DNA of 64,000 nt from Synechococcus sp. PCC 7335 (GTDB taxonomy: Bacteria; Cyanobacteriota; Cyanobacteriia; Phormidesmidales; Phormidesmidaceae). The position numbers were made by a program, and so were the translations under genes. Under the pieces are notes generated by a model. The model was not told the origin of the DNA. It did no database searches and saw only the letters and a program-made list of their open reading frames with translations. Every line of letters begins with the position of its first letter. The first letter of the stretch is position 1. The stretch spans positions 1,085,354-1,149,353 of the forward strand of contig NZ_DS989904.1 in assembly GCF_000155595.1 (NCBI RefSeq), given 5' to 3'. This document shows positions 1-64,000 of the stretch, one piece after another.

Positions 1-2
1 CT

Positions 3-434
3 TTGGTTAGAAGCCTCACTAGACTTTTGATGAATGCAGTTACACCACTCGTAATGCTGCTGCTAGGCATGTCTCAGCCGGTACAAAATCTTGCTCTAGT
101 GCTATCCGAGCTGCCAGATGGCGAGCATTATTACGCAGAACCAACGTCTAGTGAACTGATCGATGAGCGCTCGCTAGTCCTAGAAAAATGGGGACGTATT
201 GTCATTGGCGTCGATACGATTTCATCCTCTAAGATGGCTTGCTTTAAAGGCTTTGTTGATGGGGATGCGATCGTGGATGCAACGCGCGTTCTTCCTCCTT
301 ACACTCCCAATGCTGAATGGACTTACCAGCCAGGTGAAATGATTAGCTTGAGTGACTATGACAGACGCATAGAAGCGATCGCCGCAACTGATAGAACCGC
401 CTTAGACATCTGCTTAGAGGTTTTTGCGCGCTAA
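3..434 (+). CDS. Hypothetical protein, probably partial at the left edge or secreted
   Basis: I do not recognise this protein. The frame is open to the left edge, so the true start may lie outside the window. An ATG at position 30 would give a protein that begins with a hydrophobic stretch (LVMLLLGMSQP) resembling a signal peptide. The rest is a mixed soluble sequence of about 110 residues, ending with a run rich in acidic and aliphatic residues (TALDICLEVFAR). No catalytic motif is visible. The only downstream neighbour is the convergent nurA gene, about 200 bases away. The reading frame is credible because codon use is like that of neighbouring genes and it contains HIP1. Function is unknown. 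Confidence 0.5.
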   Translation: MVRSLTRLLMNAVTPLVMLLLGMSQPVQNLALVLSELPDGEHYYAEPTSSELIDERSLVLEKWGRIVIGVDTISSSKMACFKGFVDGDAIVDATRVLPPYTPNAEWTYQPGEMISLSDYDRRIEAIAATDRTALDICLEVFAR

Positions 435-628
435 CCCGTCTCAACAATCAAATCGACTTACTTCACTACCATCATTCTTCCGCGGAGCTGCCAGCTATCT
501 TCTCACAGCAGTATCTTATCCTCATCAACGCAAACATCTCTTCAAACACGCAGGTAGAACAGATTTAAGTAGAACAGAAAAGTGCCCTAAAAACTCGACA
601 GCCGCGATCGCAACCGTATTCTCGTCGC

Positions 629-1798
629 CTAAGCGATGCTTCCTCGTTTGCGCGCTTCTTTGAATGAGGTGCCAACATTTTTCAGGCCCGCGCGGATCAT
701 TTGTTGTTCTAGCAGGGTGAAGAATCGGGTGCGATCGCCTCCTCTCACAACCGCTTGATTATGTGCTTCTGCTAGCGCCACTGGATAACCAAACCCCTTT
801 TGGACCTGCGCTAGCATTAGGCTCAATGCGGAATCGAGCAGGTTGGAATCTTCTATCACCCACTGGGGGAACTCTACCCTCGCTATCTCCGCACCCACAT
901 GCACATAGCAAAAATATACGGTGTGAGCGCCATAGCAGCTCAAGATATCTGCCGAGCTTTTCCATAGCGGTCCTCTTTCCCCAGGCGATAGCGTTGTAGC
1001 CCATAGGGTCACATCGCGCAAAGGCGAGAAGGTTTGACAGGGCATCTGGCTACGCTGATCTTCGCAGTGGGCACGACAGTCTGGTCCTTCATACGGGCAG
1101 GCTTGGAGTCTCAAGAAATTGAGCGCTTCACTACTGCGAGATGAGCTGATGTATCCCATGATCGGAATTCTCTTTTCTCGCAATTTTTCCCAGGCCGCCA
1201 GAACGGGTAACAGGATTTGATCGCGAGCGGCGGTAGGAATTTGTTCTAAAAACCAGTAGATCAAGGATCCATCTGTCATTGCTAGCGTTGGAACAGAATC
1301 TTTCTCTCCTAGTTCAGATAGCATGATAGCTTCAGCGGCGGTTCGCTTGTAGCCCATCCATTCTTCTGTACTAATTCCCCACTGACGAGAAGCATAGAGG
1401 TCTTCGGCTCTGTAAATGACTTCTGGCAAACTATCAAGCACAGGATAGCGACTTTGACCATAGTGAATAATCACCCTGCTGATATTCAACAGATAGCAGT
1501 AGGCAATTTCGTGATGGCTAGGAGAGATTTGAGAGCCATCAGAAGAGACTATCGTATGAGCCTCTGGCGCGGTGTGTAGGACAACTTTGGTATCTAACGG
1601 TTCAATCGGTTCAGCCGCGGCGAAAAGTAGGCGATCGCGGTAGTCCTCTAGCTGTTGAGTCAAAGGTGATTGAGCTTTTGTTGCTTGCACCATCAACGTT
1701 CGAGCAATCTCTACTCGCCGCCTAGCTGCCTCTGCCTCTTTACTCAGATGATCGCTGATGCCCTGCATTTGACGAGCAAGTTTGGAAAGATCGAGCAT
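629..1798 (-). CDS. nurA: NurA-domain nuclease family protein
   Basis: This 389-residue protein matches the cyanobacterial NurA family, whose archaeal members are 5'-3' nucleases acting in double-strand break repair. The family's metal-binding acidic motifs are visible: SSDGSQ around residues 85-90 (Asp87) and MTDGSL around residues 175-180 (Asp176). A helical N-terminus with many charged residues precedes them. The gene lies 7 bp after the stop codon of an upstream HAD phosphatase gene on the same strand, so the two are probably co-transcribed. Archaeal NurA works with the HerA helicase, but no herA gene is in this window. Family assignment is fairly firm; the actual nuclease role in cyanobacteria is inferred. 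Confidence 0.8.
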   Translation of the reverse strand: MLDLSKLARQMQGISDHLSKEAEAARRRVEIARTLMVQATKAQSPLTQQLEDYRDRLLFAAAEPIEPLDTKVVLHTAPEAHTIVSSDGSQISPSHHEIAYCYLLNISRVIIHYGQSRYPVLDSLPEVIYRAEDLYASRQWGISTEEWMGYKRTAAEAIMLSELGEKDSVPTLAMTDGSLIYWFLEQIPTAARDQILLPVLAAWEKLREKRIPIMGYISSSRSSEALNFLRLQACPYEGPDCRAHCEDQRSQMPCQTFSPLRDVTLWATTLSPGERGPLWKSSADILSCYGAHTVYFCYVHVGAEIARVEFPQWVIEDSNLLDSALSLMLAQVQKGFGYPVALAEAHNQAVVRGGDRTRFFTLLEQQMIRAGLKNVGTSFKEARKRGSIA

Positions 1799-1805
1799 GG
1801 GCTAC

Positions 1806-2579
1806 CTACATCCATTGATCGAACGGCTGTACTACTTGCTGCAATGATAATAGATGAATCCTGTCGTCTTGTCTTGCGAGCACGCGATCGCTTTTCAAGT
1901 TATAGCCCCAATCAGCTAAGAACAGCTGCACTTCTATGAGATCACTTTGCTCAGCAACTGCTTTGAGGGCAGGCAATCGATCTTCGATGAACCAGATACG
2001 TTCTATGTTGTGCGTTTCTTTTAGCGATCGCAACGTCTCATATTTTGGCCGCTTGACCTCTTTGCCAAAGATGCGATCGCTAGGAAAATCCACCCCGCTT
2101 TGCGATAGCAGGGCCTGAATAAATCTCCCTTCTTTAGTGCTAACAATGTATATTGGCAAATCACTATCTAATAGTGCCTTTAGCCGAGTAACTACCCCAG
2201 GATAGAATCGATGCAGGTCTAACCAACCCTGTAAGTCTGACTGAATTTTCTGGTCGCGTACGCCATCTAGTGCCTGCACTGACTGCTTTTTAGTCAGATT
2301 CGCCGCTTCTAGATAGGGCAGTGCCATTTCTGGCCACTCGTCAATAATCTGTTGATCTTGAGCGCCTTTGATCAAAGCTTCGACCAGCACTGGCATTTCC
2401 CATCCCGTTTCAATGACTGGGCGCAAGGGATAAAACCTCTCTGCTAGGCCATCTGGTGGTGTCGTCTCATCTGGCTGAAACAGCTGACAATATGCCTGCC
2501 AAGCCGTCTCGAAGTATTCAATGAGTCCGTCGCAGATCACCCCATCAAAGTCAAATGCAATTAGGGAAGGGAGGTTCAT
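1806..2579 (-). CDS. HAD-family hydrolase (phosphatase-like)
   Basis: A haloacid dehalogenase superfamily hydrolase of about 257 residues. Motif I is FDFDGVICD at residues 9-17, counted from the ATG at 2579, with the nucleophile and general acid as the two Asp. Motif II is VSTKEGR. The Lys of motif III lies in GKEVKRPKYE, and motif IV is IEDR. A helical cap is inserted between motifs I and II. The frame stays open to 2627, but starting there would put 16 residues ahead of the usual beginning of this fold, so the ATG at 2579 is preferred. It is followed 7 bp later by nurA, suggesting an operon. The substrate is unknown; family members include phosphoglycolate phosphatase-like enzymes. Confidence 0.8.
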   Translation of the reverse strand: MNLPSLIAFDFDGVICDGLIEYFETAWQAYCQLFQPDETTPPDGLAERFYPLRPVIETGWEMPVLVEALIKGAQDQQIIDEWPEMALPYLEAANLTKKQSVQALDGVRDQKIQSDLQGWLDLHRFYPGVVTRLKALLDSDLPIYIVSTKEGRFIQALLSQSGVDFPSDRIFGKEVKRPKYETLRSLKETHNIERIWFIEDRLPALKAVAEQSDLIEVQLFLADWGYNLKSDRVLARQDDRIHLLSLQQVVQPFDQWM

Positions 2580-2735
2580 ATGGGGTGCCGAGTATACAAG
2601 CGTCAGAAGGAATCTACCATGACTCAAGATAATCTAGTCGAATTGGTTTTGGTTTTCGGTATTGCTAATTGTGTTGTATTCCTCTAATTGCTGAGGTAGG
2701 GCCGTTCATGGATTCGATACTGAAATTAGAAGAAA

Positions 2736-3635
2736 CTAGCTGCTCCTGCTTGAGGAAATTGTGTTGTTTTCTACGTTTTTATGCCGGGTCCATGCGGCTA
2801 AAGCACCGCCCGTGACGAACATCAATAGGCTATATATCGCGGCTGGAATAGACATCGTTGGATTGTTTAGTAGGGTAGGGGCAGTAGCCACTGCGATCGC
2901 TAACGTTCCGTTTTGAATGCCGACTTCACAAGTAATCGCGATGGAACTCTTTTGATCTACCTTGGCTAACCTAGCTAGCAGATAGCCTAGAGTCATTGCC
3001 GTCAGGTTGAGTGCTAGCGTCACCCAGCCGACTTGAACAATATAGCTAGCTAGATTGTTCCGCTCTGTTAGCAAGAGTCCAAAGATAATGAGACCTAAGA
3101 AAAATAGCGATAGCCACTTTACCCATTTCTCTACATTTGCTGAAAATAAGGGCGCATATCGATGCAGCAACATACCCAGTCCAATCGGAATAAGTGTGAT
3201 GACAGCAATTTGAAGGACTGTTTCAAGAAAAGGCAATTGTAGAGCAACCCCTTCTCCAACAAACTGCTGCGTCGCCAGATTCACAACCAGGGGAATGGTA
3301 AACACGGTGATCAAACTGCTAATCGCAGTTAGCGTCACCGAAAGCGCAACATTGCCAGCAGCTAAATAAGTAAGCAGATTCGAGGTAGGCCCACCCGGAC
3401 AGGCTGCTAAGACTATCACCCCTACTGCTAACTCAGGTCTCAATGGAAAAAGAGAAGCTAGCAAGAATCCTACGCATGGCAAAAGGATCAGCTGGGCAGT
3501 TAGGCCAACTAGCACCGCTTTGGGTGCGACAACGATGCGCTTGAAATCGGCTAATGTCAGGCCAAGGCCTATCCCTAACATAATAAGGAAAAGCGCTAAG
3601 GGTAGGAAGAGAGCGGTAAGTAGATTTGAGTCCAT
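2736..3635 (-). CDS. Bile acid:sodium symporter (BASS) family transporter
   Basis: A 299-residue polytopic inner-membrane protein with about nine hydrophobic segments. It carries hallmarks of the BASS/SBF family: the segment ACPGGPTSNLLTYLAAGN around residues 78-95, which contributes the sodium and substrate site, and EVGIQNGTLA near residue 237, the second broken-helix motif. Plant and cyanobacterial relatives carry pyruvate, pantothenate or 2-keto acids together with sodium, so an organic-anion:Na+ symporter is likely. The exact substrate cannot be told from sequence. The gene stands alone between a HAD hydrolase and a divergent ion-channel gene. Confidence 0.85.
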   Translation of the reverse strand: MDSNLLTALFLPLALFLIMLGIGLGLTLADFKRIVVAPKAVLVGLTAQLILLPCVGFLLASLFPLRPELAVGVIVLAACPGGPTSNLLTYLAAGNVALSVTLTAISSLITVFTIPLVVNLATQQFVGEGVALQLPFLETVLQIAVITLIPIGLGMLLHRYAPLFSANVEKWVKWLSLFFLGLIIFGLLLTERNNLASYIVQVGWVTLALNLTAMTLGYLLARLAKVDQKSSIAITCEVGIQNGTLAIAVATAPTLLNNPTMSIPAAIYSLLMFVTGGALAAWTRHKNVENNTISSSRSS

Positions 3636-3883
3636 AGGAAGTGGCTTCTAAAGGCATGCTCGGCTATATGCCCAAGATCTGGTGCTGTCATACTACAGTG
3701 ATCTGTACAAATAGCGGCTGTCAGCATTCGCTACTTTGCTCTCGAAAGGGAACGATAGATCAGCTACTGCGATGAGCTAGATCTGGCGTAGAGTTCGTCA
3801 ACAGTAGTCAGTAGTGAGATAGCAGTAACGGAAGGTGTTTGATTTCTGTCTGTACGGTGATGGATGAATCAAAGTAAGCCGCC

Positions 3884-5134
3884 ATGCTGGACAAAATAAA
3901 GATAAGGCTAAAGCGATTTCTTCATATGTACTTTTTACAAAAGCAAGCTAGCGCCCGTTCTAGAAAGTTCGGTCAAATCTTTAGTAAGCGATGTGGAATA
4001 GCTTTTCTGCTGTTTTTCTTAGGGCTGTATCTACCAACGCGCCCACCTGCGAATGCGCAGACTCAGACAGCGCCGCCAACTACTGAAGACAACCGCGAAA
4101 CCAGCGCCGACACGCCGCCAGCGAGCGCCCAAGGGACTGGGTCAATGGTTGTAGGGGTTAGTCATCTACCACCGTTTGCGATCGCCACTAAAACTGAATC
4201 AGGTACAGACTGGGACGGCATCGGCGTTCACCTATGGCGAGAAGTCGCCGAAGAGTTAGGCATTGATTACGAATGGCAAGAGATCGCGCCCAACGCAGCG
4301 ATAGACCAGGTAGAAAACGGAACGATAGATATTGCCATCACTGCTGCTGCAACCGCTAGAGCAGAAGAGCGGGTAGATTTTACTCAAAGCTACTACGTCA
4401 CCTCTATCGGCATCGCTCAAACGGCGCAGCGCAACATTCTAGATAATGTTAAGGCCGTTCTAACGCCTCGTTTCTTGTGGATCTCTCTATGGCTCTCAGT
4501 GCTGTTACTAGTAGTGGGCATGATTGTCTGGTTGTTTGAGCGACGCTCTGATGAAGAAGTTTTTGGCAAGGGCATGATGAGTGGACTTTGGGATAGCTTT
4601 TGGTGGTCGGCAGTGACCATGACCAGCGTCGGCTATGGCGACAAAGTACCCACTACGTTTGGCGGTCGCCTAGTAGCGTTGCTTTGGATGATTGTTGCAT
4701 TAGCCGTAGCGGCAACCTTGACAGCGTCTATTACTTCTGTGCTGGCTGCGGACGATAGCGGGCAACTCACGCAGGTAGCGGTCCTCAAGCAGCTAAAAGT
4801 CGGCAGCGTAGAGGGCTCTAATGCAGCCGAGGCGCTAAAAGAACAAGAGATCTCTTTTCAGCCGATCAATGTGCCAGAAGATGGTTTGAATGCGATCGCC
4901 GATGACCAGATAGACGCCTTCGTTGATGACGCAGCACTGCTGAGCTATATCAACAAGAACAGCTTTCAAAGACGGTTCGTTGTAGAATCTACCGGACTTC
5001 AGGCTCGGCGCTATGCTTTTGCACTGCCAAATGATGCCCAGCAGCTAGAAGCAATTAGCGCGCAGGTGATTCAGGAGCAAACTGACGCTGACTGGCAGCC
5101 ATTGCTAGAGCAGTTTTTACCCAAGAACAACTAA
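3884..5134 (+). CDS. GluR0-type glutamate-gated potassium channel
   Basis: A 416-residue prokaryotic ionotropic glutamate receptor homologue. A hydrophobic export signal lies near residues 45-60. A periplasmic-binding-protein lobe (S1) starts around residue 85 with VGVSHLPPFAIA. Membrane helix M1 follows at about residues 195-220, then a re-entrant pore loop with the K+ selectivity signature SVGYGD at residues 248-253 and helix M2 at about 258-285. A second ligand-binding lobe (S2) closes the protein. This order, S1-M1-P-M2-S2, is that of Synechocystis GluR0, which passes K+ when it binds amino acids. The filter reads SVGYGD where GluR0 and many K+ channels have TVGYGD. It is monocistronic, with about 250 bp upstream. 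The activating ligand is unknown. Confidence 0.88.
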   Translation: MLDKIKIRLKRFLHMYFLQKQASARSRKFGQIFSKRCGIAFLLFFLGLYLPTRPPANAQTQTAPPTTEDNRETSADTPPASAQGTGSMVVGVSHLPPFAIATKTESGTDWDGIGVHLWREVAEELGIDYEWQEIAPNAAIDQVENGTIDIAITAAATARAEERVDFTQSYYVTSIGIAQTAQRNILDNVKAVLTPRFLWISLWLSVLLLVVGMIVWLFERRSDEEVFGKGMMSGLWDSFWWSAVTMTSVGYGDKVPTTFGGRLVALLWMIVALAVAATLTASITSVLAADDSGQLTQVAVLKQLKVGSVEGSNAAEALKEQEISFQPINVPEDGLNAIADDQIDAFVDDAALLSYINKNSFQRRFVVESTGLQARRYAFALPNDAQQLEAISAQVIQEQTDADWQPLLEQFLPKNN

Positions 5135-5695
5135 TCAGAGTTGCCGTATGACGCGACACGGGCTGCCTACAGCCAACACGTTAGCCGGTAGGTCTCGTGT
5201 GACGACGCTGCCTGTACCTACTACTGTGTTCTCACCAATGCTAATACCAGGGCAGACAACGACTCGACCCCCCAACCAAACGCCATCTCCGATAGAAACA
5301 GGCAGGGCGTACTCAAGCCCGGCTCGACGTGTCTTTGCCTCCAAAGGATGGGTTCCTGTATAGATGTGGACGCCGGGCGCAATTTGCACTTCATCACCAA
5401 TCGTGATCTTGTTGCAATCAAGGAGGACACAGTCGTAGTTGATGAAGCTGCGCTTACCAATAGCGATGTTGAAGCCGTAGTCACAACGCAGCGTTGGCTT
5501 CAGTATGGTGTCTTCCCCAAAGCGGGCAAAAAGCTCGGTCAGCAAAATCCGACGTTCTTCTGTTGCATCCGCTGCGGTTGTGTTGAACCTTGACAGGATG
5601 GACTGCGCTTGTAGGTGGGCGGATGCCAGCTCAGGATCGTTAGCAAGGTATAGCTCGCCTGCCAACATTTTAGATTTTTGACGACTAGGTGACAT
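5135..5695 (-). CDS. Maltose/galactoside O-acetyltransferase family protein
   Basis: A 186-residue left-handed beta-helix acetyltransferase that would move acetyl from acetyl-CoA to a sugar hydroxyl. The N-terminal motif KMLAGELYLANDPEL (residues 9-23) is typical of the maltose-acetyltransferase cap domain. Hexapeptide repeats run from about residue 75 to the end, with the catalytic His at 116 in GTHPLE. The loop WLGGRVVVCPGISIG closes the helix. The start codon at 5695 lies inside a 15-bp repeat unit that recurs three times just upstream, so the 5' end of this gene has been locally duplicated. The in vivo acceptor is not known; many such genes have no demonstrated physiological sugar. Confidence 0.85.
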   Translation of the reverse strand: MSPSRQKSKMLAGELYLANDPELASAHLQAQSILSRFNTTAADATEERRILLTELFARFGEDTILKPTLRCDYGFNIAIGKRSFINYDCVLLDCNKITIGDEVQIAPGVHIYTGTHPLEAKTRRAGLEYALPVSIGDGVWLGGRVVVCPGISIGENTVVGTGSVVTRDLPANVLAVGSPCRVIRQL

Positions 5696-5759
5696 AGGAT
5701 TTTCGAGACTTTTGACGACTAGGCGACAGACGACTAGACGACAGACGACTTGGTGACAT
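5680..5759. repeat. 15-bp tandem repeats spanning the acetyltransferase start
   Basis: Four copies of a 15-16 bp unit, GACGACTAGGTGACA and variants, occur at 5680-5695, 5714-5728, 5729-5743 and 5744-5759. The last three are contiguous. The first contains the start codon of the acetyltransferase read on the minus strand, and the copy at 5744-5759 carries an equivalent ATG. The upstream ATG opens a frame of about 24 codons that ends at the true start region, so it could act as a short upstream ORF. Replication slippage is the simplest origin. Confidence 0.8.
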
Positions 5760-5881
5760 AGGTTATCGACTCTGAGACTCTAGAACATCAGGTTTGAGAT
5801 ATCCAATTCTGAGATATCCATTGAAGTTAGGTAGCCAAAAAACTTCGCCATCAGATGAATCGATTCGTCTAAAGCAGGTGC

Positions 5882-7114
5882 TCAGCTGTGCATTTTGGAG
5901 CCACTAATGGCTTCTGTCTGGGTTTTTAGCTGAGCGCCGGTTGAATAGTGAAGTGGCAAAACTATGGTGAAAGTTGAACCGACGTTAGGTTCAGAGGTTA
6001 AACGAATGCTGCCTTGCAGCAGTTCTACCAGTTGGCGGGCGATCGCCAAACCCAAACCCGTACTACTTGCCGCCCTTTGGCCCGCTTCCCCTTGATAATA
6101 CGGTTCAAAAATCCGATCTTGCTCGGCACTATCGATACCTAATCCGCTATCGATCACAGCGACTTCTACTAGATTATTCTCCCTACCTCGCACTAGCCTT
6201 GTTTTGACTTTAATACTGCCTTCCTCTGTATAACGAACCGCATTGCTAATCAGGTTAGTGAGTACCTGCCTTAGCCGAGTTTGGTCAGTTGTCATAGGCT
6301 CAATATCAGCCTGACAATCTACCTCAATCGATAGTGCCTTCTGCTGAGCCAAGGTGCTGAGGACAGTAGCAACTTCTTCTATCAAACTACTAAGGTCGAC
6401 CTGCTCAAGCTTGATCGCCATCTGTCCAGATCTACAATAAGAGATCTCTAACGTCTCATTGATCATCGTTAGCAGTCGCCTGCCATTGGCTAGCACCTGC
6501 TCAATAAAATCAAAGTTGGGCTTCGTATGCGAACTCTGCTGCCGCAAAAACAGGTCAGAGTAGCCAATGATGCAGCTCAATGGACTTTTAAGCTCATGAG
6601 CAAGATAAGCCATGTTCCTCTGTTCATTACGAGCCAAGCGGTCTAGTTCTTGATTACTGACCATCATCTCGTCATACAGCCATTTCACCTCACGCAGGCG
6701 TTCGTCCGTGTAGCGATCTAGGCAAAAGGCGATCGTCTTATCTAGCACACCATCTATCAATCGGGTGGCTCGTAGAGTTAACCGGGTGTCGCTGGTCAGC
6801 AGCTTCGCTTCTAGTTCGTCAAATATGATGCCGCGTAAAATGCCATACTCTCGTACGATTTCACCTGCGCTATACCCTTGTTTAGCGCGCATTTCGCCAT
6901 GAACGTCAGCTTGATCAATAGCAGCGCGAACGTCTGAGAGCTGAGGATCACGAAGCAAATGAGCGATCGCATCTAGCAGATTAGGCAAACTATCTAAAAT
7001 CGCCTCGTAGGTCAGATCTTGGCTGCTCTCAATGTGATTGTCCCCACGAACCTGCGTCATCCACGTATCAATAATGGCACGTTTGCGCTGAGCCAGCAGC
7101 TGACCAAAATCCAT
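5882..7114 (-). CDS. RsbRD-type sensor histidine kinase
   Basis: A soluble 410-residue kinase. Residues about 5-140 form an RsbRD N-terminal type helical sensor (the non-haem globin-like module of stressosome proteins), with no membrane segment. A HisKA dimerisation domain carries the phosphorylated His173 in LAHELKSP. The HATPase_c domain has the N box (LISNAVRYT), the G1 box (DSGLGID) and the G2 box (STGLGLAIA). All catalytic boxes are intact, so it should autophosphorylate. No response regulator gene is adjacent, so the partner is encoded elsewhere. The combination of RsbRD with a His kinase suggests sensing of stress or of a soluble ligand; the signal is unknown. Confidence 0.88.
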   Translation of the reverse strand: MDFGQLLAQRKRAIIDTWMTQVRGDNHIESSQDLTYEAILDSLPNLLDAIAHLLRDPQLSDVRAAIDQADVHGEMRAKQGYSAGEIVREYGILRGIIFDELEAKLLTSDTRLTLRATRLIDGVLDKTIAFCLDRYTDERLREVKWLYDEMMVSNQELDRLARNEQRNMAYLAHELKSPLSCIIGYSDLFLRQQSSHTKPNFDFIEQVLANGRRLLTMINETLEISYCRSGQMAIKLEQVDLSSLIEEVATVLSTLAQQKALSIEVDCQADIEPMTTDQTRLRQVLTNLISNAVRYTEEGSIKVKTRLVRGRENNLVEVAVIDSGLGIDSAEQDRIFEPYYQGEAGQRAASSTGLGLAIARQLVELLQGSIRLTSEPNVGSTFTIVLPLHYSTGAQLKTQTEAISGSKMHS

Positions 7115-7327
7115 GTTTGACGCTTCCTATTTCTTAAAGAAAAATTTATGTATATTCTGCAAGCTTACAGACTTCTTACGCCTTATAGGTCGTCTTCTAG
7201 GAATATCACTTGGGTACAGCCATCAATCGCTAGAATGATGTCAGACCAATATCGGACGGACAGTGAGTTCTGACCTCCGCAACTAGAGCGCCTCTAGGTT
7301 GGTCGCATAGATACTATTGCCTGCAGT

Positions 7328-9217
7328 ATGAGTGTTTCTTTTTCAGACCAATTTGACGTTGTAGTAGTAGGTGCAGGCCATGCTGGCTGCGAAGCTGCGC
7401 TTGCTGCCGCTCGTTTAGGGTGTCGCACCTTGCTGCTGACAATGAACTTAGATCGCATTGCCTGGCAGCCCTGTAACCCTGCCGTGGGAGGTCCGGCCAA
7501 GTCACAGCTTGCTCACGAAGTCGATGCTCTGGGCGGGGAAATTGGCAAAATCGCTGATCGCACCTATCTACAAAAGCGAATTCTCAATAGCTCGCGTGGT
7601 CCAGCGGTGTGGGCTCTGCGGGCGCAAACAGACAAGCGTGAGTACGCTGCTGTGATGAAGTCGGTCGTAGAAAACCAGGAGAATCTGATCCTGCGTGAAG
7701 GGATGGCGACCGATCTAGTGTTGGGCGATCGCGGTGAGATTATCGGTATCGAAACCCACTTCGGCATGACCTTTGGATGTCAGGCCGCTATTCTCACGAC
7801 CGGCACCTTTCTCAATGGCACTATCTGGGTCGGTAAAAAATCCCTTTCCGCTGGCCGCGCCGGAGAGCCCGCTGCGATCGGCATGAGCGAAACCCTGAGT
7901 CGTCTCGGCTTTGAAACCAGCAGACTCAAAACTGGGACGCCCGCTCGCGTTGACAAGCGCTCTGTCGACTACAGCCGCCTCGAAGAACAGCCAGGCGATC
8001 CGAACGTCCGCTGGTTCAGCTTTGACCCAGAAGTTTGGCAAGAACGAGAGCAAATTCCTTGCTACATGACTCGCACTACCGCAGCCACCCATCAGCTAGT
8101 GCGCGATAATCTACACCTTTCACCGGTCTACGGTGGCTGGGTCGAAGCCAAGGGGCCGCGCTACTGTCCTTGCATAGAAGATAAAATCGTCCGCTTTGCC
8201 GATAAAGAAAGCCATCAGATTTTTATCGAGCCAGAAGGCCGCGACTATCCTGAGCTTTACATTCAGGGTTTCTCGACGGGTCTGCCTGAACATTTGCAGG
8301 TGGACATGCTCCACACGCTACCCGGCTTAGAAAACTGCACAATGCTCCGCCCTGCCTACGCTGTAGACTACGACTATATTCCGGCGACGCAGTGTTTTCC
8401 TACCCTAATGACCAAGAAGGTTGAAGGGCTCTTTTGTGCGGGGCAGATCAATGGCACGACTGGATACGAAGAAGCCGCTGGGCAGGGACTCGTTGCAGGT
8501 ATTAACGCGGCCCGTTTGGTTCAAGCTAAAGAGCTGATTGTCTTTCCGCGTGAAGGTAGCTATCTAGGGACGCTGATTGACGATCTTTGTACGAAAGATT
8601 TGAGAGAACCTTACCGAGTACTGACCTCTCGGTCGGAGTATCGGCTGATCTTGCGCTCGGATAATGCAGACCAAAGACTAACGCCATTGGGTCGTGAGAT
8701 TGGACTGATCGACGATCGCCGCTGGCAGCTATATCAACAGAAGCAAGCAAATATCATCGCTGAAAAAGAGCGTTTGCACACCGAAAGGGTGAAAGAACAG
8801 ACTGAAGTTGGCCAACAAATCTACGCAGACACCCAGCAAAAGATCAAAGGGTCAGTTACACTTGCCGATTTGATTCGCCGGCCTAAGTTTCACTATGAGC
8901 ATCTAGAAAGCTACGGTCTAGGTAATCAAGCATTAACTACCGCCGAAAAAGAAGGCGCGGAAATCGATATAAAATACTCTGGCTACATTCAGCGTCAGCA
9001 AAAACAGATTGATCTGGTTTCTCGTCAGACAAATCGATCGCTGCCGCAAGACTTGGACTATATGACCGTCGAGACACTATCGATGGAGTCAAGAGAGAAG
9101 TTGAACAAGGTCAAACCGCTGACGGTGGGACAAGCAACGCGGATTGGCGGTGTCAATCCGGCGGATGTGAACGCGCTGCTAGTATTCCTGGAGGTGCGCG
9201 ATCGCCAAGCATCATAA
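7328..9217 (+). CDS. mnmG: tRNA uridine 5-carboxymethylaminomethyl modification enzyme MnmG (GidA)
   Basis: MnmG, working as a complex with MnmE, uses FAD and methylene-THF to modify U34 in the wobble position of certain tRNAs. The FAD-binding glycine motif [10 protein letters not shown] starts at residue 15. Other family signatures follow: [10 protein letters not shown], the TGTFL segment, GYEEAAGQG near residue 380, and the C-terminal helical domain with [15 protein letters not shown]. The length of 629 residues is normal. The gene begins a plus-strand run that continues into the sugar ABC transporter 52 bp downstream, but no functional link between them is evident. Confidence 0.96.
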
Positions 9218-9269
9218 TTCGAGCAAATCCTTGGACCAATAGTACGGGGCGCACAGAACGAGCTGATTT

Positions 9270-10253
9270 ATGGATAACAACCTGTTGTTGATACTCAGAG
9301 CACTACTGGCGATCGCGCTGGGCTCAGGCGGTGTCATTGCTATCTTCTATGGGCTCAATATCCTGGTTGAAAAGGCTCTACCCAAAGGAACGCAGCGCCG
9401 AATTCTGCCCTGGATTTATGTAGGACCCTCCCTCCTACTGCTGTTGGTTTATCTGGTGCTACCCACCATTCGCACTATCTATCTCAGCTTTTTCAACAAC
9501 GATTCGAGTCGCTTTGTCGGACTGAGAAACTATATTTTTGCCTTCACCTCGCCCGATATGTTGATTGCTTTTCGCAACAACCTGCTATGGCTAGTGTTAG
9601 TAACAGGTATTAGCGTTGGACTAGGGTTAATCATCGCTGTGTTAGTCGATAGGGTGCGATATGAGCCTTTGGCTAAATCCTTGATCTTCTTACCGATGGC
9701 GATTTCGTTCGTGGGCGCGAGCGTTATCTGGCGATTTGTCTATGCCTATCGGCCAGCGGGAAGTGAACAGATTGGACTACTCAACGCGGTTGTGACTTTT
9801 CTCGGGTTCGAACCGATTGGCTGGCTAGTCGAGCGTGATATCAATAACTTTGCGCTGATTGCCATTATGATTTGGCTGCAGACAGGCTTTTGTATGGTGC
9901 TGCTCTCTTCAGCCGTCAAAGGCGTGCCTAAAGATGTAATCGAAGCCGCTAGAGTAGACGGTGCTAACGAGTTTCAGATTTTTCGGCGGATTATCGTACC
10001 GATGATCATGCCAACGGTAACAGTGGTCTCCACGACGGTGATTGTCTTAGTACTGAAGGTGTTTGATATTGTTTTTGTGATGACAGGTGGCAACTTAGAT
10101 ACCGATGTGATCGCCAGTCGAATGGTCAGAGAAATGTTCAACTTTCGCAACTTTGGTCGGGGTAGTGCGATCGCAGTTATCTTACTGATCGCGGTCATTC
10201 CCGTCATGGTGGCCAACATTCGCCGCTTTCGCCAGCAGGAGCTAGATCGATGA
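9270..10253 (+). CDS. ggtC: Sugar ABC transporter permease, GgtC/AglF-type
   Basis: A 327-residue inner-membrane permease of a carbohydrate (CUT1-type) importer. About seven hydrophobic spans are visible, and the cytoplasmic EAA loop, which couples to the ATPase, is EAARVDGANEFQIFRRIIVP from about residue 225. The sequence fits the AglF/GgtC branch that takes up glucosylglycerol, sucrose and trehalose in salt-tolerant cyanobacteria. The following permease overlaps it by 4 bp (ATGA), a sign of translational coupling. The usual solute-binding protein gene (ggtB) is not next to it. The substrate is inferred from family only. Confidence 0.82.
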   Translation: MDNNLLLILRALLAIALGSGGVIAIFYGLNILVEKALPKGTQRRILPWIYVGPSLLLLLVYLVLPTIRTIYLSFFNNDSSRFVGLRNYIFAFTSPDMLIAFRNNLLWLVLVTGISVGLGLIIAVLVDRVRYEPLAKSLIFLPMAISFVGASVIWRFVYAYRPAGSEQIGLLNAVVTFLGFEPIGWLVERDINNFALIAIMIWLQTGFCMVLLSSAVKGVPKDVIEAARVDGANEFQIFRRIIVPMIMPTVTVVSTTVIVLVLKVFDIVFVMTGGNLDTDVIASRMVREMFNFRNFGRGSAIAVILLIAVIPVMVANIRRFRQQELDR

Positions 10254-11188
10254 CGAGCGCCAAATCCATTCCTCCACAATCGCCTCAGCCACGGCTACCG
10301 GGTCCGCGCTATCAGCGCAGCCGCAAAGAAAAGTCTGGGTTCGAGCAATTTGTGGCCAAAGCGCCAGTCCATATTGCGGTCGTTGCGATTGCGGTTCTGT
10401 GGACATTGCCAACGCTAGGGCTATTGATCAGCTCCTTTCGGCCCGCTGAAGACTTAACCAGTAGCGGCTGGTGGACTGTGTTTGTCAATCCGTTTGAATT
10501 TACCCAGTTCACGCTTAGCAACTATGCTCAAGTCTTGTTCGATCAGGGCATGGGACAAGCTTTTCTCAACAGCTTAGTGATTTCCGTGCCTGCGACGGTG
10601 ATTCCGATTGCGATCGCTACCTTCGCAGCCTACGCGCTTGCTTGGATGGAATTTCCCGGCCGTCAAACCTTATTCATCATTACCGTTGGGCTCCTAGTCG
10701 TACCGCTACAGATGACGTTAATTCCAATCTTGCGAGCCTATACCGCACTAGGGCTCTCTGGCACTTACCTCGCGGTTTGGCTGGCGCACAGTGCCTATGG
10801 ATTGCCGCTAGGCGTATACCTATTGCGCAATTACATTGGCTCATTGCCCCGCGATTTAATCGAAGCTGCAACGGTTGATGGCGCTTCCCACTTACAGGTA
10901 TTCTCACGAGTCATTGTTCCACTCAGCATGCCGGCGATCGCCTCTTTTGCCGTCTTTCAGTTTCTTTGGGTCTGGAATGATTTGCTTGTGGCTCTAGTAT
11001 ATCTAGGCGGCAATCAAGATGTTGCTCCAGTGACGCTAGTACTCAGAAATATTGTGGGCGATCGCGGCCAGGATTGGTTTCTTCTCACCGCTGGGGCGTT
11101 CGTCTCTATGCTGGTGCCGATGATTGTCTTTTTTGCCCTACAGCGCTACTTCGTGCGCGGTCTGCTAGCAGGCTCCGTCAAAGGATAG
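10250..11188 (+). CDS. ggtD: Sugar ABC transporter permease, GgtD/AglG-type
   Basis: The second permease of the heterodimeric channel, 312 residues. A proline- and basic-rich cytoplasmic N-terminus precedes about six membrane segments. The EAA loop reads EAATVDGASHLQVFSRVIVP from about residue 205, matching the MalG-like subunit. Its start overlaps the stop codon of the partner permease by 4 bp, and the ATPase gene starts 61 bp after its end, so the three form one transcription unit. As with the partner, uptake of compatible solutes such as glucosylglycerol or sucrose is the likely role. Confidence 0.82.
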   Translation: MTSAKSIPPQSPQPRLPGPRYQRSRKEKSGFEQFVAKAPVHIAVVAIAVLWTLPTLGLLISSFRPAEDLTSSGWWTVFVNPFEFTQFTLSNYAQVLFDQGMGQAFLNSLVISVPATVIPIAIATFAAYALAWMEFPGRQTLFIITVGLLVVPLQMTLIPILRAYTALGLSGTYLAVWLAHSAYGLPLGVYLLRNYIGSLPRDLIEAATVDGASHLQVFSRVIVPLSMPAIASFAVFQFLWVWNDLLVALVYLGGNQDVAPVTLVLRNIVGDRGQDWFLLTAGAFVSMLVPMIVFFALQRYFVRGLLAGSVKG

Positions 11189-11249
11189 AAAACCCAAACC
11201 TAGGAAATTAACCCTAAAAACTTACCCTTTATTATTTCTCTTTATTCCT

Positions 11250-12356
11250 ATGTCTAGTGTCACCTTTGAGAATGTCACCAAACAATACGAAAACGGATTT
11301 GTCGCTGTAAAAGACTTAAACATCCAGCTAGAGGATAAAGAGTTTCTGGTTCTAGTAGGACCTTCTGGCTGCGGTAAAACCACTTCGCTTAGGATGCTAG
11401 CAGGCCTAGAAGATATTACTAGCGGCAGCATCTACATCGGTGGACAAAGGGTAAACAACGTCACCCCTAAAGATCGAGATATCGCGATGGTATTTCAATC
11501 TTATGCGCTGTATCCGCATATGACTGTCGCCGAGAATATGGGCTTTAGTTTAGATCTTAAGGGCGTCTCGAAAGCTGAAATTAATAAACGAGTGAAGGCC
11601 GCCGGACAGCAGCTAGGGATTGAACACTTATTGGATCGCAAGCCCAAGCAGCTATCAGGTGGACAACGGCAGCGGGTTGCCTTGGGCCGAGCAATTGTGC
11701 GATCGCCGGCTGTTTTTTTGATGGATGAGCCGCTCTCTAACCTCGATGCCAAACTCCGGGTTCAAGCCCGCGCCGAACTCAGCCAGCTGCATAAGAAAGT
11801 TGGCACTACCTTTGTCTATGTCACTCACGATCAGGCCGAAGCAATGACGATGGGCTCTCGTATTGCGGTGATGAACAGCGGCATTTTGCAACAGATTGAC
11901 ACACCTCAAAACGTCTACGATCATCCTAACAATATTTTTGTGGCGGGCTTCTTAGGTAGCCCATCGATGAATTTTTTCGAGGCGAGGCTACTCCGACAAA
12001 ACGACGAGCTAGTCATCAAAACCGATAGCGGCATTGTTGTTCCAATCCCACCCGAGCGGCTTGAGCGCTACCTGGAATTTCAGGGTCGCCCTGTCGTTTT
12101 CGGTATCCGCCCCGAAGGGATCTACCATCCTCAGTATGTTCCGCCTGGTATTACTCCGGTCAGCATTCCAGCTACCGCTACCGTTGTCGAACTGATGGGC
12201 TATGAAATCATCGTTTACTTCACGCTGCAAGATGGCACCGAATTTATCGCCCGTTTAGACCCTAGAGCCAAAGTCGCTCCGGGCGAAGCTCTTAACCTAC
12301 AGTTCGATCTCACTCGCTTTCATCTTTTTGATCAGGAAAGCGAGCAGGTAATTTAG
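11250..12356 (+). CDS. ggtA: Sugar ABC transporter ATPase, GgtA/UgpC/MalK-type
   Basis: A 368-residue ATPase that powers sugar importers. Motifs: Walker A GPSGCGKTT at residues 37-45, signature LSGGQ at 135-139, Walker B FLMDE ending at Glu160, and H-loop His193 in VTHDQ. Beyond residue 235 is a MalK-type OB-fold regulatory domain (VFGIRPEGIY), typical of UgpC/MalK/GgtA subunits that can serve more than one permease. In Synechocystis ggtA is separate from ggtBCD; here it sits directly after the two permeases, while the binding-protein gene is missing. Identity as a CUT1 ATPase is certain; the symbol is by homology. Confidence 0.88.
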   Translation: MSSVTFENVTKQYENGFVAVKDLNIQLEDKEFLVLVGPSGCGKTTSLRMLAGLEDITSGSIYIGGQRVNNVTPKDRDIAMVFQSYALYPHMTVAENMGFSLDLKGVSKAEINKRVKAAGQQLGIEHLLDRKPKQLSGGQRQRVALGRAIVRSPAVFLMDEPLSNLDAKLRVQARAELSQLHKKVGTTFVYVTHDQAEAMTMGSRIAVMNSGILQQIDTPQNVYDHPNNIFVAGFLGSPSMNFFEARLLRQNDELVIKTDSGIVVPIPPERLERYLEFQGRPVVFGIRPEGIYHPQYVPPGITPVSIPATATVVELMGYEIIVYFTLQDGTEFIARLDPRAKVAPGEALNLQFDLTRFHLFDQESEQVI

Positions 12357-12474
12357 ACGACCTAAGCCAGCAAGACGTTGCCCCTTCCCAAACCACCAAA
12401 GGAGCGCATTCACCTTTTCAAAAGCAGGATTTACCTGATACGAGCAGTGAACTCTACTGCGCCTAGTACTGTGC

Positions 12475-14109
12475 TTAGGAAGCTTCAACAATAGTAATTG
12501 GCAGTTCGCTCATCTCTAAGAGGTGGTGAGCTACCGAACCAACAGATCTTTTAGCAGTCGTCTGCGCATTAATAAAGCTGAAGCTGTTCTTACCGACAAC
12601 AATATCGGTTGCGTGGTAGGTAATAGCAGCCTGTAGGATTTCTCTCTCAATCGAGCCTGAGACTGTAACAAATTGATGGCGGATATCAGCTAGCAACTTA
12701 TGGCTCTGAATCTCTAGACAGTCGAGTTCTAGGCTATCTAGCTGCTGATAGATATGAATTACTACAACGCTAGCCTCACTATGGCGCGCCATCTCTGCGG
12801 CCTTCAGTAAAACCTGTTTAGCTGTCGGAGAGCTATCGACGGCAGCGAGAAGCACAGAAGTTTGATCAACCGTTGTTTTTGTCGGATCAACCCGATCACG
12901 CTGCAATAGCTTCGGTGCGAATGTTGGAATGGCCCAAGCTCCAGCAGGTGCAGTGATCAGAATGGACAGCGCTGCGATCGCCAGAATCACCTCTCCACCT
13001 TCTATGCCCATCGCCAAAGGAATTGCTCCGATTGCAGCTTGCACCGTCGCCTTTGCCGAATTTCCTGGCAATAGGAACAGTCGTTCTTTGAAGGTCCAAT
13101 TGCTCCCTAATGTAGATAGATACCAGCCCAGCGATCGCCCTATCAGAGTCCCAATTACTAATAACAACAATCCTAGCCAAAAGATCTCTTCTAAAATGCC
13201 AATTTGAATACTCGCGCCTAGTAAAACAAATAGAACAATCTCTGCAATCGTCCATAGGCCGCCGAATCCTTGCCGTAGCTGCCTTGCGAAAGGTGGATCG
13301 GATTGAATCAAAAAGAATCCAGTTGCCATTACGGCTAGATAGCCAGAAAACAACAGCGTCTGCTGCGCGGTTACGACCAGCAATAGAGCACTACTCGCTA
13401 CGATCAAAGTACTCTGTATACCGGGCTGCACCCATTGTTGTCGAACAATCATAACTATCAGTAGCTTCGCACTCAGCCAGCCGACAACAACACCCAAGCT
13501 CACCTGCATCACGACTTGAAAGGGCAGCACTTGCAACGGACTTAGAACAAAGCCACCAGGTAAAACAACTTCTGTCGCCGCCGTTTGAGACAAGAACGCC
13601 AGCAGCAGACTAAACACTAATAGCAGCAGCACATCTGATAGGGCGCTACCCATCAAAATGGCATCGGGAATGCCCTTCTTCACGCCGTATCCCAGTCTTT
13701 TTAGCCGCAGCATTCCTGGCACAATCACTGCTGGAGATTCCGCACCGACTAAGCACCCCAGCAGCAATCCAGTGAAAAAATCAAATTGAAACAGCCACAT
13801 CGCGCAAAAAGCGACCGCGATCGCCTCAAAAGCTGCAGGTAAAAATCCCAGCCGCAGCGCCACTGTTCCCTGCTGAGCTAGCTTCTCCGGGTCTAGCCCT
13901 AACCCGGCCTTCATCAAAACCACCATCACTGCGATGCTGCGTAGCGCATCTGCTGATTGCAGCACCTCCACGCTAAGCATATTGCCCAACTGAGGACCTA
14001 ACGCAGCCCCAGCGAGCACCATACCTAGCAGCGGCGGCGCTCCTAACCGCTGAGCTAATCGGCCCGCAATCAAGCCTCCTAGTAGAATCCAAATCCAACT
14101 CGATAGCAC
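12475..14109 (-). CDS. CPA2-type cation:proton antiporter with C-terminal universal stress domain
   Basis: A 544-residue protein. Residues about 1-380 hold 11-13 hydrophobic segments of the Na+/H+ exchanger (CPA2, KefB-like) fold. From about residue 395 a UspA-like domain follows (SVLLAAVDSSPTAKQVL to the C-terminus HHLLEMSELPITIVEA), which could bind nucleotide and tune transport. It starts 6 bp after the Nudix gene stop, on the same strand, so the two are likely co-transcribed. Fusion of antiporters with USP domains is known in cyanobacteria. Whether it moves Na+ or K+ cannot be told here. Confidence 0.87.
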   Translation of the reverse strand: MLSSWIWILLGGLIAGRLAQRLGAPPLLGMVLAGAALGPQLGNMLSVEVLQSADALRSIAVMVVLMKAGLGLDPEKLAQQGTVALRLGFLPAAFEAIAVAFCAMWLFQFDFFTGLLLGCLVGAESPAVIVPGMLRLKRLGYGVKKGIPDAILMGSALSDVLLLLVFSLLLAFLSQTAATEVVLPGGFVLSPLQVLPFQVVMQVSLGVVVGWLSAKLLIVMIVRQQWVQPGIQSTLIVASSALLLVVTAQQTLLFSGYLAVMATGFFLIQSDPPFARQLRQGFGGLWTIAEIVLFVLLGASIQIGILEEIFWLGLLLLVIGTLIGRSLGWYLSTLGSNWTFKERLFLLPGNSAKATVQAAIGAIPLAMGIEGGEVILAIAALSILITAPAGAWAIPTFAPKLLQRDRVDPTKTTVDQTSVLLAAVDSSPTAKQVLLKAAEMARHSEASVVVIHIYQQLDSLELDCLEIQSHKLLADIRHQFVTVSGSIEREILQAAITYHATDIVVGKNSFSFINAQTTAKRSVGSVAHHLLEMSELPITIVEAS

Positions 14110-14115
14110 CGCATC

Positions 14116-14574
14116 CTATCCAAACGAGGCTAGACCACTTTCAATAAAGTCCAATAGTACCTGTCGATGCGGACCACCGAGCGATCGCACCTGACCTAGC
14201 TTTCGAGAATATTTTTGGCCTGAACGCACCTCTGCCACCGAACACAGTGCCATGTCCTGCCCTTCGTTCAGCTGCAGCTGGCTCAGCGGCACCGCTAATT
14301 CACCATAATAGTAGTAACGCCTGTAGCCGATGCTTTCTCGCTTGTAGAACAGCCTTAGCTGAGTAGGCGCATAGCCGACTTCCTCTATCAGTTCGCGCCT
14401 TACGCTGCATTCTGGCGATTCTTCTGCCTCCATGTGACCACCAAAAAATCCCCAGACACCTGGGTAATGAATCGTTGGGAAGTCGTCTCGTAGCTGCATC
14501 AAAAAGCAGCCTTCTCGATATAAAACGGCCATCGCTACCCGTACCAGAAACCTATCTAGATTGATATCCTCCAT
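14116..14574 (-). CDS. Nudix hydrolase
   Basis: A 152-residue pyrophosphohydrolase with a complete Nudix box from Gly46 to Tyr68: Gly46, five residues, Glu52, seven residues, Arg60-Glu61, then EEVGY ending at residue 68. The two Glu of the REXXEE core coordinate the metal. The substrate is some nucleoside diphosphate derivative and cannot be specified; the protein lacks extra domains. Its gene is the first of a two-gene unit with the antiporter, separated by 6 bp. A likely small RNA gene on the opposite strand lies directly upstream. Confidence 0.88.
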   Translation of the reverse strand: MEDINLDRFLVRVAMAVLYREGCFLMQLRDDFPTIHYPGVWGFFGGHMEAEESPECSVRRELIEEVGYAPTQLRLFYKRESIGYRRYYYYGELAVPLSQLQLNEGQDMALCSVAEVRSGQKYSRKLGQVRSLGGPHRQVLLDFIESGLASFG

Positions 14575-14621
14575 TGGACGTAAGTCTAAGAAATTTTTTC
14601 TGGTATGACGGGTATATTGGT

Positions 14622-14737
14622 TTCACGAGCGGTTGTTCACTGTGTCGGAATCGCCCTTTCTGGAGCACTCTGCGTGAATCAACAGTGAGATAGCTCAAAG
14701 GCAGACCCCCATCATCCATAGGGTCTGCCTTTTTCTT
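14622..14737 (+). ncRNA. Candidate small RNA with intrinsic terminator
   Basis: The 180-bp gap between the Nudix gene and DUF4079, both on the minus strand, holds a plus-strand unit. It has a -10-like TATATT at 14613-14618, then about 110 nt, then a strong terminator at 14700-14737. The body can fold: GTTGTTCAC at 14632-14640 pairs with GTGAATCAAC at 14674-14683 with one bulge. No plus-strand protein gene is present that would need this terminator. It does not show the conserved cores I know for Yfr1 or Yfr2. Expression is inferred, not shown. Confidence 0.45.
14697..14737 (+). terminator. Strong rho-independent terminator
   Basis: Perfect arms GGCAGACCC (14700-14708) and GGGTCTGCC (14721-14729) enclose a 12-nt loop and are followed on the plus strand by TTTTTCTT. 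Read on the minus strand the tract after the stem is only three T, so the main direction is plus. It may also weakly end the DUF4079 transcript, whose gene stops at 14753. Confidence 0.85.
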
Positions 14738-14752
14738 AGCCAAACATATTGC

Positions 14753-15229
14753 TTAGCTAAACATACTGCTCAAAATCCTTTGGACGATCTGAACGCCCGT
14801 CACAGCCTGCCAGCCGAACAGACCGACTAGAACAGTATTCAAAGCGATATGGGTATAGCGGGCTGTATCATTACCATTTTTCATAAACGGCACTAGCGAA
14901 GCCGAAGTCGCAATCAGAGCCATCATGCCAAGGCCAGCTAACAGATGGGGCCCAAAGAACAGCTTGCCATTGTTTAGGTAGGTAACACCCATGCCACCGA
15001 TACTCCCAGTCACCATAGAGGCTAGCAGTATAGACCCCGCCTGATGATGGCGAGCTAGGAACTTGCCTTTTATCAGTTGCTTCTTCTCTTCCCCAGTAGC
15101 CAAACGAGTCTGTCGATGCTGGTAGCCGAGATAGGCGGCATAAAGAGTTAAGGCAAAAATCCCCCACATTAATACTGGATGGATAAAATTAAGCCAGGGT
15201 TTAATCGCATCAATGGTCTCGGAATTCAT
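14753..15229 (-). CDS. DUF4079 domain membrane protein
   Basis: A 158-residue protein of the DUF4079 family, common in cyanobacteria and plastid-bearing organisms. Four hydrophobic segments are visible: around residues 15-32 (HPVLMWGIFALTLYAAYLG), 64-82, 90-110 and 128-150. Two His residues near helix ends (HRQT and HHQA) recall haem-ligating arrangements, but that is only an inference. The function of the family is unknown; a photosynthesis-related role has been suggested by its distribution. It is a single gene with its own upstream gap of about 170 bp. Confidence 0.85.
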   Translation of the reverse strand: MNSETIDAIKPWLNFIHPVLMWGIFALTLYAAYLGYQHRQTRLATGEEKKQLIKGKFLARHHQAGSILLASMVTGSIGGMGVTYLNNGKLFFGPHLLAGLGMMALIATSASLVPFMKNGNDTARYTHIALNTVLVGLFGWQAVTGVQIVQRILSSMFS

Positions 15230-15400
15230 AGATTCAATTTAAGATTTATTACATATTTCAGTATAGCGAAAGGTCCAATCGTTCTAAACAAATTAATCGT
15301 TGACGATTTTGATATAGTTCCTTGTTCTAGAGCGACACATATCAACTAGCTCTGTCTCCGTTCACGTCTGCTGTTTCTGCGCCTGAGTCACAGTCACTCA

Positions 15401-17161
15401 ATGAAAAATTTCCATTCCCTCACAAAGGCCACAATGCTGGCTTTGTTCACGACTCTAGTAGTCGTAGTGAGTACTCAGCTATCAGCCACGGGCAAAGTGC
15501 CTACTATGCCTTCAGCTATTGTTGCTAGCGCTGAGAGGGAAGTCACTGCCGATCTTGAAGAAGTCGCTGCTGATTCTGATACTAACGATCTTGAAGTTGA
15601 TGAAGCTGCGGAAGAATCAGTTGATTTAGAAGGAGCTGATATCGAAGAAGCGCAGCCATCAGAAGAGCCAAGCGAAGATAGTAGCCAAGAAGAGACTGAG
15701 GGGTCCGCTGATTCTGCTGAAGATGCCGCTGAGGACAGTTCGCCAAGCGTGACAGCAGAAGAGCGGGTCCGCAGAAAGCTCTTAATTCAGGCAGATAGGG
15801 AGTATGCAGCCGGAAATTTTGCGGCGGCTAGAGCCCTTTATCAGCAGGCTAAGGATCAAACTTGGCTCATTCCCCAACAGTTTTCAACGCTTCCACCTGA
15901 GCCTTTTACAGACGAGGCTTCGCTAAGACCTGGCGCAGCGGTTTACTGGAGAGAGGCGCAAGCAGGTGCTAACAATCAAACACCCGCCCAGACACTGACG
16001 GCATTAGGATTGCTTACTGAAGAGTACCCAGCTTTCATCCCAGGACATTTGCGCTACGCGATCGCCCTGCAGGAAAATGATCAGCCTGAAGCCGCCAGCG
16101 ACGTGCTTGAAGCCGCACTTACCCTATATCCTGGCCAAAGCGATTTGCTCCTAGCCCAGATCGATTTTTTTATGGCACAAGAACAGTGGTTAGAAGCGGC
16201 GATCGCCTCGCGTCAGTTCGTTGTCCTCAATTCCGATCACGTGGCCACTGAGCAGCAGCAGCAGCTAGCCGACCAAAACCTACAGCGATTTCAACAAGAG
16301 ACTAGAGCGGAGATTCGTGAAGGGGCGATCGCTAACGTCATTACCGGCGCGCTTGGCTATGCACTTACTGGCAGCATCTTTGGCCCTTTCACCGCTGCCA
16401 ACTCCGCTATTCTGCTACTACAAGGAGAAAATACTGTTGGCGCTCAAGTATCTAATCAAATTCGTCAGCGCATTCCGATGCTGCAAAACCCTGAAGCGCT
16501 TGGCTATGTACGTCGCATCGGAAATCGTCTATCCCAAGCCACTGGTCGCCGCGATCTAGACTACGAGTTTCATATCATTCTCGATCCTAATCTCAATGCC
16601 TTCGCGCTCCCTGGTGGCAAAATTTTTGTCAACGCAGGTGCCATCCTTGATACGCAATCCGAAGCAGAACTAGCCGGCCTACTCTCTCATGAGCTTGCCC
16701 ACGCTGTTCTTTCTCACGGCTTTCAAATTGCGACTAGAGGCAATCTCAGCAGCAGCATTGCCCAATACCTACCATATGGTGGATTGATCAACAACGTTTT
16801 TCTGAGTGGTTACTCTCGCAACATGGAACGACAAGCCGACATTGTCGGCACCCAGATTCTTGCAGCGAGCAACTACGCGGCCGATGGTGTCTACAACGTT
16901 ATGATCACTCTCAACGAGCAAGCCCAGGCAAGCGGTCGCAGCGTGCCTACCTGGATTTCTAGTCATCCTAACCCTGAAGATCGCGTTACCTATCTCAAGG
17001 CCCTAGTAGAACGCGGCGGCTATGATCGCTATGCCTATGAAGGCGTCGCCAGTCATGAAGAAATTCAAGTAATTGTTGCTAGAGAGCTAGCTGCATATCG
17101 AGCCCAGCGAGCGGCAGAACAATCTTCAGATAGCGTTGACGACGCAGTAGAAGCGCAATAG
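15401..17161 (+). CDS. M48-family metalloprotease with TPR-like and acidic N-terminal regions
   Basis: A 586-residue zinc protease related to BepA/YfgC, which act in the periplasm on outer-membrane protein assembly. A signal-like hydrophobic segment at about 12-30 is followed by a very acidic low-complexity stretch (about 45-120, rich in Glu, Asp and Ser). Helical TPR-like repeats follow at about 125-300. The peptidase domain has HELAH at residues 430-434 (His430, Glu431, His434) and the third zinc ligand Glu476 in NMERQAD. All catalytic residues are present. The long acidic linker is unusual compared with bacterial BepA. The gene is monocistronic. Substrate unknown. Confidence 0.9.
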   Translation: MKNFHSLTKATMLALFTTLVVVVSTQLSATGKVPTMPSAIVASAEREVTADLEEVAADSDTNDLEVDEAAEESVDLEGADIEEAQPSEEPSEDSSQEETEGSADSAEDAAEDSSPSVTAEERVRRKLLIQADREYAAGNFAAARALYQQAKDQTWLIPQQFSTLPPEPFTDEASLRPGAAVYWREAQAGANNQTPAQTLTALGLLTEEYPAFIPGHLRYAIALQENDQPEAASDVLEAALTLYPGQSDLLLAQIDFFMAQEQWLEAAIASRQFVVLNSDHVATEQQQQLADQNLQRFQQETRAEIREGAIANVITGALGYALTGSIFGPFTAANSAILLLQGENTVGAQVSNQIRQRIPMLQNPEALGYVRRIGNRLSQATGRRDLDYEFHIILDPNLNAFALPGGKIFVNAGAILDTQSEAELAGLLSHELAHAVLSHGFQIATRGNLSSSIAQYLPYGGLINNVFLSGYSRNMERQADIVGTQILAASNYAADGVYNVMITLNEQAQASGRSVPTWISSHPNPEDRVTYLKALVERGGYDRYAYEGVASHEEIQVIVARELAAYRAQRAAEQSSDSVDDAVEAQ

Positions 17162-17462
17162 CAAACAGACCTTTATGATGCGGCAAATCGGGTTGACTGG
17201 TAAGTCTCAACTGGTAATTATTAGGGGAGTCAGTCCTTGCTTCGACTCACTCTTGGACAATGACTCGCTTTTGGACAAAGCAACTAGAAACTAGCGACTA
17301 CTTAGAGTAGTCAGCAAACGCTGCTCACACAGCAGCGAGCACCCATCAACTTCATCTTCCTACTCGATTCTTTACAATTCTCAAACTCCTGACTTCCCAG
17401 CATTTCGGCTTGGTACACTAACTATGCATAACTTTCGGATATGAAGGTCGACAGAGGCAAAA
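17162..17462. other. Upstream region of acsF, no gene seen
   Basis: This gap of about 300 bases holds the leader of acsF. A Shine-Dalgarno-like AGAGG at 17453-17457 sits a suitable distance before the acsF ATG at 17463. TACACT at 17414-17419 is a possible -10 box, but no convincing -35 was seen. No open frame here looks coding. Confidence 0.5.
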
Positions 17463-18542
17463 ATGGTAGCAACCAAACCTAATCAGACGAAATTTGACGA
17501 AATTCGGCCCGGTGTGAAAGCACCTGCCAAAGATACAATTCTGACTCCTCGGTTTTACACTACCGACTTCGAAGAAATGGCAGAGATGGATGTCTCTAGC
17601 AACGAAGAAGAACTCAAAGCCATCATCGCTGAATTCAAAGTCGACTACAATCGTCACCACTTTGTTCGTAACGAGCAGTTCGAAGGTGCGTGGGACCACA
17701 TTCAAGGTGAGCGCCGTCAGGTTTTTATTGAGTTTTTAGAACGCTCGTGCACTGCCGAATTCTCAGGCTTCTTGCTTTACAAAGAACTCGCTCGCAAGCT
17801 TAAAGGGCGCAATCCCCTATTGGCTGAAGGATTCGATCTAATGAGCCGTGACGAAGCGCGTCATGCAGGCTTTCTCAATAAGGCAATGTCAGACTTTGAT
17901 CTACAGTTGGATCTAGGCTTTCTGACAAAGAGTAAAAAGTACACTTTTTTCAAGCCTAAGTTCATCTTCTATGCCACTTATCTATCAGAAAAGATCGGTT
18001 ACTGGCGCTACATTACAATCTTTCGTCACCTAGAAAAGCACCCTGAAGACACGATTTATCCTATCTTCAACTTCTTCGATAACTGGTGCCAAGACGAGAA
18101 TCGACATGGTGACTTCTTTGCGGCCATGATGAAATCTCAGCCTCAATTCTTAAACGATCTGAAGGCTCGTTTATGGTGCCGTTTCTTCTTGCTATCAGTA
18201 TTTGCCACCATGTATCTCAACGATATCCAGCGCAAGAGCTTTTATGCAGCGCTGGGTCTAGATGCTCGTGAATATGACATCGAAGTGATTAAAAAGACTA
18301 ACGAGTCAGCAGGGCGTTTGTTCCCAATTATTTTGGATGTAGAAGATCCTAAGTTCTTCGCTGAATTAGACAAGTGTACTAAGCACACTGCTGCTGTGAG
18401 TAAAATTAGTCAATCTGGCCAGAATAAGGTAATTCAAACTCTGCGCAAAATTCCTCATATCATTGCAGTCGGCAGTAAGCTAGTGAATCTGTACTTCATG
18501 AAGCCTATCAGTATGGAGGCTAACCAGAATATAGTTCGATAG
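17463..18542 (+). CDS. acsF: Magnesium-protoporphyrin IX monomethyl ester (oxidative) cyclase AcsF
   Basis: AcsF (ChlA) is the diiron oxygen-dependent cyclase that forms ring E of chlorophyll, making protochlorophyllide at the thylakoid or plasma membrane with ferredoxin as reductant. The 359-residue sequence shows the diiron ligands in two E-x-x-H motifs, Glu131/His134 (DEARHAG) and Glu212/His215 (DENRHGD), plus the Glu of the first helix near SCTAEFSGF. The N-terminus [11 protein letters not shown]-like segment (residues 29-39) is typical. A perfect terminator follows. Only one copy is in this window; many cyanobacteria carry a second (ChlAII) for low oxygen. This marks the host as an oxygenic phototroph. 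Confidence 0.96.
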
Positions 18543-18607
18543 AACTACAATTTTGTTCGACAGTGATTTTTTCATGTAGCGCTATCTAAGTACTGTTGAA
18601 TCACCCC

Positions 18608-18656
18608 AAAAAGAGAAAGAGATTGTACCAACGTATACGATCTCTTTCTCTTTTTA
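18608..18656 (+). terminator. acsF rho-independent terminator
   Basis: Sixteen-base perfect arms run from 18608 (AAAAAGAGAAAGAGAT) to 18655 (ATCTCTTTCTCTTTTT) around a 16-nt loop, and the right arm ends in five T. It lies 65 bp after the acsF stop. The stem is A/T and purine rich, and because it has A-tract and T-tract ends it could work in both directions, though no minus-strand gene needs it. Confidence 0.85.
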
Positions 18657-19096
18657 ATAAATCACATAACAGGCGAGGCGGATTGTAGTCCCTTTCTACA
18701 TTCATTCCACCTAGCACGTTCCAAAACTAATATAAAAACAAACTTACACAAGTCTCTTAGAGTTCATAAAACCAATAAGAGATTTTTTCATTCATGAAAG
18801 AAAGTAGCTGAAGGATATTCCACCCAAGCATGATCAATCCTGTTTGAGGAAGATGCTGAAAGGAAGAACGGTTAGCCACCTATTAAAGAAAAAGCATAAG
18901 AAAATCTATATTTCACAGACAGACTCAAAGTTTGCCTACTATTCTAGAACGCCCTCCTATCCTATATTTGCCTTTTAGCAGACAAAGGTATTCTTGTGCT
19001 ATTGAGAGTAAGACTCGCATGCTAATTAAACCTAACTTAATGTTTCAACCAACTTTTATTGATTGGGTTTGGGCACAATTCGCTGACAGTTAGCTG
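18657..19096. other. A/T-rich intergenic region, no gene seen
   Basis: About 440 bases between the acsF terminator and the response-regulator gene. It is more A/T rich than its surroundings and has no HIP1 site that I saw and no credible coding frame. It should contain the promoter of the downstream gene. A short inverted pair, AGAGTTC near 18757 and surroundings, is too weak to call. Confidence 0.4.
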
Positions 19097-20317
19097 ATGA
19101 ATGACAAAAACAAAGTGGATACAGACATTAAAGTGTTGCTGATCGAAGATAGTTTTTTGGATGCTCAGATGGTCGAAGCAATTATCAGCTCATCTGACTT
19201 AGGTAAGCCAAATCTATCGTATGCCAGTCTCTTCGAAGAGGCTTTAAGAATGCTGGCCCAGGAAAGTTATGATCTGATTCTGCTTGATCTACATCTGCCT
19301 GATGGTGAAGGGCTAGATTTAATCAGACAGTTGAAGCAGCAGGTTCCTGAAACTCCAGTCGTTGTCCTAACTGGAATTGAGGATGAAACTGTAGCTGTCG
19401 CCGCGATTCTAGAAGGTGCTCAAGATTGCCTCACAAAGTCGGACGCTCTCTCACCGTCTCGACAGCCGAGGCTAGGTGCTCACAATTCTGGAAATCTGTT
19501 GGCCCATCGAATTGAACATGCGATTAAAAGCGCTAGGCTGACGAAAAGTCTAGAGATTAAGCAAGCTCAACATGCGTTAGCAAGTGCAGAAGACGATGGA
19601 GACATCTGGGACTGGGACCTAAAGAACAATCGCATCTATTTATCTCCAAGATGGCAATCTTTACTGGGTCTCTATGGGGCTCCATTAAGCATTCCTGCAG
19701 AGGAATGGATCGCTCGTATTCATTTGGAAGATCGCGATCGCTTTGAGCAAACCTTGCAGGACCATCTAGAGCACCGAGAGCAACAGATTTATTGTGAATA
19801 CCGTATTCAGCATGTAGAGGGACACTATATATGGATACTGACTAAAGGCGAGGCCCTTTGGGACCAATTTGGTAAAGCCTATCGAATAGTAGGGTCCCAA
19901 TCTGATATCAGCACCCCTAGAGATGAAGAAACAGCTATCTACTCAAGCGAAGAGCTAGCGTCAGTAACACTGTATGCGGTTGGAGCTGGGTTGTTATCGA
20001 TGCAGGCAATGCTCTTGGTTTACGAAGATCGCTACGATGAAGCTGAATCTCTCTTGCAAGGAACCCTAGAGATGAGAAGAGCGCTTCTTGGCGACGAGCA
20101 CTTAGACGTTGCAGCTAGTCTTTATAATCTTGCTTCGCTCTACGATAACCAATTTCGATTTCAGGAAGCTGAGGATCTGTTTAAAGAGTCTTTGACCATC
20201 TTTCAAAAAGTTCTAGGTTCAAAGCATCCCCATACCCAACGAATTATGGCTAGAGTCTCGATGATCTGTCGGCTGAATCGGACACTAAAATCACTTAGAG
20301 AGGAGTCAAAGAATTAA
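19097..20317 (+). CDS. Response regulator with PAS and TPR domains
   Basis: A soluble 406-residue signalling protein without a catalytic output domain. Residues 10-130 are a receiver with an intact phospho-acceptor Asp64 (LLDLHLPD), acidic pocket Glu17-Asp18, and Thr in VVLTG. A PAS domain of the PAS_3 type follows at about 165-275 (DIWDWDLKNNRIYLSPRW). The last 120 residues are kinesin-light-chain type TPR repeats (YDEAESLLQGTLEMRRALLG and RFQEAEDLFKESLTIFQKVL), which would bind another protein. Its receiver and PAS regions are clearly paralogous to the diguanylate cyclase 0.9 kb downstream. No kinase lies next to it. It probably acts by phosphorylation-dependent protein contacts. Confidence 0.85.
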   Translation: MNDKNKVDTDIKVLLIEDSFLDAQMVEAIISSSDLGKPNLSYASLFEEALRMLAQESYDLILLDLHLPDGEGLDLIRQLKQQVPETPVVVLTGIEDETVAVAAILEGAQDCLTKSDALSPSRQPRLGAHNSGNLLAHRIEHAIKSARLTKSLEIKQAQHALASAEDDGDIWDWDLKNNRIYLSPRWQSLLGLYGAPLSIPAEEWIARIHLEDRDRFEQTLQDHLEHREQQIYCEYRIQHVEGHYIWILTKGEALWDQFGKAYRIVGSQSDISTPRDEETAIYSSEELASVTLYAVGAGLLSMQAMLLVYEDRYDEAESLLQGTLEMRRALLGDEHLDVAASLYNLASLYDNQFRFQEAEDLFKESLTIFQKVLGSKHPHTQRIMARVSMICRLNRTLKSLREESKN

Positions 20318-20532
20318 AGTTCATAGTTATAACAGCCCATACTTAAGTATGAGCTGTCAGGCTTTGTAAGCATACCTTGATAGGGAGTTCTTTGTTCTAG
20401 ACGGATAGCTCAACTTTCCAGATAGAGAATACATTTACTCCCTTTAATGAATAGAGAGTCGGTATCAGACTGGATTGATATCGAGCTGCTTAGCTATGGG
20501 AATCATAGAGTCTATTAAGACAAACCGCATTT

Positions 20533-20838
20533 ATGCACCCGTTAGCATCCACTATGAGCAAGTCAGCAGTATTTCCAGGTTTTCATGCACTGTCTGAGCC
20601 AATTCGTATACAGATCATCGAGCTTTTAAATGACGTAGGAGAACTTTGTGTTAGCGACATAGCACAACGTTTAGGAATCAATCAGTCTAAGCTCTCCTTT
20701 CACCTGAAGATACTCAATCAATCTGGCCTAGTGATAACAAGGCGCCAGGGCCGATATATTTACTACAGTCTCAACCTAAATCAGTTCTCTATTCTAGAGA
20801 GTTACCTGTCTCAAATGAAGCAGCTCGGTGAACACTGA
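20533..20838 (+). CDS. ArsR-family winged-helix transcriptional regulator
   Basis: A 101-residue DNA-binding protein. The winged helix-turn-helix is visible: FHALSEPIRIQIIELL (residues 16-31), the recognition helix NQSKLSFHLKILNQSGLV, then the wing RRQGRYIYYSL. The metal-sensing ELCVC motif of arsenic/cadmium sensors is only partly kept (ELCVSDIA, one Cys), so it may not sense metal through that site. It lies between two paralogous receiver-PAS genes in the same orientation. A start seven codons in (ATG at 20554) is also possible. Target genes are unknown. Confidence 0.85.
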   Translation: MHPLASTMSKSAVFPGFHALSEPIRIQIIELLNDVGELCVSDIAQRLGINQSKLSFHLKILNQSGLVITRRQGRYIYYSLNLNQFSILESYLSQMKQLGEH

Positions 20839-20925
20839 ATGTACCGAAGTGTTCCAAATACAGAACGTTTAAGTAATTCTTAAGTATTTTTCCTGTGTCT
20901 AGAAATTTCACTGCGACTTAAGCTT

Positions 20926-21117
20926 TTAATCAAGAAGTTTTGAAGCGATGTATTTGATGCCTAGAACGCCGTGGCTTGTGTTTGACACTTCCCCACACTC
21001 CCCGCCCTTGGAGGTAGTTTGCTCTATGTGTAGATACGCAGCGAAGAATGAAAGGATGGTCCCCCCGATAAAGCAGTCGAGAGATTCACCTTCCATGCCA
21101 AACCCCTTTGCAAGCAT
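20926..21117 (-). CDS. Possible small membrane-associated protein
   Basis: A frame of 63 codons from ATG 21117, which extends to a TTG at 21138. It encodes one hydrophobic stretch, CFIGGTILSFFAAYL, in the first half and a Cys/Gly-rich second half. It occupies the 360-base gap between the ArsR-type gene and the diguanylate cyclase, on the opposite strand. I do not recognise it and saw no good ribosome-binding site. The overlapping plus-strand frame looks less protein-like. It may be spurious. Confidence 0.25.
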   Translation of the reverse strand: MLAKGFGMEGESLDCFIGGTILSFFAAYLHIEQTTSKGGECGEVSNTSHGVLGIKYIASKLLD

Positions 21118-21202
21118 AAAGCTTGCGACCAGGAACAACTTTTCGCGAGTTTTCTCTTACTTTTGCTGATTTCTTACTTTTCCACTTAAGGTTCGCTAGC
21201 AT

Positions 21203-23050
21203 ATGTCAGCTGATATCAATGTGCTTTTAATAGAGAAGGATGTCTCGGATGTTCAGCGCTTTGAGCAGCTTATTGACGCGTCAGATTTCGCAAAGCTGAC
21301 ACTTTTTCACGCTGGTGGATTTCATGAAGCAATCAAAGCTCTGCATCAATCTTGCTTTGAAGTTATTCTGCTTAATCTTTGTCTACCAGATGTCAAAGGG
21401 GTTGGGCTAATCAAGCGACTCAAAAGTGAAGCACCACAGACACCGATTGTCGCTGTCGATGACGTAGACGATCTGCAAACTGCGATCGCAGCTATTCAAG
21501 AAGGCGCGCAGGACTACTTAGTTAAGAAAAGTATACTAGCACCAGCCCACCTAGAAGGCTCATGCTCCGATAAGTCATACAAGGAAGTAGGAAATCGCTT
21601 GATTGCGACGCTGCGATGTGCGATCAAGCGAGCCGAACTCAGTCAGCAGCTAGAAATCAGTCAGCAGCGCTACGAGCTAGCCGTGAAAGGCACTAACGAC
21701 GGGATCTGGGACTGGGACTTACAGAACCAGCGGATCTACTACTCAGAGCGATGGCAGTCCTTGCTCGGCCTATCAGAATCGGACATGAATGATAGTCCCC
21801 ATTTCTGGTTTTCTCGGATTCACCCTAACGACCGTTCGCGGTTTCAGCAGCAGCTCACCGGCTATCTAGACAAAGAGCTTCAGCACTTTGAGTGCGAGCA
21901 TCGTATGCTACATAGCGATGGAACTTATCGGTGGATGCTAAGCCGAGGGGTTGCGTTATGGAGTGATCAGGGTAGAGCTTATCGAATAGCTGGATCCCAA
22001 ACTGACATCACTTCGCGAAAGTCTCTAGAAAATTCATTATATCAAGAGAAAGAGCTAGCCCAGATTACGCTGCACTCAATTGGAGATGCTGTAATTACCA
22101 CAGATAGTAAAGGCTATATACAAGATCTAAATCCTATTGCGGAAAGGTTAACTGGGTGGAAAAGACACGAAGCTCAGCAAAAGTCCATTGCTGAGGTTTA
22201 TAACTTGGTTGATAACAGTACTCAGCGCCTCAAAGATCCAGCTGTACAGACTATTGCAGAAGGCACGGCTACCGGTGTGATTAACCACTGCCCCATCCTA
22301 ATTTCTAAACATGGCCGGAAGTTTGCGATTAGAGAATCAACAGCCCCGATCCGATCCGCTAGCGGAGAGACTGTAGGCACAGTAGTGATATTCCATGACG
22401 TCACCGAAGAACGTATGAAAGCTAAGCGGCTCGCATGGCAGGTTTCCCACGATCCTCTAACTCATCTATACAACAGATCCAAATTTCAACAATCTCTGAA
22501 TGAGATCATTGAAGATGCTCATACACACAAGTCGCAGCATGTCCTTTGCTGTATGGACTTAGACAATTTCAAAAGTGTGAATGATACCTGTGGACACGCG
22601 GCAGGCGATCTGTTTCTCCAACAAATTGCCCATCTGTGGCGTAGTAAAATTCGGTCATCTGACCTGCTGGCAAGACTCGGAGGAGATGAGTTTGGTCTCA
22701 TTTTGTATGACTGCAATCTAGCTAGCGCACTGAAGATTACTAACGCACTTTGCGAGAGTCTTCGAAGCTTTCGATTTGTCTATGAACACAAGGTCTTTAA
22801 CGTCGGGGTCAGTATTGGTGTAGCGCCAATTACCCGTGATACTAGGGGCGCAGAAGAAGTACTCCGATTGGCCGACGGTGCTTGCTATGAAGCGAAAAAC
22901 AAGGGCAGAAATAGAGTGCAGGTGCATAATTTTGATCCGCTAGAAACGAACCACCCTACAGTAAGCGATGGTCAGCGAGGCTCACGGTTGGTCTACGCTC
23001 TAGAGAATGATCAGTTTTGTCTTTATAAGCAGGCTGTGACGGCCAGCTAG
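21203..23050 (+). CDS. Diguanylate cyclase with degenerate receiver, two PAS domains and truncated EAL end
   Basis: A 615-residue protein. Residues 5-125 form a receiver fold whose phospho-acceptor is Asn58 (LLNLCLPD) and whose acidic pocket is Glu11-Lys12, so it should not be phosphorylated. Two PAS domains follow at about 165-275 (IWDWDLQNQRIYY) and 285-400 (GDAVITTDSKGYIQDLNP). The GGDEF domain at about 415-575 has an intact active site GGDEF at residues 493-497 and an RSSD inhibitory I-site before it, so it should make cyclic di-GMP with product inhibition. The last 25 residues (SRLVYALENDQFCLYKQ) match the beginning of an EAL phosphodiesterase domain, then the protein stops. It is paralogous to the TPR-bearing protein upstream. 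Confidence 0.9.
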   Translation: MSADINVLLIEKDVSDVQRFEQLIDASDFAKLTLFHAGGFHEAIKALHQSCFEVILLNLCLPDVKGVGLIKRLKSEAPQTPIVAVDDVDDLQTAIAAIQEGAQDYLVKKSILAPAHLEGSCSDKSYKEVGNRLIATLRCAIKRAELSQQLEISQQRYELAVKGTNDGIWDWDLQNQRIYYSERWQSLLGLSESDMNDSPHFWFSRIHPNDRSRFQQQLTGYLDKELQHFECEHRMLHSDGTYRWMLSRGVALWSDQGRAYRIAGSQTDITSRKSLENSLYQEKELAQITLHSIGDAVITTDSKGYIQDLNPIAERLTGWKRHEAQQKSIAEVYNLVDNSTQRLKDPAVQTIAEGTATGVINHCPILISKHGRKFAIRESTAPIRSASGETVGTVVIFHDVTEERMKAKRLAWQVSHDPLTHLYNRSKFQQSLNEIIEDAHTHKSQHVLCCMDLDNFKSVNDTCGHAAGDLFLQQIAHLWRSKIRSSDLLARLGGDEFGLILYDCNLASALKITNALCESLRSFRFVYEHKVFNVGVSIGVAPITRDTRGAEEVLRLADGACYEAKNKGRNRVQVHNFDPLETNHPTVSDGQRGSRLVYALENDQFCLYKQAVTAS

Positions 23051-23298
23051 CCTGCGAATTATAGCGTTTCTCGAATGCCTACTCTTCCAGGATGCCTACT
23101 TATAGAGAAGGCTACGCTAATCACTTAGCCTATTGTCTTGAGGCTTTCAGTCAAAAAACTGTGCACCAGTCGAGTGGCAAGCGATATAGTGACGACAGAA
23201 TCGACTACAGGTAGCAAGCACAAGCGATCGCGTTTCGCTTACTCTGTGGTTTTTCCCTAACTCTAGATCCCAACTGTAAATAGACTTATCAAAAATAG

Positions 23299-23949
23299 CT
23301 AATCAACGCGGCGATTGTATGTCGCTTCAGAATCTTCTCTTACCCATAGAGCTAACCCTCCGCCGCGACCTCTCGCGGCAATATAATCCTGCGTGACTAA
23401 GAAGAACGTGAAAAAAGCTTGGTCTCCTAGGGATTGTTCCTTGAAAGCAGCATTACGTTTTGATCCGCCGCGTAGCTCCCCTTCATAAATAGACCACGCG
23501 CCTAGTTTTACCTGTATTGCTGTAAAGTCAAAACCCAGACTGCTTGTCTTTTGCCAAAACCGAGTGGGGCCTTTCAGCCGAAGTTGGATAGGCCCACAGG
23601 TGACTGAATTAGTCACCTTGCCTTCGTTAGCATGATCACCTTTAGAAAGTGGTTCGTACGCGATCGCAATTCGAATGAGCCGAGGAACAAACCGCCCCTT
23701 TCCCAAGGTAGTAATAGCGCTTGATCCAGGACGGGGCGGCACTTTGCGAGTTCCTGAGACAAAGCCTAAGCGCCACCGGCCAATCAGTTGTGCATAGTCG
23801 TAATGTCGTTTGGTTCGTTTTCTCTCTTTCTCTGCCTGCAACAAAGCATCAATCACTTTACCAGCATCGGGTGCGCTCCCTTCGCCTTCAACATAGAGAA
23901 CAGCCTCTGTAATCGAACTATGGATTGAGCTAGCAGTTGAATGAGTCAT
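23299..23949 (-). CDS. Conserved protein, possibly PAP/fibrillin-like
   Basis: A 216-residue soluble protein. An N-terminal helical segment (about 1-55) with many charged residues is followed by a beta-rich region beginning LIGRWRLGFVSGTRK (about 50-64) and ending YIAARGRGGGLALWVR. This start and end pattern resembles the lipocalin-like PAP/fibrillin domain of plastid-lipid-associated proteins, which in cyanobacteria bind to thylakoids and help photoprotection. The match is by eye only. It is divergent from the radical SAM gene with about 95 bp between starts, so the two may share a control region. Confidence 0.5.
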   Translation of the reverse strand: MTHSTASSIHSSITEAVLYVEGEGSAPDAGKVIDALLQAEKERKRTKRHYDYAQLIGRWRLGFVSGTRKVPPRPGSSAITTLGKGRFVPRLIRIAIAYEPLSKGDHANEGKVTNSVTCGPIQLRLKGPTRFWQKTSSLGFDFTAIQVKLGAWSIYEGELRGGSKRNAAFKEQSLGDQAFFTFFLVTQDYIAARGRGGGLALWVREDSEATYNRRVD

Positions 23950-24045
23950 GATGCGTCTTTTTATTTTCAGCGCTTTCTCATGCGCTTGTCTATTAGCTTG
24001 TTACAGTTAGATCGGTTTCAATCTACGGACTACGAGGAAAGTCTT

Positions 24046-25212
24046 ATGCCAGCAAGTATCGCTCCATCTCACGCTCAGGCCCATAGTAAAGTATCCGCCA
24101 ATGACATTCCCGTAGAAACTAACCACCCGCTAGAACGTATCCATTTAGAAGTGACTAACGTTTGCAACTTCAAGTGTGAGTTTTGTCCTGATGCCATTAT
24201 GGAACGCAAGCGGGGCCATATGGACATTGACTTACTCGAAAAGGCGCTAGACGAAATTGCGCAATACGATTTGGCTAAGATTGTCGCGTTCCATCTGATG
24301 GGTGAACCGCTCATTTATCCGCACATTTTCGAAGCGATTGAAATGGCGATCGCCCGCCAACTAAATCTACATCTGACGACCAACGGCAGTACCTTTCACA
24401 TTCGCCCAGAGCACATCGAAAAGCTAGTGGCCTCCGGAATTCCCAAAGTTACAATCTCTCTCCAAACGCCCGATCCAGACACCTTTATTATTCGAGGCGC
24501 ACCGCCCAATCTCAAACCAGAACAATATTTCGAAGGCATCACGCGATACGTACGAGCGAACCTAGCAAGCGAGCGTTCAAACACACGGATACATCTCAAA
24601 TTTTTAGATACAACGCCGCATCCTTTTTTAGTGCCTCATAAGGCAATGCATGTCGTAGAAGGCAAAGAGCAAATGCAAAAACAATTGCGTGAGTGGTGCG
24701 ATCGCCTTCTCTTTGACCTACCTGCTGACGACCCAAACCGCCCTAGCCAAACCGAGCTCGCTCGTCGCCTCGCCGCCCACAAGCCTGGACGCTGGCAAGT
24801 CATCGAACTCACGCCCAAGCTCGCCCTTGAAACCTTTCCCCTTGATAGCTGGGGCAACGTCGAAAGCACCACCGTCATCCCAGCTAGCTTTGGCTATTGT
24901 AATAGCACCACCGACCAGGCAGGTATTCTCTACGACGGCACCGTCGTCCCTTGCTGCAAAGACTATGACGGCAAAATTCCTCTTGGCAACCTGAACGACT
25001 ATACGCTCAGGCAAATCCTCTATCAACAAAGACCTGCCTGTGGCTTACGAGAAGGCTTCGATAAGTTCCAGGTCATTAACCCGGTGTGTCAACGCTGCTT
25101 GGGTGCAGACACTCGGCAAAAATCGCTTTTACGTCAAGTTGGATCTATCGTCTATTTCAAACTATACAATCCCATCATGAAAAGACTTAATCCTGGCTGG
25201 GGAGAAGTATAG
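24046..25212 (+). CDS. Radical SAM/SPASM domain protein
   Basis: A 388-residue enzyme from the ATG at 24046, chosen because a good ribosome site (GAGGAAAG) precedes it; the frame itself is open from 23941. The radical SAM [4Fe-4S] motif is Cys40-x3-Cys44-x2-Cys47 (CNFKCEFC). A C-terminal SPASM-like cluster region carries CCKDYDG, followed by the typical GNLNDYTLRQIL and CQRCLG. Such proteins modify peptides or RNA-linked substrates or act in cofactor synthesis. No obvious precursor peptide gene is beside it. The substrate is unknown. Confidence 0.85.
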   Translation: MPASIAPSHAQAHSKVSANDIPVETNHPLERIHLEVTNVCNFKCEFCPDAIMERKRGHMDIDLLEKALDEIAQYDLAKIVAFHLMGEPLIYPHIFEAIEMAIARQLNLHLTTNGSTFHIRPEHIEKLVASGIPKVTISLQTPDPDTFIIRGAPPNLKPEQYFEGITRYVRANLASERSNTRIHLKFLDTTPHPFLVPHKAMHVVEGKEQMQKQLREWCDRLLFDLPADDPNRPSQTELARRLAAHKPGRWQVIELTPKLALETFPLDSWGNVESTTVIPASFGYCNSTTDQAGILYDGTVVPCCKDYDGKIPLGNLNDYTLRQILYQQRPACGLREGFDKFQVINPVCQRCLGADTRQKSLLRQVGSIVYFKLYNPIMKRLNPGWGEV

Positions 25213-25441
25213 ATGCGGTCTATGTATGCTTCGCAACAGACTCATTAGCTCTGAGCTATCATGCCCTGCTCACATAGCTTAGCTGTCGAATCGGACGCTG
25301 TACTCGACTATACAGCCCGTATAGGAATCCTCGATTGGTATCAGGTGAGCCGATTGAACACAGCAAAGAATCTTATCTTGATATCCTCTGGTAGGGATTG
25401 CATGAAGGATGACGTCGGCAAAAGCCCTTCAGATTCTGATA

Positions 25442-26422
25442 CTAAGTTGTTACTGTATTCACTTCACTAGTCCGAGAAGACGCTGCCAAGACATTTGCTC
25501 TAGTCGCCCTGAACATGCCAAACCGACAGAGTCCGCTGCCGAACGCTAAACGCATCAGTAGCAATGTCGGCACCTCGCGCACAGACTTAATAAAGCCAGA
25601 AACCCCAAACTCTACTAATCCCCGTGGTCGGATAATTCCTTGCCAGATCGAGTCAATCCAAGACGGCAGCGTTTCCTCAGCCCAGTCTGCTGTCTTTACC
25701 GAGCCTGCTACCATACCCGTGGCTTCCAGCAGCTCAGAGAATCCTTCTATGCTGGAAAACTCAGGATGTGACCATTGGTCTAACAGTTGCCTCATCACCA
25801 CCTTCTCCCAAAAGTTCAGCGGACGGCGGCGATCGTCTCGCTGATTCCAATCGCCAACTACCAGCAATCCACCTGGCTTTAGCACCCGCAGTAGTTCTTT
25901 TGCGAAAACTGCCTTGTCTGGCATATGTGGCCCTGCTTCTAGCGACCACACCACGTCAAAACTTTCATCGGGAAAAGATAGCGCCATGGCGTCATCTACC
26001 ATGAATTTTGCGCTTAGTCCTGCTGGCGTCAGCTCCGTTGCCCGCTTTACCTGACCGGGACTAATCGTTACCGCTGTCACATCGAACCCGTAGTCCTTTG
26101 CCAGTACTCGGCTGCTACCACCAATTCCACAACCCACATCTAGCAGAGTAGAACCGGGCGCACACTTATCTAGACCGCCCCACTTCACCATTTCATGCAC
26201 AAAATCATATTTCGCCTGTCGAAAATCTTTTTGTCTTGGCGGCGAACCGTAGTGCCCTAGATGAATATGCTCACCCCAATAAAATTCCAAAATGCCATCC
26301 TGCGTCCATTCGTCATAAGAAGCGGCTACGGTATCGGACGAATCATAGCGCCTAGCCGTTAGCAGGTAGGCAGCTAGACCGACGATAGGCAGTGCTATCA
26401 GCAGCAAAAGAAATAGGTTCAT
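25442..26422 (-). CDS. MPBQ/MSBQ methyltransferase (tocopherol and plastoquinone synthesis)
   Basis: Closely resembles Synechocystis Sll0418, the SAM-dependent enzyme that methylates 2-methyl-6-phytyl- and solanesyl-benzoquinol. From the ATG at 26422 it is 326 residues, the usual length. The frame extends to 26536, but the extra 38 residues are not expected in the family. Residues 1-22 are a hydrophobic membrane anchor. The SAM motif is LLDVGCGIGGSS at 93-104. Family signatures EAGPHMPDKAVFAKELLRVL, NFWEKVVMRQLLDQW and GFIKSVREVPT are all present. The protein should sit at the thylakoid or inner envelope membrane. It is divergent from the Nramp-like gene. Confidence 0.9.
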   Translation of the reverse strand: MNLFLLLLIALPIVGLAAYLLTARRYDSSDTVAASYDEWTQDGILEFYWGEHIHLGHYGSPPRQKDFRQAKYDFVHEMVKWGGLDKCAPGSTLLDVGCGIGGSSRVLAKDYGFDVTAVTISPGQVKRATELTPAGLSAKFMVDDAMALSFPDESFDVVWSLEAGPHMPDKAVFAKELLRVLKPGGLLVVGDWNQRDDRRRPLNFWEKVVMRQLLDQWSHPEFSSIEGFSELLEATGMVAGSVKTADWAEETLPSWIDSIWQGIIRPRGLVEFGVSGFIKSVREVPTLLLMRLAFGSGLCRFGMFRATRANVLAASSRTSEVNTVTT

Positions 26423-26540
26423 AAGAGCAGGGAAAACTAGAAGCGTGTTACATCTCTTCATAGTACTATTTTTGCCTGATCTAAACCTTTCGAGAGAAGA
26501 GACCCTGTAGGCTATAGAAGCTCGCTTCTTTTGCACTTAT

Positions 26541-27851
26541 ATGACGTCGGCTACTGAAAAAACCCGGTCGAAGTTTTCCTTCTCGAAACTGGGACCGGGG
26601 CTGCTGATGGCAGGTGCGGCGATCGGGGTTTCGCATTTGGTGCAGAGTACGAGAGCCGGCGCAATGTATGGTTGGGGAGCGCTGATCTTCGTGCTGCTAG
26701 CCAATCTGATGAAGTATCCGTTCTATGAGTATGGCCATCGGTACGCAGCCGCATCTGGCCAAAACTTGATTCAGGCGTATCGTCAGCAGGGAAAGCGCTT
26801 TTTCGTACCGTTTGTGCTGATTAGCGCTGTTAGCGCAGTTGGGAGCTTCGCGGTAGATGCGTTTGTGGCGGCTATGCTGTTGCAGTATCTGTGGTTGCCA
26901 CAGGTCCCGGCTACGGTCTTAGCTATTGGAGTACTGTTTTTTTGCTGGGGGCTGATTGGAGTTGGACGCTATCGGCTCTTTGAGCAGGTGACGAAATGGT
27001 GCGTGATTCTGCTATCTGTTGCGACGGTGGCAGCGGTGGTGATGGCAGTTCGGATAGTGGTGATAGGGCCATGGTCGGAGCCAATTACTGATAGCTTCAG
27101 TTCCATAGCGCTGGAAGTTGCTAATACAACTGTCTCTAGAAGAGGTTCTATCTTCTCGATTGAGGCGTTGCCGTTTGTGATCGCGTTTATGGGCTGGATG
27201 CCTGGCGGATTAGAGCTTTCGGTTTGGCAGTCGCTGTGGGTGCAAGCAGACGGCGAAGATAGCGGTGAAGCGACATCGATGCCAGAAGCAAGCTTTGATT
27301 TCAATTTTGGCTATGTGCTGACGGTAGCGCTGGCCTGCTTGTTTTTGATACTAGGAACGCTGACTCTACCGCAGCAGGGAATGGCGGAGGAGCCAGCAGC
27401 GTTTGCAGGTCAGCTAGTGGGGATGTATACCAGCTATATTGGGGCTTGGGCGGAGCCAGTGATCGGGATGTGTGCGATCGCCGCTATCTTCTCTACGACC
27501 TTTACCGTCGTCGATGCTTTTCCCCGTACGCTAGAAGCTAGCATCCACGAGCTATGGCCTAGCACTCAAGCAAGTACTTTGCCAATTCGAGGGGTAATCG
27601 GCTTTACCATTATCGTCCTAGCTGCCCTTCTCCTTGGTTTATTTACCGCCGGGTTTGAGCCATTAATTAATACCATCACCATCATTGCCTTTGTATTTGC
27701 TCCTTTCTACGCCTGGCTCAATATCCGCAGTATTGACACGCTGCCTATAGAAGCCCAGCCCAAACCCTGGCTATCGCGTCTAGCGACCGTCGGGCTCATA
27801 TATCTGTCTGGCTTTAGCCTAGTATTTGTGCTTTTCGAATTTGTTCTATGA
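26541..27851 (+). CDS. Nramp-family related transporter with altered metal-site motifs
   Basis: A 436-residue inner-membrane protein with about 11 hydrophobic segments and the LeuT-like Nramp order. In helix 1, canonical Nramp has GPGFL...DPGN; here GPGLLMAGAAIGVSH is seen, with Gly29-Val-Ser-His32 in place of DPGN. In helix 6, canonical MPH is replaced by MPGG (residues 220-223, GWMPGGLELS). These are the residues that hold Mn/Fe, so substrate choice is probably different. It has an intact overall fold and no stop. Similar cyanobacterial proteins are annotated simply as Nramp transporters. Transport of Mg or another solute is possible. Confidence 0.82.
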   Translation: MTSATEKTRSKFSFSKLGPGLLMAGAAIGVSHLVQSTRAGAMYGWGALIFVLLANLMKYPFYEYGHRYAAASGQNLIQAYRQQGKRFFVPFVLISAVSAVGSFAVDAFVAAMLLQYLWLPQVPATVLAIGVLFFCWGLIGVGRYRLFEQVTKWCVILLSVATVAAVVMAVRIVVIGPWSEPITDSFSSIALEVANTTVSRRGSIFSIEALPFVIAFMGWMPGGLELSVWQSLWVQADGEDSGEATSMPEASFDFNFGYVLTVALACLFLILGTLTLPQQGMAEEPAAFAGQLVGMYTSYIGAWAEPVIGMCAIAAIFSTTFTVVDAFPRTLEASIHELWPSTQASTLPIRGVIGFTIIVLAALLLGLFTAGFEPLINTITIIAFVFAPFYAWLNIRSIDTLPIEAQPKPWLSRLATVGLIYLSGFSLVFVLFEFVL

Positions 27852-27950
27852 AGCGGCAAGGCATAGCGACTGCATAGACAGAATAAAGGTGAATCAGGAT
27901 GGGAATCGCTGAAGATCCATTTCTATCCCAAATGGATTTGGACTCACCTA

Positions 27951-29075
27951 CTATCTTGGTTTTTTAGCTATCTTATATCTCAAGGAAGACCGCGATTCCG
28001 ATGAGGGGGCATCGCTAACAAACTGTTCAATCGGAATCACGCTTACGTTCAACGTAACAGGGCGCTTTATTTCTCTAGCAAGGGCGTCGCGAACCAAATC
28101 TACCTGCCTAGAAGATATAGAGCCCGGTAGTGTTGCCACATCGAGATAGACAGCTAGCTCATCGCCCTGCTTCTGGATGTTCAAAGACTGGATGTCCATA
28201 TCAGAGAAAGTACTACTCTCACGGATGAAGCTGTTCACGCTGATACGCGCTTGCTTCTTGACTGCTAAGTCTCGAAACGAGAGACTTAATGGGATGCCTA
28301 AACATAGTAGCGCTGTGACCGCAACGGTCATTCCTCTTTTTGCTCGCTGCACTGAGCCGTAGCGTAGGCCGAGAAATACCAGCCCGCCGCTAAAGATAAT
28401 ACCGACTAAGTTGGTCAAAAATAATAGCAGCGCGCCAGTAAACACAGCACCTGAGCCAAAGGCAATGCCGATACCCACTACACTGAGCGGTGGAACTAGA
28501 GCGACTGCGATCGCCACTCCAGGTAAAGCATCTGCAATCCCTCGACGAGACTTTGCTAACGCCCCTGCTGCGCCTGCTGCTAGCGCTACTCCTAGATCCA
28601 ACAATGTCGGCTGCGTCCTGGCCAAGATTTCACTTGTTAACGTCTCAATCCCCGTCATCTTTGCGATTAGCATAGCGGTTGCCACCGTTAGCAACGCACC
28701 CAAAGCTAGCGCCAAACTCGCTCGCCTTAGCAGTCTACGGTTAGCCATAATCAACGCAAAGGCTATTCCCTCAATCGGTCCCATCAGGGGTGCAACAATC
28801 ATTGCGCCGATGACAGTAGCGCTACTGCCAGAAAGCAAACCAAAAGTTGCGATCGCCCCCGATAAAAACAACAACAGATAGTAATTAGAAGAAGACTCCG
28901 CGCTACGCCAAAGGCTGCGATTCAAACTCGCAATTGGTACTGGTTTAGACTCCATCCAGTGCCAATTACCGCTATGACGGTCCTTTAGTACCGACAGCTT
29001 CTGATGACCCCAACCAACCAACCGCTTGCTTACAACAGCCAACATATTGACACGTCCTTTTGGATCGAAGATCAA
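27951..29075 (-). CDS. DUF389 (TIGR00341) membrane protein
   Basis: A 374-residue protein of the DUF389 family, found across bacteria and with no settled function. Residues about 70-280 hold six or seven hydrophobic segments, with the family signature GSSATVIGAMIVAPLMGPI near residues 83-101 and GVAIAVALVPPLSVVGIG near 182-199. The C-terminal third (about 285-374) is soluble, alternating helix and strand. It is on the minus strand downstream of a 320-base gap after the argS stop. No partner gene is obvious. Confidence 0.85.
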   Translation of the reverse strand: MIFDPKGRVNMLAVVSKRLVGWGHQKLSVLKDRHSGNWHWMESKPVPIASLNRSLWRSAESSSNYYLLLFLSGAIATFGLLSGSSATVIGAMIVAPLMGPIEGIAFALIMANRRLLRRASLALALGALLTVATAMLIAKMTGIETLTSEILARTQPTLLDLGVALAAGAAGALAKSRRGIADALPGVAIAVALVPPLSVVGIGIAFGSGAVFTGALLLFLTNLVGIIFSGGLVFLGLRYGSVQRAKRGMTVAVTALLCLGIPLSLSFRDLAVKKQARISVNSFIRESSTFSDMDIQSLNIQKQGDELAVYLDVATLPGSISSRQVDLVRDALAREIKRPVTLNVSVIPIEQFVSDAPSSESRSSLRYKIAKKPR

Positions 29076-29396
29076 CTAGACATAAGCAAACCCTCTCAAA
29101 GACCATAGATAAAAGGCCTATAGATGAGAGGGCAATTCTCTGTGAAAGAGGCTGCGCCGACGCGCTGCGCTAGATAGTTAAATAGTAGAAGCCTGAAACC
29201 TTCCAGACATGTAGAGCATTATAGCAGTATTTATTTTTATTAAGCTGTATATCCTCGGACATATCGTTTGAGGCGACACTGGTCAGACCTCAAACCTACT
29301 TTCCACTTCCACGGGGGTAGTTCGAGAAATGGTAGTTCGAGAGATACAGTGTTCATATCAGTTTAGTTTCAACCTTTTGGGGCATACTCGCTACCT
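29076..29396. other. Intergenic region between argS and the DUF389 gene
   Basis: This 320-base gap contains no gene that I can support. An 8-bp inverted repeat GTTTGAGG (29266-29273) and CCTCAAAC (29288-29295) could end argS transcription, but no T tract follows on the minus strand. The remainder should hold the promoter of the DUF389 gene. Confidence 0.4.
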
Positions 29397-31154
29397 CTAC
29401 ATCCGCTCTAATACGTCAATACCAAGCAGCGATAGTCCTAGCTTTAGAGTCCGGGCGGTCAAGTCGCACAGCACTAATCGGGAGGTCCGCTGCGGTTCTT
29501 CTGCTTGCAATACCGAGCACTGATCATAAAACTGATTGAACTTCTGGCTCAGTTCAAACAGATACTGACACAGGCGGTTTGGCAATAGCTCTTTTTCAAC
29601 TTCTGCTAACACCTCATCAAGCTGCAACAGATGCTTTGCTAGGGTTAGCTCACTCTCTTCGGTCAGCTTCACCTGCGCATCTAGGGTTGAAAGATCGATT
29701 TCTCCTTTCCGGCTAATTCCCTGCACCCGCACGTACGCATACATCATGTAGGGCGCTGTATTGCCTTGCAAAGCTAGCATCCGGTCATAGCTAAAGGTGT
29801 AGTTGCTAATTCTGTTTTGACTTAGATCAGCATATTTCACCGCGCCGATGCCCACTTTCTCGGCAACGTTTTGAATGAAGTCGTCTGATTCTGTTCTTTC
29901 TTCTTGTTGTAACCTGCCTTCTACATCAGTGCGGGTACGGGCGATCGCCTCATCTAGCAGCTCCTGTAAAGGTACCACCTCTCCAGATCTAGATTTTAGC
30001 CGCTTGCCATCTTCTCCTTGCACCAGTCCAAAAGGCGCATAGCTTAGCTCTACCGACTCTGGCACCCAGCCCGCCCGCCGCGCTACCTGAAAGAACTGAG
30101 AAAAGTGATTTGCCTGTCCCGCATCGGTTGAATAAACAATTCGATCTACCTTGTCTTCAGTAATTCGATAGCGCAGCGCCGCCAAATCTGTGGTTGCATA
30201 GTTGTAGCCCCCGTTCGACTTCTGCACAATCAGCGGCAGCGGCTCGCCGTCCTTGTTTGTAAACCCCTCTAAAAAGACACACTTTGCCCCATCATCTTCA
30301 ACCAGCAACCCTGCCTTGTCTAAATCGGTCACAACATCTGCAAGATAAGGGTTATAGAAAGACTCACCGCGATCAATGATGTCCTCTGAGATATTCAACA
30401 GATCGTAGATCTTGCGATACGACCGCTTCGATAGCTGACAAACCCGCTGCCAGGCCTCTAGCACCGCTTGATCGCCTGCTTGCAACTTCACCACCGCCTG
30501 CCGAGCATTCTCCTTAAATGCCTCGTCTGTATCAAAGCGCTTCTTCGCCTGACGATAAAACGTAGCGAGTTCTCCAGTTGTAGAAGCTGCTGCTGCAGCT
30601 TGAGGGTCGGGGTACGCTTCTTGCAAATAGGCGATCAGCATGCCAAACGGCGTTCCCCAGTCACCGACATGGCTGACTTTGAGCACGTCATGCCCGAGAA
30701 ATTCTAAGACCCTTGCGAAACACTCACCGATCACCGCTGGACGCAGGTGCCCTACGTGCATTTCCTTGGCAATGTTTGGACTTGGGTAGTCTACGATTAC
30801 TTTTTGCGGCGGGTTGGCTTTGGGGACGCCAAGGCGATCGCTGCTATGCATTTCCTTTAGCTGCTGCTCTAGATACTCTGTTTTGAGCTTGAAGTTGATG
30901 AAACCTGGACCGGCGATGGAAGGCGGTTCGCAGATGTTGGTGACGTCTAGATTTGCTGTGATCTTGGTGGCGATCGCTCTTGGATTCATCCTCAGTGGCT
31001 TGGCCAAAGACATCGCCACGTTCGCCTGATAATCACCAAACTTCGGATTGTTGGTCCCCACTAGAATCGGGTCCGTTTCTTGATATTCGTCGCCAAACGC
31101 AGCCACCAGTGCAGCCTGCACACGATCTTTCAGTTCATTCAGCGTTGATTTCAT
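29397..31154 (-). CDS. argS: Arginyl-tRNA synthetase
   Basis: A class I aminoacyl-tRNA synthetase that charges tRNA-Arg. Its 585 residues are the usual length. The N-terminal Arg-tRNA synthetase domain (about 1-90) precedes the HIGH-type motif HVGH at 133-136. The KMSKS loop is replaced by the form usual for ArgS (KRLKSRSG around residue 385). The anticodon-binding DALR domain ends with the typical [14 protein letters not shown]. It is a single gene, with an Uma2 gene upstream on the same strand about 135 bp away. Confidence 0.97.
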
Positions 31155-31289
31155 AGCTCTATTGTCGGAAGCTCGCGCTGCCAGTGGTCCCTAAACTAAT
31201 CACAATTGGACCTATTAATCATAGATGAACGATCCGGTAGTTTAGTCTCGAACGAATTCTAAGTCCCAACAGCATTATCAACAAAGCGA

Positions 31290-31937
31290 TTATTCATTGA
31301 TCCTATCCATCACCCACTGCCGAAACTCCTTCTTTGCTTTTCCTTGACTCACAACCTGAGCACGCCGTACAAATTGCTCAATCACTTCCCTAGTAAGCCA
31401 AGCTGGAAAAGAAGGACTTTGTTCCACCTCTACATACTTTCCATCGACCAAAACATCTATTCTTAGTTGCTTATCGTCATACCGCCACAGCTCTTCTACG
31501 CCTAGTCCCGCATAAGCCTGCAACTGCGTTTTAGAAGTTACGTCAATTTCAATTGCTAGCTCTGGAGGTGGGTCGACACCTAGATCTAGTCTTGCCTTGC
31601 CCAACACCCTTCCGTAGTTCCGAATATAAAAGCAGTCATCAGGCTCAACGGCCTTACTCATACGGTCATTTTTGAACGTGGTAGATCCCAGAGAAACATA
31701 GTCTCTGTCCAGCTCTTCTAGTACGACTTTGACGAAATCACCAATGCAAACTTTGGCAAACTCATGCGCAGGCATTGGTGCCACAATAGTTAACGTCCCC
31801 TCGCTGTAGGCAATACGAGTATTCCGATTCTCACCGAGTTCCTGCAAAATCGTCTTAAATTCAGACCAACTGACATCCTGAATTTCAACTGTCTGCCCCT
31901 CAGGTACCCTGATTTGTCGCAGTTGTAACGTAGCCAT
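31290..31937 (-). CDS. Uma2-family PD-(D/E)XK endonuclease-like protein
   Basis: A 215-residue Uma2 (DUF820) protein. The family has a restriction-endonuclease fold and is greatly expanded in cyanobacteria, usually without known role. Residues visible from the catalytic core include Asp in DLGVDPPPELAIEIDVTS (about 119-136, holding the Asp/Glu pair) and the following Lys/Gln. The first 60 residues carry the typical SWSEFKTILQELGENRNTRI segment. The catalytic Lys position reads KTQ. It stands alone upstream of argS. Such genes are often mobile; no flanking repeats were seen. Confidence 0.85.
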   Translation of the reverse strand: MATLQLRQIRVPEGQTVEIQDVSWSEFKTILQELGENRNTRIAYSEGTLTIVAPMPAHEFAKVCIGDFVKVVLEELDRDYVSLGSTTFKNDRMSKAVEPDDCFYIRNYGRVLGKARLDLGVDPPPELAIEIDVTSKTQLQAYAGLGVEELWRYDDKQLRIDVLVDGKYVEVEQSPSFPAWLTREVIEQFVRRAQVVSQGKAKKEFRQWVMDRINE

Positions 31938-32034
31938 CGCGTCTTACCCTACAGATCACAGTCGCCATGTAAACCCCTATTATCGCGCATTCAGCCTTCA
32001 AACACCTTTTCACCCCGTTCATTACCGCTCTCCC

Positions 32035-32577
32035 ATGCCCCGCCCGACAAAAGCCGAAGTCGCCGCCTGCCATGGCCAAACCATGCCAGACATCATCGCG
32101 CCCAATCTCGATGTGCTCTTCTGCGGCATCAATCCCAGCCTCTACTCAGTCGCCATCGGCCATCATTTCGGCAGACCCGGCAACCGCTTTTGGAAGGCCC
32201 TTCACAAAGCTGGATTTACCGATAGGCTTTATGACCCCAGCGAAGATGCTTCACTATTAGAGCTGGGCTACGGTATTACCAACATGGCCCCTCGTGCCAC
32301 AGCTCGCGCTGACGAACTTAGCAAGGCTGAAATCAGAGCAGGTCGTCAGCTACTGGCAGATAAGATTCAAACCTACCGGCCAAAGTGTATTGCATTCTTA
32401 GGTATTACAGCCTATCGCCTTGCCTTTAGCATGCCTAAAGCCAAGGTTGGACCACAGCCTGATTGGAAAGATACACAGATCTGGGCGTTGCCTAATCCGA
32501 GTGGGCTCAACGCTCACTATCAGGTGGACGACCTCGCAGAAGTCTATAGTTGGGCGCTCGCTGCTGTAGAACAATAA
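32035..32577 (+). CDS. mug: G/U mismatch-specific DNA glycosylase (Mug/TDG family)
   Basis: A 180-residue uracil-DNA-glycosylase superfamily enzyme of the Mug type, which removes uracil or ethenocytosine opposite G. Motif 1 is GINPSLYS (residues about 26-33), in which Asn activates water. The following GHHFGRPGNRFWKAL segment is characteristic. Motif 2 is NPSGLNAHY near residue 155. Length matches the family (about 168-180). It is divergent from the Uma2 gene and convergent with def. Confidence 0.88.
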   Translation: MPRPTKAEVAACHGQTMPDIIAPNLDVLFCGINPSLYSVAIGHHFGRPGNRFWKALHKAGFTDRLYDPSEDASLLELGYGITNMAPRATARADELSKAEIRAGRQLLADKIQTYRPKCIAFLGITAYRLAFSMPKAKVGPQPDWKDTQIWALPNPSGLNAHYQVDDLAEVYSWALAAVEQ

Positions 32578-32614
32578 CGACTCAAACTACTCACATTCAT
32601 ATCGTTTGCGTCTA

Positions 32615-33148
32615 TTAGCCACAGACAATACGAGCGTGATATTCGGCCTCGCTCATTACGTCCAGCACGCTGTCAATTCTGTCTAAAAAGACCTTCCCAT
32701 TGATGTGATCGTACTCATGCTGGATGATACGAGCAACAAAATCGGTGAAAATTTGCTGTTGCTGCTGACCGTAGCGATCGGTGTACGACACCTCGATTTC
32801 TTTCGAGCGCTTCACTAGTCCTCGCATACCTGGAACGCTCAGACAGCCTTCCCACCCTGCGGTGACTGCATCAGAGTAGTGAAGAATCTGAGGGTTGATC
32901 ATCGCAGTAGGATCCATCTTCGGAGCATGAAGATATCGGAGGTTTGGGCGTGAAGCGACGATGAATAGCTGCAAGCTATGTGAAACTTGAGGCGCGGCAA
33001 TACCGACACCATTTCTTTCAAGGGTGAGCGATATCAACTGATCGATCAGCGTTTGAACAGCGGGCGTATGGACGTCGCAGACTTTGTCAGCAGGCGATCG
33101 CAATACTGGATCTCCTAGCTCTGCAATCTTCAAGATCTTAGTCATCAA
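32615..33148 (-). CDS. def: Peptide deformylase
   Basis: Removes the formyl group from N-terminal Met of new proteins. All three motifs are present in this 177-residue protein: GVGIAAPQ (47-54), EGCLS with metal ligand Cys102, and HEYDH (144-148) with His144, catalytic Glu145 and His148. The gene is on the minus strand, 85 bp after the Deg protease start on the same strand, so the protease gene lies upstream. Many cyanobacteria have more than one def gene; this is a full-length active-looking copy. Confidence 0.95.
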   Translation of the reverse strand: MMTKILKIAELGDPVLRSPADKVCDVHTPAVQTLIDQLISLTLERNGVGIAAPQVSHSLQLFIVASRPNLRYLHAPKMDPTAMINPQILHYSDAVTAGWEGCLSVPGMRGLVKRSKEIEVSYTDRYGQQQQQIFTDFVARIIQHEYDHINGKVFLDRIDSVLDVMSEAEYHARIVCG

Positions 33149-33232
33149 AAAGCCTCATGCATAGAAGAACTTAGCTATAGCCAAAGTAGACGCTACCATT
33201 GATTTGAGTACTTAATCGACCTGGTAGAAATC

Positions 33233-34591
33233 CTACGAGCGACCCGTTTGAACCGGATAAGGACCGGGTCGTACATCTAAGGTAAGGGTTTGGCCATTGC
33301 GATTAAGCGTGAGTTTGATCGCTTCTCCTAGAGCCGTTTCTGATACAATCTGCTGCACCTCATTCGCTTCAGTAATGGTTTGGCCATTCATTTTCTGAAT
33401 CACATCTCCCTTACGCAAGCCCGACCGAGCAGCCGGAGATCCTTGTACAGTAGCCGCAATCACAACGCCAGAATCAGTCTGCAGCGGCGCATTGAACTCC
33501 TGGTTAGTATCAAGCTCTGCTTTAAGCTCTGGCGTTAATGTGAGCATCTGAATGCCTAGGTAAGGATGATCTACGCGGCCGTCGGTCACAAGCTGGGTCG
33601 CAATTTGTCTGGCTTGGTTGATTGGAATAGCAAAGCCTAAACCTTGTGCATTGCCAATGATAGCGGTGTTAACGCCAATGACTTCGCCGCGCTCGTTTAG
33701 CAACGGGCCACCCGAGTTACCTGGATTAATAGCCGCATCGGTTTGAATGAACTGCACCCGCTTATCGGGTACGCGAATTTGAGCACTGGTCCGCCCGGTC
33801 GCACTGATGATTCCGGCTGTAACTGTGTTGTCTAGACCAAGAGGATTGCCGATGGCGATCGCCCACTCACCTGGACGAAGGGCGTCTGAATCGCCTAGCG
33901 TCACAGTGGGTAAGTCTCTAGCATCGACTTTGATAACGGCTAGATCCGTCAGCGAATCTTCGCCGATCACTTCACCGCGTAGCTCCCGACCATCCTTCAA
34001 GGCTACCATCACTTCGTCGGCGCCTTCGACAACGTGAGCGTTGGTCACAATCGTACCGTTCCCATCTAAGATAAAGCCTGATCCCGTCCCTCTTTCTACC
34101 CGTGAGCGTGGACCGACATCACCAAAGAACTCACGAAAAAAGGGGTCATCAAAACCAGCAGGTAGGCGATTCGTAACCGTTCGAGCTGAGTTGATCCGTA
34201 CAACTGCAGGACCTGTTCGATCTACCGCATCAGCAATGAAGTTGGCACTACCAATCAGCCTCTGCGTACCTGTTCCACTTTGTCCGATCAATGTCTCGGA
34301 CTGGGCCAATGTCTCGGACTGGGCCAAGGTTGCGCTCGGGTTAGCAGAGTCAGAAAACTGTGCCTCTTCATAGCGAGCCAGTTGAGTGGTAGCAGCAGTA
34401 GGCGTTATCTCTCGATTGAGCAGCAGCACAGTACCGGCACTAGCAGCAGTAACAAGGCCATATGCCAGCGCCTTTTTGAACCAAAAACGCAAGTGAGCCC
34501 GACTAGCCGAAATAGCTCGACTAGCTTGAATATCACCAGAATCGGTTGATGCGATTACGCTTTCACTTTGTTCTCTTTCAGGCTGCTTCAT
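33233..34591 (-). CDS. Deg/HtrA-family serine protease (HhoA/HhoB/HtrA type)
   Basis: A 452-residue envelope protease. An N-terminal membrane anchor (about 40-58) is followed by a linker, the trypsin-like domain with catalytic triad His186 (TNAHVV), Asp216 (DLAVI) and Ser293 (GNSGGP), and one PDZ domain (about 350-445, [15 protein letters not shown]). The gene's linker contains a perfect 18-bp tandem duplication at 34291-34326 that codes for SETLAQ twice. In Synechocystis three such proteases handle periplasmic protein quality control and photodamage. Which paralogue this is cannot be settled by eye. Confidence 0.92.
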
Positions 34592-35177
34592 GTCCAGTTT
34601 AGATCCAGTTCTAAATAATTATGACTACCCAGTTTTCGTTCTAACAGAATTGCTTAGTATCTGTAGTCTTATACAGTGCCAGTTTAACCATCACCAGTTT
34701 GAATACAAACGAACGGAAGGTAGAAATAGCGCGATCGCACTTGTCCTAGTAAAAGCTTTCCTATGATTTTTATAAATATTCAGACGCTTTCTCAAAAGTT
34801 TAAAAAGTCCTTAGAACCTTTAGCCAATCAGGCATTCTCGTATCTGATAATAAGTTGATTCCCATACTATCTATGGATATTGGACTACTTTAGGATGCTA
34901 TATCTAGTACGCTATAAGCTCCTCAAAAACGTCACCCTCAAGCGTCTGTAGATATGAACACTCTAAGCGCAAGAAGCGTAAGGCATCTCTAGTCTACTGC
35001 TTGTGCAAAGACGTAGCTGAGGCATCAGCTCGATCAACCTATCCCATAAAACAGCTTTATTCAAACTAAGGTAAGCTCACCTAATCTTTGATCAGGGACT
35101 GACGCAGTTTGTGTCGGTACACCATTATTCACAGCAGACTTACCCGACTCCCATCCCAAAATGCTAGAGGTGGACCT
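34592..35177. other. Upstream region of dnaA, no gene seen
   Basis: This gap of about 590 bases separates the divergent Deg protease and dnaA genes. It is A/T rich. I found no exact DnaA box (TTTTCCACA) here, unlike the downstream side of dnaA, and no convincing coding frame. The frame of dnaA is open back to 35109 but that extra part does not resemble DnaA. Confidence 0.4.
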
Positions 35178-36560
35178 GTGGCCGTCATCAAAGAAGACAT
35201 TTGGAATCAAGTTCTAGAGAAGCTAGCTTTGCAGCTTAGCCCACCGACCTTCGAGACCTGGATAAAGCCGACCAAAGTTCAAACTCTTTCGAATGATCAG
35301 CTGGTACTTCTGACGGACAATCCATTTGCTCGCAACTGGCTGCAAAAGCACTACCTAACCCAAATTTCTACTGCGGCAGCAGAAGTGCTGGGCCATACGA
35401 TCAATGTTACTGTCACTGTCAAAGATAGAGATGACACAGAAAAGCCGTTAAGCCCCTCGGAGGCAGCAAACGATTCTTTACCTGCAGCTAGTGCTGATAC
35501 GAGAGGAAAGGCTTCGTCAAAGACTAATCAGAGTTCTTCTGCTCTCAACCCAAAAGCTATTTTCTCACGTTTTGTAGTGGGTGCTAATAACCGCATGGCT
35601 CATGCGGCGGCTCTAGCTGTAGCCGAATCACCTGGTCGAGAGTTTAATCCTTTATTTTTGTGCGGGGGGGTTGGTCTAGGCAAGACCCATTTGATGCAGG
35701 CGATTGGGCACTACCGCATAGAGAGCAATCAGCAAGCAAAGGTTGCCTATGTCTCTACAGAAACTTTTACCAATGATCTCATTGCGTCTATCCGCCGCGA
35801 TACGATGCAGCGCTTTCGTGAACAGTATCGAGAGGTTGATGTCATTTTAGTTGATGACATTCAGTTTATTGAAGGTAAAGAGTACACTCAGGAGGAATTT
35901 TTCCATACCTTTAATACGCTGCATGAAGCAGGTAAGCAGATTGTATTAGCTTCTGATCGTCCCCCCAATCAGATTCCAAGGTTACAAGACCGACTATGCT
36001 CTAGATTCTCTATGGGGTTGATAGCAGATATTCAATCTCCCGACTTTGAGACGCGCATGGCAATTCTGCAAAAGAAGGCTGAGTATGAGCAGGTATCGAT
36101 TGCTCGCGACGTCACTGAATATATTGCTTCGTCGTACGTAACAAATATTAGAGAGCTAGAGGGCGCACTGACTAGGGCGATCGCCTATACCTCAATCTCT
36201 GGTCTGCCGATGACGGTAGAAAACTTGGTGCCGGTACTCAATCCGCCAGTTGAGCGTGTAGACTCCTCGCCTAAATCAGTAATAAAGGCCGTTTCAGACG
36301 CTTTCAAAATTTCATTAGACGATCTTAAAAGTAACTCTCGTAAGCGTGAGATCAGTCAAGCCAGACAAGTGGGTATGTATCTAATGCGTAAGCATACTGA
36401 CCTGAGCTTGCCAAAGATTGGCGATCAGTTTGGCGGAAAGGACCATACGACGGTGATGTATAGCTGTGACAAGATCGCACAGTTAATCAAACAGGATTTG
36501 AATCTGGCCCAAACTGTTCGAGAAGTCAGCGATCGCATCACTTTGGCTTCCAATAGCTAA
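35178..36560 (+). CDS. dnaA: Chromosomal replication initiator DnaA
   Basis: Binds DnaA boxes at oriC and opens the duplex. From the GTG start at 35178 it is 460 residues. That start is chosen because a ribosome-site-like AGAGGTGG lies just before it and because cyanobacterial DnaA proteins begin close to the sequence VIKEDIWNQVLEKL. Domain I is residues about 1-85, then a linker. The AAA+ domain has Walker A GGVGLGKT at 163-170 and Walker B VDDIQF. Domain IV carries the DNA-recognition signature GGKDHTTVMYSC. The gene is followed by a terminator, the DnaA-box cluster and dnaN. Confidence 0.97.
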   Translation: MAVIKEDIWNQVLEKLALQLSPPTFETWIKPTKVQTLSNDQLVLLTDNPFARNWLQKHYLTQISTAAAEVLGHTINVTVTVKDRDDTEKPLSPSEAANDSLPAASADTRGKASSKTNQSSSALNPKAIFSRFVVGANNRMAHAAALAVAESPGREFNPLFLCGGVGLGKTHLMQAIGHYRIESNQQAKVAYVSTETFTNDLIASIRRDTMQRFREQYREVDVILVDDIQFIEGKEYTQEEFFHTFNTLHEAGKQIVLASDRPPNQIPRLQDRLCSRFSMGLIADIQSPDFETRMAILQKKAEYEQVSIARDVTEYIASSYVTNIRELEGALTRAIAYTSISGLPMTVENLVPVLNPPVERVDSSPKSVIKAVSDAFKISLDDLKSNSRKREISQARQVGMYLMRKHTDLSLPKIGDQFGGKDHTTVMYSCDKIAQLIKQDLNLAQTVREVSDRITLASNS

Positions 36561-36615
36561 CCACCTAGCTGACTAGACACCGCCTGATAAAGTACAGCGC
36601 AACTATCTAAGTCTT

Positions 36616-36657
36616 AAAGCGTTCAGAGTCTCTGCTTAGGTGATCTGAACGCTTTTT
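36616..36657 (+). terminator. dnaA rho-independent terminator
   Basis: Twelve-base perfect arms, AAAGCGTTCAGA (36616-36627) and TCTGAACGCTTT (36644-36655), enclose a 16-nt loop, and the right arm runs into TTTTT. It lies 56 bp after the dnaA stop and would isolate the origin from dnaA transcription. Confidence 0.88.
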
Positions 36658-36734
36658 CCGATGCTAGAAACTTAAAAATTAGGCAGGTTGCCTTGAAGTG
36701 CAAGTGTTAAGAAAGATTACTTGTACTCAGGACG

Positions 36735-36960
36735 TGCCTGTGGAAAACTCTTATATTCCTGTGGAAAACCTGTGGAAAGAATGTATAGAACTTTAGCGCG
36801 TCTGTGGAAAAGAGTCCATTCACTGCAAGGCCTGTGGAAAACATCTTCTGTTTTCCACAGGTTTTCCACAAGGGATATTAGTGTCAAACGTTTGCATAGC
36901 TTGGTAGTGTCGAAGTTATTCCAGCTTTCCACAGCCTCTACTACGACTATTTAAAATTAT
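36735..36960. other. oriC: Replication origin oriC with eight DnaA boxes
   Basis: Boxes match the cyanobacterial consensus TTTTCCACA. Five are written TGTGGAAA(A/G), at 36739-36747, 36760-36768, 36771-36779 (last base G), 36803-36811 and 36833-36841. Three face the other way, at 36851-36859, 36862-36870 and 36925-36933 (first base C). Six are exact and two have one mismatch. The two facing clusters meet at about 36845. An A/T-rich stretch (CTATTTAAAATTATGATC, near 36945-36965) follows on the dnaN side and may be the unwinding element. Placement between dnaA and dnaN supports the call. Confidence 0.88.
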
Positions 36961-37130
36961 GATCTAAAGAGATCTAAGAAGGAAAAGAGCAACTGTAATG
37001 CTCAAAACAACCGCTTGCCTCTCTAGTGCCCTGAACTATTACACTGGGCAAATAGGGTGATAGTATTGGTCATCTTCAAACCCTGATTCCCCTATTAGTA
37101 ATTGCCCTTTCTTTCCATAAACACCAAGCG

Positions 37131-38267
37131 ATGAAGTTCAGCTGCGCGCAAACCGAATTCAATTCCCAATTTTCTCTGGTTAGCCGAGCGGTCCCCACTC
37201 GCCCTAGTAAACCTGTCCTCGGTAATGTCTTGGTGACTGCCGATGCAGCCGCTCAAACAGTCACCCTAGTGGGATTTGATGAAACCTTAGGGATACAGAC
37301 TACCTTCGCTGCTCAGGTTGATGAAAGTGGGACGACAACACTTCCAGCTAAGCTTCTAGGTGACATTGTTTCTCGTCTACCCAACGAAGATATTGACATT
37401 AGTGAAGACAACGATGAACCTGTGGTTACACTATCGTGTTCAGCCGGTCGATATCAGGTTCGTGGCCTTAGTGCAGAGGACTATCCTAATCTTCCTGAGA
37501 TCGAGTCGACAGACACTGTCAAAATATCGGCCGATGCCTTAGTTGAAGGTCTGCGCGGTGCCCTTTTTGCTACCAGCAGCGATGAGACTAAGCAAGTCCT
37601 AACTGGTGTCCATCTAACCGCCATGGACGAAAGTCTAGAGTTTGCTGCGACGGATGGTCATCGTTTAGCTGTGGTCAACACGATTGATGAAACGGGCACG
37701 TCTACGCCTGATCTAGAAATGAATGTGACCATTCCTGGGAAAGCGCTCAGAGAGCTAGAGCGTATCCTTCAAGCCTATCCTAGTAGTGAACCCGTTGCTC
37801 TCAAGCTAGATGAGACTCAAGTTGTGTTTGACTTAGGTCGTCAGCGAATTACGACACGTCTGCTAGACGGTCAGTATCCTAACTACAATCAGCTTATTCC
37901 AAAGCAGTTCGAGCGACAGCTAACGCTAGATAGAAAGCAGTTTGTCTCATCTCTAGAGCGAATTGGGGTGATAGCCGATCAACGGAATAATATTGTCAAG
38001 CTAACGATTAGCAATACGCAGCAGTCGCTAGCTCTTTCTGTCGAGGCTCAGGAAGTAGGTAGTGGGTTAGAGAACCTCCCGGCTCAAGTGACGGGTGACG
38101 ACCTAGACATCGCCTTCAACGTTCGCTACCTACTAGAAGGATTAAAGGCTTTGCCTACCTCTGAGATTCAGGTTCAGTGCAATACAGCAACTAGTCCGTC
38201 CGTTTTAAAACCGTTAGGAGGAACGAAAATCACCTACCTAGTTATGCCTGTGCAGATCCGTAGTTGA
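37131..38267 (+). CDS. dnaN: DNA polymerase III beta sliding clamp
   Basis: The ring-shaped clamp that holds the replicative polymerase on DNA. The 378-residue protein has three repeats of the clamp fold. Recognisable segments are RAVPTRPSKPVLGNV (residues 19-33), FAATDGHRLAVV (about 172-183) and the C-terminal YLVMPVQI, typical of DnaN. The start is ATG at 37131. It follows the origin on the same strand as dnaA. The next gene, a Fur-family regulator, converges with it. Confidence 0.97.
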   Translation: MKFSCAQTEFNSQFSLVSRAVPTRPSKPVLGNVLVTADAAAQTVTLVGFDETLGIQTTFAAQVDESGTTTLPAKLLGDIVSRLPNEDIDISEDNDEPVVTLSCSAGRYQVRGLSAEDYPNLPEIESTDTVKISADALVEGLRGALFATSSDETKQVLTGVHLTAMDESLEFAATDGHRLAVVNTIDETGTSTPDLEMNVTIPGKALRELERILQAYPSSEPVALKLDETQVVFDLGRQRITTRLLDGQYPNYNQLIPKQFERQLTLDRKQFVSSLERIGVIADQRNNIVKLTISNTQQSLALSVEAQEVGSGLENLPAQVTGDDLDIAFNVRYLLEGLKALPTSEIQVQCNTATSPSVLKPLGGTKITYLVMPVQIRS

Positions 38268-38326
38268 GATAGGTCGTTGAGACGGATTGATTCTACTAAC
38301 GAAGACCTCTTGGCAAAGACCTTCAT

Positions 38327-38761
38327 TCAAGCGTTAGTACCAAAAAACTCTATTCTGTAGTCTGATACTTTTACGCCGGTCTCAGCTTCTACGTACGCTA
38401 GTATTTCTTCAGGTAACTCAACATTGATATCAATGATCCTTTGCGTATCGATGCAGTTTACATGGCTATGAGATGAGTTGCTGTGACCGTATAATCTGCC
38501 CTCAGAGCGTTCTACGCACTCAATGATCCCCTTCTCTGATAGGGCCTCTAGATTTTGATACACTGATGTATGACCAATTTCTCTACCCTGTTGGTTAAGG
38601 CGGTCATAGATCTCTCTGGCAGAAAGGTGGTTCTTATCCTCCCACAGCAACTCCAGGATGTAACGTCTTTGTCGACTCAGTCGCATGCCTAACTCCTGAC
38701 ATCTTTTAATCGCTTCGTCTAAGGATTCTATGGATGCTGGAAGATCACTAAAAGTGTGCAT
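38327..38761 (-). CDS. Fur/PerR-family transcriptional regulator lacking CxxC zinc motifs
   Basis: A 144-residue regulator from ATG 38761; an alternative GTG start at 38785 adds eight residues. The winged-helix DNA-binding half is complete (RLSRQRRYILELLW and HTSVYQNLEALSEKGII). The dimerisation half carries SSHSHVNCIDTQRIID. There the usual CxxC that holds structural zinc reads Cys-Ile-Asp-Thr, and the second C-terminal CxxC is missing. The His-rich regulatory site is partly kept. This composition is closer to PerR or a divergent Fur than to canonical Fur or Zur. It lies convergent to dnaN; targets unknown. Confidence 0.82.
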   Translation of the reverse strand: MHTFSDLPASIESLDEAIKRCQELGMRLSRQRRYILELLWEDKNHLSAREIYDRLNQQGREIGHTSVYQNLEALSEKGIIECVERSEGRLYGHSNSSHSHVNCIDTQRIIDINVELPEEILAYVEAETGVKVSDYRIEFFGTNA

Positions 38762-39021
38762 GGTAGTGTTTAGGTGTCTCCCCACTAAAACGTAGTCACT
38801 TCCACTTTAGCCTGAAGAACCAACAACTGTCTATCGAGCTGTGATCAGTGTTAGAGCAAACCTAAACCAAAGCTGTGGCGAGGGAGGAATAATACCTTCA
38901 AGAATTGACAGACTTATAGACTAGAGCTGGATTTGCTCAGTATGACTGTACTTAACCACACTGACTAAAGATTGGCTAAAAATGACAGAGTAGATGTTTG
39001 CACTGCACTAAGTATCTTCTA

Positions 39022-40812
39022 CTAGGGCAAAATCCTATTCTCTATTCTGTATATTGGAAGTCCTTTGGTGGCTTTGTTTTGTTCGTCTGCTCCTTCGCGT
39101 GGGAGCGTACCTCTTTGCAGTTTTTCAAGGCGATGTTGAGCAGTCTTGCTGCTCGCTAGTGTCTTTAGGTCATCTAGGTTACTAGTTGATGCGACTGATT
39201 GGGGTTCGATAATGTCTAAATCCTCAGGAGCCACGTCTTTCTGGTTCGCATCTAAGCTAAAGAGCTCTGATTCGTCAGTCGATGAGTTAGCCAGTGAAAT
39301 ATCCGGTAGTTTTAGACTCGTCGCTACTTTAGTGTTTGAAGAGTTAACGTTACTGACTGCAGCTCTCTTTCCCTGTGTGATAGGCATAAGTTCTGGGGTA
39401 GGGCTAAATACGACGGATGGAACATTATTCCTAGCAGACTGTCCTTTCGAAGCAGGTTCTTTGGGGAGTGGTACTACCAACTTATGTGCTTTCTCGTTTG
39501 GAGAGAAAGCCTTCAGAGCCTTGGAGACAGCGGAGATACGCCTCTCTTGGTCTCGGCTGATGCTACGGACATTATTCCCTAATCCAGGCGCGTTCCAATT
39601 GCGAGTATGAGGGTCGTGATAGGCATAGGTTCGCGCCCAAAGGATGGCCTCTTCTCCTTTCATTTTGAGTCGACGAGCTTGGGCAAGCCGCTCTATATAG
39701 CCGCCTTTATCTAAGGCAGCTAAGGGCGCTTGATTTGCCAAATCCAAGGCATTTAGCTTTTCTTCTAGAGATAGTTGTATGCCCAATCGTGTTGCCTGTT
39801 CCTCTATCTGATAGCTCTGTCGTTTGAGGCGCTGAAGCTGTTTTCTATCAGCCTCTTCTGGGCTGTTGGCACCATGTTGATATGAGAACGTACCTAGGTT
39901 CCACACACCATTGCCAGGGTCAATATGACCGTAGTAAGCGTTAGTGCGATCGCCACTCCAATGTCGGGTTCCTTCCGCGCTACCGACGGTGCGAGCTACG
40001 AGGGAGTTACTGCCGTCGAGAAATATCCAGTCGTCGAGAGTAGTCCCGTCTAAGGAAGTCGCCTTGATATCAGGTGGCGGATCGAAAGGTATACTCCCAG
40101 AGGCTGAGGACTTAGTGAGTGCTGTCTTTATGGCTGATGTCCTTGATACACTATCTAAATTGGTTGGTTCAAATGAGAGTTTTACCTCTTTTAAAGAAAC
40201 TGGATTTGAACTGAAGCTCCTAGAATTAACAGAGTCTGACGTAACAGTCCGGGAAGCTATAGTGGCTGTGTCAGCGTTTTCTAGTGGAGAAAGTGCTGAA
40301 GTTGAAGAGTTAGTCCCAGATTTATTGTTTTCTTTGATCGCAATCCTGCTATTGGAAAAACGAAGTCCGATGTCGTTTGCTTTGGCATGAGGTAGCTGCT
40401 CTGGTTCGGGCTTAATAGGCTTGGTTTCGATGTGTTCAGGCTTTAAACGGTCAGTATTATCATTAGTCAGTTTGGGAGGAAAAGGTGGAAGGAGTTCTTG
40501 AGCGTACCCTAGTGTGTCAGATTCAATCGGAATGGGTACGTTTGGAACAGGGACAGGTTCGTAGCTTTCTATCGAAGCGCTGGTAGTGTTGACCCGGTGG
40601 TGAGGATTTTTTGCGGCTGGTCTTACTTTGTTTGGGAGGGCTTTAATAGCTTGAGAGTTGATAGCGTGAGAATCGAGTTGTGATAGTTCGAAAGCCATAC
40701 CTAGCTTAGTCTGTGCAGCTTGAGCAGATCTATATAGGCTAGTCCAGCCCAATAGGGAGGGCAATAGGGTAAGAACGAATAGATTGGGAAATTTCAGCAT
40801 CTTTGAATCCAC
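39022..40812 (-). CDS. Secreted protein with lysozyme-like C-terminal domain, function unknown
   Basis: A 596-residue protein with an N-terminal signal sequence (about 7-33, ending AQAAQ). Residues about 35-270 are low-complexity, Ser/Thr/Pro and Asn rich, without motifs. A conserved region follows at about 275-435. It begins with the SAEGTR segment and includes YYGHIDPGNGVWNLGTFSYQ, then a helix LANQAPLAALDKGGYIERL. The Glu of SAEGT and the following residues recall the catalytic region of lambda-type endolysins and muramidases, so peptidoglycan binding or cleavage is possible. This is inference. The C-terminal 150 residues are again disordered. It is the last gene of a four-gene minus-strand operon. 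Confidence 0.65.
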   Translation of the reverse strand: MDSKMLKFPNLFVLTLLPSLLGWTSLYRSAQAAQTKLGMAFELSQLDSHAINSQAIKALPNKVRPAAKNPHHRVNTTSASIESYEPVPVPNVPIPIESDTLGYAQELLPPFPPKLTNDNTDRLKPEHIETKPIKPEPEQLPHAKANDIGLRFSNSRIAIKENNKSGTNSSTSALSPLENADTATIASRTVTSDSVNSRSFSSNPVSLKEVKLSFEPTNLDSVSRTSAIKTALTKSSASGSIPFDPPPDIKATSLDGTTLDDWIFLDGSNSLVARTVGSAEGTRHWSGDRTNAYYGHIDPGNGVWNLGTFSYQHGANSPEEADRKQLQRLKRQSYQIEEQATRLGIQLSLEEKLNALDLANQAPLAALDKGGYIERLAQARRLKMKGEEAILWARTYAYHDPHTRNWNAPGLGNNVRSISRDQERRISAVSKALKAFSPNEKAHKLVVPLPKEPASKGQSARNNVPSVVFSPTPELMPITQGKRAAVSNVNSSNTKVATSLKLPDISLANSSTDESELFSLDANQKDVAPEDLDIIEPQSVASTSNLDDLKTLASSKTAQHRLEKLQRGTLPREGADEQNKATKGLPIYRIENRILP

Positions 40813-40903
40813 ACAGTTGTGAAAAGAAAAAACATTTACAACAAACAGTGAACAATAGACAACGAGTGCTAGCTCTGTTCTTTTGAGGATGTCAGGCTAT
40901 GTT

Positions 40904-41353
40904 CTATGGTTCGAAAGCTTGTTCTAGAACAGTTCTAGCTGGCTCAACAATGATCCATGTGCCATCGGGCTGTCGTCGAAGAGTAGCGAAGCTAAGGTAC
41001 TGGCCTTTTCCAATTACCTTTCCAGCTTTCACTGAACCATAGCTCACATCACTTAATCCACAGAACCGAAATAGGTACGCTGGGATTTCTGGCGTTGAAT
41101 ACAGCGTACAATCGTCTGATTCGCTGAGTTCTAAGTCACCGTCAAAAGGTGCTTTAACCTTTCGACCTTCCAAGTACAGGGATATGTCACCTAGACTACC
41201 GGTGACTAGATTTCCAGCAATTTCGTCGCCTGGATTCAAGGTCCACTGTTGCTGTAAAGTGATACTACGAGATTCTGGAGTAGTGGAGGCATCGCAGCCT
41301 AATGCTATGAGGCTACTAAAGAACAGAACATAAAAAAGCCAAATAACTTTCAT
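40904..41353 (-). CDS. Putative lipoprotein with LytM/lipoyl-like fold, function unknown
   Basis: A 149-residue protein with a clear lipoprotein signal: hydrophobic stretch then LIALGC, with the modified Cys at about residue 20. The mature part is a beta-rich domain. The pattern APFDGDLELSESDD, followed by VKAGKVIGKGQYLSFATLR, resembles the biotinyl-lipoyl/M23 (LytM) beta-sandwich, but no metal-binding HxH motif is seen. So it may be an inactive relative. It sits 91 bp upstream of the lysozyme-like gene on the same strand, third in a four-gene unit. Likely held at the periplasmic face of the outer or inner membrane. Confidence 0.55.
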   Translation of the reverse strand: MKVIWLFYVLFFSSLIALGCDASTTPESRSITLQQQWTLNPGDEIAGNLVTGSLGDISLYLEGRKVKAPFDGDLELSESDDCTLYSTPEIPAYLFRFCGLSDVSYGSVKAGKVIGKGQYLSFATLRRQPDGTWIIVEPARTVLEQAFEP

Positions 41354-41394
41354 GGTTAGTCAGTAAGCAAGAGATAAAAGAACAAGAAAATTAC

Positions 41395-41838
41395 TCAAAG
41401 CTTGAAATCATAACCTGCATATTCACCATCTTCGTACAAGATGATAAGCGCTTTATCTGGTGCAAATGCAAGTGGGTAAGCTTCTCTTTTTGCCTCAACA
41501 CCAGCACGAACATTTATGGGAGTTAGCTGACAGTATGGCTGCTCAACTACCTCATGGATACGTTGCATACTTTCTCGTTCTGGAATAGTTAGAAGCTCGG
41601 CAAGTTGCTGCCTAGAGAGCTGCGCAGAGTCTATAACTTCCCCTGTACAAACGGTCGAAAGTTTCTCAGTAGCTGATTTTGAACCTATTGTTGGAATGAA
41701 GTCCATTGGACTACGGATAAGAGTCTTAATATCGTTGAAATCTGTGAGCAAACTAAATAAGGAAATGATTAATCCACCAGCGATAATCGGTTTGAAGCCA
41801 GCTGCGGATGTTTTTTTGGTTGGCGGGGACTGTACCAC
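41395..41838 (-). CDS. Single-span membrane protein, function unknown
   Basis: A 147-residue protein. A short cytoplasmic N-terminus with a Lys/Thr-rich stretch is followed by one membrane segment (about 17-33, PIIAGGLIISLFSLLTD). The remaining 110 residues form a periplasmic domain with two Cys (STVCTGEV and PYCQLTP), which may form a disulphide. I do not recognise a family. It is second in the operon, 60 bp after the coiled-coil membrane protein and 41 bp before the lipoprotein. The spacing and orientation suggest that it works with them. Confidence 0.6.
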   Translation of the reverse strand: MVQSPPTKKTSAAGFKPIIAGGLIISLFSLLTDFNDIKTLIRSPMDFIPTIGSKSATEKLSTVCTGEVIDSAQLSRQQLAELLTIPERESMQRIHEVVEQPYCQLTPINVRAGVEAKREAYPLAFAPDKALIILYEDGEYAGYDFKL

Positions 41839-41898
41839 GGTTGTGACTCCTGCTGTGATTCCTAAAGAGCGAAAGATTTCTCTTGAAAAGAAGCGAGT

Positions 41899-43131
41899 TT
41901 ATAGGACGCTGCCTAGGAACAAACCTAGAAGCACTGCACCAGCGCGAAAGGTTGCATGCATAGTTTTGGACTGTGAAAGAACAGCACGGTAGATTAAATA
42001 AGCGATAGTGCAAACGATCACCAGCAACAGCGGCACCTGGAAACTCGGATAGTTAAGAATAAGCGCGTTGAGGAAAACTCGTAGGATCGCAGCGCTAGCA
42101 CTCCAAATCGTTGCATCTAGCCAAGAAAAGCTGCTGCGAAGATCAACATCAGCAGAACTTCTCTCCACTACAGGTTGAGTTTTGGTGATAGGAGAAGCTT
42201 CCTTCTTTTTACTTTGTTTTCTTATAGCCTGTCCTAGATTAACAAGCAGGCGCTTATAAGGTTTTATGGTTCGTTTTGTTTGGTTGAGGGCTAGATTAGG
42301 GGCTTTTTTTTGTTCGCATTTAGGGCTGCTGTCGTTTGCGTATATTCGTTTACTTCTGTTTGAATGTATGGCAGAGCCTGCTGATTGACTAGGTTCAAGA
42401 CAGTCACGCAACGTATGATTAGAGGCTGTTGGCTCTGAGAAAGGAACTGTTGATGAAAGCTGTTGTCGCGCGATCGCTGCGTTGTCTATAGCGTCTGTTT
42501 CTGCCTGATTGAGATTGACAGTTGAGTAGCTAAGATGAAGCTTTCCATTCCTATCAACCTCGAGCTGGGGAATAGAAGCAGTAGAAGAGTGTTCTATGAA
42601 TTGACCAATAATATCGAGCTGCGGATGCACTCGCGTACCCCTGCGGCGATGAGAGAAAGCTATTTGTTGAGCGGAGCGTTTTAGGCTCAATAGTTCGCTC
42701 GCTTGCTGCTGCGAACGCTCATTAATGCTGCTGATTAGCTCTGCTAGTTGAGGTAGCTCTCTATCAATGACATCGTAAGCTCTATTTCGTGATGAACTAT
42801 TTCGAGAAGAACTATCTAAGGAGTCTAAACGAGAGTTGGAACTAGAAGAGCTAGTACACATTCTGCTTCCATCAAAGCTGCCGTGCAAACTCTCGTATGT
42901 TTGATGCTCTAAACGGTGCTTTAGCGTCTTAATTGCAGTCGCTGAGGATCTAGTCTTTGCCTCATCTGATTGGCTAATAGAAAGTGGTCGTTGACTCCTA
43001 GACTTTTTTGTGGATATCTGGTCCAACTTAGACCCCGCCCAAGGTGACATTCCGATATCACTTGCTGATTCAGCTCGTAGAGAATGCAGCTTTTCACGAA
43101 TTGCTTGAAGTTCCATGTCGTAGTTTCTCAT
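41899..43131 (-). CDS. Coiled-coil/Ser-rich protein with C-terminal membrane helices, function unknown
   Basis: A 410-residue protein that opens the four-gene unit. The first 35 residues (MELQAIREKLHSLRAES) look like a coiled coil; an ATG at 43116 is an equally good start. A long polar region rich in Ser, Arg and Gln (including SSSSSNSRL and SLDSSSRNSSSRNR) follows. The C-terminus has three hydrophobic segments at about 340-362, 368-388 and 395-410. So a large cytoplasmic domain is tethered to the inner membrane. No enzymatic motif is seen. No similarity is recognised, and the next three genes follow within 100 bp each. Confidence 0.6.
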   Translation of the reverse strand: MRNYDMELQAIREKLHSLRAESASDIGMSPWAGSKLDQISTKKSRSQRPLSISQSDEAKTRSSATAIKTLKHRLEHQTYESLHGSFDGSRMCTSSSSSNSRLDSLDSSSRNSSSRNRAYDVIDRELPQLAELISSINERSQQQASELLSLKRSAQQIAFSHRRRGTRVHPQLDIIGQFIEHSSTASIPQLEVDRNGKLHLSYSTVNLNQAETDAIDNAAIARQQLSSTVPFSEPTASNHTLRDCLEPSQSAGSAIHSNRSKRIYANDSSPKCEQKKAPNLALNQTKRTIKPYKRLLVNLGQAIRKQSKKKEASPITKTQPVVERSSADVDLRSSFSWLDATIWSASAAILRVFLNALILNYPSFQVPLLLVIVCTIAYLIYRAVLSQSKTMHATFRAGAVLLGLFLGSVL

Positions 43132-43537
43132 GTCTCTATACGCTAATGGGCTCAGAAAGTTGCCAGCCTTGATTAATACAAGTGTACTATAAATCAGATA
43201 AAAATCAACTTATGAAAATAACGCCAGCATCATCTGCCTCACGAATCGAATGGCTGCGATTATTGATATACGCCTGTCAAAGCCCTGATATCAGGAGGAT
43301 TCACTTCATACCGTATTGATGAAACGATATCGGCCAGATAACCAACTGGGTGATAGCTTAGGAAGTGGTTGCTAGATTGGTGGTAGGCTCGATCAAGCCT
43401 TCAATGCGAGTTAATGCTGCTATCGAAAGATTGCTTGGTAATCTTATCAAGAGGAACTGATTAGGGAAGGATGTGACTAACGGTTTCTATTCGGTTGGTT
43501 CTGTCGAAGAATCAGTAGTTTGCATGAAGTAGGAGTT
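43132..43537. other. Divergent intergenic region, no gene seen
   Basis: About 400 bases lie between the divergent coiled-coil membrane protein and the MlaE-type gene. I saw no convincing coding frame. A good ribosome-binding site, AGGAGTT, occurs just before an ATG at 43538 at its right end. The promoters of both genes should lie here. Confidence 0.4.
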
Positions 43538-43545
43538 ATGAGCCG

Positions 43546-44421
43546 ATGGCAAAAGCTGATTGGCGGTTTTCTCATCACGTAACACAGCAATTCGGGCGTT
43601 CTGATCCTAGATATGTGACTCAGCAGCCAGAAAGCTCAACAGTACATAGCTCAACAGTACATAGAGAGCCAGATCATCCGCTCTATCACTCAACAATGGC
43701 GCTCCTACTTGCCGGACAGGTGATACACCGGTTGCTAAGAGGGCGGTTTGGCCAACGCCAGATCATGGACCACCTAATGAGTGCTGGTCCGCGCTGTGTG
43801 GCGTCGGTCATTGCAACCAATGTCTGTGCTGGGCTCATCTTTGGAATTCAGACAGCTCGGGAGATGTCTCGTTTTGGTGCTGTGAGTTCTTTAGGAAGCG
43901 CATTTGCAGCTGGCTACTGCTCTGAGCTAGCGCCTATCTTGACAGCGGGTGTACTGGCTTGTCAGGTAGGGAGTGCATTCGCCGCCGAGATCGCTGCTAT
44001 GAAACTGACCCAGCAGATTGATGCTTTAAAGATGCTGCGAACAGACCCTATTGACTACTTGGTCATGCCAAGGGTGATTGCTTGCGCTGTCATGCTGCCA
44101 ATGCTAACCGTCTTAGCTCTAGTTTGCGGTGTGATGAGTGGCGGCTTCTTAACAACCTATTATTATCATCTGCCGATGGGGACCTTCTTAGACGGGGTAC
44201 GCGGTGCTTTGAGTGTGTCTGATGTCCTGCTAATCATGGGTAAGGCAATACTGTTTGGTCTGGTAATTGCGATCGCCAGCTGTAGTAGAGGATTAACTTC
44301 AGCACTTCATGGCAAGGGTGTGGGACAGTCGGCGACTTCGGCTGTGATGATGGCCTGGATAGCGCTATTTTTTATCGACTTGGTGATTGCTTTTCTTGCT
44401 CTGTTGGCCATAGTGACCTAA
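43546..44421 (+). CDS. MlaE/TGD1-family lipid ABC transporter permease
   Basis: A 291-residue inner-membrane permease of the MlaE family, which moves phospholipids or related lipids between membranes with an MlaF-type ATPase and MlaD-type protein. The conserved core runs from about residue 50: GQVIHRLLRGR, FGIQTAREMSRFGA, ELAPILTAGVLACQVGSAFAAEIAAMK, and MPRVIACAVMLPMLT. Five hydrophobic segments follow. The first 50 residues are unlike the family and contain a 15-bp tandem duplication (STVHSSTVH). The best ribosome site precedes an out-of-frame ATG at 43538, so the true N-terminus is uncertain. MlaF and MlaD genes are not adjacent. Confidence 0.82.
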   Translation: MAKADWRFSHHVTQQFGRSDPRYVTQQPESSTVHSSTVHREPDHPLYHSTMALLLAGQVIHRLLRGRFGQRQIMDHLMSAGPRCVASVIATNVCAGLIFGIQTAREMSRFGAVSSLGSAFAAGYCSELAPILTAGVLACQVGSAFAAEIAAMKLTQQIDALKMLRTDPIDYLVMPRVIACAVMLPMLTVLALVCGVMSGGFLTTYYYHLPMGTFLDGVRGALSVSDVLLIMGKAILFGLVIAIASCSRGLTSALHGKGVGQSATSAVMMAWIALFFIDLVIAFLALLAIVT

Positions 44422-44500
44422 TTGGCTGACCTAGTTGGCCAGTGATGAGGAGATTTCAATTCGTTTGCTCAAGCCCGTTTATAGGCTGAACTCACGTTGT

Positions 44501-46297
44501 CTACCCTTCAAATTGCTGCGTATGAAATTGTGCGTACCGCCCACCTTGCGCTAAAAGCTCTGAATGTGTTCCCGATTCTAAAATCTTACCGCGCTCTAAA
44601 AAGAGAATTCGATCGGCCTGTCTGACTGTGCTAAGCCGATGGGCAATGATAAAAACCGTCCGGCTTTGCATGGCCCGCTCTAAGGCTTCTTGTACCAAAG
44701 CTTCAGATTCGGGATCGAGCGCGCTGGTTGCCTCATCTAAGATCAATATGCGTGGATTAAGTAGGATCGCCCGAGCGATCGCAATCCTTTGTCGCTGTCC
44801 ACCCGAAAAGTTGTTCCCCCGTTCTTCTACCCAGGTGTGATAGCCCTGAGAAAACTGGCGGATAAAATCATCAGCGTTGGCTACTTTAGCTGCAGCCTCA
44901 ATCGCATCGTAGTCAAGCTCGCTCTGACCATAGGCAATATTTTGGGCAATGGTTCCAGAGAACAAAGCCGTTTCTTGAGGAACGGTACCAATCTGATGGC
45001 GTAAACTAGCAATTGTCACCGTTTTGATATCGATACCGTCTATTAATATCTCTCCTGCTTGGGGGTCGTAGAAGCGAGCCAGTAAGTTGACTATGGTAGT
45101 CTTGCCTGCTCCAGAGGGGCCGACTAGGGCAATGACTTCACCTGGGCTAACAAGCAGATCTAACTGTGTCAGCACAGGCTCTAGTGAGTCGCCGCTACCA
45201 TAGCCGAAGCTAACGCTGTGGTATTCTACTTTGCCGGTAATAGCGGGTAGGGCGATCGCATCTTCTTTTTCTACTAATGTGGGTTGTAAGTTCATCAGCT
45301 CGAAAATCCGCTCTGCTGATGCCTCGGTCTGTTTGTATAGGTTGTAATGCTGGGTAGTGAGATCGATCGGGTTAATTAGAATGGCGATCGCAGCTAAAAA
45401 AGCGACAAAATCTGTTCCTTCCATCTGTCCAATAGAAATTTGCCACGCACCCACTAAGAACAACAGCATAATGCTTAGCGCCTGCAACAAACCCACCGCC
45501 GGATATTGAACCGATGTCAGATACTCTGTTCTAAACCGGGACTGACGGTTGAGGAGAGCTTCTTGGTGAAACCGCTTCTTCTCGTAGTCTTGGGCCGCAA
45601 ACGCCTGCACAATTCGAATACTGCTAAACACTTCAGTCAACAAAGAAGACAGACTAGAAATCGCCGTCTGATTTTTTCGAGAAAGCTGTAGCTGCCTTTG
45701 ACCAAACTGCCCAATCAGCCAGGCAACAATCGGCGCAATCACAATACCCGTCAGAGAAAGCTGCCAGTTGAGATAGAAGATATAGGCTGTAAGCACCACG
45801 ATTTGTAGGATGCAAGAAACAAACTGCTGAGACATCTTGAAAATGACTTCACCGACCCGATCCACATCTTCGGTCAAACGGTAGGTCAAATCGCCCGTCT
45901 GCGACTTGGCAAAGTAGTCAATGCCCAGTCGATGCAGGTTAGCGTAAGCTTTCTCTCTAACTGCCATCACGACATTGAGTGAGCCTTTTGTGGCCGATAT
46001 CCTCTGTGCGTACAAAAAAGCGCTTTGGATCACAAAATCCAGCATAGCTAGACCGAGCCAGTAGGCAGTTGTCCTGACATCGCCACTACCAATTGCCCCA
46101 GCGGCTTGTTTAGCTAAATGTGGCAGAATTGGCACGGTAATCACATAGCCCACTACGCAGATTAGCGTGATGATGAACAAAGCTTTTTCCGCTTTGATAA
46201 AGGGCCACAAATAGCGATAGCTAGAGACTTGCCGGGTGTGAAGCTCGTTTTCTTTTGAAGTATTTTGGGTGACAAGGTTAGGCGCAGAGGTATTCAC
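44501..46297 (-). CDS. MsbA-like ABC exporter (fused membrane and ATPase domains)
   Basis: A 598-residue type IV (type I exporter) ABC half-transporter. Six membrane helices occupy about residues 30-320. The ATPase domain has Walker A GPSGAGKTT near 393-401, the Q-loop, signature FSGGQ near 498-502 and Walker B ILILDEATSALD. The closest functional relatives are MsbA lipid flippases and multidrug exporters. It is followed, in the same orientation at 46346, by a lipid-A-disaccharide-synthase relative, with an MlaE permease convergent downstream, so lipid or glycolipid handling at the envelope is a reasonable guess. The substrate is unproven. Confidence 0.88.
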   Translation of the reverse strand: MNTSAPNLVTQNTSKENELHTRQVSSYRYLWPFIKAEKALFIITLICVVGYVITVPILPHLAKQAAGAIGSGDVRTTAYWLGLAMLDFVIQSAFLYAQRISATKGSLNVVMAVREKAYANLHRLGIDYFAKSQTGDLTYRLTEDVDRVGEVIFKMSQQFVSCILQIVVLTAYIFYLNWQLSLTGIVIAPIVAWLIGQFGQRQLQLSRKNQTAISSLSSLLTEVFSSIRIVQAFAAQDYEKKRFHQEALLNRQSRFRTEYLTSVQYPAVGLLQALSIMLLFLVGAWQISIGQMEGTDFVAFLAAIAILINPIDLTTQHYNLYKQTEASAERIFELMNLQPTLVEKEDAIALPAITGKVEYHSVSFGYGSGDSLEPVLTQLDLLVSPGEVIALVGPSGAGKTTIVNLLARFYDPQAGEILIDGIDIKTVTIASLRHQIGTVPQETALFSGTIAQNIAYGQSELDYDAIEAAAKVANADDFIRQFSQGYHTWVEERGNNFSGGQRQRIAIARAILLNPRILILDEATSALDPESEALVQEALERAMQSRTVFIIAHRLSTVRQADRILFLERGKILESGTHSELLAQGGRYAQFHTQQFEG

Positions 46298-46345
46298 GGG
46301 CGATCGCTCAAAAACTGTTGTATTCAGCCTATGTATTAGGACTAG

Positions 46346-47605
46346 TTAGGCACTTGCTGTGGTAGCGCTTTCTGATGAGCTTGAGGCTGTAGCTTGATCT
46401 AGATGGGTCAAAATCAGATTCGCAATTCGAGCTGACGCCCCAAAAGGCCCAAACCGGGCCTGTCCATTTTGGACGCAAGCCTTTGCATAGTCTTCGTCTT
46501 CAACTGTCTTAACTACGCAACCTGCGGCCTCCTTTAGAATTTCTGCGGTCGCAGCGCGTTTACCAATCGTTTGCACAGATAACCCCAGCAGGCGGTCTTG
46601 CGCTTCAGCAAAAGCATAGGTAAATTGCGGTCCCTCCCCGGCAATCTGCACGATGGGCTTGCCGATTGCCATCGCCTGATCTACCGCTAACCCGGCCATG
46701 CCAACAACCAAATCACACTGACAGACAATGTCACTAAACGCATCGCTATAGCAAAGAATTTCTACAGGTTTCGCATAGTTGGCATCCTTCCCTGCGCTTA
46801 GGACCATCCAGTTGCGATCGCCTGAAGTGTGTCTCGTCCAATGCCACCCCATATCTGCTGCCATCTGCCCGGCTTCGGCCATTACGCTAGGGACTAGCGC
46901 TGCTCTAAACTGTAAGGACGGATTGAGCTGAGCGGCTTCTAGAGCGAGCTGCATTTCCAGCTTAAAATTGCGTATGGCCTCGGCGGTTCTAGATCCTGGC
47001 AACAGCGCGACCATTTTTGCTTCGGTTAGCTGAATTTCCTTGCCAGCGGGCCGAAGTCGATCGAGTGAAGGAATTCCGCCAAAGGTCACTTTTGCTAGAC
47101 CCTGCTTCCTTAAATCTTCCGCGGTGTAGGCATCTCGAGTAGCAACTGCTCTACACCTTTGGGTATTTAGAATTTGCCACAGAATCAAATCCATGTTTAG
47201 TTTGCCCTCGTACATAGCTGACAACGGCGAGATAAAAGAAACAAACGGTTTGCCGCTGAGATAAGCGAAGGCTTGGCCAATAGTGTCGCCAGTAGCTGCT
47301 ACAAAATCGACGTTGCCGATATAGTCTCGCATGGCCTGGTACTGCTTCCAAGTCATCGTTAGCAGACCAGCGCGGACATCGTCTATCAGCCGTAGACGGT
47401 TCATGTATGTGAATCCCCCAGAAGGGAGAGTGTAAGTAGGGCCAATAATAGGCACGTCTATTTTGCGGTAGGCATTGCCCTCACCTACAATCGGCAGCGC
47501 TGCAATCTCTAGTTCCGGGCGGATGGCGCGCAGTGTTCTGATGATGTGAGAAGAATGATTGTCTTCACCGTGACCGTTACTGATATAGAGAAGGCGTTGG
47601 GGCAT
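46346..47605 (-). CDS. Lipid-A-disaccharide synthase-related protein
   Basis: A 419-residue protein of the LpxB-related group (TIGR03492) restricted largely to cyanobacteria and relatives. The N-terminus is typical (RLLYISNGHGEDNHS, residues 3-17). Other conserved segments are VAATGDTIGQAFAYLSGKP, LLPGSRTAEAIRNF and QIAGEGPQFTYAFAEAQDRLLG. These are glycosyltransferase GT-B folds. Cyanobacteria with this protein usually also have genuine LpxB; its acceptor is not known. It is upstream of the MsbA-like exporter on the same strand, 49 bp away, suggesting a shared transcript. Confidence 0.87.
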   Translation of the reverse strand: MPQRLLYISNGHGEDNHSSHIIRTLRAIRPELEIAALPIVGEGNAYRKIDVPIIGPTYTLPSGGFTYMNRLRLIDDVRAGLLTMTWKQYQAMRDYIGNVDFVAATGDTIGQAFAYLSGKPFVSFISPLSAMYEGKLNMDLILWQILNTQRCRAVATRDAYTAEDLRKQGLAKVTFGGIPSLDRLRPAGKEIQLTEAKMVALLPGSRTAEAIRNFKLEMQLALEAAQLNPSLQFRAALVPSVMAEAGQMAADMGWHWTRHTSGDRNWMVLSAGKDANYAKPVEILCYSDAFSDIVCQCDLVVGMAGLAVDQAMAIGKPIVQIAGEGPQFTYAFAEAQDRLLGLSVQTIGKRAATAEILKEAAGCVVKTVEDEDYAKACVQNGQARFGPFGASARIANLILTHLDQATASSSSESATTASA

Positions 47606-47898
47606 AGCATAAGCTCCGGGCGAGCTGAAATATTATCGTACACCGCCACTGGATGGGGGCTTCGCCTGTTCACTCTTTTCTGTAGCTAGAATGGTTACCT
47701 TCGCCTAACCGCGACTAGCAGCCGTTTGCTTGACGGTGCAACCTTTCGCGCTTTGCCCGTAATTCCCTATAGTTGTAGTGCATTCGATGCCGACTGTGTA
47801 AGTCTCAATTTGCGTTTATACGGGTTGTCAAAGTGGGGCATGAATGCTTAGCCTTAAAGTCGTCTTGCTCAGTTTCATTTACACTCAATTCCTTTGAT

Positions 47899-50037
47899 AT
47901 GGCTATTCGTTTGGTTCGTCGTGGTTTTGCTATCAGACCGAGGGATAAAAGGCCGGGTGTTAGCAGATGGGATGTCAAAAGACTAGGCAGCATGCTCGGT
48001 GCTGTGCTAATGGGAACATCGCTACCGTTGGGAGGTATGCAGCAGGCGATCGCCCAGCCAGCCCAGTCAACTCCAACGATCGACGAAGTTGTAGATTGTG
48101 AGGTGCTGATCGTTGGGGGTGGACTCTCTGGCACCGCAGCCGCTTATGAAAGTCTGCGCTCTGGCCGCACTGTCTGTATGACAGAAATTACCGACTGGGT
48201 GGGTGGACAGATCTCTTCTCAAGGAACATCGGCGCTAGACGAGGCCAGCAAGCAGCGATCGCTTCTCTATTACCCAGAGGGCTATAATCAGCTGCGCCGC
48301 ACCATCGAAGCCATTCACGGCGAGCTAAATCCAGGTGATTGCTGGGTGAGTTTATCTTGCTTTTTGCCCGCGGATGCCCATACGATTTTGAGCAACATGC
48401 TAGAAGAAGCCGCCAATCAGGGCGGAGGACAGCTCAAGTGGTTTCCAGCAACGGTCGTGAAGGAGCTAGAGATTAGCGCCGATGGTCGGATGATCGATAG
48501 CGCGATCGCCATTCAGCATGCTCCCCAACCTGGCACCCCGCTGCTCAACGCCTCCTTACTATCAGAAACCTTTTTAGACAGCTATCAGTACGAAGATTCT
48601 GAGCGACTGACGAAGCATATTGTTCAGTTCGTGCCAGCTGTAGGCGATGGCGCCGATACAGGCGATCAAACCAGCGACTTACCCAAAGCCGACTGGTACG
48701 TAGTCGAAGCCACTGAAACTGGAGAGATTATTGCGCTTTCTGGTGTCCCGTATCGACTCGGCTTAGATCCTCGCTCCCATCTTAACCCCTCTTCTCCTAC
48801 CGAAACCGCTGATCCCTACTGCACGCAGGGATTTACCTACACCTTTGCGATGGAACGTATGGCTGCGCCGCAACCGCAGTCAGAACCAACCTACTACGAG
48901 CAATATGAGCCCTATTTTAGCTATGAGCGATCGCGTCCAGATAACGACTATTTTGACTATGTCTTTACCTATCGCCGCATTGCCGCGCCCGATCCAAGAC
49001 CAGAAACGTCCCAGTTTGGCGTCTCTGCTGTCGTACCTGGCGATATCTCTATGCAGAACTGGACCTGGGGAAATGACTATCGTCCTGGGACCGCCAAAGA
49101 CAACTTGATTTTCAGTGCCGATCAGCTCGCCGCCACTGGGCAGCTAGAAGCCGGGGGCTGGTTAGGTGGACTGAGAGTAGATGCGCTGCGTAAAGCCGAA
49201 GAGAACGCCTTTAGCTATTACTATTGGCTAGTAGAAGGCGACACCGACTCGCAGCTAGGCCCCGACGTCAAAACCCCTGCGCCCAATCATCGGTTTCTCT
49301 CTGGCTTTGATAGCCCGATGGGCACCGCTCACGGCCTTTCTAAATATCCCTACATGCGAGAGGCTCGTCGAATTATTGGTCGGCCATCAACGACCTATCC
49401 CGATGGCTTTAGCGTCAGTGAAGTAGACATCTCCAAGGTTGACTATCGAGATGATTACTACAGAGAAACGTTAGGCGACAGACGCTATCTCTCGCTTTGG
49501 CAAACGTTAGCAGGCTTAGAGGCAGCCAGTGTGATCGCCAATGAAGTCCCTGCAGAGGACATTGAGAGGCGATCGCGCTCTACTATCTATCCTGACGCTG
49601 TCGGCATTGCCCAATATGCGATCGATTTTCATCCCTGCATGGCCGAATATCCTTTCGAGACGCCTGGCAATACGGAGCGCGCCAATGTCCGCCGGGCCCA
49701 CGGCCAAGCCTATCCCGCTCAAATCCCGTTGCGAGCGATGATTCCGCAAAAAATAGATAATCTGCTAATCGCTGGCAAAACGATTGCAACTAGCAACATT
49801 GCCGCTGCGGCCTATCGAGTTCACTCCTTTGAGTGGTCCGTCGGGGTTGCAGCAGGTGCAACCATCGACTTTGCACTAGACAACAACCTGATGCCCTATG
49901 AGCTAACCGATCAGCTACCTGCTTACGAACCCGAACTAGAGAAGCTGCAGAAAAGGCTTAACGCCGATGGTAACCCCACGGCCTTTCCCGATACGTCCAT
50001 CTTCAACCTAGACTGGGAAGAATGGCGAGTTTGGTAG
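47899..50037 (+). CDS. Exported FAD-dependent oxidoreductase
   Basis: A 712-residue flavoprotein from ATG 47899; the frame is open to 47833. The N-terminus is basic then hydrophobic, ending near AQPAQS, and looks like an export signal. It has some Arg-Arg content (VRRGFAIRP), but a clear Tat motif is not present. The FAD-binding motif is VGGGLSGTAAA at residues 72-82, followed by the Glu of the ribose loop (TEITDWVGGQ). The C-terminal FAD segment is LLIAGKTIATSNIAAAAYRVH. It belongs to the FAD-dependent oxidoreductase family PF12831 type. Substrate unknown. Confidence 0.8.
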   Translation: MAIRLVRRGFAIRPRDKRPGVSRWDVKRLGSMLGAVLMGTSLPLGGMQQAIAQPAQSTPTIDEVVDCEVLIVGGGLSGTAAAYESLRSGRTVCMTEITDWVGGQISSQGTSALDEASKQRSLLYYPEGYNQLRRTIEAIHGELNPGDCWVSLSCFLPADAHTILSNMLEEAANQGGGQLKWFPATVVKELEISADGRMIDSAIAIQHAPQPGTPLLNASLLSETFLDSYQYEDSERLTKHIVQFVPAVGDGADTGDQTSDLPKADWYVVEATETGEIIALSGVPYRLGLDPRSHLNPSSPTETADPYCTQGFTYTFAMERMAAPQPQSEPTYYEQYEPYFSYERSRPDNDYFDYVFTYRRIAAPDPRPETSQFGVSAVVPGDISMQNWTWGNDYRPGTAKDNLIFSADQLAATGQLEAGGWLGGLRVDALRKAEENAFSYYYWLVEGDTDSQLGPDVKTPAPNHRFLSGFDSPMGTAHGLSKYPYMREARRIIGRPSTTYPDGFSVSEVDISKVDYRDDYYRETLGDRRYLSLWQTLAGLEAASVIANEVPAEDIERRSRSTIYPDAVGIAQYAIDFHPCMAEYPFETPGNTERANVRRAHGQAYPAQIPLRAMIPQKIDNLLIAGKTIATSNIAAAAYRVHSFEWSVGVAAGATIDFALDNNLMPYELTDQLPAYEPELEKLQKRLNADGNPTAFPDTSIFNLDWEEWRVW

Positions 50038-50162
50038 AGAGCTGCCGTCCTTGATCTTGCCAATCATAGCTGTGCCATCGAATTTAATATCCCAAGTGAG
50101 GTTTGTCTGTTGATAAGGTGGCTGCTAAGTTTTGATGTCAACACTTACTCAGCACGTGCTTT

Positions 50163-50264
50163 ATGGTAGCTACAGACAGCTGGCAGAACTGGATAGTTGC
50201 AATTGGCTATTTAGCATTTACTGTTTTTATTATTTGGCAGGTCGTGAAACCCCCTAGACACTAA
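50163..50264 (+). CDS. Small single-span membrane protein (33 residues)
   Basis: An ATG frame of 33 codons in the gap after the FAD oxidoreductase. It codes for a short polar start (MVATDSWQNW), a hydrophobic helix of about 17 residues (IVAIGYLAFTVFIIWQ) and a basic tail (VVKPPRH). Cyanobacteria have many such miniproteins in photosystem, cytochrome b6f and NDH complexes, and its layout fits. I cannot match it to a named subunit. No strong ribosome site is visible, which lowers confidence. Confidence 0.45.
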   Translation: MVATDSWQNWIVAIGYLAFTVFIIWQVVKPPRH

Positions 50265-50366
50265 TTAGCTTCTCTTTGGCGGCATGACAGAGAGAGGTTT
50301 CGCCTTACTTGTGCCTGATAAGATAAAGAGCCTAGGCAATTTTGTTCAGTACATCCAAGCGCGGAT

Positions 50367-51806
50367 ATGGAGCCAGTCGCGGTGATAAAACGGTTGATGG
50401 TTTGGCTGCTTAGGCAGTTTCAGAAGATTGCAGAGGTCTTGTCCGGTCGGCGAAGAATGCGATCACCAAACACTACGCAGCAGATTACCCCCGTCACCGA
50501 TTCATCTGAACCTGGACAAGAGAATGCTATCCCCTCAGATATCAGCCTCAACAACATCAACATTAACTCCGTAGCACCCGTAGCACAAAGAGTTTCTCTA
50601 TCAACGATTCCTGCACAGGAGTTAGAAGCGCTTGAACAGCAAGCCGAGACCTTGAAGGATATAAACAAGTCAGCGACCGATCCACCTGCTGGGTCAAGTC
50701 AGGATCTAGTAGAAGATGCTGATATCCATAGAAAACTAGATGCGACTGCCGCTGCTATCTCGGGCGAAGAGTTCGTCAACCCTACAACACAGGCCGCAGT
50801 ATCAGAACTACTACCGTCCGATCTAGATACTCATACCCCTGTCGGTGATGCTGCTTGGTCTCCATTGTCCGTAGAAACTTCTGACGATGATCAGCCTCCC
50901 TCCATCCACGATCTGCTACCTGCTATCGAGCCAGAAGAAGACTCTGTAGGTTTGGATTCTCCAGCCGCCATCTTTAGCTTTGACATCTATGAAAGTGAAG
51001 TAGATGAAGTCGGTGATGCAAAGGAAAGAGATGAGATAAAAGAAAGCGCTGAGGTAGAGCTAGAAGGAGGTGATGTAGAAGAGAGTCTTGAAGCAGAGAC
51101 ATCTGTTCTCTCTGTTTCCTATGAAGAGGTTGATGAGCTAGCTCCACTATCAGAAGTTAAAGAAAGTCTATCTACAACCTCCCGCGCGCACTTTGATGAA
51201 GAACAGATTGACCTAGTTCCAGAAAGCGAGGAACAAGCTGGCGAAGAACAAATCAACAAAGAACAAGCTAGTGAAGAACAGTTTAGTCAATCCCAGCACG
51301 CGCAAGCGCAGACCGTTGGAGAATACTCCGATGTAGAACAACTTTCAGAAGTGGTTAGTCGAGAACGAGCGCCTACTTTGAAAGATTCCTTTATCTCAGC
51401 ACCTGATAGCGTTCTTACTGCGCCAGTCATAGAAGAGTCGGTTCTAGAAGAGATAGATCCAAACAAGTCAGACTTGGAAGAGCCGGTTCTAGAAGAACCT
51501 AATATAGATAAGTCTGAGCCAGTTAATCCTTGGCTAACTGCTATCCCTGCGGCACGTCAGGAACCAAATCAGACTAATTCAGAAGAGCTTGAATCTAAGT
51601 CTGGTACAGTCAAGCTGCTGTTTACGATTAAACCAGGAAACTACCACGGTTACATCGCGCCAGACGACGGCTCAAAAGATATTCTCTTCCATCAAAGGTA
51701 TATAAACGCCGATATTTTTGACAAGATAGAGCGAGGTTCTTCTGTGATTGCCACTGTTAAGGTGATGGCTGGAAAAGCTTATGCGACCCACGTAGATCTC
51801 TTATGA
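50367..51806 (+). CDS. Acidic disordered protein with C-terminal cold-shock-like domain
   Basis: A 479-residue protein. A basic N-terminus (VIKRLMVWLLRQFQKIAEVLSGRRRM) could form an amphipathic, membrane-associated helix. Residues about 35-405 are very acidic and low in complexity, with many Glu-Glu-Gln and VLEE/VLEEP repeats (about 290-390), and are presumably disordered. The last 70 residues (414-479) look like a cold-shock/S1-type OB-fold: GNYHGYIAPDDGSKDILFHQ matches the RNP-1-containing region, then VIATVKVMAGKAYATHV. So it may bind RNA or single-stranded DNA. I know no described member with this architecture. It stands alone ahead of the convergent ilvA gene. Confidence 0.7.
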   Translation: MEPVAVIKRLMVWLLRQFQKIAEVLSGRRRMRSPNTTQQITPVTDSSEPGQENAIPSDISLNNININSVAPVAQRVSLSTIPAQELEALEQQAETLKDINKSATDPPAGSSQDLVEDADIHRKLDATAAAISGEEFVNPTTQAAVSELLPSDLDTHTPVGDAAWSPLSVETSDDDQPPSIHDLLPAIEPEEDSVGLDSPAAIFSFDIYESEVDEVGDAKERDEIKESAEVELEGGDVEESLEAETSVLSVSYEEVDELAPLSEVKESLSTTSRAHFDEEQIDLVPESEEQAGEEQINKEQASEEQFSQSQHAQAQTVGEYSDVEQLSEVVSRERAPTLKDSFISAPDSVLTAPVIEESVLEEIDPNKSDLEEPVLEEPNIDKSEPVNPWLTAIPAARQEPNQTNSEELESKSGTVKLLFTIKPGNYHGYIAPDDGSKDILFHQRYINADIFDKIERGSSVIATVKVMAGKAYATHVDLL

Positions 51807-51839
51807 GCCTTTATCTCTCTTGAAGATCTGTATGAAACG

Positions 51840-53351
51840 CTATAAGAAGAGTCGATAGGCTGGATTGTCACTTTCGTTCCAGTACCGATAGCCCAGGGTT
51901 TTGAGAAATGATTCCCACTGAGCCATCTCTTGTGGAGGGACTTGCATCCCGACGACGATTCTGCCGTAGTCTGCGCCGTGATTGCGGTAGTGGAATAGGC
52001 TGATGTTCCAATCTGGGCTCATTTTCGTGACAAAGTTAGCTAATGCGCCCGGTCGCTCAGGAAATTCAAACCGATAGAGCAGTTCGTTTTGAGCTAGCGG
52101 TGACTTGCCGCCTACCATGTGCCGCAAATGCATCTTGGCTAGCTCATCATCAGTTAGATCTAGCGTCTTAAATCCATTGTCTCTAAACTTGTGGGCGATC
52201 GCCTGCGCATCGGCTCTATTTTCTATCTGAATGCCCACAAAAATATGAGCTTGATCGGCATCTGCAATCCGATAGTTGAATTCGCTAAGGCTGTGGCTAC
52301 CGAGGATATCGCAAAATTTGCTGAGACTGCCTGCCCGCTCTGGAATCGTAACGGCAAAGACGGCTTCTCTTCCTTCTCCTAGCTCGGCTCGCTCGGCTAC
52401 AAAGCGCAGACGATCAAAGTTCATATTGGCCCCACAAGCGATCGCCACCAACGTTTCTCCCTGAATTTCTTCTCGCTCTACATAGGCTTTGATACCTGCG
52501 ATCGCGAGCGCCCCAGCGGGTTCCAAAATTGAGCGAGTATCTTCAAATACGTCCTTGATCGCGGCGCAGGTATCATCTGTAGTTACCAGCAACACATCAT
52601 CGACATACTGTTGGCACAGACGAAACGTTTCCTCCCCGACCTGGCGCACCGCTACGCCATCTGCAAACAGGCCTACTTGATCCAACTTGACACGATTCCC
52701 TTTTGCTAATGATTGACGCATGGCATCAGCATCCACCGGCTCCACACCAATGATCTTAACTTCAGGACGTAAGCGTTTGATATAAGCGGCAATGCCCGAA
52801 ATTAAACCACCCCCCCCAATCGCAACAAAAATGGCATGAATCGGCTTCTGATGCTGTCGCAAGATCTCCATGCCGATCGTTCCCTGCCCGGCAATGACGT
52901 CTGGATCGTCAAACGGATGCACAAAGGTAAGTCCTTTTTCCACTTCTAGCTGGCGTGCGTGTGCATAGGCATCGTCGTAGGTGTCACCGTGTAAGACAAC
53001 GAGTCCGCCTCTGGCCTTCACCGCATCAATCTTGACTTGCGGCGTCGTGATCGGCATAACAATTACCGCTGACGTACCCAATTCTCTAGCGCCTAGCGCC
53101 ACCCCCTGTGCGTGGTTGCCCGCAGAAGCTGCAATCACCCCACGCTGCAACAGTTCTGAAGGTAGCTGCGCCATTTTGTTATAGGCACCGCGTAGTTTGA
53201 AGGAGAAAACAGACTGTACATCTTCCCGTTTTAGCAGCACCTGATTACCTAGCCGCTCCGATAGCCTCGGCGCGATATCTAAAGGCGTTTCTTGCGCCAC
53301 GTCATAAACGCGGGCCTTCAAAATGCGTTCTAAATAGTCAGAATAAACCAC
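51840..53351 (-). CDS. ilvA: Threonine ammonia-lyase, biosynthetic (threonine dehydratase)
   Basis: PLP enzyme that converts threonine to 2-oxobutanoate, the first step to isoleucine. The PLP-binding Lys52 is in SVFSFKLRGA; the Gly-rich phosphate loop is GGGGLISG near residue 186. After the catalytic domain (about 1-320), two ACT-like regulatory domains follow (about 325-405 and 418-503), as in isoleucine-inhibited biosynthetic enzymes. Length of 503 fits. It is a single gene, convergent with the acidic cold-shock-like protein. Confidence 0.95.
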   Translation of the reverse strand: MVYSDYLERILKARVYDVAQETPLDIAPRLSERLGNQVLLKREDVQSVFSFKLRGAYNKMAQLPSELLQRGVIAASAGNHAQGVALGARELGTSAVIVMPITTPQVKIDAVKARGGLVVLHGDTYDDAYAHARQLEVEKGLTFVHPFDDPDVIAGQGTIGMEILRQHQKPIHAIFVAIGGGGLISGIAAYIKRLRPEVKIIGVEPVDADAMRQSLAKGNRVKLDQVGLFADGVAVRQVGEETFRLCQQYVDDVLLVTTDDTCAAIKDVFEDTRSILEPAGALAIAGIKAYVEREEIQGETLVAIACGANMNFDRLRFVAERAELGEGREAVFAVTIPERAGSLSKFCDILGSHSLSEFNYRIADADQAHIFVGIQIENRADAQAIAHKFRDNGFKTLDLTDDELAKMHLRHMVGGKSPLAQNELLYRFEFPERPGALANFVTKMSPDWNISLFHYRNHGADYGRIVVGMQVPPQEMAQWESFLKTLGYRYWNESDNPAYRLFL

Positions 53352-53503
53352 TAGGATGCCAATGGATGATGAGCGTCACTCTATACTGTACGCCCTATAC
53401 TGTACGGCTGATGTGTCTAATTCGACCCTAACTACTTTACAAGCGCGGTAGCATAGTGCGACTTGGCTACACACCATCGCGGCTTATCTCCAATATATCT
53501 ATC

Positions 53504-54013
53504 ATGTCTACTCGCATTAGAAACTTTCACCCTAGCGATATCGAGGCTTTAGTCCATATATACAATCGCTATATCGAAGAAACAACAATCACGTTTGACA
53601 TTACGCCGCACACTATTGAGTATCGTAGAGAACATTGGATGTCTCACTATCACGCCTCTGGCAGACATCGACTGTTGGTTGCTGAATGCGATCGCAAAGT
53701 AGTTGGCTACGCTAGCAGCAGCCAGTTTCGCACAAAAGCTGCATACGACACTTCTGTGGAAACCAGTATTTATTTAGATATGTCATTTCGCGCTAAAGGC
53801 ATTGGTACTCAGCTCTACACTGCTCTTTTTGGTGCGTTAGCTAAAGAAGATGTGCATCGTGCCTATGCGGGTATCACACTGCCAAATGATGTTTCTATTG
53901 GCATTCACCAAAAATTTGGATTTGAGCAAGTAGGGCTGTTTAAAGAGGTTGGTCGAAAGTTTGGAAAATACTGGGATGTAGCTTGGTTTGAGAAAACAAT
54001 TGGAGATAGGTAG
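53504..54013 (+). CDS. GNAT acetyltransferase of the phosphinothricin/methionine-sulfoximine type
   Basis: A 169-residue N-acetyltransferase from ATG 53504; the frame is open to a GTG at 53456. It matches the Pat/Bar/MddA family by the N-terminal RNFHPSDIEALVHIYNRYI, the VETSIYLDMSFRAKGIG acetyl-CoA loop (residues about 85-101; the R-x-x-G-x-G motif is RAKGIGT), and the C-terminal PNDVSIGIHQKFGFEQVGLF. Such enzymes acetylate the amine of L-methionine sulfoximine or sulfone, or phosphinothricin. Physiological substrate is not known. Confidence 0.85.
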   Translation: MSTRIRNFHPSDIEALVHIYNRYIEETTITFDITPHTIEYRREHWMSHYHASGRHRLLVAECDRKVVGYASSSQFRTKAAYDTSVETSIYLDMSFRAKGIGTQLYTALFGALAKEDVHRAYAGITLPNDVSIGIHQKFGFEQVGLFKEVGRKFGKYWDVAWFEKTIGDR

Positions 54014-54030
54014 GCTATATTATGAGAAAG

Positions 54031-54064
54031 TCGCCTTCGAAAGCGTTGCAGCTTTCAAAGGCGA
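54031..54064. terminator. Hairpin between convergent genes
   Basis: Arms TCGCCTTCGAAAGC (54031-54044) and GCTTTCAAAGGCGA (54051-54064) enclose a 6-nt loop and pair with one G-U. No T tract follows on either strand beyond a short CTTT on the minus side. It lies between the acetyltransferase and the outer-membrane protein gene and may act as a bidirectional terminator. Confidence 0.5.
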
Positions 54065-54176
54065 TAGTGTCAGGAGTCTTTACATTCAAGCCAGTACACT
54101 CAAGTCAGAGACTTTGGTCAGAAGAAAGAAACGAAATTGGTCCTATTGGCACAAAGCCTAGTTAGGAATCGATGAT

Positions 54177-54653
54177 TTAGAACAAGTAGCCAATGCCTGC
54201 AGTAAAGCCAACTTCTTCATCACCTGCGAACGGCTTGTAGTTGATAGAGCCGTTCGCAACGTAGTTACGAGCGAAGCGATAGTCAGTTCCTGCAACCAAT
54301 GCAAAATCAATCGCGTCATCGTCACCATCGCCGCCTAGCTCTCCGCCGATACCTGCACCGACAAAGGGCTCGAAGGTTGCTCTACCAGCTCCGACAGAGA
54401 AGTCGTAAGTGATAGGAACTAAATAAGAGACATCCTCATCATCGTCGAAGTTAAAATCTGTAGCAATAGAAGGACGAACAGAAAGATTGTCGACAATAGA
54501 AAGCTTGCCATTGATAACCAGGCCATCCTCACTACCGCCGATGCCGATGTAGCTGTCGTTAGGAAAAGTTTGTGCCTGAGCTGTGAAAGGGACGGCTAGA
54601 AGGGCAGTAGCAGCGATCGCAACAGTAGCCGACAAACGAGAAAAGAGTTTCAT
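54177..54653 (-). CDS. Small outer-membrane beta-barrel protein
   Basis: A 158-residue exported protein with a signal peptide ending AQAQT (about residue 28). The mature part alternates polar and hydrophobic residues with many Gly and Asp, e.g. YIGIGGSEDGLVING, YDFSVGAGRATFEPFVGAGIG, and ends in YLF, as outer-membrane beta-barrels do with an aromatic C-terminus. Only about 8 strands fit, so it is an OmpW/OmpX-sized barrel. A ribosome site GAGGA sits before the ATG. It is a single gene. Ligand unknown. Confidence 0.78.
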   Translation of the reverse strand: MKLFSRLSATVAIAATALLAVPFTAQAQTFPNDSYIGIGGSEDGLVINGKLSIVDNLSVRPSIATDFNFDDDEDVSYLVPITYDFSVGAGRATFEPFVGAGIGGELGGDGDDDAIDFALVAGTDYRFARNYVANGSINYKPFAGDEEVGFTAGIGYLF

Positions 54654-55004
54654 GGAACGGTCCTCACAAGGTTAAAAGTAACAGTATTGAAGCTGTTGAA
54701 TTGAGAGTGCGAAGGCAAGAAGCGTTTGGTTTAGAAACGTTGTTCCGTTTCGCATGTTTAAGTTGTATCGCTTGGAGAGATTAAATGCGTTTTCGCTATG
54801 GACACTTTGTAGAGGTGGACTAGGAAATATCTCCCTCTATAGGCGTAAAATCGCTGTTTTTCTGTGTGCCAGTTAGGGGTAATGGCTGTTCTTCGTTCTT
54901 GAGCAACACGATGGCCTACTTCGCTACAACAACTTGCTAATTACCTTGAGGAGCGGTACTTCTAAAAGGGCTGTTGTTGATCAAACCTTTTTAGAGAGCT
55001 GACA
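54654..55004. other. Divergent intergenic region, no gene seen
   Basis: About 350 bases between the outer-membrane protein gene and tag, which are divergent. It holds the ribosome site of the first gene (GAGGA, near 54662-54666 on the minus strand) and presumably promoters of both. No coding frame is convincing. Confidence 0.4.
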
Positions 55005-55634
55005 ATGGATGGACTCATGGTAGGTGAAGATGGGCGCTGTAGATGCTGGTGGCCAAAAGATAAGACAGACTATATTGACTATCACGATAGTGAATGGGGC
55101 GTACCTGTTGCCGATGATCAGCGCCTATTCGAAAAGATCTGTCTAGAAGGGTTTCAATCAGGTTTAAGCTGGCTGACGATCCTGCGCAAAAGAGAAAACT
55201 TTCGAGCTGCTTTTCTTGACTTTGACTACAGACAGGTTGCTCTATACAAAGATGCAGATGTAGACCGTCTGGTTCAAGACAAGGGGATTGTGCGACATCG
55301 CAAAAAAATAGAGTCAGTGATTAATAATGCCAAACGCGCCTGTGAGCTAGTTGAAGAGGTCGGCTCGATGTCAGCTTATCTCTGGCAGTACGAGCCTAAG
55401 CCATCGGATCGGCCCTCTCGCTGCGACTATGAAACGCTGATGACGCTTAGTCAGACGCCTGCCTCAGTGGAGATGAGTAAAGATCTAAAAAAGCGTGGCT
55501 GGTCTTTCGTGGGTCCGACCACGGCGTATGCGTTCATGCAAGCCGTGGGAATGGTAAATGACCACGTAGAGGGCTGTGAGTGGCGATCACGCACCGAGGA
55601 GTTGCGAAAAACGTTTAGGAGGCCAGTGTTGTAG
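55005..55634 (+). CDS. tag: DNA-3-methyladenine glycosylase I
   Basis: Base-excision repair enzyme that removes 3-methyladenine. The 209-residue protein has the zinc-snap ligands of Tag: Cys near 12-14 (RCRCWW), His27 (YHDSEWG), His187 and Cys191 (DHVEGC). The active-site region EGFQSGLSW with Glu48 and the helix-hairpin-helix-like segment are also present. Length is slightly above the 187 of E. coli. The frame's first ATG is at 55005; a start four codons later is possible. A gene-like remnant lies after it on the opposite strand. Confidence 0.93.
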   Translation: MDGLMVGEDGRCRCWWPKDKTDYIDYHDSEWGVPVADDQRLFEKICLEGFQSGLSWLTILRKRENFRAAFLDFDYRQVALYKDADVDRLVQDKGIVRHRKKIESVINNAKRACELVEEVGSMSAYLWQYEPKPSDRPSRCDYETLMTLSQTPASVEMSKDLKKRGWSFVGPTTAYAFMQAVGMVNDHVEGCEWRSRTEELRKTFRRPVL

Positions 55635-55667
55635 GTTAAGCACATGGAAGGGATAGGGCGCGTAGAT

Positions 55668-55847
55668 CTAGTAGCCTGCATCACAAATTTTCAGTTTGCC
55701 CTTAACCACAGCGGCATGATCAGGGAGAATGGAAATATTAACTTTTTCTAAGCCTTCTTTGAAAACGCTGCTCACTGCATCGAACGCTTCATAGGCTTGA
55801 AAGAGATAGATGTGTTTAGGACATAGCTCTAATGACAGCAACCCAAG
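55668..55847 (-). pseudogene. Gene-like remnant on the minus strand under the transketolase start
   Basis: In the gap before the transketolase gene, the minus strand is open for 60 codons with protein-like sequence. Its middle reads PKHIYLFQAYEAFDAV and its end ILPDHAAVVKGKLKICDAG, followed by Tyr and a stop at 55668. There is no ATG; the first possible starts are TTG/CTG codons, and the frame extends into the transketolase start. It looks like the 3' end of a gene that has lost its beginning. The parent family is not recognised. A real small protein with an alternative start is possible. Confidence 0.4.
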
Positions 55848-57760
55848 CTAAGCCCAAATCTGCTTTTCCAATAGATTTAAGTGCCTACAAGCGAATCTCG
55901 CTTGACCCTTCTAATAACAAGCTGACCGACGAACAGCGCGATGCTCTACAGGCCAATATTCAACTTTGTCGTGAGGCCATCGTTTTCTTTACCGCAACCG
56001 GCGGAGCGCGGGGTGTGGGTGGTCATACTGGCGGTCCTTATGACACCGTGCCTGAAGTGATGGTCCTAGACGCTCTCTTTAGAGGCAATCCTGACAAGTT
56101 TGTGCCGACTTTCTTCGATGAAGCCGGCCACCGGGTCGGGACACAGTATCTAATGTCTACGCTCAATGGTGATTTACCTGCCGAGCAGCTAATGCAGTAC
56201 CGCGCTGCGGATTCAAAGCTACCTGGCCACCCCGAGCTAGGTCTGACACCCGGCGTAAAGTTTAGCTCTGGTCGTCTTGGTCATATGTGGCCGTTTGTAA
56301 ATGGTGTAGCGTTGGCGAATCCGGGTAAAACGACTTTCCTATTGGGCTCTGACGGCGCGCAGCAAGAGGGTGACGATGCAGAAGCAGCTCGCTTAGCCGT
56401 GGCCAAAGGCATCAACGTCAAGCTGATCATTGATGACAACGACGTGACGATCGCTGGTCACCCTTCTGAGTATTTAGGTGGCTACAGCGTCCAAAGAACG
56501 CTAGAAGGTCATGGCATTAAGACACTCGTGAATGACGGTGAAGATATTGATGCGCTGTATGCAAATATCTGTGAGGCGATCGCCACTGACGGCCCCATTG
56601 CCGTGATTTGTAAGCGCCCCATGACAGTTGGCATTGAAGGCTTAGAAGGGAGCACTCACGGCCATGACGTGATTCCAACTGATTTGGCCATAAAGTACCT
56701 AGAGAAGCATGGTCGCCAAGAAGCCGCCGACTATCTTAAGAACATTGAAAAGCCTAAGCACAGCTATGAGTTCAAAGGCTCTAGCGATGAGGTCGGCTCT
56801 AACCGCAATGTCTTTGGCCAGGCGACGGTAGAAGTGCTAAGCAAAATGAGCGATGCTGAGCGCAAAGAGAAGGTGCTAGTTGTTGACTGTGACCTAGAAG
56901 GCTCTTGTGGTCTAAATCACATTCACAAGGCGTATCCCGAAATCTTCGTCAGCGGCGGCATCATGGAGCGGGGCAACCTCTCAGCGGCGGCAGGCTTTGG
57001 TATGGCAGAAGGTAAGCAAGGTGTCTTTGCCACTTTCAGCGCGTTTCTAGAAATGTGTATCTCTGAAATTACGATGGCGAGGCTGAACAAAGCTAACCTG
57101 CTTTGCCACTTCTCTCACTCTGGTATCGATGATATGGCAGACAATACCTGCCACTTTGGTATCAACAATATGTTTGCTGATAATGGCCTAGACGACGGCT
57201 ATGAAACTCGCTTGTACTTCCCAGCCGACGCCCACCAGATGAAGGCTTGTGTAGAAAAGGTTTTCCACGATCCCGGTTTGCGTTTCATCTTCTCTACTCG
57301 AGCAAAAGTCCCCATGCTACAAGATGATAGCGGTCAGACTTTGTACGATGGCGATTACACCTTTGTTCCTGGTAAAGATGACGTGATTCGCGAAGGCACC
57401 GATGGCTACATCGTTAGCTTTGGTGATGGTCTCTATCGCGCGTTGGATGCGGTCGAGCGGTTGAAAGAAGAGGGTTTGAATATCGGCCTAATTAATAAGT
57501 CTACGCTCAACGTTGTCGATGAGCAGATGCTAGAAAAAGTCGGCAAGTCGCCTTTGGTCATGGTGGTTGAATCATTCAACGAGAAGACTGGTCTAGGTGC
57601 TCGCTATGGTACTTGGCTGCTGGAGCGCGGCTACACGCCTAAGTTTGCCCACGCGGGTACACACGAGGAAGGCGGCGGTGGCCTTTGGGAGCAGTTCTAT
57701 CACCAAGGACTCGATCCTGAGAGCATCATGCAAAAAGTGAAGAAACTAGCTGGTAAGTAG
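55832..57760 (+). CDS. Transketolase-family protein, atypical
   Basis: A 642-residue thiamine-diphosphate enzyme of the transketolase superfamily. Residues 40-300 hold the cofactor-binding domain: GVGGHTGGPYD and the ThDP motif GSDG at 172-175, with Asn203 in DDND. The Pyr domain (about 325-500) and C-terminal domain follow. The usual transketolase reads GDG at the motif and begins close to DAV or NAIRFLA-like sequence; this one begins IQLCREAIVFFTATGG, so it is a separate branch and probably not the Calvin-cycle enzyme. Substrate unknown. A hairpin follows the gene. Confidence 0.85.
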   Translation: MTATQAKPKSAFPIDLSAYKRISLDPSNNKLTDEQRDALQANIQLCREAIVFFTATGGARGVGGHTGGPYDTVPEVMVLDALFRGNPDKFVPTFFDEAGHRVGTQYLMSTLNGDLPAEQLMQYRAADSKLPGHPELGLTPGVKFSSGRLGHMWPFVNGVALANPGKTTFLLGSDGAQQEGDDAEAARLAVAKGINVKLIIDDNDVTIAGHPSEYLGGYSVQRTLEGHGIKTLVNDGEDIDALYANICEAIATDGPIAVICKRPMTVGIEGLEGSTHGHDVIPTDLAIKYLEKHGRQEAADYLKNIEKPKHSYEFKGSSDEVGSNRNVFGQATVEVLSKMSDAERKEKVLVVDCDLEGSCGLNHIHKAYPEIFVSGGIMERGNLSAAAGFGMAEGKQGVFATFSAFLEMCISEITMARLNKANLLCHFSHSGIDDMADNTCHFGINNMFADNGLDDGYETRLYFPADAHQMKACVEKVFHDPGLRFIFSTRAKVPMLQDDSGQTLYDGDYTFVPGKDDVIREGTDGYIVSFGDGLYRALDAVERLKEEGLNIGLINKSTLNVVDEQMLEKVGKSPLVMVVESFNEKTGLGARYGTWLLERGYTPKFAHAGTHEEGGGGLWEQFYHQGLDPESIMQKVKKLAGK

Positions 57761-57770
57761 ACCGGCGTTG

Positions 57771-57809
57771 CCTGCGGTAGGAAGTCGACATGCTACTACC
57801 TACCGCAGG
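57771..57809. terminator. Hairpin after the transketolase-like gene
   Basis: Arms CCTGCGGTAGG (57771-57781) and CCTACCGCAGG (57799-57809) are perfect over 11 bp and can extend by three more pairs after one mismatch. No T tract follows, so factor-independent termination is uncertain. It sits 11 bp after the gene stop, ahead of the convergent ABM-domain gene. Confidence 0.6.
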
Positions 57810-57983
57810 TGATAGTCCCTAAAATCTCTACTACTACACTATCTAGTGCGTTCTAGTGCGTTGCTATTAGCTACTGTGCTCGCCTAATCCTTCTAAGTTC
57901 AATAGTGCATGGCTTCATTTTCCACTCGGAGAACTCGCAACCTCAGGGGGTTGCAGAGAGGACTTATAGCAAGGGCTAAACAC

Positions 57984-58568
57984 CTAGTGTGTGGCTTTAG
58001 GATAAAGCCATCCGCGAAACAAGCGAGCTATCCGTGGCATGACCACATAGGTCAATAGGAAAACGGTCAGCGTCACCAAAGTCAAAGCACGCAATAAAGC
58101 AGGCATGAACTGCAACAGCGGCCCAACCGCATAGCCTAATAGCTGAGCTACTACGAACACAGATAAGGAAGTTAAAATCGCCATCTTATAGCGCTTAGGC
58201 GGCTGCGTAGCTAGTCTCCCTGGTAGGGTAAACCAGGTCTCGAAACCCGTCAGAATTTGAATATCTTGATCGCGTTGAACTAGCGGCTGAGCCTTTTCTA
58301 TCCAGCGTTTGCGAATGGGTGAATCTATCCACTGCTTGAGATGTTTGTAGGCGTCAAACTTGAGGATAATGGCATACTCAGAAGATGTAGAATCTTGAGG
58401 GCGAATGAAACTAACCCCGCAATATCCTTGAAACTGTTGCGCCACTGCTGAAACATCACGCAGCCACTGCTCATACTCCTGTTGTTTGTTCGGCTTGACA
58501 GCATGTGAAATGACCGCCGTTACCTGCTGCTCGTGGGTATCAAGCGCAGTCTCAGAGATTCTCTCCAT
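57984..58568 (-). CDS. ABM-domain protein with C-terminal membrane segments
   Basis: A 194-residue protein from ATG 58568, preceded by AGGAATT; the frame is open to 58634. Residues about 15-105 form an antibiotic-biosynthesis-monooxygenase-like ferredoxin-fold domain (VTAVISHAVKPNKQQEYEQWL, then YAIILKFDAYKHLKQW). Two hydrophobic segments (about 130-150 and 160-180) anchor it to the membrane. Similar cyanobacterial proteins are annotated only as ABM proteins. The catalytic role, if any, is unknown. A 24-bp perfect inverted repeat lies upstream, between this gene and the divergent next one. Confidence 0.75.
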   Translation of the reverse strand: MERISETALDTHEQQVTAVISHAVKPNKQQEYEQWLRDVSAVAQQFQGYCGVSFIRPQDSTSSEYAIILKFDAYKHLKQWIDSPIRKRWIEKAQPLVQRDQDIQILTGFETWFTLPGRLATQPPKRYKMAILTSLSVFVVAQLLGYAVGPLLQFMPALLRALTLVTLTVFLLTYVVMPRIARLFRGWLYPKATH

Positions 58569-58681
58569 AATAATTCCTGTAAATAGAGCCACAGTTTGAG
58601 CTAAGTACCGATCGCCACCCAAATGATATAACAATCGGCACTTAGCTCAAGCCATCACTAGAAGCAATAACGCTTGTTCTG

Positions 58682-58737
58682 TAAATGGTCAGCACTATCC
58701 CGCTGATGTATCGCAGCGGGATAGTGCTGACCATTTA
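58682..58737. repeat. 24-bp perfect inverted repeat between divergent genes
   Basis: Arms run 58682-58705 (TAAATGGTCAGCACTATC and on to CGCTG) and 58714-58737, its exact reverse complement, around an 8-nt loop. The neighbours are divergent: the ABM gene starts at 58568 going left and the NTF2-like gene at 58864 going right. So the position does not suit a terminator, and no T tract follows. It may be a regulator site, a small mobile palindromic element, or a structured RNA. Confidence 0.85.
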
Positions 58738-58863
58738 TAACTAGCCTCGGATGCATACTCAGTAAAGAAGGCTAAGCCTACACACACTAGCTGACTAGTT
58801 AGCATTGCCTATCCTCCCAGAATTTTCTAGTAAAGTAGGAGCGTAATTGACTAGATATGACCG

Positions 58864-59247
58864 ATGGCAGATACAGCTACGGCTCGAAAGGCCTTTGATT
58901 TGTTCGCCCAAGGCTGGGCTACCGGCAACTTTGATCCTTACATCGCTTTACTAGCTGAGGAGATGACTTTCTGGTTTCCTACTGGTGCTCATAGGGGCAA
59001 GTTTACTGGTGTGACGGGTCGACAAAAAATGATTGCTAAATGCCAAGACCACACCGTTGGAGGAGATAGGCTAACCCTTCATCCGCCGCAATATACCTTG
59101 ACTGATGGCGCTTCTGTGATGTTTGAGTTCGAGGCAGAGGGACTCTATGTGGGTGAACCCTATCGCGGACACAATGCGATCGCCTTCGAAATCGAAGCAG
59201 GTAAAGTCGTCGGTTTTCGGGAATATTTTGGCGACTTAGGCGTATAG
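58864..59247 (+). CDS. SnoaL/NTF2-like family protein
   Basis: A 127-residue single-domain protein with the cone-shaped NTF2-like fold: helix ARKAFDLFAQGWATG, strand region LLAEEMTFWFPTG, helix GRQKMIAKC, and final strands NAIAFEIEAGKVVGFREYFGD. This fold serves many small enzymes and ligand-binding proteins, so function cannot be assigned. It is a single gene divergent from the ABM gene and convergent with the SMP-30 gene, whose stop lies 26 bp away. Confidence 0.8.
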   Translation: MADTATARKAFDLFAQGWATGNFDPYIALLAEEMTFWFPTGAHRGKFTGVTGRQKMIAKCQDHTVGGDRLTLHPPQYTLTDGASVMFEFEAEGLYVGEPYRGHNAIAFEIEAGKVVGFREYFGDLGV

Positions 59248-59273
59248 TGCACAGTGCTCCTGACGACCGACGG

Positions 59274-60176
59274 CTAGCAGGCTCCTCTAGTTTTAGTCTT
59301 GATCCGATAGAGAGAATGGCTAGTGGTAATAAATAGGTGATCGCGGTTCACTCCTCCAAATGTTACGTTCGTACATACTTCTGGAATTGGTATCTTACCT
59401 AGCAGTTCACCAGCAGGCGAATATATCTGAACGCTGTCTTGAGAGCTAGTGAAGATATTCCCCTTTGCATCTACACAAAAGCCGTCTGGTTGACCCGGTT
59501 TAACTACCGCAAACATCCGCATGTTAGCGGCTTTACGTCCGTTGATAATGTCATATACCCGAATGTCATGACACATCTGTGGCCTTTCGACAGCAGAGGT
59601 ATCAGAGACGTAAAGAAGCGTCTCATCGGGGCTAAATGCTAGACCGTTAGGCCGCTCCATGTCGGTGATAACGGCATTGATTTCACCTGTGCCTGGATCG
59701 AAGCGAAAGACAAAGCTGCCCGATTGTTCTTGCTGACCGCCACAGCCTTCTTCCGGCTGAGTTAGGCCAAAAGGTGGATCGGTGAACCAGAGTGTCCCAT
59801 CACTTTTGACGACTAAATCGTTTGGGCTGTTTAGCCGCTTTCCCTGGTAGCGATCAACTAATACACGCCACTGCCCCTCTTTCGCTTGACGCACGATAGC
59901 GCGATCGCCATGTGAACAGGCGACAATACGACCTTCTAAGTCAAGCGCATTCCCATTTTGAAAGTGAGACGGTTCTCTAAAGACACTAACGCTGCCATCA
60001 TGCCAGCGGAGCATGCGATCGCCTTTCACATCGCTCCATACGACACTTCCATCCGAAGGAATATAGACAGGTCCTTCGGCATGTCGGGAATCGCCATCGA
60101 GCTGTACCAGAAGGGCCTCCGAAGAGATCAGCTCATGCATACTTTCGACAAACATCTCAATCTGGCTGTTAATCAT
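59274..60176 (-). CDS. SMP-30/gluconolactonase/LRE-family protein
   Basis: A 300-residue six-bladed beta-propeller hydrolase. Metal-site residues are present: Glu in HAEGPVYI (about residue 34), Asn in LNSPNDLVV (about 120) and Asp in FSPDETLLYVSDTS (about 193). Members hydrolyse lactones such as gluconolactone. Several possible Met starts exist in the first 15 residues; the frame's first is used. No sugar-metabolism genes adjoin it, so the substrate is open. Confidence 0.87.
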   Translation of the reverse strand: MINSQIEMFVESMHELISSEALLVQLDGDSRHAEGPVYIPSDGSVVWSDVKGDRMLRWHDGSVSVFREPSHFQNGNALDLEGRIVACSHGDRAIVRQAKEGQWRVLVDRYQGKRLNSPNDLVVKSDGTLWFTDPPFGLTQPEEGCGGQQEQSGSFVFRFDPGTGEINAVITDMERPNGLAFSPDETLLYVSDTSAVERPQMCHDIRVYDIINGRKAANMRMFAVVKPGQPDGFCVDAKGNIFTSSQDSVQIYSPAGELLGKIPIPEVCTNVTFGGVNRDHLFITTSHSLYRIKTKTRGAC

Positions 60177-60486
60177 ATCAGTCTTCGCGATGATCTAGTC
60201 CGATGGCTCCTTGGTAAGGCGAGAGGGCTCTTCTAGAGCCTTTCGGACTAAAATTAACAGAAGATTCAGTACTGGATGTTATGGGCCAAACATAATAACG
60301 TTCATTCGGTGGTGCTTTCCCTTAGCGTAGTGATAAGAAGCTCAATAGCAAGATGGTAAGCTCTATTGACTGCAAATGACTGCAAAAAACGAGGGGACTT
60401 ATCTTCCAAACGGCGGTTTGAGGGTAAACGGGTTAGCCGCAGGTGTATGATCCTTGTGTTGAGAAGAAATTTGGAGCGATCGCATC

Positions 60487-60807
60487 ATGAGCGCAGAATA
60501 CATAGCCGACGAAGCCGCGTTTGATACATTGATCAAAGAGGATTCTGTCGTGGTTGTCGATTGCACAGCTAGCTGGTGCGGACCTTGCAAACTAGTTGCC
60601 CCGCTAATGGATCAGCTTTCAGAAGAATTTGACGGAAAAGCAACCGTGTCCAAACTCGATCTAGATAGCAATAAAGCGGTTGCTAATCGGTTTGGTATCA
60701 AGAGCATTCCTGCTGTGATGTTCTTTAAGAATGGCGAACTGATGGATACTCTAATCGGTGTAAAGCCCTACTCTACCTTTAGTGAAGCAGTGACTTCCTA
60801 TCTATAG
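60487..60807 (+). CDS. trxA: Thioredoxin
   Basis: A 106-residue thioredoxin with the intact dithiol site WCGPC (Cys31 and Cys34) in TASWCGPCK, the cis-Pro in GIKSIPAVMFFKNG, and the normal fold and length. It should reduce disulphides in Calvin-cycle and other targets using thioredoxin reductase. A HIP1 site lies immediately upstream between GGAG and the ATG. The start at 60487 is supported by this spacing. A 41-residue membrane miniprotein follows. Confidence 0.94.
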   Translation: MSAEYIADEAAFDTLIKEDSVVVVDCTASWCGPCKLVAPLMDQLSEEFDGKATVSKLDLDSNKAVANRFGIKSIPAVMFFKNGELMDTLIGVKPYSTFSEAVTSYL

Positions 60808-60879
60808 GAGCTTTTTTAGAAGCTGTTTCTTGTAGGGATAGGAGCAATTATATTTGAAAGAGTAAGGTCTAGAAGCTGT

Positions 60880-61005
60880 ATGGGTAATCCAAACAAAAAG
60901 AAAGAAGATCCAAATCTAATCAAGACGCCACCAGAGACACTGTTCGCGCTTCTGGTGGTAGCGCTCCTGGTGCCGTTGCTGTTAGTTGGTTTCATTTCGC
61001 ACTAG
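60880..61005 (+). CDS. Small single-span membrane protein (41 residues)
   Basis: An ATG frame of 41 codons directly after thioredoxin. Its N-terminal half is polar and basic (MGNPNKKKEDPNLIKTPPET), followed by one hydrophobic helix (LFALLVVALLVPLLLVGFI) and a short tail ending SH. The layout is that of a small membrane subunit with a cytoplasmic head, but I cannot name a family. No strong ribosome site is seen just upstream. Coding signal is moderate: the codons suit the neighbourhood and the sequence has a clean soluble-then-membrane division. Confidence 0.5.
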   Translation: MGNPNKKKEDPNLIKTPPETLFALLVVALLVPLLLVGFISH

Positions 61006-61130
61006 ATAGCATCGTAGGCCCTATAGTTGAGCTAGTAGTGTCGCTTGCTCACGGTTAGGACTTCTATTGATATCTATTCCTACTTAAGGTTAGATGTAGG
61101 GTGGCAGTCTACATCTTCTGATCAGCTCGT

Positions 61131-61579
61131 ATGTCTTTAACCGAAATTTTCTCGGCTGGTGGCGTGGTCATGTGGCCGCTGCTGCTGTTTTCTTTGTGTG
61201 CGATCGCGGTTACTATCGAGCGCGGTCTGTTCTGGTTTCGTATCAAGAAGCAAGAACGTGATTTTGCCAAAGACATTTTGCAGATCTACCGGGCCAACCC
61301 ATATGCTGTTTTTGCCAAACTGAAGCAGCATATCGACCTGCCAGTCTCTCGTATTTTTCTAGAAGCGCTAGAGCTGAAAGGCGCTTCTCCTAATCAGTTT
61401 CGGCTAGCTTTAGAAAGCGCTACGCAGGCAGAACTTCCCTGCTGTTTGCTAATCTGTTTCGCGGCTTTTACAAGCGCCAAGTTGCGCTGCTGCAAGAATA
61501 TGGCGGTTAGTTAGAGATTCTATACGAGTGGCACTACCAGGCAGTCAATGGCAAAGAGGCGACCTATGCGAGTAATTGA
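61131..61579 (+). pseudogene. exbB: exbB/tolQ-like proton channel gene, disrupted
   Basis: Intact ExbB-type proteins (about 200-240 residues, three membrane helices) energise outer-membrane transport together with ExbD. Here the frame starts normally (helix 1 at about 11-30, then RDFAKDILQIYRANPYAVF) up to LALESATQAEL. It then jumps to the wrong frame and stops at 61514. In the +2 frame, from about 61439, the expected C-terminal end is found: LLFANLFRGFYKRQVALLQE, YGG, then TAG at 61508-61510 where Gln is usual, then LEILYEWHYQ. So helices 2 and 3 are deleted, the frame has shifted, and a nonsense codon is present. The neighbouring exbD is intact. Confidence 0.8.
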
Positions 61580-61991
61580 TAATGAAGCGGATGAGCCTTT
61601 AACAATCAACATTTTGCCGATGATTGATGTCATCTTTGCGATCTTAGCCTTCTTTATTATTTCGACGCTGTTTCTAACCCGCTCAGAAGGCTTTTCTGTA
61701 GACCTACCAGAAGCCGAAACTGCCCAGTCTCAGACGAAAGTACTGGTGACTGTGACTATTGAGCAAAATGGCGATATTTCTATAGATAAAGAACCAGTGA
61801 CTTTAGACCAGTTGGCTGAAACTGTACGGGAAAAGGTTGGCGACCATGAAGGCGCACTAGTCACCGTGCAGGCGGATGAAACAATCGACTATGGCCGCGT
61901 AATTGCCGTGATGGATAGGGTAAGAAGGGTCGAGGGTACGAGCCTAGGAATGGCGACCCAGCAGCCAGTTCAGACGGAAGCAGCGCAGTAA
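61548..61991 (+). CDS. exbD: ExbD/TolR-family protein
   Basis: A 147-residue membrane protein of the ExbD family. It has a short cytoplasmic start, one membrane helix (about 25-45, DVIFAILAFFIISTLFL) and a periplasmic domain. The proton-channel Asp is in NILPMIDVIF (about residue 27). The later part (QADETIDYGRVIAVMDRVR) is the usual ExbD signature. The second Met at 61566 is an equally possible start. It overlaps the degenerate end of the exbB pseudogene. Without a working ExbB next to it, it must pair with another copy or be without function. Confidence 0.88.
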   Translation: MAKRRPMRVIDNEADEPLTINILPMIDVIFAILAFFIISTLFLTRSEGFSVDLPEAETAQSQTKVLVTVTIEQNGDISIDKEPVTLDQLAETVREKVGDHEGALVTVQADETIDYGRVIAVMDRVRRVEGTSLGMATQQPVQTEAAQ

Positions 61992-62047
61992 AATAAAGGG
62001 TGTGGTTAAATTCAGATTCATACTTTGAGCACAATCTTTGAGCGCAA

Positions 62048-62185
62048 TCAGATATCTAACTGTGGCGGTAGGTACAGCACGATCTCTTTCCATTCTGCTG
62101 ACTTACTACAGTCTACTGGAAGTAACAGCTCGTCAACTGCTTGTCGAATAGGCATTCGATCATTGAACACGAGCATTCCTGACAT
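62048..62185 (-). CDS. Possible small protein (45 residues), function unknown
   Basis: An ATG frame of 45 codons on the minus strand in the gap between exbD and the hybrid kinase. The sequence is protein-like: MSGMLVFNDRMPIRQAV, then ELLLPVDCSKSAEWKEI and LYLPPQLDI. A purine-rich GAGAAG lies about seven bases before the ATG. I do not recognise it. It could be a real small gene or the remnant of a longer one, since a stop lies five codons upstream. The two plus-strand frames in this gap look less convincing. Confidence 0.4.
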   Translation of the reverse strand: MSGMLVFNDRMPIRQAVDELLLPVDCSKSAEWKEIVLYLPPQLDI

Positions 62186-62373
62186 GGGAACTTCTCAAAC
62201 TATAGCTTTGGTCACTTAGCTTACGGCATGGTCATTGGCTATAACCCTTGTGCTTCAACAGGCTAAGTGACTCGCAATGCGCGAATGCATCCGCACCTTG
62301 CTATAAGTGCTCATAAGCAAAACCTGGCATTGTTGCTCTGTTATGGGTGGGCAGGATACGATCAAATCATTAC

Positions 62374-64000
62374 CTACCTTCGCTTTGTCAGCTGGGCAAC
62401 AACGTCTACAATCTCCTGTAGTCCAATGGGCTTAGGAACATGTACCTGAAATCCGGCTAAAAGCGCTTTGGTGCGGTATTGATGTTCTGCAAGAGCTGTC
62501 AGGGCGATCGCTGGTACATCACTTCCCTGGTGAGCTCTTCGAGCGCGAATGTTCCTAATAAGTGCGTACCCATCTGAGTCAGGTAAGATAATATCAACAA
62601 CAAGAATATCTGGTTTAAAAGTTTCGAAAGTCGCTAGCCCACGTTCAGCAGAGGCCACCCCTCTTACTTCTGCACCATAAGCTTCTAGCATTAGCTTGTA
62701 CATCTCTAATGCATCTGGATAATCTTCTATCACCAGCACCTTGATTCCTCGAAGAAGAGAATCTTCTATTTCCCCTGAAGCTCTTCGACTGCCAATGTTT
62801 CTAGAATCAATCTGAGAACCAACAGCATCTTTTGAAGCTAGAACTGGCACCAACTCGCAAGAGAGCGTCGGCAGCTGAATAGTGAAGGTGCTTCCCTTAC
62901 CAGATCCACCGCTTGCTACTTGGATACTACCTTGATGAAGTTCCATGATGTAGTGTGAGATTGAAAGTCCTATCCCTAGTCCTTTTTCTCGTCGATATTT
63001 GTTCTCTGCTGAGGTGTCCGGCACCTGCCAAAAACGCTTGAAGAGATGAGGAATTTCTGTTTCTTTAAGTCCACGGCCAGTATCTTTGATCGAAATCGAA
63101 ATTGCACTTTCCTCAACCTTCAAGCAGACTTCTACTTGCCCGTTAGCAGGAGTAAACTTCACAGCATTAGACAGTAAGTTCCGAATAACCTGCTGCAGCC
63201 TGACAACATCGGCCATTATGTGTGTTGACAACGCATATACTTGAGGAGGTAGTTTGTCTGTGTTACTTTCAATGGATTTTTCCTCGCTCAAGATTGAGCC
63301 CACCGCTTGTGTAGGAAGAGGCTGAGCCTGGAATGAGATATGAAGTTGTTTTGAGCTAGCTACTATGTTGATAGCATCGACCGCTTGGGCGACTATCTGC
63401 TCTAGCTGATCATAAGAGAGCAGCTCTGGAGTGAAAGAAAGCTTTCCCTCCATAATACGCGAAACATCTAGAAGATCTTCAATGAGGTTCTCTAGCACCA
63501 CGGTGTTTTTCTCAATCACCTTGAAAGCGCTTTGGACAATGCCCATCTCTTCAGGTTGACTCTCTACAAGGGCCACCCAACCTCTAATGACTGAGAGCGG
63601 AGATCTCAGTTCATGAGAAACGGTCGCCAAAAAATCATCTTTAAATCGATTAGCTTGTTCCGCTTCGTTGCGGGCGGCGTCAGCGTCAGCTAGGAGTTGT
63701 TGGCGCTGTTCGTCAAGCTGATAGCGTTCGGTCATATCCCGCCACGTCAGAACAAGACTATCCTTAAGCTTGGCAGCTCGTAAATCTATAACAACCTGTT
63801 GAGTTATTGACTCGTGCCCTTGCAAAACAATCTCTTGTGCCAAAGGTCGGCCCGAAACTAAAACGCCAAAGAGCTTACTGAATAAGCTATTACCGCTATC
63901 TCCTACGCCTGCTCGTTTAAAGGCTGGAACCGCAGCGTATATAGATTTGCTGATTGCCTCTTCCACATGGAGTGATAGATAGCTGCAAGCTGCTTTATTA
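62374..64000 (-). CDS. Hybrid histidine kinase/response regulator, partial at the right edge
   Basis: The frame stays open to the window edge with no stop, so the 5' end is missing. The visible part, about 540 residues, starts in the middle of a PAS-like region (ending VLTWRDMTERYQL). A coiled coil leads to HisKA with the phospho-acceptor His in ATVSHELRSPLS. HATPase_c has N box RNLLSNAVKFTP, G1 DTGRGL and G2 GLGIGLSIS. A C-terminal receiver has phospho-acceptor Asp in VVDIILPDSDGY and Lys in VHVPKPIG. All catalytic residues are intact. It probably relays phosphate from PAS signals. Upstream domains lie outside the window. Confidence 0.9.
   Translation of the reverse strand, partial: NKAACSYLSLHVEEAISKSIYAAVPAFKRAGVGDSGNSLFSKLFGVLVSGRPLAQEIVLQGHESITQQVVIDLRAAKLKDSLVLTWRDMTERYQLDEQRQQLLADADAARNEAEQANRFKDDFLATVSHELRSPLSVIRGWVALVESQPEEMGIVQSAFKVIEKNTVVLENLIEDLLDVSRIMEGKLSFTPELLSYDQLEQIVAQAVDAINIVASSKQLHISFQAQPLPTQAVGSILSEEKSIESNTDKLPPQVYALSTHIMADVVRLQQVIRNLLSNAVKFTPANGQVEVCLKVEESAISISIKDTGRGLKETEIPHLFKRFWQVPDTSAENKYRREKGLGIGLSISHYIMELHQGSIQVASGGSGKGSTFTIQLPTLSCELVPVLASKDAVGSQIDSRNIGSRRASGEIEDSLLRGIKVLVIEDYPDALEMYKLMLEAYGAEVRGVASAERGLATFETFKPDILVVDIILPDSDGYALIRNIRARRAHQGSDVPAIALTALAEHQYRTKALLAGFQVHVPKPIGLQEIVDVVAQLTKRR

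Follow-up and report, generated by a model that had tools for sequence, protein, structure and literature searches.

Four adjacent genes in Synechococcus sp. PCC 7335, designated A, B, C and D, belong to a real, widely conserved and apparently undescribed cyanobacterial gene set. The set encodes two membrane proteins (A and B), a lipoprotein that its sequence marks as a dead M23 protein (C) and a secreted-type protein with a predicted lysozyme-superfamily domain (D). With confidence slightly above even, the operon is interpreted as a periplasmic peptidoglycan-remodelling unit in which D is a glycosidase, C resembles a LytM factor and A and B serve as anchors. The genes are located as follows within the window, the 64,000-nucleotide stretch of DNA that was analyzed:

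41899-43131, minus strand: gene A, an open reading frame of 410 amino acids
41395-41838, minus strand: gene B, an open reading frame of 147 amino acids
40904-41353, minus strand: gene C, an open reading frame of 149 amino acids
39022-40812, minus strand: gene D, an open reading frame of 596 amino acids
39514-40026, minus strand: predicted lysozyme-superfamily domain of D (residues ~263-433), supported by alignments, an AlphaFold model, PDB matches and M23 fusions

A preliminary description had proposed four head-to-tail genes with gaps of 41-91 bp, and the open reading frames agree with it, with 60 bp between A and B, 41 bp between B and C and 91 bp between C and D. The lack of terminator-like sites in the region, where promoter-like sites occur at the level of shuffled sequence, hints weakly at a single transcript from A to D.

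The conservation of the set was assessed at several phylogenetic depths. B, C and D are present in exactly the same 29 out of 38 relatives, whereas A, which is much less conserved and the fastest-diverging of the four genes, was recognised in 23 of them. Among 388 Cyanobacteriia genomes, which are not independent so that the counts and phi values are descriptive and uncorrected for phylogeny, 165 contain the D domain, 156 contain C and 154 contain B; 149 genomes have all three, 219 lack all three, and only 20 carry a partial set (11 with D alone and 9 with other combinations), corresponding to phi values of 0.97 for B-C, 0.92 for C-D and 0.90 for B-D. Because B, C and D are conserved together, chance open reading frames are excluded, and the possibility that these three genes occur independently of each other in other genomes was not borne out. 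Within its own family the operon is present in 56 out of 58 genomes, based on a search with the D domain. Mantel correlations among the A-D distances range from 0.39 to 0.54 and are inseparable from species history.

The gene order was scored in named genomes, where a scan returned 80 best loci of which 62 had at least 3.5 kb of sequence upstream of D. The order A-B-C-D was retained in 43 of the 62 loci (42 plain and one A-A-B-C-D), seven loci displayed B-C-D and twelve another or shorter set, in line with the earlier proposal that the genes form one system. Extra copies are found elsewhere as B-C pairs or lone D genes, not every D adjoins C and B, and both D and C reach several copies per genome in some genomes. 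Two loci (L117, 8116-11114, and L119, 7950-10946) contain second B-C pairs that lack D and are divergent to a gene of ~546 codons; the two ~546-residue products share one cluster, and that of L117 belongs to the DNA photolyase/cryptochrome family.

The genes surrounding the set are conserved among close relatives and change outside the family. Downstream of D on the same strand lies a Fur-family gene (PF01475; 38327-38785, minus strand) that occupies the same position in 20 named loci. FurC (PerR), a member of this family in Anabaena, is reported to regulate peptidoglycan remodelling (PMC10936207), and a regulatory link of the Fur-family gene with the operon is worth testing. Divergent from A is a gene for an MlaE-type lipid-transport permease (43546-44421, plus strand) that is conserved in 16 loci of close relatives, and dnaN is found near the set in close relatives.

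As had been noted from the sequence, no member of the set belongs to a recognised family: A, B, C and D remained below every cut-off in searches of Pfam, NCBIfam and PHROGs. The members of the B, C and D-domain alignments matched no informative Pfam family, sequence searches of the PDB with the proteins and the alignments returned no informative match, and no description of the A-D gene set was found in the papers searched.

Protein D has a signal-peptide-like N terminus, and its sole conserved part is a domain of ~175 residues between poorly conserved, low-complexity flanks. An alignment of 82 sequences displays 24 invariant columns within the domain, including E280, H296 and D298, and the signature AEGTR...YxGHxDPGN...N.G.FSYQH...DLANQ.P...DQxRR. 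The AlphaFold model of the domain (pLDDT 90, pTM 0.86) gave as best Foldseek matches in the PDB the muramidase domain of SpmX and prophage muramidases (E 0.04-0.1, probability 0.97-0.99), and realignment of the model resulted in Z scores of 8.3 for P22 lysozyme, 8.1 for a prophage muramidase, 8.0 for MltE, 7.8 for a GH46 chitosanase and about 6 for T4 lysozyme. The single scores are modest, but nearly the entire top of the structure list consists of the lysozyme superfamily, and the consistency of the list together with the gene context points to a lysozyme-superfamily fold for the modelled domain. A lysozyme-like region had been suspected in D; the model supports a lysozyme fold for the region that contains the SAEGT motif and limits it to residues ~263-433. 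The conserved glutamate, E280, which is invariant in all 82 sequences, lies where the first long helix of the domain ends and would face Glu11 of T4 lysozyme, as judged from the aligned ranges (28..194 to 1..164) and not from residue-level output. None of the 82 members matched the Pfam lysozyme models, and NCBIfam and PHROGs returned no lysozyme-family match for the D protein of the window; the domain probably represents its own branch of the lysozyme superfamily.

Protein C carries a lipobox-type signal ending in LIALGC, and the lipobox cysteine is present in 93% of 61 sequences. The AlphaFold model of the mature part (pLDDT 90, pTM 0.79) matched LytM domains in the PDB, among them that of PrgK (E 3e-4), and realignment gave Z scores of 9.7 for EnvC (rmsd 2.1 over 91 residues), 9.5 for DipM and 8.7 for SpoIIQ. 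A profile of C also matched M23 proteins from plasmids and viruses (probability 97%, E 7e-11). The model thus suggests a LytM (M23) fold for the mature part, and the proposal of a lipoprotein with a LytM-like fold holds; the refuting outcome, predicted structures of C and D that show no relationship to LytM or lysozyme, was not observed. The zinc ligands (H...D and HxH) are absent from C: the H-x-H of these plasmid and viral M23 proteins is aligned to Y-x-S, C shows a gap in place of the first zinc motif, and no histidine column exceeds 41% among the 61 sequences, all of which share two invariant cysteines. Since the conserved zinc ligands are missing, C should not be a working peptidase, and an active M23 enzyme was rejected on the lack of a conserved histidine. 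By its sequence C is a dead M23 lipoprotein, for which the loss of the ligands makes regulation or tethering likelier than catalysis. Matches of the C profile to 'Cake' propellers were taken as chance because no stretch passes alone.

The two remaining proteins are predicted to be membrane bound. Protein A begins with a variable part prone to coiled coils and ends in a conserved membrane domain of two to three hydrophobic segments, which hydropathy places at residues about 341-386 and, more weakly, towards residue 410; it is a probable inner-membrane anchor or platform. Protein B has a single membrane span (residues 13-31, by hydropathy) followed by a domain of ~90 residues that is presumably periplasmic and, given two invariant cysteines in the alignment, probably contains a disulfide. 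The B profile had no sequence match in the PDB and Pfam.

Relatives of the D domain are also found on mobile elements. On cyanobacterial plasmids and some viral contigs the domain adjoins a genuine M23 domain or is fused to it, with either of the two coming first, and in Microcoleus phage My-WqHQDG its neighbours carry the annotations amidase, LytH endopeptidase and M23 peptidase. That the D domain is found repeatedly with a peptidoglycan peptidase is good evidence that it acts on peptidoglycan. Among viral structures, by far the nearest to the D model comes from an uncultured Krakvirus phage (E 2e-8). In this phage (L213, 2200-5172) the domain is the C-terminal part of a protein of 990 residues that is annotated as LysM-containing and is possibly an ejected internal virion protein.

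Fusions of M23 and the D domain occur in cassettes at four loci (L094, 8125-12312; L095, 4460-8614; L096, 4361-8447; and L121, 8190-12477), the last on a cyanobacterial plasmid and the others in genomes. Each cassette encodes, in order, a protein of ~240-270 amino acids, a protein of ~430-510 amino acids, one or two small proteins and the M23-D fusion, and the ~430-510 residue protein shows weak matches to P-loop NTPases in L094 and L095. The cassettes could represent an undescribed DNA-transfer or envelope apparatus. On a Leptolyngbya boryana plasmid (L122) a fusion of M23 and DUF2927 (PF11150) at 9795-11168 precedes a stand-alone D-domain gene at 11827-12501, and the M23 part of this fusion is the closest active relative of C that was found. 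A phage or plasmid origin of the locus itself was rejected, as C has no plasmid match and the plasmid and phage relatives of D are distant; such a source is likely only as the ancestry of the domains.

The computed folds, the loss of zinc ligands from C, the fixed gene order and the co-occurrence underlie the favoured remodelling model, and from there we infer that D is catalytic, that C contacts and regulates it, that A and B act as anchors, and at which site and in which process the unit works. D would be a secreted glycosidase of lysozyme fold that cuts glycan strands, as a muramidase or possibly a lytic transglycosylase, with Glu280 as the general acid. C would act like the LytM factors EnvC, NlpD and DipM, docking D, and possibly a host amidase too, in the groove of its dead active site and thereby switching D on or holding it in place, while B and A would position the C-D pair at a site on the inner membrane for septal or other wall remodelling. 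In DipM, an inactive LytM domain uses its dead-site groove to bind a soluble lytic transglycosylase as well as an amidase, and stimulates both (PMC10336132); the analogy makes regulation or positioning of D the most likely role of C. Against this model, the 11 genomes with a lone D imply that D can work without C.

A more specific evolutionary reading, held tentatively, is that of an envelope-spanning wall-opening machine of cyanobacteria derived from an ancestral pair of M23 peptidase and lysozyme, which is still fused on plasmids and phages. The pair would have split into a regulator and a cutter when the peptidase became the zinc-less lipoprotein C, with D as the cutter and A and B, neither with known relatives, tying both to a site such as the septum.

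Less probable than the remodelling model is that the wall cutter serves an envelope-crossing structure, such as a septal-junction pore, a pilus, an export channel or a DNA-transfer machine, with A and B as an inner-membrane platform, C as a bridge through the periplasm and D as the opener of the peptidoglycan. The fixed order of membrane proteins, lipoprotein and lysozyme-like protein is compatible with this, as are the likeness of C to SpoIIQ (Z 8.7), which supplies the LytM part of a channel across the envelope, and the weak P-loop NTPase matches in the cassettes with M23-D fusions. As stated in the preliminary description, none of the four genes encodes an ATPase. Genes for an energising ATPase and a channel, the marks of a secretion or pilus system, are absent from the four genes and their conserved neighbours, and no secretin or pilin is encoded in or beside the operon. 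Furthermore, the neighbours are MlaE, Fur and housekeeping genes that vary outside the family, and sequence searches with the B profile revealed no likeness to ring-building domains, including SpoIIIAH.

Phages, viral contigs and plasmids carry the D domain along with M23, which could also suggest a domesticated wall-lysis module for programmed lysis or filament breakage (necridia, hormogonium release). This is improbable: the operon lies on the chromosome beside dnaN and fur, its family has kept it with vertical stability (56/58 genomes), it contains no holin-like gene, and a catalytically dead C fits control better than lysis. An antibacterial lysozyme effector D with C and B as periplasmic immunity or inhibitor proteins, which would explain the multiple copies within a genome and the position of a secreted lysozyme-like protein beside two small ones, a lipoprotein and an anchored protein, is very improbable given that C is homologous to peptidases and not to known lysozyme inhibitors, that B-C pairs persist without a nearby D, that the set is slow-evolving and fixed in position among close relatives, and that no delivery signal was found.

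The process served by the remodelling unit may relate to multicellular growth. The hosts of the best named loci are presumably filamentous, judging by their genus names, so a role in septum formation, in the breakage of filaments or at septal pores is plausible. PF01832, a rough proxy for TftA, is present in 143 out of 156 genomes with C and in a further 79 genomes without C; the set is therefore not a general requirement for filaments, and its interpretation as a general filament gene set was rejected.

Controlled wall cutting in filamentous cyanobacteria has been studied mostly via amidases, for example AmiC in Anabaena and Nostoc. An unnamed set that combines a predicted lysozyme fold with a LytM factor-like protein in about 40% of the cyanobacterial genomes sampled would add a new lineage of hydrolases and supply a testable pair of regulator and enzyme. 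With DipM as the first, it would perhaps be the second example of a dead LytM domain that works together with a cutter of glycan strands.

Several known systems resemble parts of the set. The domain of D shares its predicted fold and the invariant glutamate with GH24-type muramidases, P22 and T4 lysozymes, the muramidase domain of SpmX and MltE, but it has no sequence match to these families and its conserved residues (H296, D298, N301, Q312, H313) differ from those of known lysozyme families. The SpoIIQ-SpoIIIAH engulfment channel of sporulating Firmicutes also combines a dead LytM protein with a single-span membrane protein in a setting of wall remodelling; however, sequence similarity between B and SpoIIIAH was not found, C is a lipoprotein and there is no sporulation context. 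AmiC, TftA and SepT are wall and septum proteins described in Anabaena and Nostoc (PMC5591844, PMC10710843, PMC10653889), and the wall remodelling of filamentous cyanobacteria is the probable setting of A-D too, although the domains of these proteins are different (amidase, glucosaminidase and coiled coil, respectively). Like the LytM factors EnvC, NlpD, DipM and ActS, C appears to be a periplasmic protein with a LytM fold that has lost its zinc ligands and is encoded with a candidate peptidoglycan hydrolase, and like NlpD it is a lipoprotein. In contrast to these factors, C has neither a LysM domain nor a coiled coil, contains two invariant cysteines and has as its genetic partner a lysozyme-like protein instead of an amidase or FtsX. 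By analogy, the A-D set would work like a LytM factor that comes with its own hydrolase, the activation of which by C is a prediction.
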